This document shows, in pieces, positions 1 to 64,000 of a stretch of 64,000 bases of DNA (positions within the stretch are counted from its first letter, which is position 1; each line of letters opens with the position of its first letter). The DNA is from Nitrospira sp. LK70 (GTDB lineage: Bacteria; Nitrospirota; Nitrospiria; Nitrospirales; Nitrospiraceae): the NCBI GenBank assembly GCA_011090425.1, contig PHGD01000008.1:1-64000 (forward strand), read 5' to 3'. Under the pieces are notes generated by a model that searched no databases, had not been told where the DNA came from, and saw nothing but the letters and a program-made list of their open reading frames with translations. The position numbers and the translations under genes were made by a program.

Positions 1-1
1 C

Positions 2-52
2 CAGGTGATGATCGGCTGTCTGATCAGACTGAAGGAGCAGGGAGATATTTAG
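2..52 (+). CDS. possible 3' end of a gene cut by the window edge
   Basis: An open frame runs from base 2 to a TAG at 50-52 and would encode a C-terminal tail ending in LKEQGDI. Only 16 residues are visible and no family can be named. The frame is short enough to be chance, so the call rests on position only. The sequence ATGATCGGCTG near its start also occurs in the 5' flank of the GNAT gene (about 2138-2148), so this stretch could instead belong to a dispersed flank sequence. Confidence 0.25.
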   Translation, partial: QVMIGCLIRLKEQGDI

Positions 53-114
53 TTCACATGACCGCTGCGCGAAACGTACCGGCCTGTGAACATAGCGTAA
101 GATGATCATTCGGT

Positions 115-140
115 GCGCGCATAGGCAAGCCTACGCGCGC
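115..140. terminator. strong GC-rich hairpin, candidate bidirectional terminator
   Basis: The arms GCGCGC-A-TAGGC and GCCTA-C-GCGCGC are separated by AA, giving an 11-pair stem with one A/C mismatch. It lies between the possible plus-strand gene end (52) and the minus-strand gene end at 161, where a shared terminator would be expected. No U-tract follows on either strand, so it may be only a stabilising hairpin. Confidence 0.45.
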
Positions 141-160
141 GCCGGCTTTCCTGTCGTCTG

Positions 161-1084
161 TCACTCCGCCTTTCGAAGATCGATGACGGTTCCCTGCTCG
201 TCCAATTCAATGGTGATCATCGCGCCTTCCTCGATCGGCTTGGTCTTCACTTCCATCCGACCCAACGGAAACACCTTCTCGCCCTCCGGTGTCCACAGTT
301 TGATTTCCTGCTTGGTCAATCCGGCATAAATCAGCTTGCCGGTAATCAGCCGGTGCTTCCCCGGTTTATTCTTATGTTTCCCATGGTGGTCGATCACCAG
401 GTTTTCCTCGTTGAGCCACAACGTCACCTTGTCGCCGACCGCTGCATCGGACGGAGCGGTCTTGGCATTGATGGTGTACTGGCCGACCGGGGTTTTCACA
501 TAGACCAAACCGGAACTGATTTTCGTCACGACCCCGTCCAACGTCAGATGGTAGCCCGATAGAGTGTGAGGATGCTCGTCCAGTTCGATTTCCACCGTCA
601 TGCGATGGACATCGATGACTTTACCCTCTTCGTTCACTTCGACGGTGATCGGAGTTCCTTCCTTGATGCCGGAGAGTTGGGCCCGGCCGGTTTGCACATC
701 AAACTTCTTCTTACCCTCGGGTGTCCAGAGCTTGATTTCCTTCTTGTCCTTTGATGCATAGACCAACTTGCCGGAGACGAAGTGATGGGAATGGGACGGG
801 TCTCCTACACGATGGACATCGACCACGACGTTGTTCTCGTTGACCTGCATCTCCACTTCTTCACCAACCTCGATGTTTTTCGGCGCGGTGGCGGAGGAAA
901 TCCTGATCTTACCCCACGCGGTCTTCACGGTGATGAGGTCCGGTTGGATGACGGATACTGTCCCGGTGACCTTCATGTGGGTCCCTTTGCCGTGCGCGTG
1001 CGTTCCTCCTTGGTCGGCCAAGGCATAGGACGCCGGCATCGACAAACTCAGGACCATCGAACCGAGAATGATCAACTTGCGCAT
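161..1084 (-). CDS. secreted protein with four repeated small beta-rich domains
   Basis: The product is a 307-residue exported protein of unknown function. The start at 1084 is chosen because it is preceded by AAGGGAGAA and opens a signal peptide (MRKLIILGSMVLSLSMPAS, then a likely ALA-D cleavage site). A longer in-frame start at 1144 has no advantage. The mature part is an A-B-A-B array. A units (VTGTVSVIQPDLITVKT and LDGVVTKISSGLVYVKT) alternate with B units (VSGKLVYASKDKKEIKLWTP and ITGKLIYAGLTKQEIKLWTP), and each unit ends in a VxDxHR/VIDxR-like strand. The pattern resembles small OB/SH3-like barrels, but no catalytic motif is visible. The N-terminus of the mature protein is His-rich (GGTHAHGKGTH), which could bind metal. 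Periplasmic location is inferred from the signal peptide. Confidence 0.75.
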   Translation of the reverse strand: MRKLIILGSMVLSLSMPASYALADQGGTHAHGKGTHMKVTGTVSVIQPDLITVKTAWGKIRISSATAPKNIEVGEEVEMQVNENNVVVDVHRVGDPSHSHHFVSGKLVYASKDKKEIKLWTPEGKKKFDVQTGRAQLSGIKEGTPITVEVNEEGKVIDVHRMTVEIELDEHPHTLSGYHLTLDGVVTKISSGLVYVKTPVGQYTINAKTAPSDAAVGDKVTLWLNEENLVIDHHGKHKNKPGKHRLITGKLIYAGLTKQEIKLWTPEGEKVFPLGRMEVKTKPIEEGAMITIELDEQGTVIDLRKAE

Positions 1085-1548
1085 CTGCGTTCTCCCTTTC
1101 ATCTGTCCCAGACATTCCGGTGACCGTTGAATACTACCGTTCACAGTACCCTCCTTGGTTGCAGGTTAAGGATTTCGATTCCAGTCCATTGATACATAGA
1201 ACCACCACTCCGGCCTCCGGAAGATCCATGCCAGAGGAAACCCCGCGATCTTTCGCTTTTGGGAGTAGGAAGTATCTAGATATTTGAGGAGAAACGCAAC
1301 TCCCTCACTTCATCAACTGGATGAACCGAGGCGGAGCCGTGCAGCTTCATGACGTTCCGCCCATCTTCCTACCTCACGTATTCCTTGGTTTGAGAACATC
1401 GCAACAAGGTTGCGGCGAACGAAGCGCCGAGGCGTACACTTCGGTAGGCTGAGCCGCATCAGACGGCGTCACGATGGTGGCTTCCTCTTTGTAATCAGGG
1501 ACGCCACGGCCCTTGTGATTCATCCGGACCGTGATTTCTGGGTACTGA
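1085..1548. other. intergenic, 464 bases, no gene seen
   Basis: This gap separates the GNAT gene (stop at 1549) from the repeat-domain secreted gene (start at 1084), both on the minus strand, so it should hold the latter's promoter. A short perfect hairpin, CGCAAC-AAG-GTTGCG at 1400-1414, could end GNAT transcripts but lacks a U-run. Open frames on both strands here have no recognisable composition or start signals. Confidence 0.5.
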
Positions 1549-2109
1549 TCAGGAAGTTGTCTCGCCCGGCACGTCAAACGCCAGAATGTGATACTGCTTC
1601 CCCGACAAGGCAAACTCTCCAACATGAGCCATCCCGAGCCCATCCAGGTGGACACGAAGAGAATGGGGATTATCCTCGGCGACGAAGGCGACACCGATGT
1701 CATACCGCCCGGCGACTTCCCGTTGCAACGTTTCGTACAGTCTGCGGAGGAGCCCCCGGCCACGGTACGCCCGCTCGATGCAAACCGGTCCATAGATGAA
1801 CACACGAGAGGATGCGAGCGAGCGACCCTGATAGTCGATGGCATTGAATCGCTGCATCATGGCGGCGAGTAGAGGGAATGGTCGATTGAATTCACAGGAG
1901 GAGGCGCAGAGGAAACCGGCCAGACTGCCTCCGATGGCGGCTACGATGATCCCGACATCGCCCGTCATCTCCTCAAGTTGTTGCCGTGTAAACTTCACCG
2001 ACAAAAAGCCATCCCGGCGTTCCGTATCCTCCAGGTTACCGATGAAGTTCGCCGCCTGCACATCGAGAATAGCCGGGATGTCCTCCAACTTTGCCCGTCT
2101 GAATTCCAT
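1549..2109 (-). CDS. GNAT-family N-acetyltransferase
   Basis: A 186-residue protein with the GNAT acetyl-CoA fold. It begins MEFRRAKLEDIPAILDVQ, the usual beta1-alpha1 opening. The acetyl-CoA pyrophosphate loop (motif A) is RAYRGRGLLRRLYE around residues 114-127, and a later VAFVAEDNPHSLRVHLDGLGM segment fits motif B. GNAT enzymes transfer acetyl from acetyl-CoA to an amine; the substrate cannot be told from sequence. It lies 33 bases after the HAD phosphatase gene on the same strand and may be co-transcribed with it. A decayed copy of its first 28 codons plus the 5' flank sits at 13609-13755. Confidence 0.85.
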   Translation of the reverse strand: MEFRRAKLEDIPAILDVQAANFIGNLEDTERRDGFLSVKFTRQQLEEMTGDVGIIVAAIGGSLAGFLCASSCEFNRPFPLLAAMMQRFNAIDYQGRSLASSRVFIYGPVCIERAYRGRGLLRRLYETLQREVAGRYDIGVAFVAEDNPHSLRVHLDGLGMAHVGEFALSGKQYHILAFDVPGETTS

Positions 2110-2142
2110 GGCTTTACCCGATCACGACAAGCCGGCAGCCGA

Positions 2143-2892
2143 TCATTTCGTTCGGTCCTTGCAACGTCGCAGTGACGAGAAATCGTGATTGAGCAAATCC
2201 CCGATGCGGTCGATGGTCACGTCCGCCTGTGGAAAAGGAGCCAACGTTTGTCGGTCCAACGCATAGTGGCCCTGGCGAGGAAACACGGTGGTCACGCGTG
2301 AGCCCCATCTTGTCTTCACGGCCGAGAGAATTCGGAGCTTGTCGTCGATCAACAGGTAATGCCCGGCTGGGTAGCGCTGCTCCACATCGTCCAGCTCCCG
2401 TTCCTTGTGAATGTAGATCAACACGCGTCCTTGTACGGCTTTGAATAAGCCGGAACGTTCGACCTTTCTTGGCTGAAACACCACGTCGCCGTCCGAGAGG
2501 ATCACCGCTGTGCCCCAGCGCGTGACATGGTCGATCACCGCGAGCGCGCTCGGATAGAGTCGGTCGGCGAACGGATAATTGATCAGAAAATGAGAGACCG
2601 TCAACAAATGCGGGTCCCTGGGATACTCGGTACGATACCGTTGCAGGGCCCCTAAATAATCCGCATAGCCCAACTCGACCCGCAACTGTTCGAAGATCGT
2701 CCAATAGCGTTTCTGCCGCTCACGACCGACTTCGCACTCAAGATATTGTTGCAAGTCCTCGGTCACCCGATCGTTGTCCAGCAACGTATTGTCCACGTCG
2801 AAGAGGAAGACGATGTCCGTCGGCGACATAGAACGCACTTCTCCATCAGTGACACTCAGCATCCTGCCATGCGGACCACTCTGATCGCTCAT
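2143..2892 (-). CDS. HAD-superfamily hydrolase, coupled to zwf
   Basis: A 249-residue haloacid-dehalogenase-fold hydrolase, probably a phosphatase. Motif I is FDVDNTLLDND, with the nucleophile at D32 and the acid/base at D34. Motif II is ILSDGD and motif III is LLIDDK. The long helical segment between motifs I and II is the cap. Its ATG overlaps the stop of glucose-6-phosphate dehydrogenase by 4 bases (ATGA), and AAGGTGG precedes it, so translation is coupled to zwf. This suggests a sugar-phosphate or phosphogluconate-related substrate, but that is only an inference from context. Internal Met codons at residues 11 and 22 are alternative starts. Confidence 0.82.
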   Translation of the reverse strand: MSDQSGPHGRMLSVTDGEVRSMSPTDIVFLFDVDNTLLDNDRVTEDLQQYLECEVGRERQKRYWTIFEQLRVELGYADYLGALQRYRTEYPRDPHLLTVSHFLINYPFADRLYPSALAVIDHVTRWGTAVILSDGDVVFQPRKVERSGLFKAVQGRVLIYIHKERELDDVEQRYPAGHYLLIDDKLRILSAVKTRWGSRVTTVFPRQGHYALDRQTLAPFPQADVTIDRIGDLLNHDFSSLRRCKDRTK

Positions 2893-4265
2893 GGGTCCAC
2901 CTTCGGGTTATGCCAACCGCCGTCTCCGATGAACCGATCCGCTTCCTTGGGCCCCCAAGTGTTCGGCTCATATTCGAATAACTGTGTCGTGGTGCCCAGG
3001 ATCGGCTCTACAGCACGCCACGCGGCTTCTACGCCGTCTTCTCGCGCGAAGAGCGTGGGGTCGCCCTTGACGGCGTCTCCGAGAAGGCGCTCATAGGGAT
3101 CCATCTCGTCGCCGGGACAATGACGCGCGATCAACTCGATCCGTTCTCCCGTCATGAGTTCCCCGGGAACCTTCGCCTTGGTGCCGAGGGCGATCACCAC
3201 GTCGGGGTTGAGCCGAAAACGAAAGTGATTCGGCAGCGGCGCTTCGGTTTCGTCCAACACGGGGCAGGGCGGCCGCTTGAACTCCACAAGGACCTCAGTG
3301 GCGGTCACGGGCAAACACTTGCCGGCCCGCACATAGAACGGCACGCCCGCCCAGCGGTCGCTCTCGATATGGAACCGGAGCGCCGCAAAGGTTTCGATCT
3401 GCGAATCGGATGCGACGCCTTCCTCGCGGCGGTAACCGCGGAACTGACCCCGCACGATATCCGACGGATTGAGCGGCCGGATCGTCTTGAGGACCTTGAC
3501 CCGCTCATCCCGAATCGACTTATGGTCGCTCCCGGCCGGTTGCTCCATGGCCAACGACGCGATCACCATCAACATGTGGTTTTGCGCCACATCCCGAATC
3601 GCCCCCGTTTCCTCATAGAAGCGGCCGCGGCCGGCCACGCCGAAGCGTTCGGCCATCGTGATCTGCACGCGGTCAACATGATTGCGATTCCATCCGGCTT
3701 CAAGGAATGGATTGGCGAAACGGAAGTAGATAAGGTTCTGGACCGGTTCCTTCCCCAGGTAGTGGTCGATCCGGAAGACGGCTTGCTCCGGAAAGTGGGC
3801 GCGAAGCGTACGATTGAGCGCCTGTGCCGAAGTCAGGTCGCGACCGAATGGCTTCTCAACCACCACGCGCGCGTTCCTCAGGCACCCGGCCTGCGCCAGC
3901 CCTTCGACTGCGACGGGAAACATGCTCGGAGGAATGGCCAGGTAGTACAGAGGGCGCTCGGCGCCCCCGAGTTCTGTACGCAATCGTTCGAACGTCGTCT
4001 TTTCGCGGTAATCGCCGCTGACGTACCGGAGCAGCCCCGACAACTTCACGAAGGCCTGCTCATCCAGCCCACCGTGCTCGGTGAGACTTTCGCGGACCCG
4101 GCTTCGCAACCGTTCGAGATTCCACTCGTCCTTCGCGACTCCAATGACCGGCATCTCGAGATGGCCGCGCCGCGCCATGGCCTGCAGGGCCGGGAAGATC
4201 TTCTTGTACGCAAGATCGCCGCTGGCCCCGAAGAAGACGATCGCGTCGGACTTCGCCATGACCAT
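2889..4265 (-). CDS. zwf: glucose-6-phosphate 1-dehydrogenase
   Basis: Oxidises glucose 6-phosphate to 6-phosphogluconolactone with NADP+ or NAD+, the first step of the oxidative pentose phosphate pathway (cytosol). The 458-residue protein has the N-terminal nucleotide-binding loop GASGDLAYKK (residues 13-22), the EKPFG segment, and the active-site signature RIDHYLGKEPVQN (165-177), which contains the catalytic His and the substrate-binding Lys. The length is slightly short of the usual 480-510 residues. The start is preceded by GGAAGG; the second ATG, two codons in, is also possible. Downstream, the HAD hydrolase is translationally coupled. The neighbouring glycogen/glucose genes suggest that stored glucan feeds this pathway. 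Confidence 0.96.
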   Translation of the reverse strand: MVMAKSDAIVFFGASGDLAYKKIFPALQAMARRGHLEMPVIGVAKDEWNLERLRSRVRESLTEHGGLDEQAFVKLSGLLRYVSGDYREKTTFERLRTELGGAERPLYYLAIPPSMFPVAVEGLAQAGCLRNARVVVEKPFGRDLTSAQALNRTLRAHFPEQAVFRIDHYLGKEPVQNLIYFRFANPFLEAGWNRNHVDRVQITMAERFGVAGRGRFYEETGAIRDVAQNHMLMVIASLAMEQPAGSDHKSIRDERVKVLKTIRPLNPSDIVRGQFRGYRREEGVASDSQIETFAALRFHIESDRWAGVPFYVRAGKCLPVTATEVLVEFKRPPCPVLDETEAPLPNHFRFRLNPDVVIALGTKAKVPGELMTGERIELIARHCPGDEMDPYERLLGDAVKGDPTLFAREDGVEAAWRAVEPILGTTTQLFEYEPNTWGPKEADRFIGDGGWHNPKVDP

Positions 4266-4633
4266 GGCTTACCTTCCTTTCCCTTCGGTCTGCCGTCTCA
4301 TGCTCTAGGCCTTGAGCCTGCACCGGCGTTGCCATACAGGTAGCCCATAATAGCGCGAGGATAAGGCTGTTCCAATCGTGATTGTCAACATTGTTATCCT
4401 CCTCGATTATCCCGCCCCTTCGGCTCAGGACATTCCCTTCCTCCCGGAAAGGACGAGTGTGGGGCATGCGCCATTGTGGTCGGATTTTTCTGATCGCCGT
4501 GAGACGGTTCGCACGGGCCATCGACCTCGGGGCCTTCCGCTATCGCCCACAAGAGCGATATCGGTTCCCCGCGACAGCTCCTCGAACTGCTCGATGTTTC
4601 GGGTATGATGGCCGATCATGAAGCATGGACGCT
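4266..4633. other. intergenic, 368 bases, no gene seen
   Basis: This is the upstream region of zwf on the minus strand and probably carries its promoter. Several open frames of 60-150 codons cross it on both strands, but none has a convincing start signal, domain or composition. The most open one on the minus strand is rich in Arg and Pro and looks like a shadow frame. Confidence 0.5.
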
Positions 4634-4861
4634 TCACATGTCGCTCTTCTCACCTTCGCGTGTAAGGGCGCTGCCCTTATGGGCCGCGATGTGATCGGTC
4701 TTATCGCTCTTGATCTCGTATTGAGGATCTCTCTCCGAAGCGTGATGGACATGGCCCTTGTAGTCAAAATCCTTGGTGTGGATGGCAATGATGGTTCCTG
4801 AGACCCGGCCCGCCTCGGAGTTCCAGCTTACATGGTCACCGATCCTGAACCTCTTAGCCAT
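4634..4861 (-). CDS. DUF2945 (HVA1/TUDOR-like) small protein
   Basis: A 75-residue protein with the complete DUF2945 signature: KRFRIGDHVSWNSEAGRVSG at the start, then HHASERDPQYEIKSDKTDHI, then HKGSALT near the end. The family is a small SH3/TUDOR-like barrel found in many bacteria and fungi; its biochemical role is not established. It follows the Rieske-FAD reductase gene on the same strand after 71 bases, so co-transcription is possible. The C-terminus is short and charged. Confidence 0.88.
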   Translation of the reverse strand: MAKRFRIGDHVSWNSEAGRVSGTIIAIHTKDFDYKGHVHHASERDPQYEIKSDKTDHIAAHKGSALTREGEKSDM

Positions 4862-4932
4862 CTTGCATCCTCCCAGCAGCTCTGGAACTCCAGCCGACGC
4901 TCAAAGATGTGAGGCTGGAAACTGTGGCCTGG

Positions 4933-6462
4933 TCATACAGAAGCCTCCTGCTCGAACGCGACCTCCGCTCGCAAACTCTCCAGGTCACGCCCAACGGTCG
5001 CGACAGCAAGCCGTTTGTTGTTTCGCCGATAGGTAACCATGCAGTCGCGCGCGGCGGGATCACCGTCAATCTCCACGCGATCCCATTGCTCCGCATGACC
5101 CACATAATTGATCCGTGTATCGTAGTGCTGGCTCCAAAAGAACGGAACCGCCGTAAAACGTTGCCGTTGCCCAAGGATATTCCGGGCGGCAACGACACCT
5201 TGACGCTCCGCGACCACCCAATGTTCCACCCGAATGTGATCTCCCGTCCTCTGGTCCGGCCAGCGGGCAATATCGCCGGCGGCGTAGATGTTCGGGACAT
5301 TCGTTTGCAAAAATCCATCGACGACGACTCCTCGATCCACTGCGAGGCCGGCCTCCTTGGCCACAACTACTTCCGGGCGAACTCCGATGCCCGTCACCAC
5401 CAGATCTGCGGCCAATTCCTTGCCGGTCGATAGCTTGACGCGATCCGGTTCAATCTTTGTGACGGTGGTGCCGAGATGAAACACAACCCCGTGAGATTCA
5501 TGCAGCGCCCTCACCATATCTCCGAGTGCCGCGCCGAGGATACGCTCCATCGGACGCGCTTCCGGGGCGACAACCTGTACCTCCAATCCACGCCCTCGTA
5601 ATGAGGCCGCGACTTCGAGGCCTATGAAGCTTGCGCCGACCACGACGCAACGATGTGCCGCCCCTATTCGGTCGATCATGGCATCGCAGTCTGCCAGGGT
5701 ACGGAGCAGGCTTACGTGCGGCAAGGTGGCGCCGGGAACCGCGAGCCTGATGGGTTCGGCACCTGTGGCGAGCAGTAATGCACCATAGGTCACCCGACTG
5801 TCATCTGAGAGAGTCAGAACTCTTTGCGCGGGATCGAGCTTGATGACGCGACTCTCACATCGCACATCGATGCGATGATCCTCGTAGAACGCCGGAGAAC
5901 GTAGAGGGATCCAGTCGGACTGGGCAGTCCCCGCGAGATAATCTTTCGACAAATTCGGCCGATCGTAGGGCAATGCCGGATCAGCGCTCAAGATCGTCAC
6001 GGGCCTCTGATAGCCCTCCCGACGCAACGTCTGGGCCGCGGCGTATCCGGCTGCGCCGCCTCCGACGATCACGACTGATTCAGGAAGCCCTGCGGCCGCC
6101 AATGTTGGCGGTCGTGCTGTCGGCAAGGCTTCACGCACGAGGGCGCGACCGCCACGTTGCTCTACCAGCCAGCATTTCAGATCATTGAGAGCGGGCGGCC
6201 GAAGAGCCTGGCCTGTGCGGACATTGAAACAGGCATGGTGCCACGGGCACCGGATCGTACCATCGACCAGCAGCCCGCTGCCCAGCGGCGCCCCATAATG
6301 CGTGCACATCGCGCCGACGGCAAACAATTCGCCGCCCTGACGCACGAGTAGAGCCGGCTCATCACCGACATGGCCCGTCACCATACCTCCTTCAACGATA
6401 TCCTCTAATGGGACACCCTCAGCGAAATCCGGCCCGGTCTGTGATGAAGAAGGTTCGGCCAT
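4933..6462 (-). CDS. Rieske [2Fe-2S]-FAD/NAD(P)H oxidoreductase (AIF-like)
   Basis: A 509-residue two-module flavoprotein. Residues 15-112 are a Rieske domain with CTHYGAPL and CPWHHACF (cluster ligands C53, H55, C72, H75). Residues 128-430 are a pyridine nucleotide-disulfide-type reductase with FAD-binding GGGAAGY (134-140), a second dinucleotide fold around VVVGASFIGLEVA, and the YAAGDIA FAD-flavin motif. The C-terminal domain resembles the apoptosis-inducing-factor-like and BphA4/ferredoxin-reductase families. It probably moves electrons from NAD(P)H through FAD to the Rieske cluster or a soluble acceptor; the acceptor is unknown. AAGGAG precedes the ATG. No signal peptide is present, so it is cytosolic. 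Confidence 0.9.
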   Translation of the reverse strand: MAEPSSSQTGPDFAEGVPLEDIVEGGMVTGHVGDEPALLVRQGGELFAVGAMCTHYGAPLGSGLLVDGTIRCPWHHACFNVRTGQALRPPALNDLKCWLVEQRGGRALVREALPTARPPTLAAAGLPESVVIVGGGAAGYAAAQTLRREGYQRPVTILSADPALPYDRPNLSKDYLAGTAQSDWIPLRSPAFYEDHRIDVRCESRVIKLDPAQRVLTLSDDSRVTYGALLLATGAEPIRLAVPGATLPHVSLLRTLADCDAMIDRIGAAHRCVVVGASFIGLEVAASLRGRGLEVQVVAPEARPMERILGAALGDMVRALHESHGVVFHLGTTVTKIEPDRVKLSTGKELAADLVVTGIGVRPEVVVAKEAGLAVDRGVVVDGFLQTNVPNIYAAGDIARWPDQRTGDHIRVEHWVVAERQGVVAARNILGQRQRFTAVPFFWSQHYDTRINYVGHAEQWDRVEIDGDPAARDCMVTYRRNNKRLAVATVGRDLESLRAEVAFEQEASV

Positions 6463-6704
6463 TGCATTTCTCCTTGATCATGCAAATCTCCGGTCGCCCA
6501 CCTTGAGTTGTCGTTTGTCGATATCGGATGTCAGCATCACGTTCAAACTTCGGATCAGGTCGGTTGGTGGGATCCGGCACCAGTGCCGACGAGCTTTCAC
6601 CGAACACAATTGACCACAGACACACCATGCTTCGTTACCAGCAGTAATAACGACATCGCAAGGACGACGATGTGGGTTCCTTAAGGCGGACCTCCGGTGA
6701 CCGG

Positions 6705-7277
6705 TCAGCGGACGATCTCGCGGTTATCGAGCTTCTGCGGAGGCAGCTGCTCCACCACCTGCAAGTGATTGTTCACTTTCTTGACCCCATGGACGCCCTC
6801 TGCCGCCCTTTCGGCCGCTGTCTTTGACAGGTCATCAAGCACGTCGCCCTTGAGGGTCACCTCGGCCTTACGCACTGAGATCTGGAGAGTTGGATTGCTT
6901 TCGAGCGCAGGGGTCTGCTTAAAGGCTTCCCAGACATCCCGTCTGATCTTGTAATCTGGTGCCAGCGCCCTGTCCACGATCACATTGTTTCTCACGCTTC
7001 GTACACCCGGTACCGTGCTGGTGATCGTCTCGGCCCAACCCTTTTCCTCCGGACTCGCGACCTCACCGAATAATGTGACATTGCCCTTGTCGACCTGGAC
7101 ATGCAACACTTCCCAGTTGATGCGACCATCCTTCCGCAATTGCAGTTCGATCTTCGACTGGATCGTTTCATCCGACATATTGTTGGATTCCGTCGCGGCA
7201 AAGGGTGTCGTTGGTGCGACGACACCTATGCAAAGCACGACACTCGCCCAGGCCACTATCTCATTCAGTTTTCGCAT
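6705..7277 (-). CDS. periplasmic protein with BON domains
   Basis: A 190-residue exported protein. The start at 7277 is preceded by GAGGAG and opens a signal peptide (MRKLNEIVAWASVVLCIG, with a likely FAA cleavage). Two BON domains follow: SDETIQSKIELQLRKDGRIN... with VDKGNVTLFGEVASPEE, then IRRDVWEAFKQ... with VRKAEVTLKGDV. BON domains bind phospholipid and occur in OsmY-type periplasmic stress proteins and in secretins. A role in envelope stress is a family-based guess. A longer in-frame extension up to 7499 lacks a good ribosome site and would bury the signal peptide. Confidence 0.85.
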   Translation of the reverse strand: MRKLNEIVAWASVVLCIGVVAPTTPFAATESNNMSDETIQSKIELQLRKDGRINWEVLHVQVDKGNVTLFGEVASPEEKGWAETITSTVPGVRSVRNNVIVDRALAPDYKIRRDVWEAFKQTPALESNPTLQISVRKAEVTLKGDVLDDLSKTAAERAAEGVHGVKKVNNHLQVVEQLPPQKLDNREIVR

Positions 7278-7614
7278 GGTTGTGCTCCTCACTGTCTCCA
7301 TGACTAGTTGGATGTTGAAACGCCCGTCACCTTTGTTCTCGCGGCTCTCAAAGACCTCACGTACAACCGGGCAAGGGCTGCCGGAGCTGCTCGGGGCTGG
7401 TGAATTCAGCAGTCTTTTTGAATATCCTCCGGGAAAGGATGGTTCCATCCGTAATCGCTTCCAGGCCTGTAGTCTCCCCTCACGTCCATCACGGTTCAAA
7501 CCTACGCTGTTGTACTCTAATAGTCCTACTGGGTGAATCCCCTGTTGATGCCGAAGTAAGACAGCGGAAAAGAAAACGCCTGTTTGCAGAAATCATGATG
7601 CGGAAGAGATGACA
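7278..7614. other. intergenic, BON-gene upstream region
   Basis: These 337 bases separate the BON gene start from the histidine-kinase remnant at 7615. It must carry the BON gene promoter, but no clear -35/-10 pair was found by eye. No plausible coding frame is seen. Confidence 0.4.
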
Positions 7615-7731
7615 TCACCGTGCTTCTGGTAACCAGGCCGCGACAGTCGCAGACTCACCTTCAAGCGAAATCCTGCCGCCTTGCTGGGTCACGAGCGTCT
7701 GACTGAGCGAGAGTCCGACCCCTCTACCTGT
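7615..7731 (-). pseudogene. remnant of a histidine-kinase C-terminus
   Basis: The minus strand encodes TGRGVGLSLSQTLVTQQGGR, then ISLEGES, then ATVAAWLPEAR and a stop. This matches the G2 box and last strands of a sensor-kinase ATPase domain (consensus GTGLGLS...IVxxHGGxI). The usual PGxGT loop after the ES is missing, the second G2 residue is R instead of T, and no kinase coding sequence is open upstream. The last 14 codons of the glycogen debranching gene overlap it in another frame. It looks like a scar where a kinase gene was lost. Confidence 0.7.
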
Positions 7732-9845
7732 ATGTCGCCCTGTGTGGCGAGCACCTCGTGCCTGGTAACGGGCCCTTCCCGCCAAAAACGCAGGTCGAGC
7801 ATCGCACGGCCGACCCGGAGTTGACGGACCGTGAGATCCGGGAGCCACGGTGGGAGCACGGGATCGATGTAGAGCGTCTTTCGTTGCGCATCGGCCTCAA
7901 GTCCCAGGATGGCGCGAAGCAGATGAAACACACTGCCCGCCGCCCAGGCCTGCGGCACATTCGCACCAAGATACTGCACCGGGAACGTCCCCGGTCCCCG
8001 TTCGATACCGGCATAGAGCTCCGGCAGGCGATGGAGCATGAAATGGCGGCCGGCCTCGCTGATATCGCGGGCAATCCTGGCCACTTCCTCGGTAAACCCA
8101 TATCGCTTGAACCCCATGGCGATGATGCCGTTGTCATGCGGCCACACCGACCCGTTTTGATAGGAGAAGGGGTTGTATGCCGGATGCCGCGCGGACAACG
8201 TCCGGATGCCCCATCCGCTCCACATATCAGACTCAAGCAAGCGTCGCATCACTCGTTCAGCTCGATCCTGACGGACGATGCCGCTCCACAACAGATGGCC
8301 GGCGTTAGAGGCGATCGTCTTCACCGGTTTCTTGTCCCCATCCAAGGTATAGGCGTAGTACCCGAGGTCCTCGCACCAGAACCGCTCTTCAAACCGCTGC
8401 TGCAACTCCGCTGCTTCTCGCCGGAGCTTCGCCGCCAGGTCGGAGTCGCCGAAATGTTCCGCGCCCTCGGCAGCCCGCCGTTTTGCATCGAAAACATATC
8501 CTTGCAGTTCGCAGAGCGCTTTCGGCCCTTTCACCGGCGAACCGTCCGGATTGAGGACCGCATCACAGGCATCCTTCCATCCCATGTTTTCATAGCCCTT
8601 CTCGGAACGGGTCTGGTACTCCTGAAATCCATCCCCGTCGCGATCTCCGTATTGATCGATCCACTTCAAGCAGGGCTTGACGGTTTGCTCAAAGTGATGA
8701 ACGAGCCCGTCATCGCCCAACCACTTCCAAGCCTCGTGCCACGCGATGATATAGAGGATGGTCGCGTCTGCGGTTCCGTAATAAGGGGTATGAGGGATCT
8801 GTTTGAAATGGGCCAGTTCACCTACTCGAAGCTCATGGGGCATCTTTCCCGGTTCCGCGTCCCTGTATGGATCCATTTCCGTTGCTTGGAGCTCCGCCAG
8901 ACGCGTGAGCGTTCCACGGGCAAAATCCGGATACACCATCATGTTCTGCAGACTCACGATCAGGCTGTCCCGACCGAAGACGCTAACAAACCAGGGGACT
9001 CCGGCTGCCGCCAGCAGTTCGTTCGGATGCTCATCGTCGACCGGGAGGCGCAGGGCTGCCATATCTTCAACCGCCTGTAGGTACAGCCGGTACCACTCCT
9101 CATTTGAGGTGGTGATCTGAGTGGTCACTTGTTTCCATTGCGCCAGCGTTAGGCCAGGGCGGGAACCCTCGTGCGCGTGAGCACATTCACCGGGAGCAGG
9201 TCGGAGGATGTCATCTTCCTTGATGTCGTATTTACAGCAAACATGCCAGGCAGCGCCGGGCGCGAGATCGACCGAAAAGGTGATACTTCCATTGCCGTAG
9301 AGAGCTTTCGCGTCGGAGCGCCCAAGGGTCAGAATCAGAGATCGGCGAAAGTCACCGTGAACATAGCGGCTGATCAGCCGTTGTGCGTCGCTCGCCCACT
9401 CGGTCTCGATATGCCCTTTGCGCGTCAACGTTTTGGCCCGGACCTCGAAGATATCGGCGAAATCATTGCGAATCAGGAGTTCGAGATTGAAGCGCCGACG
9501 TTGCGGGCTATAGTTCCGGATGTCGATGTCTTCATGAAGCCCCTCTCCGATCGTGCGGCCCAACACGAGTCCCAAGGTCTCGGCTTCGATCGTTCCATGC
9601 TCCGTCACAACCTTTGGATTCACGAGATAGGTTCGCGAGGCGTAGTAGGCAACGGCGCCGGAGTTCAGGAGTGTCCATGGGGTGCCGTCGATATAGAGCT
9701 GATAGCGGCTGAGGTACCGAATGTCCCGTGAATAGAGTCCCTGGTCGGAGACATCCGTGATGGAGCCGTCGAATTCAGAAATGAAGAAGGTATGCCCGTG
9801 ATTAATGGAGATGACGGGAGGACCGACCGTGACTTTTACCGACAT
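7689..9845 (-). CDS. amylo-alpha-1,6-glucosidase / glycogen debranching-type hydrolase
   Basis: A 718-residue enzyme. The N-terminal glycogen-debranching beta domain (about residues 8-220, with HTFFISEFDGSI and YSRDIRYLSRY) is followed by an alpha/alpha toroid hydrolase domain (about 270-700) containing PWFVSVFGRDSLIVSLQ, TPYYGTADAT and NGSVWPHDNG. The family removes alpha-1,6-linked glucose or related branches from glucans. No signal peptide was found, so it is cytosolic. The ATG at 9845 is preferred because GGAGGT lies 7 bases upstream; in-frame ATG and GTG codons at 9851 and 9854 are too close to that site. The final ~14 codons read through the histidine-kinase remnant, so the natural C-terminus may have been altered. 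It lies 67 bases after the ROK kinase gene. Confidence 0.88.
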   Translation of the reverse strand: MSVKVTVGPPVISINHGHTFFISEFDGSITDVSDQGLYSRDIRYLSRYQLYIDGTPWTLLNSGAVAYYASRTYLVNPKVVTEHGTIEAETLGLVLGRTIGEGLHEDIDIRNYSPQRRRFNLELLIRNDFADIFEVRAKTLTRKGHIETEWASDAQRLISRYVHGDFRRSLILTLGRSDAKALYGNGSITFSVDLAPGAAWHVCCKYDIKEDDILRPAPGECAHAHEGSRPGLTLAQWKQVTTQITTSNEEWYRLYLQAVEDMAALRLPVDDEHPNELLAAAGVPWFVSVFGRDSLIVSLQNMMVYPDFARGTLTRLAELQATEMDPYRDAEPGKMPHELRVGELAHFKQIPHTPYYGTADATILYIIAWHEAWKWLGDDGLVHHFEQTVKPCLKWIDQYGDRDGDGFQEYQTRSEKGYENMGWKDACDAVLNPDGSPVKGPKALCELQGYVFDAKRRAAEGAEHFGDSDLAAKLRREAAELQQRFEERFWCEDLGYYAYTLDGDKKPVKTIASNAGHLLWSGIVRQDRAERVMRRLLESDMWSGWGIRTLSARHPAYNPFSYQNGSVWPHDNGIIAMGFKRYGFTEEVARIARDISEAGRHFMLHRLPELYAGIERGPGTFPVQYLGANVPQAWAAGSVFHLLRAILGLEADAQRKTLYIDPVLPPWLPDLTVRQLRVGRAMLDLRFWREGPVTRHEVLATQGDIQVEGSDSRSVRRS

Positions 9846-9912
9846 GAACATCACCTCCGGCTACTGCTTGCCGGCGTCAGCTAGCCCACATCAGCCCTGA
9901 GCTTATCGCCCC

Positions 9913-10683
9913 TCACGGAGTCCTCCTCCCGCGCTCTTCTCTCGCGCCGCCGCTCTGCACGACGCAACAGGCACGCTCATCCTTCCAGACCTCTTCCCAT
10001 AAGCGAAAGCCACCGGTGAAGGCATGGTCGTTGTCGCCAAGGCGAATGCCTTTCGGCAACTGCTTGAGCTTCTTGGCATTGCCGCCGCCCAGCACCACGT
10101 AGTCGGCTTGAAGCGCGTTCTTCAGCGCCATCACGACATCCTCGACATATCGCCGCCATTTTTTCTTGCCGTACCGTTTGAGGCCGCGTAAGCCGACGTA
10201 ATCTTCATACGTACCATCTTTCCGGTACCGCAAGTGCGCAAGTTCCATCGGCACCAGCACACCGTCGGTGATCAATGCGGAACCCAACCCGGTGCCGAGC
10301 CCCAAAAATAACATGCGATCGCCTTCGTAACTCCCGAGGGCCTGCATCGCGGCGTCATTGAGCACCTTGACCGGACAGCCGAATGCCTGTCTAAAATCGA
10401 ACCCGACCCAGCCAGTGGCCAGATTCTTGGGTTCCGCAGTCGGCCGACCGCCTCGTACCGCCCCGGGAAATCCCAAGGAGATGACTTCATAGGACCAATC
10501 GGCGGCGAATTGTTTGACCGCTTCCACCATGTTCTGCGCGGTCATGGTCGGACCGGAAGGGATCTTTCGCGCTGTCCGTTTTCCGGTGACCAAGATCTTC
10601 ACATGGGTCCCACCCACGTCGATCACCAATACGTTACGAAGACGGCGGGATGCTTCGCTGTCGTTCTTTACTCGTCCTGCCAT
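9913..10683 (-). CDS. ppgK: ROK-family glucokinase, polyphosphate-glucokinase-like
   Basis: A 256-residue sugar kinase that probably phosphorylates glucose to glucose 6-phosphate using ATP or polyphosphate. The first phosphate-binding loop is VIDVGGTHVK (residues 20-29). The substrate/catalytic segment is VKVLNDAAMQALGSYEG, where ND carries the catalytic Asp, and GLGTGLGSALI is the second phosphate loop. Compact size and the GGTHVK loop match polyphosphate glucokinases better than typical 300-residue ROK kinases, but donor choice cannot be read reliably. GGAGG lies 9 bases before the ATG. Debranching enzyme is next downstream and zwf is nearby, so a glucan to glucose to G6P to pentose phosphate route is plausible. 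Confidence 0.8.
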   Translation of the reverse strand: MAGRVKNDSEASRRLRNVLVIDVGGTHVKILVTGKRTARKIPSGPTMTAQNMVEAVKQFAADWSYEVISLGFPGAVRGGRPTAEPKNLATGWVGFDFRQAFGCPVKVLNDAAMQALGSYEGDRMLFLGLGTGLGSALITDGVLVPMELAHLRYRKDGTYEDYVGLRGLKRYGKKKWRRYVEDVVMALKNALQADYVVLGGGNAKKLKQLPKGIRLGDNDHAFTGGFRLWEEVWKDERACCVVQSGGAREERGRRTP

Positions 10684-10795
10684 GGCATCAGGCCTCCGGC
10701 TTTACATTCACATTACTCGGTACTTATAGAGTAACTTCTTTTCTCCACTGCTTTCACGTCCAGGCCGCGTTCAGATAATCCGCTGCAGCCAGTCC

Positions 10796-12841
10796 CTAGC
10801 GACAACCGGGCAGATCATTCGCTCCCACCCAGATGGTCGCCTTCTCACAATCCTCTGCGCTCGGCAGTTGTGGATCGGGGACTTTTCGGTCAACCGGCAG
10901 CAGCGTTCGTATGTACGCGATCAAGGAGCGGACATCTTCCTCATCCCAGTTCGACGCATGGTCCCAGATCATGCCTTGCCAATGCAATGCACGACCGTTT
11001 GAGGAGACTCCGCTCCGAATGGCCCGAGCAATGGCCGCATCGGACCAGGCGCCGATCCCATTCGTTTGATGGGAAGAAATGTTGCGCGACCACCTGGTAC
11101 CCGCCGGGGCCCAACTGGTTTTCCTGGCCCCTTCCCCATTACCCTGATGACACATGGCGCAGGAAGCGACCGTAAACAGATACTTCCCTCGTATCACCAT
11201 GGTGGCGTGTTCAGCGCTTTGAACCGTAGCCTGATCAGGCTCATGAATGGTCGCCAAGACCGGTTTCGCAATGACCTCCGGCGGAATGAATGCTGTGGCC
11301 GGCATTTCATAGATGATGCGTACGACGAACGCCAATACCCCGATGCCAGCGACCCCGAGCATCAGGAGTATCCATCCGGCCGGTCTACGCGGCCAGCGTC
11401 GCTCGCGCGGACCGGACAGTATGAACAAGATCACGCCCCCGCCCAGCACAACCCATTGCCCCATGATCAGGACTTGCTGGGGCAAGTGGCGTCTGATCGC
11501 CTCGGGCTTGGATTGGCCGAAATTGCCGTCCAGGAATGTAATCGTTTCGGGAAGCGCGGCCGGGAGCGGGCGCGTCAGTTTCCCCACGACTGTTTCCACA
11601 ATCCCGTAGCGAAGCGGCGGAGGGATGGCGTTGCGCACCGGCGTCAAGGTTTTCAGATAACCGGCGATCGCCCGCGCATCGTCGTCCTTGAGGGCATGCA
11701 AGAAATGCCAGGGCATATCGAAAACGTTCAGATGTCGATCGGGTGTCTTCCCATTTCGTATCGCGTCGACGATCTGTTCCATTGTCCAGCGACCCAGCCC
11801 CGTGTCCGGATCGGAGGTCAGGTTGCGCGAGACCAGGACGCCGTGAGGCCAAACGTCCACCCGTTGTCCGCCCGCAAGAAAAAACTCATCTCGATAGATG
11901 CCTCCTCTGGTCGCCTGCGTGTGACAGAGGCTGCACATTTCCGCATGGACCAAATAGTCGCCTCGCTTGACCAAATCTGTCTGCTGACCGGGCCCGCCGA
12001 ATGTGCCGCCTGGTTCCCAGGGAGGAGTCCGGGATAACGAGAGGACATAGTTCACCAGATCCCAGCGTTCAGTCTCGGTGGTCAGGTTTGCAAACGATGG
12101 CATGGGACTGGGGGCGAGACCGGTGGTGATCCGTAGCCAGATTTGTTCCGGCTCGCTCCCGCCTCGAAAGGTCCAAGGCGCTGTGAGGTCGCGCGAGATG
12201 ACCGGATAGCCCTTCGCGTCACTTAACCGCACACCTCCACGGCCTTCCGGTCCATGACAGACGATGCAGGTTTTCGACGTGAAGAGCGCACGGCCACGGC
12301 CGATGCTGGCCTCATCGGGCAGGACCCGCGGCGGGATCGTAAGAGCAGTTGGAGGGGGACCGGCAAAGGCGTTCGACAGGCTCTTGACGTGGGCTACGAC
12401 ATCGCGAATCTCCTCCGCGCTCAGAATATCCTGCCAAAAGGGCATCGCGCTGGCTCGGAGGCCGGTCGAGACCGTCCGAATGAGATCGGCATCGCTCGGC
12501 TGCTGACCGGCCGGCGTGGACTTGTATTTGAATTGGCCTCGGGTGAAATCACGAGGGCGGGGAACCAATGACGGGGCCGCCGGCCCGTTGCCGCGACCAT
12601 CGGGGCCGTGACAGACCGCGCAACGCTGGGCAAAGACTCGCTTGCCGATCGGCGTATCAGCAGGCAAGTCGGCTCCAGGCGGCCAGGTGAGTTCCGTATA
12701 GACCGTCGGGTCCGGCTTCCAGTTTTCAAATGGCTGACTATATCCCACCCGCGCATAGATCGTCCGTCCGAGATCCAGCAGGAGGAGCAGTACCAGTGTG
12801 ACGACCAGGACTCGACGCCGTGAACGCAGAAGCTTTCTCAT
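10796..12841 (-). CDS. membrane-anchored four-haem c-type cytochrome
   Basis: A 681-residue multi-domain cytochrome c. Four CXXCH sites are visible (numbering from the GTG at 12865): CAVCH 82, CIVCH 200, CSLCH 311 and CAMCH 569. Each is followed by a candidate axial Met (SAMPF, SPMPS, FDMPW, QGMIW). An N-terminal anchor (RVLVVTLVLLLLLDLG) and two further hydrophobic helices at about 466-485 and 498-516 place domains 1-3 and domain 4 on the outer face. The architecture suggests electron transfer between a periplasmic donor and a terminal acceptor. The ATG at 12841 opens MRKLLRSRRR and has a positive N-terminus. A GTG directly after the upstream stop (12865) is the alternative. No close named family was recognised. 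Confidence 0.85.
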   Translation of the reverse strand: MRKLLRSRRRVLVVTLVLLLLLDLGRTIYARVGYSQPFENWKPDPTVYTELTWPPGADLPADTPIGKRVFAQRCAVCHGPDGRGNGPAAPSLVPRPRDFTRGQFKYKSTPAGQQPSDADLIRTVSTGLRASAMPFWQDILSAEEIRDVVAHVKSLSNAFAGPPPTALTIPPRVLPDEASIGRGRALFTSKTCIVCHGPEGRGGVRLSDAKGYPVISRDLTAPWTFRGGSEPEQIWLRITTGLAPSPMPSFANLTTETERWDLVNYVLSLSRTPPWEPGGTFGGPGQQTDLVKRGDYLVHAEMCSLCHTQATRGGIYRDEFFLAGGQRVDVWPHGVLVSRNLTSDPDTGLGRWTMEQIVDAIRNGKTPDRHLNVFDMPWHFLHALKDDDARAIAGYLKTLTPVRNAIPPPLRYGIVETVVGKLTRPLPAALPETITFLDGNFGQSKPEAIRRHLPQQVLIMGQWVVLGGGVILFILSGPRERRWPRRPAGWILLMLGVAGIGVLAFVVRIIYEMPATAFIPPEVIAKPVLATIHEPDQATVQSAEHATMVIRGKYLFTVASCAMCHQGNGEGARKTSWAPAGTRWSRNISSHQTNGIGAWSDAAIARAIRSGVSSNGRALHWQGMIWDHASNWDEEDVRSLIAYIRTLLPVDRKVPDPQLPSAEDCEKATIWVGANDLPGCR

Positions 12842-12865
12842 GACAGACGGCTCGATGCGGCACAC

Positions 12866-13540
12866 CTACTTCTTGTCTTCGGACTGCCCGGACGAGTCCA
12901 CCTTACCCTTGAGAGCGGTCAGCCGCTTGTCCAGATCGGCGTGGAGTTCACCGAGATGGCGTGAAAAGTCTTCCGCCATGCCTTTCAAGGCTCCCTTCAC
13001 TCCTTCCGACAGGAGTTCCGATCGTTCCTTCATCTCCTGGCCTTTGTGCTTCATCTCCTCAAGCTTCCCTGCCATTTGTGTTTTGGCTTCTGCAGCTTTT
13101 GCGATGAATTCAGTCTTGGCTTCCTCTGCCAGACGCAAAAAATCGGCCGACGCCTCGCCCGCCTTGTCCTTCAACGATCCGACCGTTTCTTGCAGAGACA
13201 GGGTGGCTTTTTCGATCTCCGCGTGAAGGTCGCCGGCCCGTTGTTTGAGCGAATCGACGGTGTCGGCGTGCGCAGCCTGGAATTCGGTGATGGAATCCGA
13301 CACAGTCCTGGTGAGTTTTTCGGCGCCGGTCTTGATCGTGGCTGGTGCTTCGCGAGCCGCAGCCGTTGCGGTCGACGACACCCATTGCACCGCGCCTCGA
13401 AATTTGTCGATCGATTGGTCCACTTTGTCGAGTTCGTCGCGGGCCTCCATCCCCAACAGGTGGGCCTGCAGTCTCAACTCATCCCGCTTCTGTTCCAAGG
13501 AACCCAGCCATTTTTTGATATCGTCAACCGTCAACGCCAT
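12866..13540 (-). CDS. long amphipathic coiled-coil protein (apolipoprotein-like)
   Basis: A 224-residue, almost wholly helical protein, rich in Lys, Glu and Ala with heptad-like repeats such as EEAKTEFIAKAAEAKTQMAG and LSLQETVGSLKDKAGEASAD. The pattern resembles apolipoprotein A/E- or LEA-like proteins and phasin-like surface proteins. There is no signal peptide. The start at 13540 is supported by GAGGACAGGAAC before the ATG and by the MALTVDDIKKWL opening; a longer frame to 13612 has no ribosome site. Its stop directly precedes the cytochrome gene, so the two are probably co-transcribed. The function is unknown; binding to membranes or storage granules is conceivable. Confidence 0.7.
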   Translation of the reverse strand: MALTVDDIKKWLGSLEQKRDELRLQAHLLGMEARDELDKVDQSIDKFRGAVQWVSSTATAAAREAPATIKTGAEKLTRTVSDSITEFQAAHADTVDSLKQRAGDLHAEIEKATLSLQETVGSLKDKAGEASADFLRLAEEAKTEFIAKAAEAKTQMAGKLEEMKHKGQEMKERSELLSEGVKGALKGMAEDFSRHLGELHADLDKRLTALKGKVDSSGQSEDKK

Positions 13541-13608
13541 GTTCCTGTCCTCCTCTTTAGCGCGTCCATTCACAAGCCCCGTTGAGGCATTGCGTGGCGC
13601 GCTCGATT

Positions 13609-13755
13609 TCATTGATCATTGTCTTGGCCATCCAGGGTGTCGACGAAGTTGACCGCCTGTCCATCGAGAATGGCCGAGCTGTCCTCCAGCTTTGCCCGTT
13701 TGAATTCTATGGCCTTTGCCGGATCATGACGAGCAGGCAGCCGATCCATTCGATC
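13609..13755 (-). pseudogene. decayed copy of the GNAT gene 5' end plus its flank
   Basis: The minus strand from 13710 reads I-EFKRAKLEDSSAILDGQA-VNFVDTLDG before a TGA at 13609-13611. It matches the start of the acetyltransferase at 2109 in 16 of the first 23 residues. The ATG has become ATA. The match also covers about 45 bases of 5' flank (GATCGGCTGCC...CGTCATGATC here, GATCGGCTGCC...CGTGATC there). No later part of the GNAT gene is present. It is a truncated duplicate. Confidence 0.75.
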
Positions 13756-13766
13756 GGCCCTGTCCC

Positions 13767-14105
13767 TCACTCCACCTCGATCGTGACGACCGCTTCGGCA
13801 CCCAATGCGTCGTGATCGTGGCTCGCCGCCACAACTTTGATTTCATGCGAACCGCGAGCCAACCCTTTGACCACACCTTTAAACCCTTTTTGATACTCTC
13901 CGTCCACGTAACAATGGATGTGCGTGGCTTCCGTACCCTTCGACAACTTATACTGTACTTTGACGGAATCCCCTTTGATCACCGCACCCTCTGTCGGACT
14001 CACGATCGTGAGTCGGCTGCCATCTTTATCGGCCGTCCACCCGACCACAGCGGCTCCCAATGACAACAGACCGACCAGCACTGACATCAGACCTATACGA
14101 ATCAT
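13767..14105 (-). CDS. small exported Ig-like domain protein
   Basis: A 112-residue protein with a signal peptide (MIRIGLMSVLVGLLSLGAAV, cleavage near VGWTA-D). A single beta-sandwich-like domain follows, with the pattern LTIVSPTEGAVIKGDSVKVQ, then HIHCYVDGEYQ, then LARGSHEIKVVAASHDHDALG. The layout (SPxxGAxV, central H-x-H/Y-V-D-G, GxHxIxxxAxDH) resembles secreted DUF4399/Ig-like sensor domains. A role in binding copper or another ligand through its His residues is only a possibility. AGAGGTG precedes the ATG; a longer frame to 14153 would hide the signal peptide. It follows the GH15 gene by 44 bases. Confidence 0.7.
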   Translation of the reverse strand: MIRIGLMSVLVGLLSLGAAVVGWTADKDGSRLTIVSPTEGAVIKGDSVKVQYKLSKGTEATHIHCYVDGEYQKGFKGVVKGLARGSHEIKVVAASHDHDALGAEAVVTIEVE

Positions 14106-14149
14106 TTCACACCTCTTTGTTGGGTAATCGTACAATGGGCTCCGCACCG

Positions 14150-15994
14150 TCATCCTGCCTTCGATTTCGTGTCAAGTGCTCGATCGAGATTGAAGGCGGC
14201 GCTGATGAGAGCCAGATGAGTGAAGGCCTGCGGAAAGTTACCAAGCGCATCGCCCTGTGAACCGATTTCCTCCGAATACAGCCCGACGTGATTGGCATGA
14301 CCCAGCATGCGTTCAAACAACAGTCGCGCCTCGCTGAGTTTCGTACGATTGACGCGTCCTGCTCTGGTCAGTGCCTCGACCAGCCAGAACGAGCACATGG
14401 TGAAGGTGCCTTCTTTTCCGTGCAGTCCGTCTGCTCCGGTTTCGCTGTCGTAGCGGTACACCAACCCGTCCGAGGCAAGACCGCCATGTTTCGGTGAACG
14501 GTTGATGGCATCCAACGTTTTCAGCATCCTCGGATCGTTCGGAGAGAGGAAGAACACCAGCGGCATGATGAGATTGGAGGCGTCCAGCGAGTCGCTGTCA
14601 TAGTGCTGCACGAAAGTCTGACGGGTGCTGTTCCATCCCTTCGTCATGATTTCTTCGTAGATTCGGTCCCTGACCTGAAGCCAGCGCGCGCGATCCGCCG
14701 GGAAAGAACGCTTCTCGGCCAATCGAAGGCCGCGATCCATGGCGACCCAACACATCAGTTTGGAGTACACAAAGTGCCTCCGTCCACCACGCACCTCCCA
14801 GATGCCTTCATCCGGCTGTTGCCAGTTCTCACAGAGCCAATCGAGCCGCCGCCGGATGCGCGTCCACGCCTCATAGCCGATCGGCATCACATATTTATTA
14901 TACAAGTACACGGCATCCAACAACTCACCGTAGATGTCCAACTGCAATTGTTTGGACGCGCCGTTCCCGATGCGTACGGGACGGGACCCTCGATAGCCGT
15001 CTAAATGATCGAGCGTCGTTTCCGTGAGATCGTGGCGGCCGTCGATGCCGTAGACGATCTGCAACGATCCATCCGGTTCCACCTCTCCAGCTCGCGCCCC
15101 TAACCATCTCATAAAGGCGATCGCTTCGTCGGTAAATCCGATTCGTAACAGACCATAGATGGTGAAGGCCGCATCCCGAATCCAGGTATAGCGATAGTCC
15201 CAGTTCCGGACTCCACCGAGCGTTTCCGGCAAGCTGCATGTCGGAGCTGCGATGATGGCGCCGGTCGGTTCGAAGGTCAGCAGTTTCAGAGTCAGCGCCG
15301 ACCGGTGGACCATCTCCCGCCAACGACCGGCGTAGGTGCACTTGGACAGCCAGCGCCGCCAATAGTTCACCGTCTGTTCGAAGAGTTCGTCGGCTTCACC
15401 GATTGAGGGACAGGGACCGCAGCCTTCATTGGACTGCATACCTCCAAGCACGAACACTGCCGACTGCTCCTCCTGCAACGTAAAGACCGCCGTCGCGCCG
15501 CAATCATCCGACGCGAGCGGTATGTCCGTCGAGAGCCCCAGACTGAGGCCCACGCAATGGAAACCGGCTCCATGTTTGGTGACGATTGTTTGATGAGTTG
15601 CCCGGGCATAATCAAAGGCGGGATGACATCGCATGCGAAATTCCATGCTTCCCTGCCTGACTCTCACCCGGCGAACGAGCGAATGCCGCCAGGCCGAATC
15701 GTTCGACAGACCCGGCGGCATGAAATCTTCGATCTCGGCGATTCCGCCAACCGAGTAGAAGCGTGTGATCAGGATATTCGTGTCGGGCCAGTAGAACTGT
15801 TTGGTCTTCACGTCCTCATGAGTGACGGCAATCTCGAATCGACCGCCTTTCCCGTGATCAAGAATGGCCGCGAAGACGCTCGGAGAATCAAAGTTGGGAA
15901 AGCAGAACCAATCGATCGAACCGACGATGCTGACGAGCGCCGCCGTGCGCATGTTCCCGATGATGCCGTAGTTTTGGATCGGTTGGTAACTCAT
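14150..15994 (-). CDS. GH15-family glucan/trehalose hydrolase
   Basis: A 614-residue glycoside hydrolase of the GH15 alpha/alpha toroid type (glucoamylase or trehalase-like). The N-terminal beta domain opens with [20 protein letters not shown] followed by [18 protein letters not shown]. The toroid contains [37 protein letters not shown] and [18 protein letters not shown]; the acidic residues of the IWE and nearby motifs are expected to be catalytic. The family releases glucose from alpha-glucans or trehalose; which one cannot be told. AGAGAGG lies before the ATG at 15994; an extension to 16090 has no support. No signal peptide is present. Confidence 0.9.
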
Positions 15995-16419
15995 CGATGT
16001 TGCCTCTCTGAATCGTCGAAGCAATAGCTCCCGAACGTCGGACTGCCTTGAACCGACCAACACCAACCTATCACAACCAAACGACGCCAAGCTTCAGTCC
16101 GACAGCGGACTTGAGGGGGCAGCTGACGAAACAACAAGGTCACCGCACCGGAGTCGATCGCGGCGTCGGCAACGGATAGATGATGATGTTGTTTTCTTGG
16201 CTGAACAGCACGGTTTCTCAGACGCTCGTGGATAACATCTTCTAACAGGCTGCGGAAAAACTCGATTTGTGTGCTTCGACAGGCTTGTCCTGAGTCAGTC
16301 GAAGGACTCAGCACAAACGGAAAACCTCAATGCATTTAATGACCGCTCCGTTCGTCCTGAGGCTCTCGAAGGATGAACGGAGGGGTTTTCCGCAGCCTGC
16401 TAAAGAGTTCTTGCACACT
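15995..16419. other. intergenic, 425 bases, holding a MITE-like element
   Basis: This region separates the sugar acetyltransferase (stop 16420) from the GH15 start at 15994. Bases 16243-16402 are the palindromic element listed separately. The remaining 250 bases upstream of GH15 should contain its promoter; no coding frame is convincing. Confidence 0.5.
16243..16402. repeat. MITE-like element with terminal inverted repeats
   Basis: The left end TAACAGGCTGCGGAAAAAC (16243-16261) and right end GGTTTTCCGCAGCCTGCTA (16384-16402) are inverted copies with about two mismatches. Two inner palindromes lie between them: CTTCGAC...GTCGAAG (16274-16304), and TCCGTTC...GAACGGA (about 16350-16382). No transposase is encoded in the 160 bases. 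A hairpin of the first inner type recurs at 37606-37637. Confidence 0.75.
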
Positions 16420-17013
16420 TCACGTCGACAAATCCACCGCATCGTTGTGCCCATCAAGGGAGCGAATGATACGGGCTGGGTTCCCCACGACAACCGTGCC
16501 TAGCGGAACATCGCGCACCACGACGCTGCCTGCGCCGATGACGCTGCGGTCACCGATGGTCACGCCCGGAAGAATGATCGCACCGCCGCCGATCCACACA
16601 TCGTTGCCGATGCAGATCGGGCGAGCATATTCGAGACCGGCGCGCCGTACATCCGCTTCAAGCGGATGGGCCGCGGTGTAGATCTGCACAGCCGGTCCCA
16701 TTTGCAGATTGTCGCCGATCACGATCGGCGCGCAGTCGAGAAAGACGCAGTTGAAGTTGATGAAGGCGTTCCGTCCGAGCCGGATATTATAGCCATAATC
16801 ACAGGAGAAGAGCGGCCTGATGACTGCGCCGTCCCCAACCGCACCACAGATCTGACGCAGCAGCGCCATACGGACTTCCGTGGCTTCGCTCGGGGTGGCA
16901 TTGTACTGGGTCAACAGACGCTGGACCCGTTCTGTGTCAGCGACGAGCTCCGGGTCAACCGAGCGATACAGCTCACCGGCCAGCATCTTCGCCTTTTCAG
17001 ATTTTGTCCTCAT
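16420..17013 (-). CDS. maa: sugar O-acetyltransferase (maltose/galactoside type)
   Basis: A 197-residue left-handed beta-helix acetyltransferase. The N-terminal helical part (SEKAKMLAGELYRSVDPEL) is the MAT domain typical of maltose O-acetyltransferases. The hexapeptide repeats run from about residue 60 to 185, with the active-site His in YTAAHPLEADVRR and the CoA-contact segment NDVWIGGGAIILPGVTIG. It transfers acetyl from acetyl-CoA to a sugar hydroxyl. Sugar specificity is uncertain, as LacA, NodL and Maa are close relatives. It sits beside glucan-processing genes, which fits a maltose or glucose substrate. Confidence 0.88.
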   Translation of the reverse strand: MRTKSEKAKMLAGELYRSVDPELVADTERVQRLLTQYNATPSEATEVRMALLRQICGAVGDGAVIRPLFSCDYGYNIRLGRNAFINFNCVFLDCAPIVIGDNLQMGPAVQIYTAAHPLEADVRRAGLEYARPICIGNDVWIGGGAIILPGVTIGDRSVIGAGSVVVRDVPLGTVVVGNPARIIRSLDGHNDAVDLST

Positions 17014-17232
17014 AGAGCCCTGCTTGCCGAATCGATCGCACTCAGCGCCGCAAAGTACCCGGCTGCTTCTCCCGGCCGTTCAGCTTTCCGGACATCCTGT
17101 CGGCGACGACTTCCTCAGGCACACCGACTTTGCTGGTGCTCTGTAAAACGGTGGCCTCATCTGTAGCCAGGAGTTATGTCGAGCACGAGGAGGCGCGGAC
17201 TCCGATGCCAGGTGAGGGACAGTTGAGATTTC

Positions 17233-17772
17233 TCATCCTTTTGGCAGTCGGCTGGGGCTGGTTCTCGACCGCACCCCAACCTTGATCGGTTTCATCCGTC
17301 TGCGCTTCAGGCTTCGGCGGACGGCCCGCTCCGTCCCGGTGAGGGCGCTGCCGATCGCGGCATCCGGAGATTCATCCTGCGCTTCGTACACGACGCTTGG
17401 AAGACCGCTCAGGACCACTTTGATCCGACAGACATGATCGATGCCGCCACGCGGACCGTTCACGTCCTTCACGCGAACGCTGATCCGCTCGATGGAGTTT
17501 GCAAACTTTCCGAGCTTCATGCTCAGCGTTCGCCGGATGGACGCTCGTTGCTCCTTGCTGAGATCGACTCCTAACATTCGGATGTGTGCGGGAACCAGCG
17601 GCACATCCGTCCGGCCGGACTTCCGCTTGACTGCTCTGGGGATCCAGCCGGGGAAAGACAAACGTGTAGCGTTGCGGCCCAGTTCATCGAACGTGTCGGC
17701 GTTCATCATGCCACCGAGCCGCACAAGAGATCTTTTCACGAAACGGGCACGCGGACTTCCCATATCTTCCAT
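17233..17772 (-). CDS. HPF/RaiA-like ribosome-associated protein
   Basis: A 179-residue protein. Its core, from about residue 64 to 160, has the hibernation-promoting-factor pattern: a beta-strand IRMLGVDLS, helix EQRASIRRTLSMKLGKFANS, strand ISVRVKDVNGPRGGIDHVCR, strand KVVLSGLPSVVYEAQDES and a basic helix ERAVRRSLKRRR. HPF-type proteins bind the 30S subunit and silence ribosomes in stationary phase. This one has a 60-residue N-terminal extension and a basic tail, both unusual. GGGAGGT precedes the ATG at 17772; ATG at 17763 is an alternative. It is last in the sucA-sucB-lpd-cupredoxin run. Confidence 0.7.
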   Translation of the reverse strand: MEDMGSPRARFVKRSLVRLGGMMNADTFDELGRNATRLSFPGWIPRAVKRKSGRTDVPLVPAHIRMLGVDLSKEQRASIRRTLSMKLGKFANSIERISVRVKDVNGPRGGIDHVCRIKVVLSGLPSVVYEAQDESPDAAIGSALTGTERAVRRSLKRRRMKPIKVGVRSRTSPSRLPKG

Positions 17773-17899
17773 ATCCACCTCCCTTATCCATATCCGTTCC
17801 TGACAACGGAACCCACGATAGCCCACCGAACAAACCGACTGTTCGATCAGGCGTTCGGCGTTGTCTGCCGGCCCGCTCCATCAATTGCACAGCCGGTCG

Positions 17900-18331
17900 T
17901 TACACCCCTTGTATGTTGAGGAGCAACAGCTCGCCTTTCATATTCGGATGAATCGAGCACTTGAATTCGTATCGACCCGGGCGCTTCACCGTAAAGCGGA
18001 TCACAGCGTTGGCATTGGGCTCCACAAACACTCCTCCTATTCCTCGTCCATACGTCATCACTCCACCTGCCTTGACTTCCGTCAGAATGCCTTCAAAGAG
18101 CGGCGATTCGAAGTTATGCCGCTCCCTATCTTCATTGCGAATTGTGATGACAGCGGGGACATTCAAGACCAACGGCGTCTGAGTGGCAATGAAGGTGAAG
18201 TCGTGAATCCGCACATCGATCCGTTGCTCGGTCTGAGCATCGGTCTGGGCTGCAAGACCGATTACCAAGCAACCACCGAGCACGAGTTCCCTGATCCAAC
18301 TCCGCATGTCGGCTCTCTTTTGGCTGCTCAT
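17900..18331 (-). CDS. exported cupredoxin-like copper protein
   Basis: A 143-residue protein with a signal peptide (about residues 1-33, ending near TDAQ). The mature domain is a cupredoxin beta-sandwich with a full type-1 copper ligand set: H72 (RERHNF), C125, H128 and M131 (KCSIHPNM). It probably carries electrons in the periplasm. AAGGAGGA is 5 bases before the ATG at 18331. It lies 107 bases downstream of lipoamide dehydrogenase on the same strand; whether it shares that promoter is unknown. The family is related to nitrosocyanin/plastocyanin-like domains, and the partner is not identifiable. Confidence 0.85.
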   Translation of the reverse strand: MSSQKRADMRSWIRELVLGGCLVIGLAAQTDAQTEQRIDVRIHDFTFIATQTPLVLNVPAVITIRNEDRERHNFESPLFEGILTEVKAGGVMTYGRGIGGVFVEPNANAVIRFTVKRPGRYEFKCSIHPNMKGELLLLNIQGV

Positions 18332-18438
18332 CGTTCCTCCTTCTGAGATCAATGCGCGGTCGCGTCACCAAGCGCCGGCACGAGATTGTTTGTCGGACAA
18401 GTCGTTCTAATGTATGGTCTGCACTCTGTCGGGCTTGC

Positions 18439-19881
18439 CTAGATGTGAAGCGCTCGACCCTGCAGCGCAAGCGCTGCTTCCCGGAACGCTTCGGCCAGGG
18501 TCGGATGCGCGTGGCAGGTCCTGGCGATGTCCTCGCTGCTCGCGCCGAAAGCCATTGCGGTGGTTGCCTCGGAGATCAGGTCACCGGCTCGAGGTCCGAG
18601 GATATGGACTCCAAGCAGGCGATCGGTCTTCTTGTCGGCGAGCACCTTGATACGCCCCTCGGTCTGGCCCAGAGCTCGCGCGCGGCCGCTCGCGGAAAAC
18701 GGAAAGACGCCCTTTCGGTAGTCGATCTCCGCCCTTTGGAGCTCCTCCTCCGTCTTTCCAACCGACGCGATCTCAGGTTGCGTATAGACCACGCTGGGGA
18801 TCGTCTCATACTGCACATGACCATAACCACCTGCGAGCGTCTCCACACAGGCGATGCCTTCTTCCGACGCCTTGTGGGCGAGCATTGGACCGCGGATGAC
18901 ATCGCCGATGGCGTAGATGCCGGTTGCGCTCGTGGCGAAGTGCTTGTCCACGGAGATACGGCCATGCTCGTCAGGCATGATGCCGACGGTCTCCAGTCCC
19001 AGGTTCGCCGTCATCGGGGTTCGTCCCACGGCCACCAATAGGCGGTTACAGCTGATGGGCTCGGCTCCTTCGCATTCTACGATGCAGTGATCGCCCTCAA
19101 CTCGCGCACCCGTCACGCGGCTGCCGAGACGAAAGTTGAGGCCTTGCCGTTCGAACATCCGTTTCGCCTCGGCGGCAATCTCCAGGTCCATCCCTGAAAG
19201 AATGCGGTCCAGATACTCGACGACCGTGACCTTGGCACCGAGCCGACGCCACACGGACCCGAGCTCGAGACCGATGTATCCGGCGCCAATGATCACGAGA
19301 TGGTCCGGCACATCGGGATAGCTGAGCGCCTCGGTACTCGTGGCGATGCGATCGCCATCGAGCCTGACTCCAGGCAGGGTTGCCGCCGTGCTACCGGTCG
19401 CGATCAGAATCCATCGGGCCTTCAGAGCCACCGTTTCCTTGCCGGTCTCGACGACGACCGACCCTGGTCCAGAAATACGCCCGTGTCCGAGATACCGAAC
19501 GATCTTGTGCTTCCGGAAGAGGCTGTCGACGCCTTTCGTGAGACGGTCCACAATTTCATTTTTTCGGCCCAGCATGGTCGCAAGATCGAGTGTTACGTCC
19601 ACAAATTGAATGCCGTGTGCCTGGAGGCCACTGGTCTCACCAGTAGAACCACGGCGAGTCGGGACAGGCCGTTCCGCGAGTTTGGCAGCGGCGAAGAGAT
19701 CGCTCGATTCGAGAAGCGCCTTGCTCGGGATACATCCCACACGGAGACAGGTGCCGCCGAGCGCCGGTTCTCGCTCTACGCAGGCCACGTTCATCCCGAG
19801 TTGCGCAGCCCGGATGGCGGCGATGTAGCCTCCGGGACCGGCGCCGATGATGATCAAATCATGCTCGCGCTGAGCAGCCAT
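18439..19881 (-). CDS. lpdA: dihydrolipoyl dehydrogenase (E3)
   Basis: Reoxidises dihydrolipoyl groups of the 2-oxoglutarate dehydrogenase E2 with NAD+. The 480-residue flavoprotein has FAD-binding GAGPGGY (13-19), redox-active CLRVGCIPSK (C45 and C50), a second nucleotide loop GAGYIGLELG, IYAIGDVI, and the C-terminal active-site HAHPTLAEA that supplies the catalytic His from the other subunit. Length is standard. It is 25 bases after the E2 gene, completing the sucA-sucB-lpd operon. It might also serve other lipoyl complexes, since no second copy is in this window. Confidence 0.96.
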   Translation of the reverse strand: MAAQREHDLIIIGAGPGGYIAAIRAAQLGMNVACVEREPALGGTCLRVGCIPSKALLESSDLFAAAKLAERPVPTRRGSTGETSGLQAHGIQFVDVTLDLATMLGRKNEIVDRLTKGVDSLFRKHKIVRYLGHGRISGPGSVVVETGKETVALKARWILIATGSTAATLPGVRLDGDRIATSTEALSYPDVPDHLVIIGAGYIGLELGSVWRRLGAKVTVVEYLDRILSGMDLEIAAEAKRMFERQGLNFRLGSRVTGARVEGDHCIVECEGAEPISCNRLLVAVGRTPMTANLGLETVGIMPDEHGRISVDKHFATSATGIYAIGDVIRGPMLAHKASEEGIACVETLAGGYGHVQYETIPSVVYTQPEIASVGKTEEELQRAEIDYRKGVFPFSASGRARALGQTEGRIKVLADKKTDRLLGVHILGPRAGDLISEATTAMAFGASSEDIARTCHAHPTLAEAFREAALALQGRALHI

Positions 19882-19906
19882 CTGATAGCTTTCCCTTAAC
19901 CTTCCT

Positions 19907-21154
19907 CTAAATCTCTAAAAGGATGCGGGCCGGCTCTTCGATACAGGCCTTGATGTGTTTGAGAAACGTCACAGCCTCGCGACCGTCCACGATCCGGTGA
20001 TCATACGTGAGGGCGACGTACATCATGGGCCGGAGCACGACCTGCCCGTCCCGAGCCACAGGGCGATCCTGAATCACATGCAGCCCTAGAATGCCGCTCT
20101 GAGGCGGATTAACGATCGGGGTCGAGAGCAGCGAGCCGTACACTCCGCCGTTCGAAATCGTGAAGGTGCCCCCCTGCAACTCCTCCAGCGTGAGCCGGTT
20201 GGCCTGTGCACGTCGAGCGAAATCGGCGATAGCGTTCTCGATTTCAGCAAAGCTCAGACGCTCGGCGTTCCGCAACACCGGCACAACCAAGCCGCGCCCG
20301 CTTCCGATCGCGATCGCAATATCGTAATAGTGACGATACAGGATCTCCGTACCTCGAATCTCGGCGTTCAGCTCCGAGACCAGCTTGAGCGATTCGATCA
20401 CTGCTTTCACGAAAAAGGACATGAGGCCAAGCTTCACCGCGTAACGCTGTTGGAAGCTTTCTTGAAGGTCTTGCCTCAAGGCCGTCACTGCCGTCATGTC
20501 GATCTCGTTGAACGTCGTGAGCAGGGCGGCAGTCTGTTGGGCCTGTACAAGCCGCTCGGCGACGCGGCGCCGGAGCATGCTCATGGGTACCGCTTCTTCG
20601 TCGCGGCTGCCCAACAGCCGGCGCGGCACGGACCTAGGTGGTGCAGCCTCTTCTTCGGAATCTGTCTCGACCGCGGAAGCCGGTTCCGTTTGAGACGGAC
20701 GCTCTTCCAGGCGGCGGAGGACGTCTTCTTTGAGCATTCTGCCGCCGGGCCCGGTCGGCGTCGGTTCCTCGACGCCAAGCCGGTGCTCGTTCAAGAGCCG
20801 GCGCGCGGAGGGCATCACTCGCGTCGGATCGGGTGTCGAGACCGGAGGCTTGGAAGGCGCGGCGCTCGCAGCTGTCTTTCCCGACGCCACGGGGGCTGCC
20901 GTCTCTTTCGGAACCGTTGCCTCATCCAAATACGCGATCACTTCGCCGACATGGGCCATCTCACCCTTCTTCTTGAGCACCTTGACAAGGACGCCCGACA
21001 CGGGCGCGGGCAAGTCGAGTGAGGTCTTCTCCGTCTCGAGCGAGACGATCGGCTCATCTTGGCGGACGGTCTCACCCGGTGATTTCAACCACTCGTCGAT
21101 CTGGACCTCCGTAATCGATTCCCCGATCGTCGGAATTTTCAGTTCAATGGACAT
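19907..21154 (-). CDS. sucB: 2-oxoglutarate dehydrogenase E2 (dihydrolipoyl succinyltransferase)
   Basis: Transfers succinyl from E1 to CoA. The 415-residue protein has one N-terminal lipoyl domain ([13 protein letters not shown]; lipoyl Lys K43 in LETEKTSLD), a Pro/Ala/Ser linker, a peripheral-subunit binding domain ([16 protein letters not shown]), a second linker rich in Glu and Ser, and the catalytic core. The active site DHRIVDG (385-391) contains the catalytic His. The first ATG in this reading is at 21154, inside the last codons of E1; the two genes overlap by 11 bases, which suggests translational coupling. A longer frame to 21202 lacks a sensible N-terminus. Confidence 0.95.
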
Positions 21155-23954
21155 CGAATGCCGCCTTGAGCAGCTTCTGCTGCTCGATCTTGTGGAGATC
21201 ATGCCATCCAGTCGCTGGGCTGGCCGAAGCAGGCCGGCACACTGCCGAGAAGGGCCAGGTTCCCATCAGCCTGTCGCCGAATCGTGCAAACAAATACCGC
21301 CACGCTCCCATGTTCGCTGGTTCCTCCTGAACCCAGACCACCCGCGCCTTCGATGGATAGGACATTAGGCCCCTATGCAATTCCGCATCTTGTAAGGGAT
21401 AGAGCTGCTCCAATCTCAGGATCGCGACATCGTCGCGCTTGAGCTCATCCCGCAACCCCACCAGGTCATAATAGACTTTCCCGCTGCAGAGCAAGACGCG
21501 CTCGACCAACTCCGGCCTGACCGTCCTGTCGAAGAGGATTTGCCTGAAACGACCTTGTTCGAGGTCCTCGAACGTAGAGATGGCTTGCGGGTGACGAAGC
21601 AGGCTCTTCGGCGTCATCACAATCAGCGGTTTTCGCCATCGGCGCAGCACCTGGCGTCTGAGCACATGAAAGTATTGGGCCGGTGTTGTCGGGTTGACAA
21701 CTTGGAGATTGTCGTTGACGGCAAGCTCCAGAAAACGCTCCAGGCGCGCACTCGAATGCTCCGGTCCCTGCCCTTCAAACCCATGGGGAAGGAGAAGCAC
21801 GAGCCCGCTCAGTCGGCGCCACTTCTCTTCGGCGCTGACAAGGAACTGGTCTATGATGACCTGGGCCGCATTGACAAAGTCTCCAAATTGGCCCTCCCAA
21901 AGGACCAACCCGTCTGGACAGTCCAGGCTGTACCCGTATTCGAAGCCCAGTACACCGGCCTCGGAGAGGGGACTGTTGTAAATCTCCACCGGCGCCTGGT
22001 CCGGCGCGAGATGTTGAAGCGGCACATACCTCCGCCCATCCTCGGTATCGTGCAGGATGGCGTGCCGCTGACTAAAGGTTCCGCGAGGCGTGTCCTGTCC
22101 CGAAACACGGACCCGGTGGCCTTCCACAGCTAGGGTAGCGAAGGCCAGCGCCTCGCCGGCAGACCAGTCAAGAGGACGTGTGCCGGTTGCCATTTCGCGT
22201 CGGCGCTGCAGCCACTGGGTGATCTTCGCATGGGGATGAAACCCCTCAGGCAATCGAGTGAACGTTTCCATCAGCGTGACCAGCCTGCCTCGTTCGACCC
22301 CGGTGCCGACCTCTTCGTCATCTCCGTCGAGTCCTCCATGGTACCCCGCCCATATTCCGGTCGACTTTTCTCGCAACGGAATGTAGGTATGACTCCGAGC
22401 CTCGGTAAGATCCCGCTCAAGCTCACGCCGACGCTCCAGCGCGATCCGATCCGCCTCGTCACGATCTACCTCGCCGAGGCGCAAGAGATGTCCCAGATAG
22501 TATTCACGGAGAGGTCGGCGCTTGTCGATGACTCCATACATGAGCGGCTGCGTAAAGGCGGGCTCGTCCCCTTCGTTGTGGCCACGCCGTCGAAAACAGT
22601 ACATATCTATCACAACGTCGCTGTGAAAGGTCCGCCGGAAATCCATCGCGAGCCGCACGACTCGGGTGACGGCTTCGGAGTCTTCCCCGTTGACGTGGAA
22701 AATCGGGATCTGAAGCATCTTGGCCACGTCCGTCGCGTAAAACGACGACCGTCCCTCTCTCGGAGGCGTCGTGAAACCGATCTGGTTGTTGACCACGACA
22801 TGCAGCGTTCCGCCCGTGCGGTACCCTTCAAGCCGACTCAGATTGAGCGACTCCTGCACGACACCCTCTCCGGCGAAGGACGCATCTCCATGGATCAGAA
22901 GCGCCGTGCGACGCGCGCGCGTCTGGTCGCCGGCCCGGTCTTGTTTCGCGCGCAGGCGTCCAAGTGCGACCGGATTGACGAATTCCAGGTGGCTTGGGTT
23001 GAAGCAGAGGGACAGGTGCACCGTTCGTCCTGATGCCGTAACCCAGTCTCTGCTGTGGCCCAGGTGGTACTTGACGTCGCCGCGCCCATCCCGAAGAGGG
23101 TCGGTCACGTTCTCGAATTCATGGAAAATCTCACGCGGTCGCTTCCCGACAATATTCGCCAGGACGTTGAGTCTGCCCCGGTGGGCCATCGCCAACACGA
23201 TCTCTTCCACACCATGCTCGCCCGCGGTCTCGATCGCCAGGTCGAGCAACGGGATCAAGCTTTCCGCCCCCTCGAGTGAGAAGCTCTTGGCGCCGGGATA
23301 CTTCTGCTGGATGAACTCTTCAAAGATGACTGCATCGGTCAGCCGGGTGAGGATACGGATCTGCTCCTGCCGCTTGAGGCCTGCATGGTTCTCCGGCCTC
23401 TCCATCCGTTCTCGGACCCACACCCGCCGCTTCGGATCGTCGATATGCATGAACTGCGAGCCGATCGATCCGCAATAGGCGGCACGCAGGCGATCCAGGA
23501 TCTCACGCAGGGTCAGGAAATCCGCTCCTGCAGTTCCATGCGTGTAGAATCGCCCGTCCAAGTCGTGCTCCGTGAACCCATGGAACGCAGGATCCAGCTC
23601 GGGATGAACCGGACGCGGCAGCTCCAGCGGGTCGATGGCGGCAGCCATGTGCCCCCGAACTAAGTACGCGTGCACGAGCTGGGAGACACGAGCTTGTTGC
23701 CCGACGATGGTGTCTCGCGCGAGTTGACTGGTGTCTGTTTCTGAAACACGACCGCGTTCGGGGTCGAAGAGAGATTTCGGCGGACGAGAGGGGCCGCGCC
23801 GCAGAACCATGAGGCGATCGCCATCGTTCCCCACATCCTTAAAATAGTCCCGCCACTCCGGCGAGACCGAGGCAGGATCCCGCAGGAACTCGACGTACAG
23901 ATCCTCCACGAAAGGGAGATTGCTGAGAAGGGGTAGTGGAATTCGCTGGTTCAT
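21144..23954 (-). CDS. sucA: 2-oxoglutarate dehydrogenase E1
   Basis: Thiamine diphosphate-dependent decarboxylase of the 2-oxoglutarate dehydrogenase complex (TCA cycle). The 936-residue length and domain order are standard. The N-terminal segment has [20 protein letters not shown], the ThDP domain has [12 protein letters not shown] and [12 protein letters not shown], then [17 protein letters not shown] and the ThDP/Mg motif around [11 protein letters not shown], followed by the transketolase pyrimidine domain ([33 protein letters not shown]) and the C-terminal [15 protein letters not shown] -10-like TATAAT lies 42 bases upstream. In Nitrospira-type autotrophs that fix carbon by the reductive TCA cycle, an E1-E2-E3 complex would serve the oxidative direction. 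Confidence 0.97.
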
Positions 23955-23995
23955 GGATATGTGAAATTCGTGCAGCTCGACCCTACTGCTTCCTT

Positions 23996-24024
23996 ATTAT
24001 ACTTACATCTGGCCGCCATGGAAG
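23996..24024 (-). promoter_or_regulatory. candidate sucA promoter
   Basis: On the minus strand a perfect TATAAT (23996-24001) lies 42 bases before the sucA ATG. The hexamer 17 bases upstream is CTTCCA (24019-24024), only three of six matches to the -35 consensus. A sigma-70-type promoter with a good -10 and weak -35 is the reading; an activator may be needed. Confidence 0.4.
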
Positions 24025-24090
24025 CCCCAAGCTGATCTTTGAGAGACAAGAAACCCCGATGTCTTAGCACAATCTGCCGAGCGGTCCTCT

Positions 24091-24903
24091 TCACGGCAAC
24101 ATAGCAAATACCTTGGGCACGTTGTCGAACATCAGAATGACAGCGATTCCTATGGTAAGGGCGGCGAACACCTTGGCTGTGATTTCAGCGGAGATCCATC
24201 GTCCCACTGTTGCCCCTAGACCGATCCCCATGGCGCTACCCAGCACCAACGTGGCCAGCAACCCACCATGGATCCCTCCAAACTGGAGGTGACCGGCTAT
24301 CCCTCCGATGGAAGTGAACGCAATGATCAGCAGCGAGGTCCCGACCGAGGCCCTCATGGGAAACGCAAGGATCAGCGAGAGCGCCGGCACAATCACGAAC
24401 CCGCCGCCCACGCCGAAGAACCCGGACAACAGGCCGACGATCAGCCCAATGGAGCCGACCTTTAGGAAACATGAGGGAGGAAAAGTATCAGCACAGTCAA
24501 GAGTCCCACGCCCCTCCGCGGACTCGGAACGACTGTGTCGCCACATGTGGATGGCCATCACCATCATCAGCAGGCTGAACAAGACCAAGATGACTTCAGA
24601 TCGGACCAATTGTTGGCCCTGCGCCCCAAACCATGCTCCGACCGCACCAGTCGGACTGAACACGAGCGCCGTTCTGACCTTCACATCGCCCGTCAGGAAG
24701 TATCCTACGAGACTGAGCGCAGCCGACAGTCCGACCAAGATCAATGAGATCGCGGTCGCTTCGTGCAGGTCGAGGTTCAGCACGTAGAACAGGAGCGGAA
24801 TCGCCAACAGCGAACCGCCGGCCCCGGTCAGGCCGAGCGACAGACCGACTATCGCCCCTGAGAGCAGTGCGAGCCCTGTTTGTTCATCACCGAGGATGCT
24901 CAC
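24091..24903 (-). CDS. TauE/SafE-family sulfite/anion exporter
   Basis: A 270-residue integral membrane protein with about eight hydrophobic helices in two homologous halves: LLSGAIVGLSLGLTGAGGSL near the start and IGLIVGLLSGFFGVGGGFVI in the middle. The GLTGAGGS / GFFGVGGG repeats are the TauE/SafE (DUF81) signature. Family members export sulfite, sulfoacetate or related anions. The start is GTG at 24903; AGGAGG sits only one base before it, an unusually short spacing, yet no better start is present. It is 15 bases after the MBL-rhodanese gene, so a joint sulfur role is likely. Confidence 0.88.
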   Translation of the reverse strand: MSILGDEQTGLALLSGAIVGLSLGLTGAGGSLLAIPLLFYVLNLDLHEATAISLILVGLSAALSLVGYFLTGDVKVRTALVFSPTGAVGAWFGAQGQQLVRSEVILVLFSLLMMVMAIHMWRHSRSESAEGRGTLDCADTFPPSCFLKVGSIGLIVGLLSGFFGVGGGFVIVPALSLILAFPMRASVGTSLLIIAFTSIGGIAGHLQFGGIHGGLLATLVLGSAMGIGLGATVGRWISAEITAKVFAALTIGIAVILMFDNVPKVFAMLP

Positions 24904-24918
24904 GCCTCCTGATGTCGC

Positions 24919-26004
24919 TCACTGGCTCGCCGTGGGGTAGCCGGCCTGCTTCCAGGCTGTCATGCCGCCAACCATCACATGCACCTTGGGAAAGCCGGCT
25001 TGCATCAGAACCTGTGCCGCCGTATGGGCTCGTCCGCCGCTCTTGCAAACCGTGACGATCTCCCGAGCTTGGATGCCCTCCAATTCGCCAAGCCGGCGCG
25101 CCAATTCGGTCACCGGAATATTGATGATCCCTTCAATATGTCGCAGCTCCCCGGTCAATTCCTCTGGGTCCCTCACATCCAGCAACAGCGGAGGATTGTC
25201 GCCTTCCAACGCCCGCTTGACTTGATCAGGCGGAATCCCGGCAACCAACTGGTCGTTCGCGCCCTGGCCGAGGGTTCCTTTGACCTCGCAGGCAGGAACA
25301 TCCACCGGAATCCAGGCAGCCCTGGGATCGCGGGCGCAGGCGTAGTTCGCTTTGAGCACATCTTTCATCCACTCGGCCGGGCCGAGCTTCAACCCTTCCA
25401 GATAGTCGCGGTAGGCCTGCTTGCTCCTCGGTTGCAAGTTCGGATTGCGCTGCTTCTGCTGCTTGAGGGTGGAGGGTTGACGATTCCGGTACTCATGGGC
25501 CGGATACACCATGAGATGATCGGGTAGTCCGAGAATCCGTTGCAGACTGTCCCAATGTTCGCCCGCGTCGCCTCCTGGAAGGTCAGTGCGGCCGGCACCG
25601 GCATCGTCAAGAAATAGGACATCGCCGGTGAGTACAAGGTCCGGGAGGATCAGGGTCACGCTATCCCTGGTGTGGCCGGGCGTGAACAGGACTTTCACAG
25701 GCATATTGCCAAGACGGCATTCGAATCCGTCGGGCAGGTGAAAGGTCACACAGCGCGCCGGGGCATTCGTATGCATAGTGTACTCGCACCCGAGCTGATC
25801 CTTGAGCGTTGCCCCGCCCGAGATATGGTCGGCATGGGTATGGGTGTCAATGACCTGCGTGAGGGTCAGTTTTTGCTGCTCAATCGTCTTGAGATAGTCC
25901 TGCACCTGTTCCAGCACCGGGTCGACAAGAAACGCCTCCCTGCTCTTTTCATCGGCGATCAGATAGGTCCGGCAGGAGCCAGGATTGAGCTGTGTGAAAA
26001 TCAT
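24919..26004 (-). CDS. MBL-fold persulfide dioxygenase-like protein fused to rhodanese
   Basis: A 361-residue fusion. Residues 1-240 are a metallo-beta-lactamase domain of the glyoxalase-II/persulfide dioxygenase (ETHE1) type with THTHADH (ligands H55, H57, D59, H60), TPGHT and later His/Asp ligands (TGDVLFLDDAG and YPAHEY). The C-terminal 100 residues are a rhodanese domain with active-site Cys near residue 320 (VCKSGGRA). ETHE1-type enzymes oxidise glutathione persulfide to sulfite; the rhodanese would pass sulfane sulfur. The adjacent TauE/SafE exporter could remove sulfite. The start is preceded by AAAGGA; a frame extension to 26073 overlaps the SOD gene and is unlikely. Confidence 0.88.
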   Translation of the reverse strand: MIFTQLNPGSCRTYLIADEKSREAFLVDPVLEQVQDYLKTIEQQKLTLTQVIDTHTHADHISGGATLKDQLGCEYTMHTNAPARCVTFHLPDGFECRLGNMPVKVLFTPGHTRDSVTLILPDLVLTGDVLFLDDAGAGRTDLPGGDAGEHWDSLQRILGLPDHLMVYPAHEYRNRQPSTLKQQKQRNPNLQPRSKQAYRDYLEGLKLGPAEWMKDVLKANYACARDPRAAWIPVDVPACEVKGTLGQGANDQLVAGIPPDQVKRALEGDNPPLLLDVRDPEELTGELRHIEGIINIPVTELARRLGELEGIQAREIVTVCKSGGRAHTAAQVLMQAGFPKVHVMVGGMTAWKQAGYPTASQ

Positions 26005-26038
26005 ACGGTCCTTTCTGCTCGACTTGCGAGGAGGTGAG

Positions 26039-26680
26039 CTATGTGAGTGGTGCTCCAGAATAGAGTGCCGCACCTCTCTTCAAACGTTCTTCCGCAGCTC
26101 TCCAGTCCACGTTTGAAAAAAAAGCGTCGATGTACTTGCCTCGATCGGAGGGCTTGTAATCGAGGATGAAGGCATGCTCCCACACATCCATCACCAGCAC
26201 TGGAACAAAGCCGGCCACGTTGCCGATCTCGTGCAGGCTGACCCAGTGGTTCGACAGCCGGCCGTTCATCGGATTCTGAAAGCAAATGGCCCAGCCGACC
26301 CCGCGCATCTTCCCGACACTGGCGAAGTCAGCCTTCCAGGTATCATAGCTTCCGAAGCTGGATACCGCTGCCTCTACGAATGCGGCGTTTCGCTCGGGAT
26401 CGCCGGACCCGTGCTTTGTCATGTTATCGAAGTAATATTCATGCAGCACCATGCCGTTGTACTCGAACCCGAATCGGCGTTTGAGTTCCGAATAGGCCGG
26501 CATCTCTTCTTGGTCCACTTTCCCATCCTTCAGGAACTCCATGATACGTTCAGTCAGCCGGTTGGTCTCTTTGACGTAGCCTTCATACAGTTTGAAATGG
26601 GTCTCCAGTGTTCGATCGGAGATGCCATTGAGTCCGCTGAGATCGAACTGTCTCGCGCGATACTGTTCCCCTGGTAACAT
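26039..26680 (-). CDS. Fe/Mn-type superoxide dismutase
   Basis: A 213-residue SOD. The four metal ligands are visible: H28 (LETHFKLYEGYV), H80 (MVLHEYYF), D165 and H169 (MDVWEHAFILDY). It dismutates superoxide to oxygen and hydrogen peroxide. The sequence departs from classical SodA/SodB (no HHxxHxxxYV, and LHEYYF replaces the usual NHxxFF), so metal choice cannot be assigned. GGAGG lies before the ATG. No signal peptide is seen, so it is cytosolic. It sits in a run of stress and redox genes, upstream of the MBL-rhodanese gene. Confidence 0.88.
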   Translation of the reverse strand: MLPGEQYRARQFDLSGLNGISDRTLETHFKLYEGYVKETNRLTERIMEFLKDGKVDQEEMPAYSELKRRFGFEYNGMVLHEYYFDNMTKHGSGDPERNAAFVEAAVSSFGSYDTWKADFASVGKMRGVGWAICFQNPMNGRLSNHWVSLHEIGNVAGFVPVLVMDVWEHAFILDYKPSDRGKYIDAFFSNVDWRAAEERLKRGAALYSGAPLT

Positions 26681-26761
26681 ATCTGTCTCCTCCTTGGTAA
26701 GACTCCATTTCGACGCGCATCAACGTCTTCGAGAGCCCTCGCGCCCAGTCCACCTGCGCTG

Positions 26762-27469
26762 CTACGGCTTGCCCGCCGATGTTGCACCGCCTCCGGTGCC
26801 GACGGGAATCGTAGCCCCGTTGATCTGACCGGCTTCATCCGAGGCGAGAAAGAGCAGCGTTTCGGCGATGGACTCAGGCTTCGCCCATGTCGACGGATCG
26901 CTGTGGGGCATACTCGCACGGTTGGCCGGCGTATCAATGGTGGTGGGCAGCACACCATTGACCGTCACGCCCGAGCCTTTCAGTTCAAGCGCCAACAGAC
27001 GGATCAGCGCGAGCAGGCTCGACTTGGCGACGAGATAGGCGGCAGCGCCAGGAAACGGCTCGATCGCCGCCCAAGCAGCCACGTGCAGGATGCGACCGGT
27101 TCCGCGTTCCACCATATGGGGTAAGACCGCTTTCGACAACAGGAACGCCGACGTCACGTTCATGGTCAACATCCGCTGCCACAGCGACACATCGGTCTCC
27201 ACGACGCGCCCCATGGCAAAGCCTCCGACCAAGTTCACCAACACATCGAGACGGCCCGCCGTGCGTATCACGTCATCCACCAGACGACGGACGGCCGCGT
27301 CATCGGTGACATCGGCCTTCATCGCCTTCCCTGCCGCCACCTGTTCCGGCGGCGGATTGCGGTCTGCGGTAATGACCCGCGCGCCCGATCGCGCAAAGAC
27401 CGGCGTGACCGTCCCACCCAGCGCGCCGGTTCCTCCGGCAATCAATACGACTGCTCCCTTTAATGGCAT
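26762..27469 (-). CDS. SDR-family oxidoreductase lacking the catalytic Ser
   Basis: A 235-residue short-chain dehydrogenase/reductase. The Rossmann loop is GGTGALGG (residues 12-19), the NxxG-like segment is NLVGG, and the active-site YxxxK is Y145-LVA-K149. The structural Asn is N104. The position 13 residues before Tyr, normally Ser, is A132 (HVAAWAA), so the usual Ser-Tyr-Lys triad is incomplete. Such proteins may have lost or changed activity. The substrate is unknown. AGGGAACAGGCCT precedes the ATG. It follows the NTF2-like gene by about 92 bases on the same strand. Confidence 0.83.
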   Translation of the reverse strand: MPLKGAVVLIAGGTGALGGTVTPVFARSGARVITADRNPPPEQVAAGKAMKADVTDDAAVRRLVDDVIRTAGRLDVLVNLVGGFAMGRVVETDVSLWQRMLTMNVTSAFLLSKAVLPHMVERGTGRILHVAAWAAIEPFPGAAAYLVAKSSLLALIRLLALELKGSGVTVNGVLPTTIDTPANRASMPHSDPSTWAKPESIAETLLFLASDEAGQINGATIPVGTGGGATSAGKP

Positions 27470-27561
27470 AGGCCTGTTCCCTTTGGGGTGGCGCCTCTCG
27501 GCTCGTTATCGAGCTGATGAGCCTTGCGCCCACTCGTTGGACATAGATCCCGCTTGGCGCT

Positions 27562-27933
27562 TTATCGCTTTGCGCCGGTGTCGTAATAAAATCGCTCGTG
27601 GACGATCTTGCCGTTTTTCCACTTCGCGACGGACACTTGCTCCATATGAACCGGCTGTCCGCTGGTCGCGATGAAATCCATCGTACATTCATAGAACGTG
27701 ACGTTGTCACCCGTGCCGCTGGCTTTCACGTCAAAACCCTTCCATTCCTTCACCCCGCTCAGGAACTGCTTTTCCCGCTCGATGTTGGGGGCTAACCCCT
27801 TCGTCGGAGGATTCGCGTTGTCTTGCATCACCGTATCCTTGTCGTAGAACTCGTTCATCGCCTCGACGATCTTGCCCTGGCGGACATAGCCAAACATATC
27901 GTTCAGCCGTTGTTGCAGATTGTGATCGCTCAT
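27562..27933 (-). CDS. NTF2/SnoaL-like small protein
   Basis: A 123-residue protein with the NTF2/SnoaL-like alpha+beta cone pattern: an N-terminal helix LQQRLNDMFGYVRQGKIVEAM, NEFYDKDTVMQDN, then strands FYECTMDFIATSG and VSVAKWKNGKIVHERFYYD. Such folds are used by many small hydrolases, isomerases and binding proteins; no specific activity can be assigned. Its ATG overlaps the stop of the VOC gene (ATGA), and GGAG lies upstream, so the two are coupled and probably act together. Confidence 0.75.
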   Translation of the reverse strand: MSDHNLQQRLNDMFGYVRQGKIVEAMNEFYDKDTVMQDNANPPTKGLAPNIEREKQFLSGVKEWKGFDVKASGTGDNVTFYECTMDFIATSGQPVHMEQVSVAKWKNGKIVHERFYYDTGAKR

Positions 27934-28367
27934 TGTCGAACTCCTTTCATGTGTTTTTTTGATGTGAACATAATCCCGGCTTTCTGCACCTCTTGATAGG
28001 GCAGCAGCCAGACCAACGACTCATCGCTCAGGTCCCCAACCTGAATCCGGTTTCCCCAAGGATCTCGAAAGTCGCAGCGAAAATCAGGATGGAGCTTCAG
28101 CTTGTACTTCTTTGTCAGTTTCCGACGGACTTCCTTGATCTGTTCTGCGTCGCGCACTATGAGCCCGAAATGCTTCGTGCGATCGGGCTGCAACTCCTCC
28201 ACTTCGAAAATCGCCATGAACTGATGCTCGCCGAGCTTGCACCAGGCTGCTCCTTCCCCGCCCCGTAACATCTTGAGCCCGAATACATCCTGATAAAACT
28301 TCACCCCTTTCTTGGCATCGGGGACCTCGATCACCACATGGTTGCATCCGTAGACTTGGACGGACAT
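27930..28367 (-). CDS. VOC-family (glyoxalase/dioxygenase fold) protein
   Basis: A 145-residue vicinal-oxygen-chelate domain protein. It starts VYGCNHVVIEVPDAKKGVKF, with YQDVFGLKML, LGEHQFMAIFEVEEL and CDFRDPWGNRIQVGDLSDES, which are the betaalphabetabetabeta units with the DPxGN turn. Likely metal ligands are H10 and residues in the GEHQ and EE segments, but a full ligand set cannot be confirmed by eye. Members act in glyoxal detoxification, fosfomycin resistance or ring cleavage. GGAGGTGATCC precedes the ATG. It is translationally coupled to the downstream NTF2-like gene. Confidence 0.8.
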   Translation of the reverse strand: MSVQVYGCNHVVIEVPDAKKGVKFYQDVFGLKMLRGGEGAAWCKLGEHQFMAIFEVEELQPDRTKHFGLIVRDAEQIKEVRRKLTKKYKLKLHPDFRCDFRDPWGNRIQVGDLSDESLVWLLPYQEVQKAGIMFTSKKHMKGVRQ

Positions 28368-28384
28368 GGATCACCTCCTGCTGA

Positions 28385-29068
28385 TTAGGAGTCGGCAGCG
28401 GTAGATAGGTTGGGCCGAACTTTCTCTAGGGCAGCGACGAAGACTTCAACAGGCTGCGCGCCAGAGATTCCAAGGGCCTTATCGATCACAAAGTAGGGCA
28501 CTCCGCGAATGCCTAATCCATGACCGACCGCTTCTTCAGCCCTGACCTCCGTGGTTCCCTCTTCGGTGTCGAAAAACCGATCCGCTCTTAATCCTGCTCG
28601 ATCGGCCAACTCTACCAGTATCGACTGAGAACCGATATCGGAACCCTCTTCGAAATAGGCTTTGAACAACGATTCCACCACCACGTCCTGGCAACCTTGC
28701 TGTTCTGCATACCAAATCAACCGATGAGCCAAGAAGGTGTTCGGTGTCCTGGCGATCTTCTCGAAAGCAAACGAGATCCGCTCGGCTTTCCCTGCTTCAA
28801 GCAAACGCTGCTCCATTTCCCTAAACCTATCCAGACTGCCGAACTTGGTTTCCAGATAGACCGTGCGATCCATCCCGTGCTTCGGCATCGTAGGATTCAA
28901 CTGAAACGGTCTCCAGTTCACTTCCACACAAGAGTCATCACGCCATTCCCTGAGCGCCCGTTCGAGCCGCCGCTTGCCGACGTAGCACCAAGGACAGACG
29001 ACATCCGAATAGACGTCGATGTGGAGTTTGATGTGGAGTTTTGGGTCAAGCTCAATCATCAAAGTCAT
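28385..29068 (-). CDS. DsbA-family (FrnE-like) thiol oxidoreductase
   Basis: A 227-residue cytosolic DsbA-family protein. It begins near KLHIDVYSDVVCPWCYVGKR, giving the active-site C25-P-W-C28. The inserted helical domain includes FAFEKIARTPNTFLAHRLIW, and the thioredoxin fold resumes with GIRGVPYFVIDKALGISGAQ, whose cis-Pro loop (GVPYFV) is typical. FrnE-like proteins act in disulfide/redox reactions. The start at 29068 is preferred because it lies just after the DUF5069 stop. An alternative at 29104 would overlap that gene by 32 bases. Confidence 0.85.
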   Translation of the reverse strand: MTLMIELDPKLHIKLHIDVYSDVVCPWCYVGKRRLERALREWRDDSCVEVNWRPFQLNPTMPKHGMDRTVYLETKFGSLDRFREMEQRLLEAGKAERISFAFEKIARTPNTFLAHRLIWYAEQQGCQDVVVESLFKAYFEEGSDIGSQSILVELADRAGLRADRFFDTEEGTTEVRAEEAVGHGLGIRGVPYFVIDKALGISGAQPVEVFVAALEKVRPNLSTAADS

Positions 29069-29072
29069 GCTT

Positions 29073-29534
29073 TCAGTATCGCTTTTCTTCCAGATCGTAC
29101 ACATCGAACCATACGTAAACCGGACGGTCCTTCGGCACGAACCTCGGAATGTATTCCTCCAGGTACTGTTGTGCCTGGAGACTCATGTCGCTCAACCGCA
29201 TGTCACGCATCGTATTATTCCATTTCAACACCTCATCCGCGTCCTTGATCTTGGATGCCCCCTCGATCCACGTCGCGAGCTCCTCGTCGTTCGCTCCCGT
29301 CGCGACGACATCTTTGAACTGTTCGGGCGTGATCCCGGTGAATGCAAACCACTGGCTCGCCAGCGAACAGGGCCAATAGCTGTACTCGCCGTTCATGCCC
29401 AGCAAGAACGCCCGGCATTTATCCGCGCAACGAGCCGCAATCACATAACCGCTCAGCTTCTCTCGCGGACTTCGCGGGTAGCCTTCTCGGAGGTCTTTGG
29501 CCAACTTTCTCACTTTGTCGAGGTCCGTCTTCAT
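29073..29534 (-). CDS. DUF5069-family protein
   Basis: A 153-residue protein with the DUF5069 layout: an opening LREGYPRSPREKLSGYVIAARCADKCRAFL, then NGEYSYWPCSL and a C-terminal helix-strand part ending in FVPKDRPVYVWFDVYDLEE. Function is not established for the family. The start at 29534 is preceded by TTAGGGAGATCACC; a longer frame to 29570 adds 12 residues without support. Its stop is 4 bases from the downstream DsbA-like start, and 39 bases separate it from the NmrA-like gene upstream, so the three form one transcription unit. Confidence 0.8.
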   Translation of the reverse strand: MKTDLDKVRKLAKDLREGYPRSPREKLSGYVIAARCADKCRAFLLGMNGEYSYWPCSLASQWFAFTGITPEQFKDVVATGANDEELATWIEGASKIKDADEVLKWNNTMRDMRLSDMSLQAQQYLEEYIPRFVPKDRPVYVWFDVYDLEEKRY

Positions 29535-29573
29535 GGTGATCTCCCTAATGTCCTGCGCATGCTCGCGCAACGT

Positions 29574-30440
29574 TCATCCGGCCTTCACGAGCCCGTTCAA
29601 GGCCTCGGCCAGCGTAATTCGACCCCGAATCACCGACGCAGGATGTTCATAGTGAATCGTGCCGGTCGAGAAGGCGGCATACATCTCTTCGAAAAGCCTT
29701 GCCGCCTCCTCCGAAAACCCAAACGACTTGAACGTCGGAACAACGGCACTCAGTGGCGTATGTTGAGGTGTTACCGTTTTCCCCAAGATCTGGCCTAGCG
29801 CTGAAGCAACCTCATCGGGGCTGTACTCTGCCGGACCTGCCATTTCCACGATCTGTTTGTCTCGTCCGCCGGCGATCAATTGCTCCGCTGCGATCCTGCC
29901 GACATCCTTGGTTGAAATCATGGGAACCTTGGCCTGCGGCGCGATGAACGTCGGCAGAACTCCCTCTGCCTTCGCCGCGCCGATCACCAGCGCCCAGTTG
30001 TCCATGAAATAGCATGGACGAAGGATGGTCAGGCGCTTGGCAGCACGGCCAAGAGCCTGTTCGCCATAAGTCGCGGCTCTGATCGGGCCCGTCGCTCCAG
30101 TAATATGTCCGCCGGCCGACGACAAAAAGACCACATGCTCAACCCCACTCTTCTGAACGGCCTCTGCAGCGCGATCCATCCGGGCTCGTTGATCCGCCAA
30201 CCATGTCTCGGCGCCATAATTCGGCGGCACCAACAAATAGACCCCTTTCGCTCCTTCAAACGCCTTCGTCAACGCCGGCACATCGTCGAACGACCCCATC
30301 GCGACATCCGCGCCTTTCGCGTTCCACGCCGCCCCCTTGTCAGCTGAACGAACAATGACCCGAACCGGCTGTTTCTTACTCAATAACGTCTCCACGACTG
30401 CAGATCCAGTTTTCCCAGTAGCCCCTACGACAACAAACAT
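29574..30440 (-). CDS. NmrA-like NAD(P)-binding protein
   Basis: A 288-residue atypical SDR of the NmrA/HSCARG type. The nucleotide loop GATGKTG (6-12) opens the protein, and later segments ILRPCYFMDNWA and MISTKDVGRIAAEQL are typical of the family. Such proteins bind NAD(P) and often act as redox sensors rather than enzymes, though some are quinone reductases. The start at 30440 is chosen because GGAGGGGAGAT lies upstream; the frame extends to 30512 without a better start. It is first in the run down to the SDR gene. Confidence 0.8.
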   Translation of the reverse strand: MFVVVGATGKTGSAVVETLLSKKQPVRVIVRSADKGAAWNAKGADVAMGSFDDVPALTKAFEGAKGVYLLVPPNYGAETWLADQRARMDRAAEAVQKSGVEHVVFLSSAGGHITGATGPIRAATYGEQALGRAAKRLTILRPCYFMDNWALVIGAAKAEGVLPTFIAPQAKVPMISTKDVGRIAAEQLIAGGRDKQIVEMAGPAEYSPDEVASALGQILGKTVTPQHTPLSAVVPTFKSFGFSEEAARLFEEMYAAFSTGTIHYEHPASVIRGRITLAEALNGLVKAG

Positions 30441-30953
30441 GTTGAGATCTCCCCTCCTATTCTGAACGGCTCTATCCTTAGTTTTGCCTTGGTTCTTGGT
30501 TTCAGCCTGCATTCAGACGTCATAGACTCTCCCGCTTATGCACATCAGGCTCTCTGCTCCATCGCTGAGTCACTAATCATCCAGACTCAGCAACTTCTGT
30601 TCCCCAGAAAGTGAAATCGAACTTGGCCCTTCGATCATCTTGAAACTAGGAGGGAGAAGTTGGGTAGAACGCAGGATTGCAGAAAGAGAACGTGCCTAAG
30701 GAGGTGCCGAAGTAGTGGCACGATGCCGAATGATCGGCTCCTCCATGCTGGGTCTCTTGAGCTCTTAGTTAAGAAAGACGTCTCAGATTTGGCTCGATTT
30801 CCACAGGCATGAACGACTTTTCATGATTTCTTCATGATTTCTTCATGATGTCTGCATTATGATCCCTTCATGAATAATTCATCAGATTTGCAAAAAACAC
30901 TACCGTCCAACTCATGTCACACGCTCAATCCAGAAATGAAAGGTGATCCAGAC
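30441..30953. other. intergenic, 513 bases, divergent promoter region
   Basis: It lies between the minus-strand NmrA-like gene and the plus-strand lipoprotein gene, so it must hold two promoters. Near 30820 there are three tandem 11-bp repeats followed by a -10-like TATGAT (30858-30863), listed separately. An open frame from 30870 to 30953 in front of the lipoprotein start is probably untranslated leader. Nothing else is recognised. Confidence 0.5.
30820..30863 (+). promoter_or_regulatory. three tandem 11-bp repeats before a -10-like box
   Basis: TTCATGATTTC (30820), TTCATGATTTC (30831) and TTCATGATGTC (30842) repeat with an exact 11-base period. TATGAT follows at 30858 and no -35 hexamer is needed if an activator binds the repeats. 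The pattern is like OmpR/PhoB-family binding sites, where direct repeats one helical turn apart replace the -35. The family of regulator is inferred. Confidence 0.55.
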
Positions 30954-31859
30954 ATGCAGCCACGCAAGGACTACGGCAGCCGCTTGGGTTCTTTGATCTC
31001 GTTGACTGGCTTCACATTGGTTCTGAATGCCTGTGGATTGCATCAGGCGGTCCTGCTTGAGCTGGAGCAACAAGACCGTCTTGCTCCACAGAAACACCGC
31101 GAGAAAACTTTAGCTGAAATCAAGCAGAAAGAGCAAGCAGCTCTTGTGGCTCAGAAACCTATTAGCGCAGGCGATACAATTCCCCAATTGTACGCGCAGG
31201 CGCTCCTCCAAGGCAGATGGGAAGGCGGTGCCTGTAGTGAACGAGCGACCATTGAGATCGAGCTTGCCACCGCCGATCATGAAGCTCCTTTCAGTCTGTA
31301 TGTTGAGCCGGCCGATGTCGTCGGAACGTTCAGAGCGTTGGACCACTCAGTACCGACACGACCACGAATAATCGAAACGGGACTCAAGGGAACCTTCGAT
31401 TATCAGAAGGGAGTTCTCCGTATGGAGGCTACCCCAAGACCCATCATTCCAACGACAGAGGAGGCGGAAGAAGAATACCGCCTACGGGACCATGCAGCAG
31501 TGGAGATGAACCTTGTCTCGGAAGAGCTGCAGTACGGTTCACGTGGACCTTGGGGTATTGAGAATGTAGAGCAAGCGGAAAGGAACAAGAAGGCGTTGGG
31601 GGAACTTAAGATGCGGGAGGCTCTCAGGCGGACGGCGAAGGCAGAGGAATATGCAGCAAAGGTCGCCGCGGCCAAAGCTGAACTCGTCCCGTTCCAATTC
31701 TCCATTGCACGAGATTGGGAAGGAAAGGGTTGGGCAGGCACCATTGATGGCCCACACTTCAAAGGGTGTGAACTTCGTCTTGCGAGCAAACAAGGAATTA
31801 CAACCGACAAATTGCCACCGATACAGATGGCACTGCACGGAGCCAAGCATCAGAATTAG
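30954..31859 (+). CDS. unrecognised lipoprotein with coiled-coil segment
   Basis: A 301-residue lipoprotein not matched to a known family. The ATG at 30954 follows AAAGGTGATCCAGAC. The signal peptide ends in a lipobox (SLTGFTLVLNAC-G). After it, helical charged segments (LELEQQDRLAPQKHREKTLAEIKQ) lead to a region with the pattern LQGRWEGGACSERATIEIEL and SLYVEPADVVGTFRALDH, and a second helical stretch rich in Ala, Lys and Arg lies at about residues 215-250 (ERNKKALGELKMREALRRTA). The C-terminus has WEGKGWAGTIDGPHFKGCEL. The GACSE/GCEL Cys pair may be disulfide-linked. It is transcribed from the repeat-containing region upstream. Confidence 0.65.
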   Translation: MQPRKDYGSRLGSLISLTGFTLVLNACGLHQAVLLELEQQDRLAPQKHREKTLAEIKQKEQAALVAQKPISAGDTIPQLYAQALLQGRWEGGACSERATIEIELATADHEAPFSLYVEPADVVGTFRALDHSVPTRPRIIETGLKGTFDYQKGVLRMEATPRPIIPTTEEAEEEYRLRDHAAVEMNLVSEELQYGSRGPWGIENVEQAERNKKALGELKMREALRRTAKAEEYAAKVAAAKAELVPFQFSIARDWEGKGWAGTIDGPHFKGCELRLASKQGITTDKLPPIQMALHGAKHQN

Positions 31860-32217
31860 GTTGAAACTGTCGCGTCCCAAGGCCATCGGCTCAATAGTAC
31901 CCCAAAGGATATCAAGAAGAAGATTACTTCATCCCGGTCGGCTATGTCGAAGGCAAGCGGCGGGGACACATTTGAGAATTGCGATTGTCCGTCTCATCTT
32001 TTAGGATATGCGGCATAGGAGACGGAGCACCATGGCTGCCTGACTGATCTGCCGTACGGCCTGCTGAACTCTCTCTTCTACCTACTCGAACTTGGTTTGA
32101 AACACTCCGATGGTGCTCTCAGGATGGCTACTGATGTAAGGAGCGCGAACTCCCGGCGCATCGTACCGAGGCTGACTTCTTCGCCGCGGCCTCCGTGGTA
32201 AAGGGGAGAAGCGAATT
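31860..32217. other. intergenic, 358 bases, no gene seen
   Basis: It separates the lipoprotein gene from the porin gene. A 25-codon stretch at 31898-31975 (with no start codon, ended by TGA) has protein-like composition, but nothing more can be said. It should hold the porin promoter; no clear hexamers were found. Confidence 0.4.
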
Positions 32218-33501
32218 GTGCTGCATCGATCCAGGAACTACGGCGTGTTCCGTCACTCAAGCCTAGCCTTCGTTGCTCTGATTCTTCTCTTTGGATCGTT
32301 CCTCGTCACAGATGCAGGGGCCGAAGAAAAACCAAGGCCTGGTCTTTATGAGTTCGAGCCCATTCCCAGAGTAGCAGAGAAGGCAACAGTGCGGCGGCTG
32401 CTGTCGGAAGTTATGAAGATCCGGTTCAACGGCTATTTCCAAGTCTCCTATACGCAGAACTTCAACGACCCGTCCGACGATGTCAATCAACTCCGCGTTT
32501 TCGACGTCAACTCCAATAGCTTTCGGGCAAACGTGATCCAGGCTGCGATAGATCGACAAGCGAAACCCGGTGATTCCGCTCTCGATCGGTTCGGCTTTCG
32601 CGTTAAATTCAACGCGGGGCAAGATGCGGATTACATGGGCGGACTGAATCTGAATCCATTCGCGGGCTTCCAGGAATTCTATGTCCAATATCTCGCTCCG
32701 GTGGGTCGTGGGCTTGACCTGCAAATCGGGCAATTTAACGCTCTGGTCGGCTACGAACAGGTGGGGAACCCGTACAGCCCGAATTACTCACGGTCCTATC
32801 TGTATATGGGGCAGCCCTTCACGACAGGCGGCATCTCCGCTACGTACGAGTTCAACGAACAGGTCGTCCTGTCGGTCAGGGCGATTTCGTTTATCAACGC
32901 GGTTCAAGCGAATACCCAGCACGAGCCAATGGTGGAGTCGCTGTTGATGCTCTTTCCATCTGAAAAGGTGAGACTCATGCTCTATGGGTTGGCCGGGCCG
33001 AGGGCTGGTGCGCCGGGCACGCCGGGAGGGACGCTCCTGCTGGGAGGCGGATATGCGAGTTGGCAGTTCGCCGCGGAGACCTGGGCGGTCATTGAAGCGT
33101 ACTATGCTAATCAGGCCAACAGCAGCCTGATCAGCTCTGGGAAAAATGCACGCTGGCAGGGGGTGGCAGCCTATCTGTTTCATGACTTCACGAAAGAATG
33201 GGGTGTCCGTTTACGCGGAGAGATCTTCGAAGACCAGGGAGGCTTGGTGATGTGTCAGGGTACGACGGCCTATCAACCAAAAGCCAACGTGTGCTTCGGT
33301 GCCACATCAACACAAGCTGCGCCGGCCGTCGCCCAGACCCTGTGGGAAGTTACCGCCACGCTTGAGTACAGGCCGTTTTCATCGTTGAAGACAAGACTTG
33401 AATACCGCTATGACAAGTCCAATCAGAATGTCTTTCAACTCGGCGACCGAGCGACGAGCTACCAGCCGACCCTTTCGTTCGATGTTGTGTATATCTTCTG
33501 A
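32218..33501 (+). CDS. outer-membrane beta-barrel porin (BBP2/OmpL-like)
   Basis: A 427-residue outer-membrane protein with an N-terminal signal peptide (RHSSLAFVALILLFGSFLVT, cleavage near AGA-EE). The body shows alternating amphipathic strands with aromatic girdles (FNGYFQVSYTQNF, VGYEQVGNPYSPNYSRSYLY, VTATLEYRPFSSLKTRLEYR) and a C-terminal Phe, as expected for BAM-assembled barrels. The best family guess is the putative beta-barrel porin-2 type. Start is GTG at 32218, with GGGGAGAAG upstream; there is no earlier ATG in frame. Two Cys residues (VMCQGTT and NVCFG) could form a disulfide in a loop. Confidence 0.82.
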   Translation: MLHRSRNYGVFRHSSLAFVALILLFGSFLVTDAGAEEKPRPGLYEFEPIPRVAEKATVRRLLSEVMKIRFNGYFQVSYTQNFNDPSDDVNQLRVFDVNSNSFRANVIQAAIDRQAKPGDSALDRFGFRVKFNAGQDADYMGGLNLNPFAGFQEFYVQYLAPVGRGLDLQIGQFNALVGYEQVGNPYSPNYSRSYLYMGQPFTTGGISATYEFNEQVVLSVRAISFINAVQANTQHEPMVESLLMLFPSEKVRLMLYGLAGPRAGAPGTPGGTLLLGGGYASWQFAAETWAVIEAYYANQANSSLISSGKNARWQGVAAYLFHDFTKEWGVRLRGEIFEDQGGLVMCQGTTAYQPKANVCFGATSTQAAPAVAQTLWEVTATLEYRPFSSLKTRLEYRYDKSNQNVFQLGDRATSYQPTLSFDVVYIF

Positions 33502-33735
33502 TCGACCGACAGATCGACCTGTTACTGTGGCTCATGTTTGTAAGGATCGTCGATCAATCAGCGCCGGCTTTGAAACTGACTATTCGTTTTCTTGATCTGA
33601 TTCGACAGTGACTGAGTGATTGCATCACGACCGATTCTTTGCCATATACTCCCAACCGTTGACCTTGTGGCCTTACTCAGTTATAGACCCTTCGCCATCG
33701 CATCGGCAGAAGGCGGCTCCCCTGCTGAGAGCTCC

Positions 33736-34878
33736 CTAGTCCAGAGTCTGGCGGTACCGTTTCACGCCGATCGCCAAGGCGACGACAGCAAAGAGAGCGA
33801 TCTGCCACAACTGGAGCACAATCTCTTCCGGCCCATTCCCTTTGAGCATGATGCCCCGCACGATTCTCAGAAAGTGCGTCAGTGGCAGCAGTTCTCCGAT
33901 CATTTGTGCCCACTGCGGCATCCCGCGGAACGGGAACATGAACCCCGAGAGCAACAGCGACGGCAAAAAGAAAAAGAACGAGAGCTGCACGGCCTGCAAC
34001 TGGTTCTGCGCCATGGTGGAAAAGGTGATTCCCATCGCCAGGTTGGCTGTAATGAAAACCAACGCGGCGAGGAACAACATGGGGACGCTGCCGTAGAGGG
34101 GCACCTTGAAAAGCAGGTGAGCCGCCAGGAGAATGAGCGCCACTTGGACATAGCCCACGAGAATATAGGGAAGCACCTTGCCGATCATGACCTCGAACGG
34201 CCTTGTCGGCATCGAGAGCAGATTTTCCATGGTGCCGCGTTCGCGCTCACGTGTAATTGCCAAGCCGGTGATCATCACCATCGTCATGGTCAGCACCACG
34301 CCCATCAAGCCAGGCACGATGTTGTATTGTGTGATGGCCTCGGGGTTGTATCGCGCGTGGATACGCAAATCGATCGGCTCGTCACCTTGAGACAGAAAGG
34401 CCAAAGGCCCCTTGAAATCTTGCCTGAGCGCCGTCCCAGCCAACAGGCGCAGCGAGCCGATAGCATTGCTGGTTGCCGCCGGATCTGTGGCATCGGCCTC
34501 GACAAGGATAGTCGGTCGCTCGCCGCGGACTACGTCACGCGAAAAGTTTGGCGGAATATTGATCACGAACTGCACGTCGCCCCGCGCGAGGACCTCCTTC
34601 GCTTCCTGCTCGCTCGTCACCTGCCGGGTGAATTCGAAGTAGTCGCTGTTCCGTATCGCCTGGAGGACGGTTCGTCCGTGAGGACCGTAATCGGCGAGAA
34701 GCACCGCCGTCGGCAAGCGCTTCGGGTCCGCGTTGATGGCAAAGCCGAAGAGGATGAGTTGGATCAACGGGATGCCGATCATCATCCCGAATGTGACCCG
34801 GTCTCGTCGCATCTGAATGAACTCCTTGACCACGATGGCCCAAAAACGGGAGGGAGAAAATGTCCATCGCAGGTTCAT
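33736..34878 (-). CDS. ABC-2-type exporter permease
   Basis: A 380-residue permease of the YbhR/YhhJ type. One N-terminal helix (FGMMIGIPLIQLILFGFAIN) is followed by a large extracytoplasmic domain (about 60-190), then five helices, with the GLAITRERERGTMENLLSMP coupling segment, a conserved feature of ABC-2 permeases. It pairs with the ATPase next door; only one permease gene is present, so it would act as a homodimer. Its ATG overlaps the ATPase stop (ATGA). It may export drugs or lipophilic compounds; substrate unknown. It is the last gene of the TetR-regulated operon. Confidence 0.9.
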   Translation of the reverse strand: MNLRWTFSPSRFWAIVVKEFIQMRRDRVTFGMMIGIPLIQLILFGFAINADPKRLPTAVLLADYGPHGRTVLQAIRNSDYFEFTRQVTSEQEAKEVLARGDVQFVINIPPNFSRDVVRGERPTILVEADATDPAATSNAIGSLRLLAGTALRQDFKGPLAFLSQGDEPIDLRIHARYNPEAITQYNIVPGLMGVVLTMTMVMITGLAITRERERGTMENLLSMPTRPFEVMIGKVLPYILVGYVQVALILLAAHLLFKVPLYGSVPMLFLAALVFITANLAMGITFSTMAQNQLQAVQLSFFFFLPSLLLSGFMFPFRGMPQWAQMIGELLPLTHFLRIVRGIMLKGNGPEEIVLQLWQIALFAVVALAIGVKRYRQTLD

Positions 34879-35816
34879 GACGTGACCTCATTCGAGGATC
34901 GATGCATGAGATGGATGAACACGTCTTCCAGACTCGTGGCCACGCGCTGCCATTCATACGGCACAGCACGAAACGCCGAAACCGTTGCGTCGAGCGCGAC
35001 AGGGTCGTCTCCGCTCACGTGCAACCGATCACCAAACGCGACGGCTTGTTGCACGCCTGGTTGCCGACGCAAGATTCCCGCCAATTGCTGAAGATCCGGC
35101 CCACTGACGGACCAAGTGGTAAGCTGCGCCTGGAGGATGACATCGGCGACCGTTCCATAGGTGAGTAACTTCCCATAGGCGATGTACGCAAGGCGATGGC
35201 AGCGCTCGGCTTCATCCATATAGTGGGTGGTAATCAAGAATGTGAGGCCTTCGGCGGCCAATTCGTGAATCTGTTCCCAAAATTCTCTGCGCGCTTTCGG
35301 ATCGACACCGGCCGTGGGTTCATCCAAGAGCAATAACTTCGGTCGATGGATCAGACAGGCCGCCAACGCAAGTCGCTGCTTCCACCCTCCCGACAACTGA
35401 CCGGCCAACTGCTCTCGTCGATCGGTGAGGCCCAACCGATCGAGGCTCTGCTCGACGGACTCCCGACGACGATGAACTCCAAACATCCGGGCGACGAAAT
35501 CGAGATTCTCGGCGATGCTCAGGTCCTCGTAGAAACTGAACCGCTGAGTCATGTACCCCACTGCGGCTTTGATGGCTTCGCTTTCGGTGATGACGTCGTA
35601 GCCAAGACAGGTACCGCTCCCTTCATCCGGGTGCAGGAGACCGCACAGCATGCGGATGAACGTCGTTTTGCCGCTGCCGTTCGGTCCGAGGAAGCCATAA
35701 ATTTCGCCGCGACGTACCTGCAATCCGATGTGGTCGACCACGGTCCGTGACCCAAACCGCTTGGTCATGCCCTGTACGTCGATGGCCAATGTTTGCCCGT
35801 TGCCATCCTGGTTCAT
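34875..35816 (-). CDS. ABC transporter ATP-binding protein of the exporter
   Basis: A 313-residue ATPase. The Walker A loop is GPNGSGKTT (44-52), the signature is LSGGWKQRLALA, and Walker B is LLLLDEPTAGVD, followed by the switch His in TTHYMDEAERC. The C-terminal 75 residues form an extra domain common in YbhF/DrrA-type exporters. Its ATG overlaps the adaptor protein stop by 4 bases and its stop overlaps the permease start, so all three are tightly coupled. It powers export by the permease. Confidence 0.93.
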   Translation of the reverse strand: MNQDGNGQTLAIDVQGMTKRFGSRTVVDHIGLQVRRGEIYGFLGPNGSGKTTFIRMLCGLLHPDEGSGTCLGYDVITESEAIKAAVGYMTQRFSFYEDLSIAENLDFVARMFGVHRRRESVEQSLDRLGLTDRREQLAGQLSGGWKQRLALAACLIHRPKLLLLDEPTAGVDPKARREFWEQIHELAAEGLTFLITTHYMDEAERCHRLAYIAYGKLLTYGTVADVILQAQLTTWSVSGPDLQQLAGILRRQPGVQQAVAFGDRLHVSGDDPVALDATVSAFRAVPYEWQRVATSLEDVFIHLMHRSSNEVTS

Positions 35817-36802
35817 GGAGCACCGTTGAATCGCACATCCACCGGTTGACCGGGGTGCAGATTGCGCGCGGTATCCCGGTCAAACAGCGCTTCAACCATG
35901 AAGACCAGCTTCTCGCGGTTCTCCCGGCTGTAGATGACCGGCGGGGTATACTCCGCCCGTGGAGAAATATAGCCCACCTTTCCCTGAACCGTGCCCTGCA
36001 CACCATCAATCGTAATCTTGACTACATCGCCGAGTTTGATGGTCCCAACCTTTGTCTCAGGTACAAACGCACGCACTTTGATGTGGTCGGGCGGCAGCAG
36101 GACGACCACGGGACGTCCGGCAGCTACCCATTCTCCTTCGCGGTACAGGGTGTCGAACACAAACCCTGCCTTCGGCGCCGCTTGGCGTTTCTGCGCGAGA
36201 GCCCATTCTGCCCCGACCAACGCCGCTTCCTTTGCACGAACCTCTGCTTCGGCTGCCGCGACTTGATCCGCACGAGCCCCTAACAGCGCTGTGTTCAGAT
36301 CGGCTTCCAGCTCCGCCACCCGCTGCCGATTCTGATCCCGCATCGCACGAGCGCGATCCAATTCCATTTCCACTACGGCACCGGGCATAGCCTTAAGCCC
36401 TTCCTGTCGCGTGACTTCTTGCACAGAAAGGCGCAGCGCTGCCTGCGCATATTTCAGTTGAGCCCTGAGCGATTCGATCTCAGAGGGCCGTTTTCCCTTC
36501 TTTGCATCATCGAGGTTGGCCAGCGCCTGGCCGAGTTTCTTCTCTGCTTCATCACGGACGGCTTGCTCTGAGACCTGTTCCAGGGCGAAAAGAGGATCGC
36601 CCGCACCGACCTGCTCTCCACGCCGTACGGACAAGGATGCAAGCGCACCGGCATAGGGCGAAGCCACGTAGATGTATTCCCCCTCGACGTAGCCCTGGAC
36701 TTGATCGGACGAGGATCGCCCACAGCCCGGCTGGACCACGGCAGCCGCCAGCGTGAACACCAGAATCAGCCGCTGCGTGGTTCCTGAACCACCTACACCC
36801 AT
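35813..36802 (-). CDS. HlyD-family periplasmic adaptor (lipoprotein)
   Basis: A 329-residue membrane fusion protein. A signal peptide with a lipobox-like VVQPGC-G end suggests a lipid-anchored adaptor. The barrel-lipoyl half (VEGEYIYVASPYAGALASLS, RRGEQVGAGDPLFALEQ) is followed by a long alpha-hairpin (DEAEKKLGQALANLDDAKKG to VRAKEAALVGAEWAL) and the returning lipoyl/beta-barrel part. The ATG at 36802 lies 4 bases after the tetR stop. An earlier TTG (36853) would overlap tetR and is less likely. With the ATPase and permease it forms a YbhGFSR-like efflux system; an outer-membrane partner is not encoded nearby. Confidence 0.88.
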   Translation of the reverse strand: MGVGGSGTTQRLILVFTLAAAVVQPGCGRSSSDQVQGYVEGEYIYVASPYAGALASLSVRRGEQVGAGDPLFALEQVSEQAVRDEAEKKLGQALANLDDAKKGKRPSEIESLRAQLKYAQAALRLSVQEVTRQEGLKAMPGAVVEMELDRARAMRDQNRQRVAELEADLNTALLGARADQVAAAEAEVRAKEAALVGAEWALAQKRQAAPKAGFVFDTLYREGEWVAAGRPVVVLLPPDHIKVRAFVPETKVGTIKLGDVVKITIDGVQGTVQGKVGYISPRAEYTPPVIYSRENREKLVFMVEALFDRDTARNLHPGQPVDVRFNGAP

Positions 36803-36806
36803 CGGT

Positions 36807-37421
36807 TCACCGATTGCGCCGGTTGCTCCGTGCCCCTTCGAGGATGATTCCAATGATCGATGAATATCCTGTTTCTATAGTCAGGCCAAGTTCCGCCAGT
36901 TTGGGAGGATTCATGATCGTCTGTACGGCTCCGAGTAGGATCTCGATAATGAGATGAACGGGGATATCGCTTCTGATGACGCCGGCCTTCCGTCCCTCTT
37001 CGAACAGCTCACCGAAGTGCCGGCGGATTAAGTCTCGACGACGCTGTTCGATAACCTGAAATAACTCGGGCAGCTCACGCCCGATGTCCCGCACAAATGG
37101 TGGTTGAATCTCGGCTGTGTGTTGTTGCACACAATCCAGCAGGTTCCGGAGCGTCGCTTCGACGCTCCGCCCGGCTTTCGTTTTCAGACGAGAGAGGTCT
37201 GCTTCGACTTCGTCGAACTTCTCCTGCATGATGGCTTGGACGAGCACGGTCTTGCTGGGAAAATGGGCGTACAAGGTTTTCTTGCTCATCCCGAGTTCGG
37301 CGGCAATATCATCCATGCTGACCGCTCTGAATCCATGGGTAAAGAACTGTCGTCGGGCCGCGCTGACGACCCTATCAGCTTGAGAACGGCTTGAAATGAT
37401 TTTGTCTATTGACTTTTTCAT
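36807..37421 (-). CDS. TetR-family regulator of the efflux operon
   Basis: A 204-residue repressor. The N-terminal helix-turn-helix is ARRQFFTHGFRAVSMDDIAA followed by ELGMSKKTLYAHFPSKTVLV, the TetR signature. The C-terminal ligand domain is helical. It starts at 37421 (MKKSIDKIISSRS); a longer frame to 37523 would include the promoter region. It is the first gene of the tetR-adaptor-ATPase-permease operon and most likely represses its own promoter; a TTGACA box lies 63 bases upstream. Its ligand is unknown. Confidence 0.9.
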   Translation of the reverse strand: MKKSIDKIISSRSQADRVVSAARRQFFTHGFRAVSMDDIAAELGMSKKTLYAHFPSKTVLVQAIMQEKFDEVEADLSRLKTKAGRSVEATLRNLLDCVQQHTAEIQPPFVRDIGRELPELFQVIEQRRRDLIRRHFGELFEEGRKAGVIRSDIPVHLIIEILLGAVQTIMNPPKLAELGLTIETGYSSIIGIILEGARSNRRNR

Positions 37422-37461
37422 CCGGGACGGAGCATGTGAGCACTGATGAAACGAAAATGGT

Positions 37462-37489
37462 TTTACAAGTTTCCTACATGAATTGTCAA
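37462..37489 (-). promoter_or_regulatory. tetR operon promoter
   Basis: On the minus strand a perfect -35 TTGACA (37484-37489) is followed after 16 bases by TGTAAA (37462-37467; four of six matches to TATAAT). TTGATAATTGACAA around the -35 is an imperfect palindrome, a candidate TetR operator. Confidence 0.55.
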
Positions 37490-38085
37490 TTATCAACACT
37501 CCTCCTCTACCGGGCGGTGGCAAGAGCCTCCGTCCATCCTTCGAGAGTCAGAGGACAAACGACGAGGTGATTGAATATACGGATGTTTTCCGTTCGAGTT
37601 GAGCTCTTCGACCGGTCTCAGGACAGGTCTGTCGAAGCGGGCAAACCGCGTTTTTCTGCATCCCCGTTAAGTGCTTCTTCACTGGGGGTGGCGTCGATCC
37701 TGGAGCCAGTTGGCCTGCATTGGAAGCGGTCGGCTGAGGATGGGTGGAGCGAGAATGAACGGGGTGGGTCGGCAACCGCACCCGCCGATCCTTTCTGCTG
37801 CCCTTGACGGACCGTTCAATCGTGCGACGTAACTGATCTCTCGTGGAGAAGTAGATGCGGAGCAGAACCAGCGGAGATTCTTCTAGGGGACTATCGATTG
37901 TGCAGATGAGTGATGTCGAGGTAGGGTTCTTTCCTGTCTACACCCCCTTCCCCTACCCTTATACCACCCGGTGGCCTCATAGCTCATTTCATTGAGAGAC
38001 TCGCTTCCGATACAATGCAAATCAGAATTGTCCTCTAAACCGACCATTATTCAACACCAGCCAAGCCTGACTGCATCATCCTGAG
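37490..38085. other. intergenic, about 600 bases, with one palindrome
   Basis: The gap lies between the Slp-like gene (stop at 38086) and the tetR promoter. It contains the CTTCGAC...GTCGAAG palindrome at 37606-37637 and several low-quality open frames rich in Pro, Thr and Arg. No gene is supported. Confidence 0.5.
37606..37637. repeat. REP-like palindrome, also found inside the MITE-like element
   Basis: CTTCGAC and GTCGAAG arms enclose CGGTCTCAGGACAGGTCT. The same arms, at similar spacing and with a similar core (AGGCTTGTCCTGAGTCA, in the opposite orientation), occur at 16274-16304. This suggests a dispersed repeat family. Confidence 0.6.
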
Positions 38086-38703
38086 TTACAACCCTACAGA
38101 ATGATTGTGTTCAGCACTTTGACGCTCGCTGATGGGCAAGGATTTCCCACTGTCATCTCCCAGACAAAATGTTCGTTCTTCCGCAGGATGATGTCCCATG
38201 GGGCCGCCATAATAAGAAAACTCCGCCACTTCCGCTTCCCGGTTATTCCAGATATGAAGACACTGCGCCAGAAGATGCGGCAGCACTCTCGGAGCCCCTC
38301 CTATCATTTCTGTGCCTGCCTTGTCGGTCATTCCGACGACGACAACTTTGTTGCCTCTCTGAAACAGACCTGACTCTGGAGAGCCGTTGAAGGCAATAGC
38401 ATACCAGAATGAGTCTGCTCGTTCCGCACTCTTCGTACCATAGGCCGCATGGTTCTCAATGGACTGGGCCTCGACAAGAAGGACGACTCCTTCCGGTTTC
38501 CGAATAACTTCTATGATTTCTCCTCCCAACTCCACTTTGTGCGAGACAAAGCCGGCGTTCGACGGGTGATAGGTCTGTTGCTGCCAAGCCTCGACGTCAA
38601 AGGTATAGGTTTCGACGTTTTTCATAACTTCCGGAGGAAACATCGGGATGACTGTGCAGGCTTCCAACATTAGACACATCGCAAACAATCCGATCATGCG
38701 CAT
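38086..38703 (-). CDS. Slp-family outer-membrane lipoprotein
   Basis: A 205-residue lipoprotein. The start at 38703 is preceded by AAAGGGG and opens MRMIGLFAMCLMLEAC, with a lipobox at LEAC. The mature part begins TVIPMFPPEVMKNVETYTF, the FPPEV signature of Slp (starvation-lipoprotein) family proteins, followed by VSHKVELGGEIIEVIRKPEG and VGMTDKAGTEMI. Slp proteins sit in the outer membrane and are induced by starvation in enterobacteria; the role is not defined. An extension to 38775 adds an improbable second hydrophobic stretch. Confidence 0.78.
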   Translation of the reverse strand: MRMIGLFAMCLMLEACTVIPMFPPEVMKNVETYTFDVEAWQQQTYHPSNAGFVSHKVELGGEIIEVIRKPEGVVLLVEAQSIENHAAYGTKSAERADSFWYAIAFNGSPESGLFQRGNKVVVVGMTDKAGTEMIGGAPRVLPHLLAQCLHIWNNREAEVAEFSYYGGPMGHHPAEERTFCLGDDSGKSLPISERQSAEHNHSVGL

Positions 38704-39205
38704 GGCGAATCCCCTCTTTCTATCCAACACTCCAGAAACAACAATCAACGAGAGTGCAACGAACGTCGTCATCATTTGCCGTCATCTCCTTTGATCTGTA
38801 CGCAGTGTATCGTTTGAATATGAATGGTCCATGATGAGATCGTGAAGAAATCTTCACCATACATCCTCTATAAAAATGATCGGTCCACGGTCCGCGTTCC
38901 TCGATCTTCAATATGACGTATCTCCAGGCTGCTTCGCGTGGACCGCTGTCCGGCAAGACAAGCCGAGGTCGGTTGTCTGTCCGAAGGCGCTGAGTCTGCA
39001 TGAGGAGGATGCGGTCTTGCCCCGTGAAAGACTGAAATCCCCAGGCAAGCAGAGGGATATCGGCAAGAATAGGCTTGGGAGGGTGAATCAGGTCAGACCT
39101 GGTCGAAGTCACATGTCCGCTGTGGTTTTGGCAGACTCGGAAAGAGGCCGTAGTGGGTCACGATATGCCTTGTGTCTGCTGATAGAAACTCAACGCGCTT
39201 TGCGA
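38704..39205. other. intergenic, 502 bases, with a palindrome
   Basis: Open frames of 130-144 codons cross this region on both strands, but none has a start signal or recognisable domain. The perfect inverted repeat GTGAAGA-AA-TCTTCAC at 38842-38857 is upstream of the Slp-like gene and may be an operator. Confidence 0.45.
38842..38857. promoter_or_regulatory. 7-bp inverted repeat, candidate operator
   Basis: GTGAAGA and TCTTCAC are perfect inverted copies with a 2-base AA spacer. It is 139 bases upstream of the Slp-like start on the minus strand. The regulator is unknown. Confidence 0.35.
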
Positions 39206-39640
39206 CTACTCCCACCCGCTGACCTCATAGCCCTTTTCCTTGAGACAACGGGTAACGGCATCACCATATGCGGGTTCCGGTTCCAGCGGCTTGAACGTTC
39301 CTCCGAGTAGTCCAACGACCATTCCAAGCCCGCTACCGGCGGCGGCCCCGATCATCACTCCGGGTAATCCACCGACCACCCCCGCCGACGCACCAACCGC
39401 GCCGCCAAGCGTCAGACCGAGTATGGCGCCGGTCGCCGCATTCGCGCTCTGGCGTACACCAGGTTGCAATCCAGTCCTTTCAACTTTCTTTCGACAGGAT
39501 TCAATCTCCTGCTGAGCCATTTCTCTGCCATACATGTGGAGTTGTTTATTGGACCGGAAGATCGGCTGTGGCTCACCGCAGGAAGTAAGACTTATGAGCA
39601 GTGCGCACACAATACAACAATGCCATAATCGATCGGCCAC
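39206..39640 (-). CDS. glycine-zipper lipoprotein
   Basis: A 144-residue lipoprotein (lipobox LTSC-G near residue 21). The central part (about 70-115) is a glycine-zipper: GAILGLTLGGAVGASAGVVG followed by GLPGVMIGAAAGSGLGMVVG. This pattern forms membrane-inserted helices in outer-membrane-associated proteins. The C-terminus DAVTRCLKEKGYEVSGWE is nearly the same as in the paralogue at 39777-40211, so the two genes are a tandem duplication. Function is unknown. It is 136 bases downstream of that paralogue. Confidence 0.78.
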   Translation of the reverse strand: MADRLWHCCIVCALLISLTSCGEPQPIFRSNKQLHMYGREMAQQEIESCRKKVERTGLQPGVRQSANAATGAILGLTLGGAVGASAGVVGGLPGVMIGAAAGSGLGMVVGLLGGTFKPLEPEPAYGDAVTRCLKEKGYEVSGWE

Positions 39641-39776
39641 GGAAGTCTCTTAGCAAATTTTCTTTTCCGTTCCTCATTTCTCATCCTTTGGGGAAAATGT
39701 CGAGGTTTTTTCAATTGCGCACATCATTAGTGGCTTTGTTTTACTTGCTCCTATCTTTCTTTCCCTACCCTCTCCG

Positions 39777-40211
39777 TCACTGCCAGCCTGTCACTTCATA
39801 TCCTTTTTCTTGCAAACAGCGGTTGACGAAATTCGTGTAGGCCTGGTTTGGTTGCGAGGGACTCGCAGCACGGAACAATCCGGTCAGGAGGCCCCAGACT
39901 GCTCCACTCGCCGCACCGATCATCGAGCCTCGTCCCACTCCCCCCGAAATCGCTCCTCCAACCGCCCCACTCGCAGCACCGGCTCCAGCACCTACAGCGG
40001 TGCTCGTTGCGACACGTCCTCCCTTGCCTCCTCCACCTTCTATTGCACCGGACGACTCCGCCAACCGCCGACAGGCTTCGATATCGCGCTCTGCCCCGTC
40101 CTTTCCCGCCGATTCCAGATGGGCATTGGGATAGAGCACCGGACGTGCGCTGGAACAGGCTGCGAGCATTACCACTGCCAAGACAGCGCTGCCGATTCGT
40201 AATGTCTTCAT
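39777..40211 (-). CDS. glycine-zipper lipoprotein, paralogue
   Basis: A 144-residue lipoprotein (lipobox MLAAC-S). The glycine-zipper region AVGAGAGAASGAVGGAISGG followed by GVGRGSMIGAASGAVWG fills residues 66-105, and the tail is NRCLQEKGYEVTGWQ. A charged head (ESAGKDGAERDIEACRRLAE) aligns with QQEIESCRKKVERTG of the neighbour. It starts at 40211, 2 bases after the DUF167 stop, so it is co-transcribed with that gene and CbbQ/NorQ. A longer frame to 40448 runs through the DUF167 gene and is a shadow. Confidence 0.78.
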   Translation of the reverse strand: MKTLRIGSAVLAVVMLAACSSARPVLYPNAHLESAGKDGAERDIEACRRLAESSGAIEGGGGKGGRVATSTAVGAGAGAASGAVGGAISGGVGRGSMIGAASGAVWGLLTGLFRAASPSQPNQAYTNFVNRCLQEKGYEVTGWQ

Positions 40212-40213
40212 CC

Positions 40214-40552
40214 CTACTCCGTTTCTTGCTTGTTTTGCGGCAGCAATCGCGCCAAGAGCACCTGAGCCGAGACCTCCTTCACACAGAGTCGTTTGCGCCG
40301 ACCTTCGGCCCCTGAGCGAATTTGTACGTTTGTGCGCGGCACAGCACACCGCTCGGCAATGAAGCGAATCAGTTCGTCGTTGGCGGCACCGTCGATCGGA
40401 CGAGCTGCCAGACGGATCTTGAGAGCGTCGCCATGAATTCCGACGCACTCAGTACGTGAGGATCCTGATTGGACATATACGGTCAGGAGCGCCCCGCGCT
40501 CACTGTTCCGTGCGATGGCAGGAAGGGAATCCACGAGAATCGATGGATTCAA
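40214..40552 (-). CDS. DUF167 (YggU-type) protein
   Basis: A 112-residue protein with the DUF167 signature: [46 protein letters not shown], then [16 protein letters not shown]. Family members are small alpha/beta proteins found next to many genes, without a known reaction. Its ATG overlaps the CbbQ/NorQ stop by 4 bases (ATGA). Confidence 0.85.
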
Positions 40553-41430
40553 AAGATCGCTTTGACGAATTCGAGTATCGCGCGTTGCATGTCCGAATCA
40601 TCAGTAATCGGACGAGCGACAGCCACATCACAGGCTCGCTCAGGCGGCACCCCTTGCTTCATCAGGGTACCGGCGTAGATCAAGAGTCTGGTACTGACTC
40701 CTTCCTCCAATCCGTGGTTTCTCAAGTTGCGGACCTTTTGTCCGAGCTTGACGAGATTTCCGGCAATGACTTGATCGACCCCCGCTTCCCGCTGAACCAC
40801 CATCGTTTCGATGTCCGGAGCGGGATAGTCGAATTCGATCGCCACGAATCGTTGCTTCGTGCTTTGCTTCAGATCCTTGAGAACACTCTGATAGCCGGGG
40901 TTGTAGGAGATCACCAGCATGAACTCGTCGGCTGCCTCCACAATCTGACCTTTCTTCTCGATCGGGAGCACTCGCCGGTCATCGCTGAGAGGATGGATGA
41001 TGACGGTCGTATCCTTTCTGGCTTCCACTACCTCGTCGAGATAGACAATGGCCCCATATTTCACCCCGGCGGTCAAGGGCCCGTCCATCCATACGGTATC
41101 CTGCCCCTTGAGGAGATAACGGCCCACCAAATCAGATGCCGTGAGGTCCTCGTGACAGGCGACCGTGATCAACGGTCGGCCGAGTCTGTACGCCATGTAT
41201 TGAACAAAACGGGTTTTCCCGCAGCCGGTCGGCCCCTTCAGCATGACCGGCAGTTTCTTCTCGGCGGCAATGGTGAACAGGCCGATCTCCCCGCAGACCT
41301 CCGCGTAAAACGGCTCCTGCCGGACGCGATATTTGGCTACATCGATTTCCTGCGCTTGCTGCGTCACTGCGTCACTCTCGCTCCATGGAACTGTTTTGGT
41401 CTGACGAAACTGCCAGCTCTGCCCCGTCAC
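40549..41430 (-). CDS. CbbQ/NirQ/NorQ-family AAA+ ATPase
   Basis: A 293-residue MoxR-class AAA+ ATPase. Walker A is GPTGCGKT (66-73), Walker B is IVYLDEV (about 128-134), and the sensor/arginine segment is [19 protein letters not shown]. The sequence [16 protein letters not shown] at the start and the tail [20 protein letters not shown] followed by [14 protein letters not shown] are typical of CbbQ/NorQ, which work with a VWA-domain partner (CbbO/NorD) to activate RubisCO or nitric oxide reductase. No such partner or client is encoded beside it. The start is GTG at 41430; a GTG 22 codons in (V22) would give the length usual for the family. Confidence 0.9.
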
Positions 41431-41571
41431 AATAAACGGAGCAAAGTCTGAAGATCAAGCAAAGGAGAAGATATCGTTTCTGAGTCTGTACCGCTGCGAG
41501 TTGATCTCGGCGTATCGTGAACCTTGTTCATGGTAGCATGGTGATGGTGTGCGCTTCCATGTGACATTGAG

Positions 41572-42969
41572 ATGTTCAGACCCATTCCAGAGACGACGCT
41601 CTATCGAAGGGTTCTCTATCGGTTGGTCGTTTCCGTGCTCTTGGTCCTCGCTTTGGCCGTTTTCGTCATTTTGCTTTTCAGCCTGGAACGAAGAACACTC
41701 CTCCTCCGAGGCTTCACCGAAGGCGAGAACGCTTCTACGGTATTGTTCCATGCCCTCTGGCAGTCGCGCAGTGATCTGATCATTGAAACACTCCTTGTCT
41801 TCTTAGTGAGTTCGATCGGTATTGCGGCGGTCATCATGTTTTTCCACTACGACACTGCCCGAAAAACTCTAGAAGAAGTGAAGGGGCTGGCGAGGAATAT
41901 CCTACAGAGCATTCCAACGGGGGTGCTTACGATTAACCAGGGAGGCATCATCAGCGCGATGAATCCGGCGGCTGAGGCGATCTTGAATCGCGCCTCATCG
42001 GAGTTGCTCGGGATAGGCTATGACGCCGTGTTCCCCGAAGGAGATCCGATCCGCCGGATACTCGATGGTGCGTTGAAAGAGCGCTCTCATGTCAGTCAGG
42101 AAGACTTCCTCTACGAATGCGGGGACCTCAGCTCGAGGACCATTCGCGTGAGTACAGCAGAGCTCACCGGGGACGATAAGGAACCGGCGGGGGTGATCCT
42201 GCAGGCGCAGGACGTCTCAGAGTGGCTAGGACTCGAACGACGCGTCCATGTCGCAGAAAAGTTGGCGGCGTTGCACACCCTGTCTGCGGGTGTAGCGCAC
42301 GAGCTGCGAAACCCCTTGAGTGCCATGGATCTGAACCTCCATCTTCTCGAAGAAGAATTCAAGGACAATGGAACACTGACAGAACCGGGGGCCCGGTACC
42401 TCGGTGTCGTGAATGCCGAGTGCCAAAGGCTTTCTGGGATTCTCGATAATTTCATGAAGTTTGCCCGCCCTGGACCTGTGGTTTTGCACGAGATAGATGT
42501 AAGGACACTGATCGACCACATCATGATGTTGATGCGCTTCGAGGCAGAGGAACTTGGGATTCGACTCGAACAAGTGATGGACGAACAGATGTTGCCCGTC
42601 CTGGGCGATGCAACCCAGATCAGTCAAGTGTTGATAAACATCATTGTCAACGCGTTTCACGCCATGCCGAACGGCGGACACTGTCGGATTTCAGCGACGC
42701 AACGAAAGGCTGCAGGGAAATACTGGATAGAGATTACCGTGAAGGATAACGGCGTCGGGATCGCGAAGAAACAGCTCTCCCGCCTGTTTGAGCCCTTCTA
42801 CACGACCAAGCCGAGCGGCACCGGGCTTGGTCTTGCCATCGCGTACCGGATTATGCAGGATCACGGCGGTACGATTCAGGTATCGAGCCTGCCTGGAAGC
42901 GGAACGGCGGTGATGACGCAGTTTCCCGCAGCGATTGATCAACCGCGGAAGGTCGGTATGCGATCATGA
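41572..42969 (+). CDS. sensor histidine kinase (NtrB/AtoS type)
   Basis: A 465-residue membrane kinase. Two transmembrane helices (about 15-37 and 70-92) bracket a very short periplasmic loop. A PAS domain (about 105-220) has SIPTGVLTINQGGIISAMNP. The phospho-acceptor is H243 in LSAGVAHELRNPLS, and the ATPase domain ends with GTGLGLAIAYRIMQDHGG. The small periplasmic part suggests sensing in the membrane or cytoplasm. Its stop overlaps the response-regulator ATG (ATGA). The 141-base region upstream is shared with the divergently transcribed CbbQ/NorQ gene. Confidence 0.93.
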   Translation: MFRPIPETTLYRRVLYRLVVSVLLVLALAVFVILLFSLERRTLLLRGFTEGENASTVLFHALWQSRSDLIIETLLVFLVSSIGIAAVIMFFHYDTARKTLEEVKGLARNILQSIPTGVLTINQGGIISAMNPAAEAILNRASSELLGIGYDAVFPEGDPIRRILDGALKERSHVSQEDFLYECGDLSSRTIRVSTAELTGDDKEPAGVILQAQDVSEWLGLERRVHVAEKLAALHTLSAGVAHELRNPLSAMDLNLHLLEEEFKDNGTLTEPGARYLGVVNAECQRLSGILDNFMKFARPGPVVLHEIDVRTLIDHIMMLMRFEAEELGIRLEQVMDEQMLPVLGDATQISQVLINIIVNAFHAMPNGGHCRISATQRKAAGKYWIEITVKDNGVGIAKKQLSRLFEPFYTTKPSGTGLGLAIAYRIMQDHGGTIQVSSLPGSGTAVMTQFPAAIDQPRKVGMRS

Positions 42970-44324
42970 CGAAGGCTGCTCACATTCTCGTCGTCGATGA
43001 CGAGGTGAATATCCGCAACGCCCTGGTGACCATGTTGGCGAAAAATGGCTACCGGGTTTGCGGGGCAGGTACTGGAGCGGAAGCTCTGCAACATCTCGAA
43101 GAAGTCCGCGTGGATCTCGTGGTCACCGATCTGCGGATGCCAGAGATAGGCGGCCTAGAATTTATGCGTCGGCTGAAGGACAAAAGGTCGAATACGGAAG
43201 TCGTCGTCATGACAGCGTTTGGTTCAATCGATACGGCTGTTGAAGCGATGCGCCTGGGAGCCTACGACTATCTGACAAAACCGATCGATCGCGAGCGATT
43301 TCTGGTGGTCATAGAGAAAGCGTTGGAGCGCCAGACTCTAACCTTCGAGAACAAGCAACTCCGCGACCGTCTTGAAACGAGAACACGTTTCGATGAAATG
43401 GTCGGGGAAAGTGAAGCCATGCAGGGAGTCTATGGCTTGGTGGAGATGGTAGCGGACAGTGATGTCACGGTCTTGCTCACAGGGGAAAGCGGTACCGGGA
43501 AGGAACTCGTCGCGCGTGCGATCCACCATAAAAGCCCGAGGGGCGGCGGACCGTTCATTAGCATGAATTGCGGTGCATTGCCCGAGAATCTCTTTGAGAG
43601 CGAGTTATTCGGGTATGAGAAGGGCGCTTTCACAGGAGCGATGTCGACCAAGGTCGGGCGGTTCGAATTGGCGGACGGTGGGACGCTGTTGCTGGATGAA
43701 GTGGGAGAACTCTCGCTCAAGTCGCAAGTCGATTTTCTACGTGTTCTTGAGACGAAGGAGTTCAGGCGTCTGGGTGGTACGAGACTGATCAACGTTGATA
43801 CGAGAATCCTTGCGGCCACCAATCGCAATCTAGAAGAGGCGGTGAAGCAGGGAATGTTTCGGGAAGATCTTTACTATCGGCTGAATGTCGTGCCTATCCG
43901 TCTCCCGCCACTCCGCGAAAGGCCAGACGATGTTCCGCTGCTTGTGGATCGATACCTGTCCGCGTCTTCCGCACGGCATCACCGCGGACCGAAAGAAGTC
44001 TCGCGAGACGCCATGCGGTTGTTGCGGCTCTACGGATGGCCTGGAAACGTTCGGCAATTGCGAAATCTCATGGAGCGGCTTGTCGTCACGGTGAGGGATA
44101 CAACGATTCAACCCGCGCATCTCCCCGAGGAAATCCAGGCCATCAAAGAGGATGCACGGACTATGCTGATCACCTTGGGAACGTCTCTGGAACAGATCGA
44201 ACGACAGGTGATTGAACGAACGTTGAAGGAAGTCACCAACCATCGAGAAAATGCCGCAAGGCTCTTAGGCATTAGTCTTAGAACTCTCCAATACAAGATC
44301 AAGGAATACGAAATTCGCGACTGA
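42966..44324 (+). CDS. sigma-54-dependent response regulator (NtrC type)
   Basis: A 452-residue activator with receiver (phospho-acceptor D55 in VTDLRMPE), AAA+ and DNA-binding domains. The AAA+ part has Walker A GESGTGKE (173-180) and the sigma-54 contact loop GAFTGA (220-225). The C-terminal Fis-type helix-turn-helix is HRENAARLLGISLRTLQYKI. It activates sigma-54 promoters when phosphorylated by the upstream kinase. A target has not been found by eye; the downstream small genes and the Ehr-type operon are the obvious candidates. Confidence 0.95.
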   Translation: MTKAAHILVVDDEVNIRNALVTMLAKNGYRVCGAGTGAEALQHLEEVRVDLVVTDLRMPEIGGLEFMRRLKDKRSNTEVVVMTAFGSIDTAVEAMRLGAYDYLTKPIDRERFLVVIEKALERQTLTFENKQLRDRLETRTRFDEMVGESEAMQGVYGLVEMVADSDVTVLLTGESGTGKELVARAIHHKSPRGGGPFISMNCGALPENLFESELFGYEKGAFTGAMSTKVGRFELADGGTLLLDEVGELSLKSQVDFLRVLETKEFRRLGGTRLINVDTRILAATNRNLEEAVKQGMFREDLYYRLNVVPIRLPPLRERPDDVPLLVDRYLSASSARHHRGPKEVSRDAMRLLRLYGWPGNVRQLRNLMERLVVTVRDTTIQPAHLPEEIQAIKEDARTMLITLGTSLEQIERQVIERTLKEVTNHRENAARLLGISLRTLQYKIKEYEIRD

Positions 44325-44358
44325 TCGCCCTCGCTTGGATCATCTCCCTATTCATGAC

Positions 44359-44538
44359 CTAAAAACTTACATGAGTCACACCGCAAGAAATGCACTCCGA
44401 ATCACCACAAAACCGTGCAAACCTGCAATTCTTGCACAAGATAATTTCGGGTAAAGGTTTTAGATCCCTAGTATATCCCTCAAAAGCTATAAGCCCGCGA
44501 TAGATTTCATCCCTGCTGACATCCTCGTACCTGTTCAT
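44359..44538 (-). CDS. possible small Cys-rich (zinc-ribbon-like) protein
   Basis: A 59-residue frame ends in LCKNCRFARFCGDSECISCG, with five Cys residues in CxxC / C-x4-C / CxxC spacing, as in small zinc or iron-sulfur binding proteins. The ATG at 44538 follows GGGAGAATGCCACAG (10 bases). The region is AT-richer than its neighbours, which may hint at recent acquisition. No family match can be named, and it runs opposite to the flanking genes, so a chance frame is not excluded. Confidence 0.45.
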   Translation of the reverse strand: MNRYEDVSRDEIYRGLIAFEGYTRDLKPLPEIILCKNCRFARFCGDSECISCGVTHVSF

Positions 44539-44584
44539 CTGTGGCATTCTCCCTGCAGTCGCTTGAATGTGTGCGAAATGAAGC

Positions 44585-44609
44585 GATGAGGTAATAGGGA
44601 TACCTCATC
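44585..44609. promoter_or_regulatory. 9-bp perfect inverted repeat, candidate operator
   Basis: GATGAGGTA and TACCTCATC are exact inverted copies with a 7-base spacer (ATAGGGA). It lies between the minus-strand Cys-rich frame and the plus-strand TPR-like gene, the region where a divergent promoter would be. It could also form a transcript hairpin. Confidence 0.5.
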
Positions 44610-44738
44610 GTGAGATGCAGATCCTCGCATAAGAATCCCGTCGGACTTGAGACAGCGGCGATCATGATAGTGATAACCGGTTGTGCGTAACGACTGTCGA
44701 GCAACTTGAGGCCGTTAAGAAAGCAAAGGGATAGGGAC

Positions 44739-45029
44739 ATGACGATCAAGCATGGGGACGCGCTGGACAGCAGGCTGCGCGCGAGCCGTCAACCAGCGAT
44801 AGATTGGTTCGAGCACCTTCAACGACTGTCGGATGCGCTCGTGCTTTGCCCTACGGATCTGGCAACGCGATGCGAACTGGCTGCGTTGCTTGAACAACTC
44901 GATCAACATGAAGAGGCGTTGGTGAATTGGAACAGGGTTCTGACTTCTGACCCCAACAATCTACCAGCACGCGAAGGGTCGGCTCGCTGTCGGCGACGTA
45001 TGGGCCGCTCCCTCCAATCACCCAGCTAA
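44739..45029 (+). CDS. small TPR-like protein
   Basis: A 96-residue protein. Its second half, CELAALLEQLDQHEEALVNW followed by NRVLTSDPNNLPAREG, fits one tetratricopeptide repeat (LAxLLxxxxxxEEAxxxxxxxLxxDPxN), and the first half (AIDWFEHLQRLSDALVLCPT) may be a diverged second. The ATG at 44739 follows GGGATAGGGAC. TPR motifs mediate protein binding; partner unknown. It lies between the NtrC-type regulator and the Ehr-type operon. Confidence 0.6.
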   Translation: MTIKHGDALDSRLRASRQPAIDWFEHLQRLSDALVLCPTDLATRCELAALLEQLDQHEEALVNWNRVLTSDPNNLPAREGSARCRRRMGRSLQSPS

Positions 45030-45155
45030 CGCGGTGAGCATCAACAGGACCTAGTAGTCGGTGGGCAGCTCAAAATTGGCATCTCGAGAAAAAAGGCAAA
45101 AGTCGCGCGTTGCGCCCTAACGAAATATGCAATGGCTGGTAAGGAGCATAGGCTC

Positions 45156-45434
45156 GTGTCAAGACACGCCGACATCGTGGCGCTCCAGCATCAGAGCGGA
45201 CCTGTGGCACTGGTCTGGTTGGATCTCTCCACCGGGGCAGTCATGACCAGTCACGTTGGATTGCGGGCGACCTTATGTCGGGGTGTGAAAGATTGGGCAG
45301 GCCAGGCCGTGTATCCGAAGGAAGGACTACGGTTCCTGTGCGCAGTGTACGACTATTACTTTCTTAGGGGATACTCTGTCCAGTGGATTTCTGGTTCTGG
45401 TTTAAAAGACATCCACCATACCTATCGTGTTTAG
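45156..45434 (+). CDS. small protein of unknown function
   Basis: A 92-residue protein not recognised. The GTG at 45156 is preferred because AAGGAG lies 9 bases before it; an ATG 8 codons earlier has no ribosome site. The composition is protein-like, with hydrophobic and aromatic segments (VALVWLDLSTGAVMTSHVGL and FLCAVYDYYFLRGYSVQWIS). No signal peptide or clear helix is seen. It is one of three small genes before the Ehr-type operon, all on the same strand. Confidence 0.5.
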   Translation: MSRHADIVALQHQSGPVALVWLDLSTGAVMTSHVGLRATLCRGVKDWAGQAVYPKEGLRFLCAVYDYYFLRGYSVQWISGSGLKDIHHTYRV

Positions 45435-45562
45435 GACGAAGCCGATCGCCGAGGCTGCAGGAACGCCCGAGAATGAGCGGCACATGGGGCCCTGAACGCT
45501 GGGTGAACTCAAACTTACTCACTATTCACTAAATCTTGACCTAAATGAGTAGGAAGCTGATC

Positions 45563-45670
45563 ATGAAAGACAATGAAACTCGGGCAGGGCAGACTTGGAA
45601 AACAACATGCTACACGATGCTGGTCATCGCACTGTTGGTAACTGTCGTACATGTCGTTGTGGGTGTTTGA
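45563..45670 (+). CDS. 35-residue single-helix membrane protein
   Basis: A short gene: ATG at 45563 preceded by AGGAAG (6 bases spacing), 35 codons, TGA at 45668. The product has a polar head (MKDNETRAGQTWKTTC) and a hydrophobic C-terminal helix (TMLVIALLVTVVHVVVGV). It is just upstream of the large membrane complex operon, so it could be an accessory or assembly subunit, as small membrane proteins are in many respiratory complexes. That role is inferred only from position and shape. Confidence 0.55.
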   Translation: MKDNETRAGQTWKTTCYTMLVIALLVTVVHVVVGV

Positions 45671-45818
45671 GTAGCAGGATTCGTGGCCGGCTGAACACTC
45701 GGTATGCGTCAACCGGATGAACGATCATCCCTGTATCTCAGGCAATGTTGCGGATGAACCGCAGGATTCAATCGTCTTCGAGTAATCTGACAAGAGCACG
45801 AGGGCCTCAACCGATCAC

Positions 45819-47846
45819 ATGCTGAACCTGCTATGGATCCTTTTCGGCAGCTATGCCGCCGGTATACTTCTTCCACTCTGTCTCCCCCGACGCCCTGAAG
45901 TTCAAAGTCTCACTGCCGGCGCCCCCGCTATCATGGCGACCAGCGCAGGTGTCGTCCTTGGGATCCTTGGCCTCACATCTTCGGAACCCATCACAGGCTC
46001 GCTAGCCTCCACAGTTCCTCTGCTCGCCTTCTCGATTCGAATTGATCCACTGGCCGCATTCTTCCTTCTGACCATCTCCCTCGCGGGTCTCGCCGCCTCG
46101 ATTTATGCCATTGGATATGTGCAGCATTTTGATGGGCGCGCATCAATCTCGACGCTTGGATCGCTCTTCAATGGGTTTCTTTGTTCCATGACCTTGGTGG
46201 TGCTCGCCGACAACGGCTTCTTCTTTCTCCTCGCATGGGAACTTATGTCGTTGCTGTCTTATTTCCTCGTGGTGACAGAGCACGAAAAAACCGAGGTCCG
46301 CTATGCAGGCTTGTTCTACTTGATCATGACGCATGTCGGAACGGCGTTCATTATCGTGGCATTCCTGATCTTCTTCCAGAGCGCTGAGTCGTTCTCCTTT
46401 GAAACTTTCCGGCATCCCAAGCAATCCTTACCGGAGGGCATGAGAACACTCGCGTTTCTGATGGCCATGATCGGCTTCGGCACCAAAGCAGGTATTGTGC
46501 CGCTCCATGTCTGGTTGCCCTATGCTCACCCCGCTGCACCGTCGCATATCTCGGCCCTGATGTCCGGCGTCATGATCAAGACCGCGATCTATGCCTTGAT
46601 CCGGGTGTACTTCGATTTCCTCGGTGGACAGTTTCCCTGGTGGTGGGGGTTCGCCGTGCTGTTCCTCGGGGCAACATCAGCATTGCTGGGCGTGATGTAC
46701 GCATTGATGGAGCATGACCTCAAGAGGCTCCTCGCGTTTCACAGTGTAGAAAACATCGGGATCATCTTGTTGGGCATCGGGGCCGGCATGATCTTTCAGT
46801 CCTACGGGCTGAAGGAACTGGCCGCTCTCGGACTGCTGGCGGGGTTGTACCATACGATCAATCACGCGATGTTCAAGGCTCTGCTGTTCCTGGGTGCCGG
46901 TTCGCTGCTCTATGCGACTCATGCGCGTAACATCGAGGAATATGGTGGCTTGCTTCGACGCATGCCGTGGACGGGAGTCTTTTTCTTGATCGGAGCCGTC
47001 TCGATTTCCGCTCTCCCTCCCACGAATGGGTTTGTGAGTGAGTGGCTGGTCTTCCAAAGTCTCTTTCTCAGCTATCAGCTCCCGACGGTGTTTCTCAAAC
47101 TGATGCTGCCGATCGCCGCCGCTCTCTTGGCCCTGACCGGCGTACTGGCCCTGGCTTGCTTCGCAAAGGCTTTCGGGATTTCGTTTCTCGCATTGCCGCG
47201 GAGTGCGCATGCGCGCCACGCTGAAGAAGTGCCGGCTCCAATGCGTGTCGGAATGGGTCTCTTGGCCGCTCTCTGTGTTGGACTGGGCGTTGCACCAATG
47301 GTGATGGTGCCGCTGTTGGACCGAGTCGTCGCTCCACTGGCGGGAATATCGATTGAAGGTAAGGTGTTGGCGATGGATGGATGGGCGCTTGCGCCGGTGA
47401 ATGTCGAATTCTCAAGCTTGTCCACGCCGGCGCTCTCGCTGCTGCTCATGGCGCTGGCGCTGTTGGGATGGGGGCTGGCCGTCGCGCTCGGTGGCCATCC
47501 TCAAAAACGCCATTACAAGACCTGGGGTTGCGGGATCAACCTCACGCCTCGGATGGAATACACTGGAACCGGTTTCGTCCAGCCGATCAAGCGCGTCTTC
47601 AGTACTGTGTACCAGCCGACGGTCAAGATCGAGACGGAGTTTCTCGATGAGTCGCGATACTTTGCGAAACGGCGACGCTTTGAATTTCACATTGAACCGA
47701 TTTTTGAGAAGTACCTCTACCATCCCCTGGTGTCTTTTTTCACGACGATGGCTGACCGGCTGAAGGTGATCCAGGCAGGAAGTCTGCACCTCTACCTGAC
47801 CTATATCTTCGTCACCCTCATCCTCTTGCTGCTGCTCGCGGTGTAA
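45819..47846 (+). CDS. HyfB-like proton-pumping antiporter subunit
   Basis: A 675-residue NuoL/M-type membrane protein, matching HyfB in length. About 16 helices are visible, with the conserved antiporter stretches FLLTISLAGLAASIYAIGYV, FFFLLAWELMSLLSYFLVVT (the Glu of the first half), MIGFGTKAGIVPLHVWLPYA and HPAAPSHISALMSGVMIKTA (conserved Lys and His), and HDLKRLLAFHSVENIGIIL. These carry the ion-channel Glu and Lys residues of complex I-like pumps. It is the first gene of the B-C-E-F-G-I cluster. No ribosome site of note is seen; the ATG at 45819 is the first. Confidence 0.92.
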   Translation: MLNLLWILFGSYAAGILLPLCLPRRPEVQSLTAGAPAIMATSAGVVLGILGLTSSEPITGSLASTVPLLAFSIRIDPLAAFFLLTISLAGLAASIYAIGYVQHFDGRASISTLGSLFNGFLCSMTLVVLADNGFFFLLAWELMSLLSYFLVVTEHEKTEVRYAGLFYLIMTHVGTAFIIVAFLIFFQSAESFSFETFRHPKQSLPEGMRTLAFLMAMIGFGTKAGIVPLHVWLPYAHPAAPSHISALMSGVMIKTAIYALIRVYFDFLGGQFPWWWGFAVLFLGATSALLGVMYALMEHDLKRLLAFHSVENIGIILLGIGAGMIFQSYGLKELAALGLLAGLYHTINHAMFKALLFLGAGSLLYATHARNIEEYGGLLRRMPWTGVFFLIGAVSISALPPTNGFVSEWLVFQSLFLSYQLPTVFLKLMLPIAAALLALTGVLALACFAKAFGISFLALPRSAHARHAEEVPAPMRVGMGLLAALCVGLGVAPMVMVPLLDRVVAPLAGISIEGKVLAMDGWALAPVNVEFSSLSTPALSLLLMALALLGWGLAVALGGHPQKRHYKTWGCGINLTPRMEYTGTGFVQPIKRVFSTVYQPTVKIETEFLDESRYFAKRRRFEFHIEPIFEKYLYHPLVSFFTTMADRLKVIQAGSLHLYLTYIFVTLILLLLLAV

Positions 47847-47849
47847 TTG

Positions 47850-48800
47850 ATGCTACAAGCGGTCATTCTCGTCGTTGCTCAAGTGATGGTCTTGCTGGCC
47901 GTCTCGCCGTTTCTTGTGGGCCTGATCCGAAAGGTCAAGGCACGTCTGCAATTGCGACGCGGCGCGAGCGTCTTCCAGCCTTACGCTGACCTGGCTAAGC
48001 TCTTCCAGAAGCAGCCGGTCATTTCGACTACCGCCTCTTGGGTGTTTACAGCGACACCCTATATCGTGTTCGCCTCCACGCTTTCTGCGGGTTTATTAGT
48101 TCCTACGTTCATCTCGCAGACTCCCATGAACTTTGCGGGAAACATCATCGCGCTTGTCTATCTCCTGGCATTAGGAACGTTTTTTCTGATTCTTGCCGGC
48201 CTCGATGCCGGATCAGCGTTCGGTGGCATGGGAAGCAGCCGCGAGGCCATCGTTGCATCCTTGACCGAGCCGGCCATGATTCTCTCCATCTTCGCGATCG
48301 CCCTGACCAATGGTTCGACCAGCTTGAGCACCATCGTCCAGAAGACCGCGCTGTTAGAAGGTGCCGTAGCGGACCCATCCCCTCATCTGATGGCGTTGGC
48401 AGCCCTCTTTATCGTGGCACTCGCAGAGACCGGACGGGTGCCGGTCGATAATCCGGCGACCCATCTCGAACTCACGATGATTCATGAAGCCATGGTCCTG
48501 GAATACTCGGGGCGCTATCTCGCCTTGCTCGAATGGGCGGCTGGTCTGAAGTTGGCCGTGTTCCTCTCTTTGATTGCCAACATCTTCGCTCCTTGGGGAA
48601 TTGCGACCACACCGGCGCCAGCCGCAATGATGGTCGGGTTCCTGATCTACCTGGTGAAGATTGCGGTACTCGCGGTGGTGATCGGGATTATCGAATGCAT
48701 GTTCGCAAAGTTACGGTTGTTCCGGGTAACGGATCTCTTGGGCGTTGCGTTTATCCTCGGGCTGCTCGGACTGCTGTTTTTTTATATTCTTCGGAGCTAA
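47850..48800 (+). CDS. HyfC-like (NuoH-type) membrane subunit
   Basis: A 316-residue membrane protein, homologous to NuoH/HycD, which anchors the hydrophilic arm and forms part of the electron-to-ion coupling site. Conserved loops include LRRGASVFQPYADLAKLFQK and ALAETGRVPVDNPATHLELT. About eight helices are present. The ATG at 47850 lies 3 bases after the HyfB stop; a TTG directly before it is also in frame. Confidence 0.92.
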   Translation: MLQAVILVVAQVMVLLAVSPFLVGLIRKVKARLQLRRGASVFQPYADLAKLFQKQPVISTTASWVFTATPYIVFASTLSAGLLVPTFISQTPMNFAGNIIALVYLLALGTFFLILAGLDAGSAFGGMGSSREAIVASLTEPAMILSIFAIALTNGSTSLSTIVQKTALLEGAVADPSPHLMALAALFIVALAETGRVPVDNPATHLELTMIHEAMVLEYSGRYLALLEWAAGLKLAVFLSLIANIFAPWGIATTPAPAAMMVGFLIYLVKIAVLAVVIGIIECMFAKLRLFRVTDLLGVAFILGLLGLLFFYILRS

Positions 48801-48804
48801 ACGG

Positions 48805-49470
48805 ATGCAGATTCTTCCTTACAACGGAGCCCAACTCGTCGACCTATGCTCGGCCCTCCTCTTGTTGACCTGTTTCGCGATTGTGGCGCAACGGCGGCTC
48901 TCATCCTGCGTCGACCTGTTTGCCCTGCAGTCGGCCTTTCTCGTCGTGACGGCGGCGCTGGTGGCCTATTTGACCGGGAACCAGCACCTCTATATTGCGG
49001 CGGCGCTGACCGCAGTCATCAAGGTGATCATCATTCCGCTGGTCCTCAAGAAGGTCATCGATCGCCTCAACGTCAAGCGAGAACTGGTGATGTACGTCAA
49101 TGTTCCGACCGGGCTGTTGATCTGCGGCGGGCTGGTCATGCTGGCCTTCTTCATCGCACAACCGATCATTCCGTTCGGCTTCCTGCTCACGAGGGATTCT
49201 CTGGCCATCGCCCTTGGGATCGTACTCATCGGATTTTTTACGATGATCGCGAGACAAAAGGCCGTGACGCAACTAGTTGGTTTTCTGGTGCTGGAAAACG
49301 GTTTGTTCCTAGCCGCTACTGCCGCCACATACGGGATGCCGTTGATCGTCGAATTGGGTGTGTTCTTCGACGTCCTCATCGCAACATTGATCGCAGGGAT
49401 CTATACGAACCGTTTACAAGACGCGTTCGACAACGTGGACACGAATCGACTCACCGTGCTGAAAGAATAG
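48805..49470 (+). CDS. HyfE-like membrane subunit
   Basis: A 221-residue protein, close to HyfE (about 216 residues). The N-terminal half is NuoK-like, with three helices (LVDLCSALLLLTCFAIVAQR, LVVTAALVAYLTG, LYIAAALTAVIKVIIIPLVL) and the rest four more (TGLLICGGLVMLAFFIA and others). The start at 48805 follows the HyfC stop by 4 bases. It belongs to the membrane arm of the complex. Confidence 0.9.
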   Translation: MQILPYNGAQLVDLCSALLLLTCFAIVAQRRLSSCVDLFALQSAFLVVTAALVAYLTGNQHLYIAAALTAVIKVIIIPLVLKKVIDRLNVKRELVMYVNVPTGLLICGGLVMLAFFIAQPIIPFGFLLTRDSLAIALGIVLIGFFTMIARQKAVTQLVGFLVLENGLFLAATAATYGMPLIVELGVFFDVLIATLIAGIYTNRLQDAFDNVDTNRLTVLKE

Positions 49471-49484
49471 GAGAAGATCCGTTG

Positions 49485-51020
49485 ATGATCGAAGTCGCGG
49501 CGTTGGTAGCGGCACCGCTATTCGCCGGAGGATTGAGCTTGACCGTTCACCGTTCTGCACTGCTCCATGCGATCAACCTCATGAGCATGGCCATCCTCGT
49601 AACGGCAGAAATCATGATCACTCGAACTATGCTGAAAGACGGCCCGTTCACGGCTTTGGAGCAATTGGTGTACCTCGATGCCTTGTCGACCTTCATTCTA
49701 TTCATCATCGGAACGGTCGGACTGGCATGTTCGTTCTATATGCGCTCCTACCTGGACGAACAAGTGGCGCGGGGCGTCATCGCGCCTACAAGGCTGAACC
49801 TGTTCTTTTTCCTTTTTCATATGTTTCTACTTGCCATGATCGTTGCAACCATCGCGAATAGTGTCGGAGTGCAGTGGGTCGCCATTGAGGCGACCACGCT
49901 CGCCACAACCTTTCTGATCGCCTTTTGGCGACGACGAGAGTCGCTGGAAGCGGGGTGGAAATATCTCATCTTATGTTCGGTCGGAATATCGCTCGCATTG
50001 TTTGGTGTCGTCCTGTTGTATTACTCGTCGCTTCATGTCCTCAGCGATGTCGGCCAGGCGTTGAATGTGACGCAGCTGCTCACCGTGGCTGATCGACTCA
50101 ATCCGCATGTGTTGAAGCTGGCCTTCATTTTCATTCTGGTCGGCTACGGAACAAAAGTAGGGCTTGTCCCGATGCATAGCTGGTTGCCGGATGCCTATAC
50201 GGAAGCGCCGGCTCCGGTGGTGGCCATGCTCGCAGGCGTCCTCGAAGTGGTCTCGGTCTATGCGATTTTGAGAATGAGGGTGATCGTCGACCACGCGGTG
50301 CCGTTTGCCTTCACCGGCGGGCTGTTGGCGTTGCTCGGGTTTGCCTCATTGGTGACCGCGGCATTCTTCATTCTTATCCAGCACAACTACAAACGATTGT
50401 TTGCCTATTCCAGCATCGAGCACATGGGGATCGCCATGATTGGATTCGGAGTCGGGGGAGCACTGGGAACCTTCGGCGGGCTGTTTCATCTGTTGAATCA
50501 TGCGTTTGCCAAGTCGATGGCATTTTTTGCTGCGGGCAACATTCATCGTCGCTTTCACACTGTCGAAATCGGTCAGGTGCAGGGGGTGTCGACTGCGCAG
50601 CCATGGACGGCAATGGCGCTGATGATCTCGGGATTGGCGCTATCGGCGCTTCCTCCGTTTTCATCATTTGCCAGTGAAGTTCAAGTCGTCACGGCCCTCG
50701 CCTCGCAAGGAGTTCCGGGAATGTGGTTCACCAGTACCGAGGGCATGGTAACCATTGCATTGTCGGACCAATTCGAGCGACTAGCATTGACTGCCGTATT
50801 TCTAATGTCTGTGGCTCTCGCATTTGGTGGGTTGATTTATCGCATAACCGGGATGGTTTGGGGTACGCCGACGGAAGGAGTGCTTAGGCAGGAAACCTGG
50901 TCATTAGGTCATCTGCCTGTCATTCTTCTTGCCGGAGCGCTTGTGGTATTCAGTGTTTTTCTGCCGCCGCCCATACGGCAACTGTTGGAACAGGCGACGA
51001 CGATTCTTGTCATCCAATAG
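49485..51020 (+). CDS. HyfF-like (NuoN/M-type) antiporter subunit
   Basis: A 511-residue membrane protein of the NuoL/M/N type. Conserved segments include [40 protein letters not shown] and [20 protein letters not shown], the second proton-channel half. AGGAGA precedes the ATG (49485), which is 15 bases after the HyfE stop. It is the second antiporter-type subunit of the complex. Confidence 0.92.
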
Positions 51021-51033
51021 GATGAGGCCGGTC

Positions 51034-52626
51034 ATGACAGAGGCAAGGCCCTGTGACAACCTGCTCAAAGCCGCGTTCCCGACCATTCTGCAGGGAGACA
51101 CGATCTGTGGAGAATCTTCTCATTTCCAGGTTCCTAAGGACCTTCTTCCGACAATCACTCGCTACCTGCATACTCAGCCGAACTTGCGCGGCAGGCTGAC
51201 ACTCATATGGGCCTGTGATCATCGTCCTGTTCGCGACACGTACGGGCTTCATTACCTGTTCACTCTAGACGCATCTCACCACTGGGTGGTGTTGTCCTGT
51301 GAGCTCGCGGGCAACGATCGGCGGTTTCCATCCATTACGCCGCACGTTCATGCCGCGAAGTGGTATGAGCGAGAAATTCGCGACATGTTCGGGCTCATTC
51401 CCGAGGGGCACCCGGACCTGCGACGTCTGGTTCGGCACGACCACTGGCCGAAGGGGACGCACCCGCTCAGGAAAGACTTCCCCTGGAACCGCGTACTGGG
51501 CCGACAGCAGGGTGCGTATCACTTCCGGCGCATCGAAGGAGAAGGGGTGTTTGAGGTGCCGGTGGGCCCGATCCACGCCGGGATCATCGAGTCCGGACAT
51601 TTTCGGTTTTCCGTGGCCGGCGAACCGATCATGCAGCTCGAGCTACGTCTTTTTTGGAAACACCGCGGCGTGGAAAAGCTTTTTGAGGAGCAGACGCTGA
51701 TCGGGGCAGTACCGCTGGCGGAACGCGTGTCCGGGGACACAACGGTAGGACATAGTCTCGCCTATTGCCAGGCGGTTGAAACACTTCTGGACCTTCAAGT
51801 GCCTCGGCGAGCCAAGTACCTTCGCGCCCTCTTCTTGGAGCTGGAACGACTGTACAATCATCTCGGCGACATCGGCGCCATGTGCAATGACACAGCGTAT
51901 GCGCTCGCCCACGCGCATTGTGGTCGGATGAAAGAGCGGATCATGCAGCTCAATGATCGGCTCACAGGTTCACGGTTCCTTCGGGGTGTCATCCGGGTCG
52001 GGGGAGTGACTCGGGACATCGAGAACCGCCAACTCACCAACCTTGTAGATGAGCTGAACCGAATCCAGCAGGACTTCTCCGAGGTGGGGGCCATCATTTT
52101 TGCGAACGCTTCCCTTACCGATCGTCTGGAAACGACGGGAGTCCTGGATGAGCAAACGGCGTGGGATCATGCCGTGATGGGTGTCGTGGGGCGAGCCTCG
52201 GGCATGGATTGCGACCTCAGACGTGATCGCCCATTCGCTGCCTATGACGAACTACCCGTGAACGTGGCTCTCTATCGATACGGTGACGTGAGGGCCAGGT
52301 TGCGCGTTCGTGGCGATGAGATCCATGAATCCATTCGTCTCATCCGCGAAATTCGCAGCAAGATTCCGGATGGTCCGGTCGCAATTGAACCAAGTTGCTC
52401 GCCAAACCCAGGCGACTGGACCCTGTCGGCAGTTGAAGGTTGGCGAGGGGAAATCCTTTATATGGTGATGGCGGGAGAAGATGGCCGGATTCACCGTTGT
52501 AAGGTCCGTGACCCATCGTTCGTGAATTGGCCCGCGATTCAATGGACTGTGCCGGGGAATATCATCCCGGACTTTCCTCTCATCAACAAGAGCTTCAACC
52601 TCTCATACGCTGGAAACGATCTGTAG
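51034..52626 (+). CDS. HyfG-like large subunit lacking the NiFe-site cysteines
   Basis: A 530-residue fusion of a NuoC-type 30-kDa domain (about 1-150, with [20 protein letters not shown]) and a NuoD/HycE-type 49-kDa domain (about 185-530). It aligns closely with hydrogenase-4 large subunits but lacks the four Ni-Fe ligands. In HycE the N-terminal site reads RVCGIC; here it is RVSGDT (S233 and T236). The C-terminal DPCxxC is here DPSFVN (S495 and N498). So there is no Ni-Fe centre and the protein should not be a hydrogenase. The start at 51034 has AGGATGAGG upstream. It carries the coupling interface but the redox substrate is unknown; Ehr-type complexes are the nearest known group. Confidence 0.92.
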
Positions 52627-52636
52627 GAGGCCGAAC

Positions 52637-53146
52637 ATGTTCCGCATCATCAAGAAGAGTTTGAAGATCGGGGTTGTGACGGGTCAGTATCGAAGAGCGG
52701 AGAAGCCTGCGTTACCAATTAGCCGGAAGCTTAAGGACAACGCCAAACTCTTCAAACGATCGCTCGCGATCCGTGAAGTGGATACCGGCTCGTGCAACGC
52801 CTGTGAGATGGAGATGAACGCGCTCCTGAACCCTGTGTATGATGCCGAACGGTTCGGCATTCATATCGCAGCCTCGCCCCGCCATGCCGATGCCTTGGTT
52901 GTGACTGGGCCGGTCACCGTCAACATGGAGCGAGCGTTGAAAGATGTGCACAAGCAAACTCCTGATCCAAAAATTGTCATTGCGCTCGGCGACTGCGCGA
53001 TCGACTGCGGCATGTTCAAAGGCAGCTATGCCGTGACCGGGCCTGTGGAACGACACATTCCCGTGGATATCCGTATCCCCGGCTGTCCGCCTCGTCCAGC
53101 GGAAATTCTCGAAGCCTTATCGGAGTTGCGCAAGTCACCGGTATGA
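52637..53146 (+). CDS. HyfI-like (NuoB-type) iron-sulfur subunit
   Basis: A 169-residue homologue of HyfI/HycG/NuoB. It retains ligands for the 4Fe-4S cluster next to the catalytic site: C53 and C56 (SCNACE), C120 (GDCAIDCG) and C150 (IPGCPP). The N-terminal basic segment (MFRIIKKSLKIGVVTGQYRR) is typical of HycG. So an electron-carrying cluster remains although the Ni-Fe site is gone. It follows HyfG by 10 bases and ends the cluster; no HyfA-, D- or H-like gene is present. Confidence 0.93.
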   Translation: MFRIIKKSLKIGVVTGQYRRAEKPALPISRKLKDNAKLFKRSLAIREVDTGSCNACEMEMNALLNPVYDAERFGIHIAASPRHADALVVTGPVTVNMERALKDVHKQTPDPKIVIALGDCAIDCGMFKGSYAVTGPVERHIPVDIRIPGCPPRPAEILEALSELRKSPV

Positions 53147-53179
53147 AGCGTAACAACCGGAAGCGTATGAATAGCTGTG

Positions 53180-53202
53180 CGACCTCTGACAGGTCGAGAG
53201 GT
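53180..53202. terminator. small hairpin between converging genes
   Basis: CGACCT-CTGAC-AGGTCG (53180-53196) or ACCTCT...AGAGGT (53182-53202) can form; only one at a time. It lies 34 bases after the Ehr-type operon. There is no clear U-tract, so termination is uncertain. Confidence 0.35.
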
Positions 53203-53235
53203 AGCGAGTAGCAAAATGGGTTTTTCAACAGGCTG

Positions 53236-55548
53236 CTACGCCACCTTCTTCCCATCCAACACTTCACGAACCTTTTGGGTCAATAGATTGGGCGTGAAGG
53301 GTTTCTGAAGGAAGGCCGTGTCTCGATTGACCCCACCCTGTTCGAACACCGGATGATCGGGGTAGCCGGACATGTACAAGACCTTGATCTCGGGCCGAAC
53401 AACCATCAGTTTTTCTGCCACCTCCGGTCCGCTCATCTGCGGCATCGCGACGTCTGTCAGCAACAAATGGATCGCGCCCAGGTGCCTCGCGCCGGTCAGG
53501 AGCGCTTCGATGCCGTGACGCGCCACCAACACTTCGTACCCGCTGATGCGAAGGGCTTCCTGCACGAGTCCGCGCACCGATGGGTCGTCCTCAACCACGA
53601 GTATCGTTTCTCGCCCGATCCCTCCGCCCACTGGTCCGCTGACGATTGGAGCTGCCTCTGCGGCCTGATCCACCTTCGGGAAAAAGATCTTGCAGATGGT
53701 ACCCTGTCCCGGTTTGCTCTCGATCCCGATTGTCCCACCACTCTGCTTGACGATACCGTACACGGTGGACAACCCAAGTCCCGTCCCCTTCCCTTTTTCC
53801 TTCGTAGTAAAAAACGGCTCGAATAAATGCGATAGGGTTTCTTCGCTCATCCCATGGCCGGTATCCCTGATCACCAGGAGCACGTAGGTTCCCGCATCGA
53901 GCGCCGTCGTTTCACGCCGAGGGCCCTTTCCAATCGTGACGTTCCTGGTTTCGATCGTCAGCTTGCCTCCGGTCGGCATGGCGTCTCGAGCATTCACGGC
54001 CAGGTTCATGATCACTTGCTCGATCTGCCCCGGATCTGCCTTGATTGATCCCAATTGCGGCTCCAGGTCGGCACAGAGCTCGATGATGTCCTCCCCCAAC
54101 AACCGCCGCAGCATCCCGTCCATGTTCATGACGATCGCGTTCAAATCCACGATCTTCGCCGCCACAAATTGCCGGCGGCTGAATGCCAGCAGTTGACTGG
54201 TCAGGCCGGCAGCACGATCGGCGGCTTTCTTGACTTCTGCCATCTCGCGTCGCGCAGGATCTGCCGACCCCAAGCGGCTCAGGACCAGCTCGCTGTATCC
54301 TCGAATCACCGTCAGCATATTGTTAAAATCATGGGCGACACCACCGGCGAGCCGCCCCACAGCCTCCATCTTCTGCGCTTGGCGCAGCTGTGCCTCCGTC
54401 AGGCGCAACGCCTCTTCGGCTCTCGTGCGTTCGCCGAATTGCCCGATCTTGAGGCCGACATCGGTGATCATACTGAGCAACTCGCCATCCGGCTCACGGA
54501 CCTGATCGCTGAAGAACTCGATGACGCCCTCGACTTCACCGGCGATACGGATCGGAAAGCCGAACGCGCCATGAAGTCCGGCCTTCGCAGCCACATCCGC
54601 CAAAACAAACACAGGATCGCAGGTCACATCTCTGATCCACATCGGTCGCCCGCTCTCCCAAATTCGACCCGGCAGCCCAGCCCCTAGCTTGAAGCTCTGG
54701 AGCTGCTTCGCTGCAATGAATGCCTCGGCGCAGATGGTCTCTGCTTGCCAATGATGGAGACAACGCAATGTTCCCGATTGTTTATCCAATCGCCAAAATA
54801 ACCCTACGTCCCACTCAAGACTTTCGCCGACTGCCTGGGTGATTCTTGGCACCGCTTCTTCCAGCGTCAGGGCCTCGGAGAGGACTCGTGTCACCGCATA
54901 TTGGGACGCGAGCCGTCGTTCAGCCCGACGACGATCCGTAATGTCTCGCACAAACGCGCTGAAAATATAGGCTTCACCGATACGCGCCGGCGAGACAGCG
55001 AGCTCGACCGGGAACTCGTGGCCTTCCTTATGGCGCGCAGCAATCTCGATCCGACGATTCAGCACAGGGCCGACTCCGGTCTTGAGATACTCCCTGATCC
55101 CTTGAGCATGCGCCTCTCGATCCCGCTCAGGGATGATGGTGTCCGAGAGCAATTTTCCCATTGCCTCTTCCCGAGTCCATCCGAAGATGACTGTCGCTTG
55201 AGCATTCCATTCCGTCACGATTCCGGCTGCGTCGATGGTGATGACTCCATCCAGCGCCGTATCGACGATCGCTCGATTGCGTTCCTGACTTTGCAGTAAG
55301 GCCGCCTCAGCAGCGCGAGCCCAAGCACTTTCCTGTTGAGCCTGCCGGTATTCGGCACGCAATCGAATCGTCGACCATAGTAAAAGCACCAACAGTGGGA
55401 GCCAGACAGCCGCCACAATGCTCCGCTCAACATGGCCGAGCAGGAAGGTTCCCACACCCAGGGTGAACAGCGTGAGTAAGACCATCACGAACATCAACCA
55501 CTCATACCGTCGAGCTGTTGCTACGTTTCGCTCATCCGGTTGGGTCAT
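53236..55548 (-). CDS. hybrid PAS-GAF sensor kinase with receiver
   Basis: A 770-residue hybrid kinase. Two helices (about 16-35, 38-60) form a hairpin in the membrane. A PAS domain (about 90-210: NRAIVDTALDGVITIDAAGI), a GAF domain (about 215-370), a HisKA with phospho-acceptor His in GGVAHDFNNMLTVIRGYSEL, an ATPase domain ending in GKGTGLGLSTVYGIVKQSGG, and a C-terminal receiver (VEDDPSVRGLVQEA, Asp in LLLTDVAMPQMSG) follow. HDFNN is the subfamily in which the kinase often works with a receiver attached. The ATG overlaps the stop of the YkgJ-DUF2156 gene by 4 bases, so the two are coupled. Output is not encoded here; a diffusible partner regulator is missing. Confidence 0.92.
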   Translation of the reverse strand: MTQPDERNVATARRYEWLMFVMVLLTLFTLGVGTFLLGHVERSIVAAVWLPLLVLLLWSTIRLRAEYRQAQQESAWARAAEAALLQSQERNRAIVDTALDGVITIDAAGIVTEWNAQATVIFGWTREEAMGKLLSDTIIPERDREAHAQGIREYLKTGVGPVLNRRIEIAARHKEGHEFPVELAVSPARIGEAYIFSAFVRDITDRRRAERRLASQYAVTRVLSEALTLEEAVPRITQAVGESLEWDVGLFWRLDKQSGTLRCLHHWQAETICAEAFIAAKQLQSFKLGAGLPGRIWESGRPMWIRDVTCDPVFVLADVAAKAGLHGAFGFPIRIAGEVEGVIEFFSDQVREPDGELLSMITDVGLKIGQFGERTRAEEALRLTEAQLRQAQKMEAVGRLAGGVAHDFNNMLTVIRGYSELVLSRLGSADPARREMAEVKKAADRAAGLTSQLLAFSRRQFVAAKIVDLNAIVMNMDGMLRRLLGEDIIELCADLEPQLGSIKADPGQIEQVIMNLAVNARDAMPTGGKLTIETRNVTIGKGPRRETTALDAGTYVLLVIRDTGHGMSEETLSHLFEPFFTTKEKGKGTGLGLSTVYGIVKQSGGTIGIESKPGQGTICKIFFPKVDQAAEAAPIVSGPVGGGIGRETILVVEDDPSVRGLVQEALRISGYEVLVARHGIEALLTGARHLGAIHLLLTDVAMPQMSGPEVAEKLMVVRPEIKVLYMSGYPDHPVFEQGGVNRDTAFLQKPFTPNLLTQKVREVLDGKKVA

Positions 55549-57035
55549 GTGGTCGTCCTTGTGATTGTCCAGGTATCGAGGACTGCGGTCGGATGGTAAG
55601 CCGATTTGGCAGCACGGAGTCCGGGAAGACCTGCATCATCCATGGCATTGATAGAGGCCGCCCCTTGAGCCATGGCAGTTCGACAGGTGTCACGGAAGAC
55701 CCACTGCGCCAGGCCGGGGATGGAACGGTCCGCGACCTCCAACAGGATGCACCAGGTTAGAGGAGTCAGCCAGTAGCCGAAGGTATAGGCGACGATGTCA
55801 CCGTTGACCCTCACGATCGTACCGGACAAGCCGATCCGTTCGTGCTTCTCAAAGACGAGCGCATGGGCCATTTCCGCATCCTCCAGAAGCAGCGCCCCCA
55901 TCTGATCGAGAGTTCTCCGGCGTTTCTGCTCGGCCCATCGTCGATACAGAAGCGTGCAGCCGGCTTGATGGCCGGCACGATACGGTTCGCTCGTGATCAC
56001 CCGTTCTCTGGCCACACGATTGCAGAGCGCCCGTTGGGATTTGTAGCGGTCTCCTGCCAAGGCAACCAGAGCCTCGGCCGGATAGAGATAGTCTCCTTCT
56101 TTCCGACGGAATTGGATCCTGTCGCGCTCCAGCAGTCGTCTTTGGGACTCCATCACGTTTTCGATGCGACTCACGGACGACGTCCCGTTCCACGACCGCA
56201 TCAGCACGAATGCTTCTTCCACCGCCTGATCCAGTGGTCCGGCTCCGAGGGGTGGAAGCGGCATGAACCATCCGTCCGGAGACTCGGCAAAAAGAAACAA
56301 CGTGTGATCAGACTCCATCCACCAGTAGGGAAGCAGTGATGTCCATATATAGTGGTAGGAAAACGCAAATGCGGCCGGCCTGTCATGACCGATCACCTGA
56401 GCACGCTCGAGCGCCTTTGCGAAGCCGACTGCGTCCTGCAACCTCAACGGACGGAGCCGAGGATCCACCGGCTTAGGACCAAGGCGAACAGTCAGGTGCG
56501 GGATCGTCTTGAGAACGACCACATCCTCCTGAAAACGACCAATAAGGCGAGGATGAGCCGCAATCGCCTCCACGATCGCCTCATCCGCAAGGAAAGCCGC
56601 GACACGGTCCCCATACTCGCGAATTGCACTTGAGGGCGAGTCGCGGACGAATGGACACTTGGAATCCCAACCAAGCTGGACTTCTCGACCCGACTCATCC
56701 CACATCAGCGCCAACGGGTACAGCCGACAATCCAATGGGCGAACGTCGTAAATTCCACAAAGGCCTGACTTCGAATCAAAGGCAGGACAGAGATAGCCTT
56801 CGCCGATTGAATTCTTGACAAGATCGACCTGCGCACCAGCCTTATTGGGAAAAAACGACTCGGGAACTCCATGTGCCACGGCATCGCTGATTTCTTGACT
56901 CGTAAAGTACGGGCGAAGAAAGCTGTCGGCTTCCGGAAAACGACAACAGACATCACAACGAAAGCAGGCTGCATCGGGAACCAGCTGAGGCAGAACCTTT
57001 ATTGCTTGTTTGGAATCCACTGTAATGAGATCCAT
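55545..57035 (-). CDS. YkgJ-type Cys cluster protein fused to a DUF2156 domain
   Basis: A 496-residue two-part protein. Residues 1-150 carry a YkgJ/Fe- or Zn-binding Cys cluster: C24, C27, C30, C31 (ACFRCDVCC), then CPAFDSKSGLCGIYDVRPLD and CRLYP. The rest (about 190-490) is a DUF2156 domain related to phosphatidylglycerol lysyltransferase, with FAFSYHYIWTSLLPYWWMES, GDYLYPAEALVALAGDRYKS, HERIGLSGTIVRVNGDIVAY and INAMDDAGLPGLRAAKSAYHP. Transfer of an amino acid or acyl group is possible by family; the substrate is unknown. The pair with a hybrid sensor kinase is unusual. Confidence 0.82.
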   Translation of the reverse strand: MDLITVDSKQAIKVLPQLVPDAACFRCDVCCRFPEADSFLRPYFTSQEISDAVAHGVPESFFPNKAGAQVDLVKNSIGEGYLCPAFDSKSGLCGIYDVRPLDCRLYPLALMWDESGREVQLGWDSKCPFVRDSPSSAIREYGDRVAAFLADEAIVEAIAAHPRLIGRFQEDVVVLKTIPHLTVRLGPKPVDPRLRPLRLQDAVGFAKALERAQVIGHDRPAAFAFSYHYIWTSLLPYWWMESDHTLFLFAESPDGWFMPLPPLGAGPLDQAVEEAFVLMRSWNGTSSVSRIENVMESQRRLLERDRIQFRRKEGDYLYPAEALVALAGDRYKSQRALCNRVARERVITSEPYRAGHQAGCTLLYRRWAEQKRRRTLDQMGALLLEDAEMAHALVFEKHERIGLSGTIVRVNGDIVAYTFGYWLTPLTWCILLEVADRSIPGLAQWVFRDTCRTAMAQGAASINAMDDAGLPGLRAAKSAYHPTAVLDTWTITRTTT

Positions 57036-57238
57036 CGAGAGCCAATCATACGATGCATGGCTGACGGTAGCAAGGAAGGTTCGCTTCTAACCATCTCGCG
57101 ACCTGTCACATTGCTCCGTATACCATATCCTCCTCGGGTAGTCCGTCGGCCTCTTGTCGGTCGCTGATGTGCGTGTTAGCATAAAGTCCCTTTGTACCAT
57201 TTTGATGCCGCATGTCCCTCAGGCCGAAACGTTACTAA

Positions 57239-58750
57239 ATGGTTCCTCCGTTGTCCCAGAGCGAACCCCCCTGCCCGACGTTTTCTCCAGAGGCTGCACG
57301 CGATCGCTGCGCGGCCATCCGCACGCGATTGCGCCACGCCAATCTATTTAGAGTTCCAGCCGCCCTATCAGTTCAGCCGCCGTCTCCAGGCTTGGAGACG
57401 GCGACTTCGTGGCGAGTCAGCCCCTGCCCGTTTTACCTGTCATCTGATCAACTGCAGTTCTTCACCGCTTTGGGGCCGCAATTGCTCTCGTTCTATCGAG
57501 CGCTGAACCGGCTCTACAACGAGAGCGTCAAAGGAATTCAACCACCCTGGGTTGCACGATACCTTGATCAAGGCAAGCCGGAAGTCCTGGTGCAGTACAG
57601 CCGAATGAAACGGTTCCGCGATGCCCTGCCCGCCGTCATCAGGCCTGATGTGATTCCCACAGAGAATGGCATGGTCATCACCGAGCTGGATTCGGTTCCA
57701 GGCGGCATCGGGCTCACCGCTTGCCTCTCGTACATCTATCACGACCTTGATGGCAGTGATTCCCAGCTCATCGGGGGACGAGACGGGATGGTACGAGGAT
57801 TTGCCCGCATGCTGCAATCGTTGCGAGGTCGGCGCGAAGGATGTATTGCGATCCTGGTCTCAGATGAATCCAAGGACTATCGGCCGGAAATGTCCTGGTT
57901 GGCCGCTGAACTCCGCGAAGAGAAGCTGCCCGTCTGGTGTGTCGAGCCGCATGAGGTTCGATTTACAGAGGAAGGGCTTCGGCTGCATGTGGACGGCAGC
58001 GAACAAGCCGTCAGCATGGTCTATCGCTTTTATGAACTGTTCGACCTGTTGAACATTCCCAAAGCCGAACTCGTTCAGTATGCCGCGAAGAAAGGCCGAG
58101 TTTCCGTGACGCCGCCTTACAAGCCGACATTGGAAGAAAAATCTGCGTTCGCGCTGCTCCACCATCCAATGCTTCATCCATTCTGGGAAAAGGAACTGGG
58201 AACCGACTGGCTGCTTCATTTAAGCACCATCATGCCCAAGACCTGGCTGCTCGACCCAGCACCGCTTCCTGCAATCGCGACGATCCCCGGCCTACGGATC
58301 GGTGGACGTGCGGTTTCAAATTGGACCGATCTCGAGACAGCCACGCAAAAGGAGCGCCATTTCGTCGTCAAGCCTTCCGGATTTTCCACACTCGCTTGGG
58401 GAAGTCGGGGCGTGTCGATCGGACATGACATGCCTCAAGCCGAATGGGTCCAGGCGCTCCGGAACGCGCTCGCATCTTTCCCGACGACACCCTATATCTT
58501 GCAAGAGTTCCATAAGGGGCGGTTATTTGAAATGGACTTTGTCGAGAACGACCAACAGACCATGGCACGCATGTCGGGCCGCGTACGCCTCTCTCCCTAC
58601 TATTTTGTTTCCGAGGGTCAGGTAGAGCTTGCCGGCATTCTGGCGACCGTCTGCCCGGCTGATAAGAAGATTCTTCACGGGATGATGGACGCCATTATGG
58701 TTCCTTGTGCCCTCCGTCAGCCTGATGCGCGCCCTCATGATCAACCATAA
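57239..58750 (+). CDS. uncharacterised ATP-grasp-like protein
   Basis: A 503-residue protein. A segment ENGMVITELDSVPGGIGLTA and a later KERHFVVKPSGFSTLAWGSR (with FVVKPSG, as in ATP-binding beta-strands of ATP-grasp folds) suggest an ATP-grasp or circularly permuted ATP-grasp ligase. GRLFEMDFVENDQQTMARMS near the C-terminus would fit the metal-binding part. The match is by pattern only. The start at 57239 has no good ribosome site; no other Met is close. The first gene of the plus-strand run to the window end. Confidence 0.6.
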   Translation: MVPPLSQSEPPCPTFSPEAARDRCAAIRTRLRHANLFRVPAALSVQPPSPGLETATSWRVSPCPFYLSSDQLQFFTALGPQLLSFYRALNRLYNESVKGIQPPWVARYLDQGKPEVLVQYSRMKRFRDALPAVIRPDVIPTENGMVITELDSVPGGIGLTACLSYIYHDLDGSDSQLIGGRDGMVRGFARMLQSLRGRREGCIAILVSDESKDYRPEMSWLAAELREEKLPVWCVEPHEVRFTEEGLRLHVDGSEQAVSMVYRFYELFDLLNIPKAELVQYAAKKGRVSVTPPYKPTLEEKSAFALLHHPMLHPFWEKELGTDWLLHLSTIMPKTWLLDPAPLPAIATIPGLRIGGRAVSNWTDLETATQKERHFVVKPSGFSTLAWGSRGVSIGHDMPQAEWVQALRNALASFPTTPYILQEFHKGRLFEMDFVENDQQTMARMSGRVRLSPYYFVSEGQVELAGILATVCPADKKILHGMMDAIMVPCALRQPDARPHDQP

Positions 58751-58796
58751 ATTGGCCGTTCCACTTTCTGCCTTTTCCTGGTAGCCTAATACGATT

Positions 58797-59135
58797 GTGG
58801 CTGTGACTCTTTTCCATGTCGACTGGTGCCCTGACTGTCATGAGGTCCGTCAAAAACTGGCTGATTTGCGACTGGCGTATGAAGCGGTCGTCGTGCCCGA
58901 CAGCAGGCGGCAGCGCACGCAGGTGTACGAGGTATCCGGCCAATACTATGTGCCGGTCCTCAAGGACGGCGATCTCGTTCTGACGGAAACCGATGACATC
59001 CTAGCCTATCTGAACAAGCGATATGGCGCCGACCGCGCGGGAGCCGAGGCGGCAACCGAGTTCCAGTCGCAAGCCCGCACCACGCCCGATGTGTTAGACA
59101 AAGACGACGAACACCCATCTTGCCGAATTAACTGA
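58797..59135 (+). CDS. glutaredoxin/GST-N-like thioredoxin-fold protein
   Basis: A 112-residue protein. The N-terminal 75 residues are a glutaredoxin fold: VTLFHVDWCPDCHEVRQKL (active site C11-P-D-C14), the cis-Pro strand YVPVLKDGDLVLTETDDI, and the C-terminal helix. CPDC differs from the usual CPYC of glutaredoxin. The tail is polar (DKDDEHPSC). The start is GTG at 58797, because there is no in-frame ATG. It is 18 bases before the KamA-type gene. Confidence 0.78.
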   Translation: MAVTLFHVDWCPDCHEVRQKLADLRLAYEAVVVPDSRRQRTQVYEVSGQYYVPVLKDGDLVLTETDDILAYLNKRYGADRAGAEAATEFQSQARTTPDVLDKDDEHPSCRIN

Positions 59136-59153
59136 CCAACCGAAGGACGATTC

Positions 59154-60347
59154 ATGGAAGACTGGAGACAAGTCTTGGCTCAGAGCATCGTGAAGCCCAA
59201 GGACTTGGCCGAACGGTTCGGCATCGATGAAAAAGAGATCGAAGCGATCGTCGGCCCTTATCCCATGCGGATTACCCCGACCGTGCTCGAGACGATCAAA
59301 TCGAAGGATGACCCGATCTGGAAGCAGGTGGTGCCCGACGCGGCGGAGTTGGACGATATCGCGGCCGACGACGATCCCTTAGAAGAAGACCTCATGAGCC
59401 CGGTGCCGCACCTTGTGCACCGCTACCCCGATCGGGTGCTGCTGATGGTCACGAACCAATGCCCGATCTATTGCCGGTTTTGTACCAGAAAGCGTCTGGT
59501 CGGCAAACCTGGATTTCTCAAGAAGGGCGAGCTGGACCGCGCCATCGACTATCTCCGCGAACACAAAGAGGTGCGCGATGTGATCCTCTCTGGAGGCGAC
59601 CCGTTGCTGCTTCCTGACCATCTCCTCGAACGGATCCTGAAGGCGCTTCGAACGATTCCTCATTTGGAAATCATCCGCATCGGATCGAGGGTTCCGGGAA
59701 CGTTGCCGCAACGCATCACATCCCAGCTCTGTGACATGGTGAAAAAGTACCATCCCATTTACATGAACCTGCATTTCAATCACCCGGACGAGCTGACGCC
59801 TGAAGTGAAAGCCGCTTGCGGCCGACTCGCGGATGCCGGCATTCCACTCGGAGCCCAAACGGTTCTCCTCAAGGGCGTGAATGATGATCCGGAAATCATG
59901 AAACGCCTCGTCCATCAACTGCTCCTTGCACGGGTGAAGCCCTATTACCTCTATCAGGCTGATCTGACCAAGGGAACGAATCATTTCCGGACGACCGTTG
60001 AAACGGGCCTGCGTATCATCCAGGCACTCCAAGGCCACACGAGCGGAATGGCCGTGCCCCACTTCGTGATCGATGCGCCGGGCGGCGGCGGCAAGATCCC
60101 GTTGCTGCCCGACAACTACGTAGTCCATCTGGATGAGGATGGGGCGATTCTCCGGAATTATGAGGATAAGACCTTCCACTATCCCCAGCCAAAGTCCGAT
60201 CACCGGCGGGAGCTTCAGCTGATCGACGTGCGCTCCTCGCTCGATGGTTCAGAAGAAGCCTATGCGACTTGCAGCGACAGCTACCCCGATCGCGACGGCT
60301 ACGCCGCCTGGGGTAACAGTTGCGGCGGAGATGCGGACGACTTGTGA
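59154..60347 (+). CDS. kamA: lysine 2,3-aminomutase family radical SAM enzyme
   Basis: A 397-residue PLP-dependent radical SAM protein that probably interconverts alpha- and beta-lysine. The 4Fe-4S motif is C103-x3-C107-x2-C110 (NQCPIYCRFC). The PLP-binding Lys is K314 in DAPGGGGKIP. D270 (YQADLT) and D307 (VIDAPG) fall at the positions of the two Asp residues that bind the lysine side chain in lysine 2,3-aminomutase, which supports lysine as substrate. The EpmB subgroup that modifies elongation factor P cannot be excluded, but no efp or epmA lies near. The stop overlaps the next gene start (GTGA). Confidence 0.88.
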   Translation: MEDWRQVLAQSIVKPKDLAERFGIDEKEIEAIVGPYPMRITPTVLETIKSKDDPIWKQVVPDAAELDDIAADDDPLEEDLMSPVPHLVHRYPDRVLLMVTNQCPIYCRFCTRKRLVGKPGFLKKGELDRAIDYLREHKEVRDVILSGGDPLLLPDHLLERILKALRTIPHLEIIRIGSRVPGTLPQRITSQLCDMVKKYHPIYMNLHFNHPDELTPEVKAACGRLADAGIPLGAQTVLLKGVNDDPEIMKRLVHQLLLARVKPYYLYQADLTKGTNHFRTTVETGLRIIQALQGHTSGMAVPHFVIDAPGGGGKIPLLPDNYVVHLDEDGAILRNYEDKTFHYPQPKSDHRRELQLIDVRSSLDGSEEAYATCSDSYPDRDGYAAWGNSCGGDADDL

Positions 60348-61501
60348 CTACCCATTCGCCCCGAGCCGGTATTCTCCCCTATCAGGACATCAAGCGCTTG
60401 ATCGCAAGCCGAGCCATCAGCGCCTCTCCGGCAATCGAAGGCAGGCAGGTCCAGCCGGCCAGTCTCGATCTCCGTCTCGGTCGCAAGGCTTATCGACTGA
60501 TCAGCAGCTTCTTGCCGGAACTGTCGGCCATCTCCTCTAGACTGGACGTGCTGGATTTCTATCAATCGGACCTCGTGATGTACGAGATGGATCTGACCGA
60601 TGGGGCGATTCTGGAGAAGGGCCATGTGTATCTCGTTCCGCTGCTGGAGCAACTCGCCCTCCCGAAGAATATCCGCGCACGGGCGAATCCAAAGAGCACG
60701 ACGGGCCGACTGGACGTCTTCACCCGCGTGGTGACGGATCTCACCTCCGGATTCGATGAAATCCGTGCCGGCTATCGAGGCCGGCTCTTCCTGGAGGTCG
60801 TCCCACGCTCGTTCGCCATTAAAGTCCGCACTGGGCAGTCGCTGAACCAAGTCCGGTTTGTGTGCGGTGAGGCCACGGTGCCGGACCGGGCGATTCAGGC
60901 TCTTCATCGACACAGGCCGTTGCTGTATCACAATATGGCATCCCATAAGGCAGTAAGCAGCCGAGACTTTCGCGTTGAGCGCGGCCTATTCCTCCGCATT
61001 GATCTCGCCGGCACGGATCAAGGAGACACTCGTGTCATCGGTTACCGGGCAAAGAAAAATAGCCATGTCATTGATCTTGAGAAAGTCGGCCATTATGCTG
61101 CGACTGATTTTTGGGAACCGCTCCATCGCCATCGCCACGATAGCTTGTTATTGGAGCCGGAAGAGTTTTATATCCTTGCCTCGAAGGAGCGCATCCGTGT
61201 GCCGGCCGGCTACGCTGCCGAGATGGTGGCTTACGAAGCAGCCTGCGGAGAGCTACGGACTCACTATGCCGGCTTCTTCGACCCGGGGTTCGGTTATGGA
61301 TCGAAGGGAGAGATCAAAGGCACACAGGTTGTGCTGGAAGTTCGTCCACATGACGTGCCATTCTTGATCCATGATGGACAGACCTTTTTTAAGGTCGTCT
61401 ATGACAAGATGATGGAGATGCCGACACAGCTCTATGGGTCCCTGTTGGGATCATCCTATCAACAGCAATCCTTGACACTCAGTAAGCATTTTAAAGTCTA
61501 G
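60344..61501 (+). CDS. dcd: double-length dCTP deaminase
   Basis: Deaminates dCTP to dUTP, feeding dTMP synthesis. The 385-residue product is about twice the normal Dcd length (about 190) and matches the long form in which two dUTPase-like domains are fused: the first with RQVQPASLDLRLGRKAYRLI and LPKNIRARANPKSTTGRLDV, the second with ILASKERIRVPAGYAAEMVA and HYAGFFDPGFGYGSKGEIKG. The start is a GTG at 60344 that overlaps the KamA stop (GTGA); a TTG at 60320 is less likely. Confidence 0.85.
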   Translation: MTTHSPRAGILPYQDIKRLIASRAISASPAIEGRQVQPASLDLRLGRKAYRLISSFLPELSAISSRLDVLDFYQSDLVMYEMDLTDGAILEKGHVYLVPLLEQLALPKNIRARANPKSTTGRLDVFTRVVTDLTSGFDEIRAGYRGRLFLEVVPRSFAIKVRTGQSLNQVRFVCGEATVPDRAIQALHRHRPLLYHNMASHKAVSSRDFRVERGLFLRIDLAGTDQGDTRVIGYRAKKNSHVIDLEKVGHYAATDFWEPLHRHRHDSLLLEPEEFYILASKERIRVPAGYAAEMVAYEAACGELRTHYAGFFDPGFGYGSKGEIKGTQVVLEVRPHDVPFLIHDGQTFFKVVYDKMMEMPTQLYGSLLGSSYQQQSLTLSKHFKV

Positions 61502-61503
61502 CC

Positions 61504-61917
61504 ATGACTCCGTCCGATCTTCCACCTCCTCAAGACGAACCTCAGCACCAAGCACGTCCGACCAAAGCGGGTGAGCAGGAAGGTGGGAACGAGCATCACA
61601 TACACGTCATTGGCTTGATGGTCGGATCCGCGCTGATGTTTATCGGTTTTCTCAATGTGTTTCTGTCCATTAGCGGCGGCTTCGAAATCAATGTCATGCC
61701 GTTTCTCGTCTATTTCGGTGGCCTTGCGATCTGGGCCAATGCCGCCATTGAAACTCCGATCCTCCGCTATGGAACCATGGCCATTGCGATCGCCCTGGCC
61801 TTAGGCCTTGTTCAATACGGAGAAGTGCTCTTTTGGCACAAGCAGGTCCTCTTCTGGGTCACCATCGTCATCGTCATGTATTTCATGTTCGTCGAGCCCA
61901 AGAAGCCCACCACGTGA
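61504..61917 (+). CDS. small membrane protein of unknown function
   Basis: A 137-residue protein with a polar, Pro/Gln-rich N-terminus (about 30 residues) and four hydrophobic helices (about 34-56, 64-80, 88-106, 112-130). No family was recognised. It sits 2 bases after the dCTP deaminase stop, and its stop overlaps the next gene start, so it is translated with the glycosyltransferase. Confidence 0.65.
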   Translation: MTPSDLPPPQDEPQHQARPTKAGEQEGGNEHHIHVIGLMVGSALMFIGFLNVFLSISGGFEINVMPFLVYFGGLAIWANAAIETPILRYGTMAIAIALALGLVQYGEVLFWHKQVLFWVTIVIVMYFMFVEPKKPTT

Positions 61918-62618
61918 CCTCCAGGGTGACGATCTCCGTCATCATTCCGACTCTGAATGAAGAGAGGACCATTGGACAAACATTGTCATCCCTGCCCGTG
62001 GCTGAAATCCTCGAAGCCATCATTGTTGATGGAGGGAGCACCGATCAGACGATCTCGATTGCCGGAGTCTTTTGCGCGGAAGCATCAAACGTTCGCATCG
62101 TAACCGCTCCCGCAGGGCGGGCGCGCCAAATGAACGAGGGGGCGAAGGCCGGCCGGGGTGACATTCTGCTCTTCTTGCATGCCGACACGCTATTGCCGAC
62201 CGGAGCAACCCTGATGATCGAGGCGGCGCTCATCGACCCGGCGGTGGTGGGAGGACGCTTCGATGTCACCTTCGACTCTCGTTCAGCCTTGGGAACCATG
62301 ATCAGCACATTCATGAACTGGCGTTCTCGATTGAGCGGCATTGCCACGGGCGATCAGGCTCTGTTCGTACGCCGCCGGATTTTTGAACAGCTCGGAGGCT
62401 TCGCCGACATTCCGTTGATGGAAGACATTGAATTCAGTCGGAGACTGAAACGTACTGGACCGACGGCGGCACTTCATCACAAGGTCACCACATCGTTCCG
62501 CCGCTGGGAACAGCAGGGCCCCTTGAGGACGATCCTCTTGATGTGGACTCTTCGATTTTTGTATTGGATCGGGGTGAGTCCCCATCGGCTCAACGATCTT
62601 TACACGACAGTACGATAG
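61914..62618 (+). CDS. GT2-family glycosyltransferase (TIGR04283 type)
   Basis: A 234-residue GT-A fold transferase. It opens VTISVIIPTLNEERTIGQTL, then IIVDGGSTDQTISIAGV with the first DxD-like part, LLFLHADTLLP (metal-binding) and a closing FIRRW-like region (TTSFRRWEQQGPLRTILLM). TIGR04283 transferases often occur with a TIGR04282 partner, as here. The start is a GTG at 61914 that overlaps the previous stop (GTGA). The sugar donor is not known. Confidence 0.85.
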   Translation: MTSRVTISVIIPTLNEERTIGQTLSSLPVAEILEAIIVDGGSTDQTISIAGVFCAEASNVRIVTAPAGRARQMNEGAKAGRGDILLFLHADTLLPTGATLMIEAALIDPAVVGGRFDVTFDSRSALGTMISTFMNWRSRLSGIATGDQALFVRRRIFEQLGGFADIPLMEDIEFSRRLKRTGPTAALHHKVTTSFRRWEQQGPLRTILLMWTLRFLYWIGVSPHRLNDLYTTVR

Positions 62619-62621
62619 GAT

Positions 62622-63479
62622 ATGGGCGACCCAGCACACAGCACTCAACCCGCTTCGCCCGCTCAGCCCGCGTCGACGAGTCCGCGAGGCCCTCGGCTCC
62701 GCCGGGAGGCGAGCGTGCGAGGCGAGCCGTCAGCCCGCGTCGACGAGTCCGCGAGGCGTGCCCTCAGCACTGCCTTAGTGGTCTTCGCCAAAGCACCGAT
62801 CCCGGGTCAGGTGAAGACGCGTCTCTGTCCGCCGCTGACTCCCGACGAAGCGGCCACACTCCACGGCAGTTTCGTGATCGATACTTTGGAGAGGACAAAG
62901 GCAGCGGCCGCGAAAGTGAAACTGCAGCTCGATCGCCATCTCGCCTGTGCTCCGTCAGCAACACATGTCTTCTTCAAGATCATGGAAGAGCGGCATGGTG
63001 TGAAGTTGCTCGACCAAGTCGGCGACGGCCTCGGCTCGCGTATGGACCAGGTATTTAAAACACTGTTCGCACAAGGATACCGACAGGTCATACTCCTGGG
63101 GACGGACGTGCCGACCCTTCCGCTCGATCATTTTAAACAGGCCCTCACCTCGCTGGAGAACCACGATCTTGTGCTCGGTCCGGCTTTGGATGGAGGCTAT
63201 TATCTGATCGGCCTCAAGCGGATGGCGCCGGAGCTCTTCGCCGATCTTCCTTGGTCAACTGATCAGGTGCTCAGACTCACACAGGAGAAAGCAACAGGAA
63301 TCGGACTCAAGGCTTCCTTGATTCAACCTTGGCGAGACGTCGATACCCTGGCCGATCTTGAAGCCCTCATTGACGCCTGTACCGTCGAGAGCAAGAAACC
63401 AAAAAACGAACGGTCTTTTTCAGCCCGTACAACGGGTGTGCTTGAATTACTCGCTAAACGATTGCGAACGAGAGCATAA
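62622..63479 (+). CDS. TIGR04282-type glycosyltransferase with a repeat-containing N-terminus
   Basis: A 285-residue protein of the DUF2064/TIGR04282 group. The core from about residue 49 (TALVVFAKAPIPGQVKTRLC) has the metal-binding LLGTDVPTLP and ALDGGYYLIGL. It is likely a partner of the preceding TIGR04283 transferase. The first 48 residues are a Pro/Ala/Ser/Arg-rich extension encoded by a DNA repeat (two 28-base copies at 62663 and 62730). It has no counterpart in the family, and the repeats are read in two different frames. The start follows the previous stop by 3 bases. Confidence 0.8.
   Translation: MGDPAHSTQPASPAQPASTSPRGPRLRREASVRGEPSARVDESARRALSTALVVFAKAPIPGQVKTRLCPPLTPDEAATLHGSFVIDTLERTKAAAAKVKLQLDRHLACAPSATHVFFKIMEERHGVKLLDQVGDGLGSRMDQVFKTLFAQGYRQVILLGTDVPTLPLDHFKQALTSLENHDLVLGPALDGGYYLIGLKRMAPELFADLPWSTDQVLRLTQEKATGIGLKASLIQPWRDVDTLADLEALIDACTVESKKPKNERSFSARTTGVLELLAKRLRTRA
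62663..62757. repeat. 28-bp direct repeat inside a coding region
   Basis: A 28-base sequence starting TCAGCCCGCGTCGACGAG occurs at 62663-62690 and again, identical, at 62730-62757 (period 67). The spacing is not a multiple of three, so the copies are read in different frames and the duplication is at the DNA level. Confidence 0.8.
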
Positions 63480-63510
63480 TGACCCATTCATCGATCAACT
63501 GGGGAGCCGC

Positions 63511-64000
63511 ATGAGTCAGCGCGTCGCACTGATCACCGGAGGAGCGAAAGGCATAGGACGAGGGATTGCGCTCGACCTGGCGTCGCGGCAGTGGAACATC
63601 GCCTTCTGCTACAGAACCAGCGAAGCCGAGGCCAAGACCACGGCGCAGGATATCATCCGGCAAGGAGGACAAGCGCTGGCACTTCGATGCGATGTTTCTG
63701 ACCCAGTGGCAGCCACGCACATGGTCACGCAGGTTGAAAAAGAATGGGGCCGAATCGATGTCTTGATCAACGGCGCCGGCCCTTATCATCGAAGGAACCT
63801 GTTCGACGAAACCATCGAGGGATGGAACGAGATGTTCAACAGCAACTTGCATCCCATTTTCTATCTTGCTCAAGCTGTCGCTCCGGCCATGAAGGCCCGC
63901 AAGGCCGGCCGTATCATCAGTTTTAGTATGGCCAATGCGGATCAGATGGTAGCGCAGCCCGAGGTGACCGCCCACTACATCGCCAAAGCCGGAGTGCTCA
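63511..64000 (+). CDS. SDR-family oxidoreductase, 3' end beyond the window
   Basis: The first 163 codons of a short-chain dehydrogenase (FabG-like). The Rossmann loop is TGGAKGIG (residues 9-16), NGAG (about 87-90) follows, and the YIAK of the catalytic Tyr-Lys pair is near the end. GGGGAG precedes the ATG at 63511. The reading frame stays open at base 64000, so the gene is incomplete here. The substrate is not known. Confidence 0.85.
   Translation, partial: MSQRVALITGGAKGIGRGIALDLASRQWNIAFCYRTSEAEAKTTAQDIIRQGGQALALRCDVSDPVAATHMVTQVEKEWGRIDVLINGAGPYHRRNLFDETIEGWNEMFNSNLHPIFYLAQAVAPAMKARKAGRIISFSMANADQMVAQPEVTAHYIAKAGVL

Follow-up and report, generated by a model that had tools for sequence, protein, structure and literature searches.

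PhoB binds tandem repeats with a period of 11 bp; they end roughly 10 bp ahead of the -10 box, replace the -35 box, and keep a fixed distance to the -10 box. The sites of PmrA (BasR) are direct repeats with an 11-bp period. An array that stands in the -35 place at a fixed distance from the -10 box is typical of activators. For the copper- and zinc-type regulators, the CusR box is given as AAAATGACAAnnTTGTCATTTT, with the half-sites ATGAC-N6-GTCAT, and the CzcR box as GAAAC-n6-GTAAT (PMC11195947, available part). The amoC3 gene of Nitrosomonas europaea is a non-operonal amoC, which is reported to be stress-regulated and controlled by a global sigma factor (PMC6311188, available part, citing Berube and Stahl 2012). 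A 2017 survey of the transcription factors of comammox Nitrospira names no amo regulator in its available part (PMC5596200). Among the open-access titles and abstract openings retrieved, none reported an amo regulator or the motif described here for Nitrospira.

A repeat array was analyzed in a stretch of 64,000 nucleotides from a Nitrospira genome (hereafter the window; positions refer to it). The array is a real, conserved regulatory element. Sequence comparison suggests that a two-component regulator of Nitrospira, itself little studied, most likely docks at its repeats. The candidate is the response regulator RR42 with its kinase HK42, for which the evidence is good but indirect.

Array and promoter in the window

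The original prediction described three 11-bp repeats next to a TATGAT hexamer, and took them for an OmpR/PhoB-family activator site. Both elements were confirmed: TTCATGATTTC is located at 30820-30830 and 30831-30841, TTCATGATGTC at 30842-30852, and TATGAT at 30858-30863. Tandem Repeats Finder placed a repeat of period 11 with 3.5 copies at 30820-30857. The lag-11 identity of this stretch is 21/22 bases, the window maximum across lags 5-40; Markov-1 simulations (n=61) gave at most 17 at this lag, compared with the 21 observed. Single TTCATGATTTC-like words are common in the window (36 with up to two mismatches, versus 20.6 expected); thus, the signal is the array, not the word.

The TTCAT units start at 30820, 30831, and 30842. 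A fourth, inverted unit, ATGAA (30809-30813), which the original prediction did not include, lies 11 bp upstream of the first TTCAT. The full layout is ATGAA-N6-TTCAT-N6-TTCAT-N6-TTCAT-N10/11-TAnnnT. In the window, the predicted operator (30809-30846, plus strand, like all the promoter elements described here) matches 20/20 of the specified bases. It contains a distal inverted repeat ATGAA-N6-TTCAT (30809-30824), which has the half-site spacing of the E. coli CusR box, and two tandem TTCAT half-sites read from the sequence, one at 30831-30835 and a promoter-proximal one at 30842-30846. The putative -10 box TATGAT (30858-30863) follows 11 bp past the last TTCAT. The -35 consensus is absent, with TGATTT at 30835-30840 in place of TTGACA. 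Two extra TTCAT units (30867-30882, starting at 30867 and 30878), likewise absent from the original prediction, are found downstream of the -10 box; they are 11 bp apart here, whereas relatives space them differently, some by about 14 bp.

A separate conserved block, GGCACGATGCCGAATGATCGGC (30717-30738), contains inverted repeats, and 18 of the 23 columns at 30717-30739 are invariant in six genomes. Its pattern has a single exact match in the window, and the block precedes the array by about 70 bp. This block may be the site of a second regulator.

Conservation of the promoter and its lipoprotein gene

The predicted controlled gene encodes a putative lipoprotein of 301 aa (30954-31859, plus strand). 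Its start was set at 30954, behind a Shine-Dalgarno-like stretch, AAAGGTGAT (30939-30947, plus strand), in which AGGTGAT is kept in 6/6 rows. The profile search matched no Pfam or NCBIfam family to this protein. Relatives were found in Nitrospira MAGs, and the orthologs share 69-78% identity. Among 59 genomes (the own genome included), the match was strong in five and weak in three more. The AlphaFold model, built with four sequences, has a mean pLDDT of 45.5, which was too poor for a fold search.

Conservation was analyzed in six distinct genomes with the lipoprotein gene: that of the window, G010, G001, RBC093, G024, and G016. All 20 specified array bases are invariant in the 6/6 orthologous promoters read, versus 7/18 invariant columns in the spacer and 3/49 just upstream.

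A BBP2-type porin gene (32218-33501) lies downstream of the lipoprotein gene, and it also adjoins the lipoprotein gene in four further loci (L026, L027, L028, and L286). The window contains a second, weaker array (17/20; 38820-38857, minus strand), also missing from the original prediction, which precedes an Slp-family outer-membrane lipoprotein gene (38086-38775, minus strand; PF03843, E 8.7e-9), predicted to be co-regulated. The Slp gene itself was confirmed near the lipoprotein gene in the window and in the same four loci. The lipoprotein array lies 3.5-8 kb from an Slp-type array in G000, G001, G010, G016, and G024.

Distribution and consensus of the arrays

The original prediction proposed a search of the genome for the repeat, which should not turn up at random inside genes. 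The exact three-unit array was found at four places in the own genome, with none in the reversed control. Three of these places overlap no ORF of at least 100 aa; at the remaining place, the sole overlap is with a 121-aa ORF that runs on the other strand from the urease genes. With up to two mismatches, the three-unit search of the own genome gave 21 matches versus one in the reversed control (C2:1814 and C119 are included), some of them mutually overlapping and some perhaps inside genes. With up to one mismatch, 44 matches were found in 14 relatives versus none in the reversed control, and 3/14 genomes had none. The four-unit pattern with up to three mismatches gave 156 matches in 36/49 Nitrospirales genomes, versus two in the reversed control. 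The array could in principle be a short tandem duplication without function that arose by chance, because slippage generates such repeats. The conservation in all six promoters and the excess of forward over reversed matches make this explanation hardly credible. A two-unit pattern (TTCAT-N6-TTCAT; 21 matches, reversed control 0) was discarded; many of its matches lay inside ORFs of at least 100 aa.

The spacing and the consensus were analyzed using 104 distinct arrays (at least 17/20) from the loci in hand, collapsed to 79. T and A are found exactly 10 bp past the last unit in 87% and 82% of the 79 arrays, respectively, in columns outside the selection. For the TANNNT pattern, offset 10 accounts for 48% of the arrays and offset 11 for 13%; each of the other offsets from 3 to 34 accounts for at most 6%.

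The array might also repress or silence transcription and not activate it. The TTCAT units at 30867 and 30878 are downstream of the -10 box, so that a protein sitting on them could prevent initiation, and the array at the urease locus points against its operon. However, the array replaces the -35 box, and the TA of the -10 box holds its distance in most of the 79 arrays, so that repression is considered unlikely and activation is preferred.

Across the first two units and the spacer between them, the consensus reads ATGAAGANNTCTTCAT. Like the CusR box ATGACAANNTTGTCAT, it has N6 between 5-bp half-sites, and the two 16-bp palindromes agree at 10/14 specified bases (PMC11195947, available part). 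The half-site spacing of the CusR and CzcR boxes is the same as in ATGAA-N6-TTCAT (same source and part). The window copy keeps only the outer ATGAA and TTCAT; its inner bases (CGACTT) misfit the wider palindrome of the consensus. Unlike the CusR/CopR/PcoR/CzcR sites, the array adds two tandem half-sites, which reach the -35 position. The genes read beside the arrays are also different from the targets of these regulators, being of the amoC, lipoprotein, and urease types; no efflux pump was encountered among the genes read. The array is similar to the Pho box in its 11-bp tandem repeats, its standing for the -35 box, and its fixed distance to the -10 box; whereas the half-site sequence is different and the first unit is inverted.

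Linkage of the arrays to RR42/HK42

The search of the own genome returned only four DNA-binding domains of the OmpR type. The four regulators were read as PhoB-like with a PhoR-like kinase (contig C25), RR42/HK42 (C42; RR42 at 6620-7303, minus strand), RR121 (C121), and KdpE-like (C105); RR42/HK42 was classified by a family profile scan, and the other names are our own reading. A winged-helix response regulator, RR42, is thus present in the genome, and it is linked to the sites. An array of at least 17/20 stands beside RR42 in 20/21 of the loci fetched (L050, L180-L198, and L208). In 17 RR42 loci, the array follows the kinase gene at a distance of 46-824 bp and in the same direction; in L196 (family f2), and in L197 and L198 (family f3), it is found on the other side, 1.1-3.1 kb ahead of the regulator gene. 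The lone locus without an array (L188) ends 208 bp past the kinase gene. The reversed control at 16/20 was 0 in every RR42 and RR121 locus scanned. Ten further RR42 genomes have an array on the RR42 contig (10/10, among the places listed), within about 6 kb in nine; in G031, the distance is about 12.5 kb. As a side observation, the stretch preceding the RR42 gene in L050 (7355-8409) encodes a ferredoxin-thioredoxin-reductase-like protein as well as a 205-aa protein; at least one of the two was detected in 16/21 RR42 loci.

The arrays and RR42 also co-occur among genomes. RR42 (at least 68% identity) is present in 29/35 same-genus genomes, all 29 of which carry arrays; arrays were found in 2/6 of those without RR42. 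The other four (G021, G022, G025, and G030), all 99% complete, had no arrays with up to three mismatches. Among 14 other genomes of the order, arrays are present in 2/2 with RR42 (65% and 70% identity) and 3/12 without it. Fisher tests gave p values of 3e-4 within the genus and 3e-8 across the 49 genomes; the genomes are related, so these values overstate the independence of the observations.

Another OmpR-family regulator, such as the RR121 paralog, the KdpE-like protein, or an unlinked one, might bind the array, and the RR42 linkage would then be incidental. Five genomes would fit this explanation: G004 and G007 carry six and four arrays, with best RR42 matches of 51% and 39%, and G042, G044, and G046 carry two, three, and one without a close RR42. 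These genomes are 73-99% complete (G042 is 99%), so an assembly gap is a possible cause of the missing RR42. On the other hand, the array-free G021, G022, G025, and G030 keep RR121 orthologs (88-93% identity), and arrays at 16/20 were found in 0/4 RR121 loci, versus the 20/21 RR42 loci. The KdpE-like region (L051, own genome only) has one weak 12/15 match, near the chance level. Control by one of these other regulators is therefore improbable, and RR42 is still the preferred candidate. TTAAT-based 11-bp repeats were seen at L171 (3595), at C121 of the own genome (L049, 5521), and at C130:5654, two of them near RR121-type genes; such repeats are perhaps the RR121-type regulator's own motif.

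The initial hypothesis was that the array is a Pho box, in which case PhoB would bind the 11-bp repeats and the lipoprotein gene would respond to phosphate starvation. The array shares the repeat period of PhoB sites and their distance to the -10 box, and contig C25 carries a gene for a PhoB-like regulator with one for a PhoR-like kinase behind it (names by our own reading). However, no array reaching 12/15 is present in the phoBR-like region (L044), and the best three-unit match in 18 phosphate-binding-protein loci is 12/15 (L081 and L088). Arrays were thus found neither at phoBR nor at the pst promoters scanned, a set that excludes the own pst promoter, where phoU and its preceding gene stand at a contig start. 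The arrays track RR42, which argues against PhoB, and RR42 scored below the PhoB family cut-off (187.7 bits against TIGR02154, cut-off 296.2). PhoB was dropped and is considered very improbable. A different repeat, TGTAAC-N5-TGTAAC-N5-TGTAAT (17/18), precedes a phosphate-binding-protein gene in G016 (L076, about 1277); weaker 13/18 forms occur at L075, L084, L085, and L088, and 11/16 locus strands scanned have no TGTAAC-type box. This repeat is a weakly supported candidate for a Nitrospira Pho box.

The best NCBIfam matches are TIGR01387 (cztR_silR_copR) for RR42 and TIGR01386 for HK42. RR42 scored 254.8 bits against TIGR01387, under the curated cut-off of 279.2, and HK42 was likewise under its family cut-off, which distinguishes the pair from CusR/CopR/PcoR/CzcR. 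The best PDB sequence matches of RR42 are 1kgs (DrrD), followed by 8jo2 and 4s04 (BasR). DrrD and PmrA (BasR) are OmpR-family regulators with solved structures, and are the nearest to RR42 in the PDB by sequence. The half-sites and the regulon of PmrA differ from the array and the predicted RR42 targets. H88 and H163 of HK42 are present in 18/18 closer rows and 18/21 kinase rows, a conservation that is no evidence of metal binding.

Genes beside the arrays

The own genome carries partial amoC genes. In five genomes (G001, G003, G010, G016, and G024), an array precedes a singleton-type amoC; that of G003 stands behind the RR42/HK42 genes and shares their strand. An array followed by a gene of about 220 aa and then amoC was found in G000 (array 16/20), G004, G007, G012, and G024. 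The ~220-aa gene also follows the array in G003, G005, and G006, where the contig then ends, and in G031, where no amoC was seen; the contig of G013 ends before a readable stretch. One of the ~220-aa proteins (L213) matches PmoD (6cpd, E 8e-9), with which the others share 64-77% identity; these proteins were read as AmoD-like. No array at 15/20 was found within flanks of up to 1.5 kb at 24/30 amoC loci scanned (from 51 amoC matches); therefore, such control would by no means extend to every amoC. The amoC-linked array is present in 8/18 amoC-bearing genomes (G000, G001, G003, G004, G007, G010, G012, and G016) in a search that covered G000-G019 and G035-G048; the amoC of G024 was seen outside that search. 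The singleton amoC under a dedicated stress regulation would be similar to the N. europaea amoC3; whereas a two-component operator is predicted here instead of a global sigma factor (PMC6311188, available part).

Slp-family lipoproteins follow arrays in four loci (L071 of the window, L101, L114, and L093). A PAS-domain protein follows the array in L001, and its relatives do so in L098, L103, L106, and L210. Four loci (L004, L099, L115, and L216) have a three-unit array between ureA and ureB, facing away from ureB. TANNNT is located 10 bp after the array in 4/4, and the inverted unit is found at N5 rather than N6. This array could drive an antisense transcript into ureA. In L279, L281, L283, and L284, an array is located between a membrane-protein-like gene and a 105-123-aa gene, near a helicase-like gene; the one 105-123-aa protein searched matched no Pfam family.

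Proposed mechanism

The half-sites at 10-11 bp, the -10 box at a fixed distance, and the lack of a -35 consensus are the features of OmpR/PhoB-family operator-promoters. The activator-site reading of the original prediction is supported by the repeats abutting the -10 box without a recognizable -35 box, by the conservation in six genomes, and by the RR42 linkage. It may be refined in that there are four half-sites, the first inverted, and that the regulator is likely CopR/CusR-like rather than PhoB. The array is probably the operator-promoter that drives the lipoprotein gene; phosphorylated RR42, with HK42 as its kinase, would bind and activate it.

We infer that phosphorylated RR42 would occupy the CusR-like inverted repeat ATGAA-N6-TTCAT and the two further half-sites in 11-bp steps, a first dimer sitting at the inverted repeat and a second at the tandem half-sites beside RNA polymerase. 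The last half-site lies 10-11 bp upstream of the -10 box, at the -35 position. Since it sits where the -35 box would be, RR42 would bring in RNA polymerase by direct contact, with a transcription start expected near 30870. RR42 might also drive the genes beside its own operon, some of the amoD-like/amoC and singleton amoC operons, the Slp lipoproteins, and others. The signal is probably periplasmic, and the leading guesses are copper or envelope/AMO stress. Copper is suggested by the CopR/CusR-type regulator family and the PmoD-like gene; an envelope/AMO stress regulon would fit the singleton amoC of other nitrifiers, reported as stress-regulated (PMC6311188, available part).

A broader proposal, which is tentative and rather doubtful, is that RR42/HK42 might be a dedicated regulator of AMO biogenesis in comammox Nitrospira. 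It would sense periplasmic copper or the status of AMO or the membrane, and would activate the amoD-like/amoC operons, the singleton amoC, and two outer-membrane lipoproteins, the window gene being a new accessory; the antisense-facing site in the urease operon would dampen urea use.

The analysis thus yields a single candidate regulator together with its predicted operator and a set of candidate target promoters. The RR42 prediction can be tested with purified protein, without genetics in a slow-growing nitrifier. Similar sites before ammonia-oxidation genes in several relatives provide a testable lead on the control of comammox ammonia oxidation.
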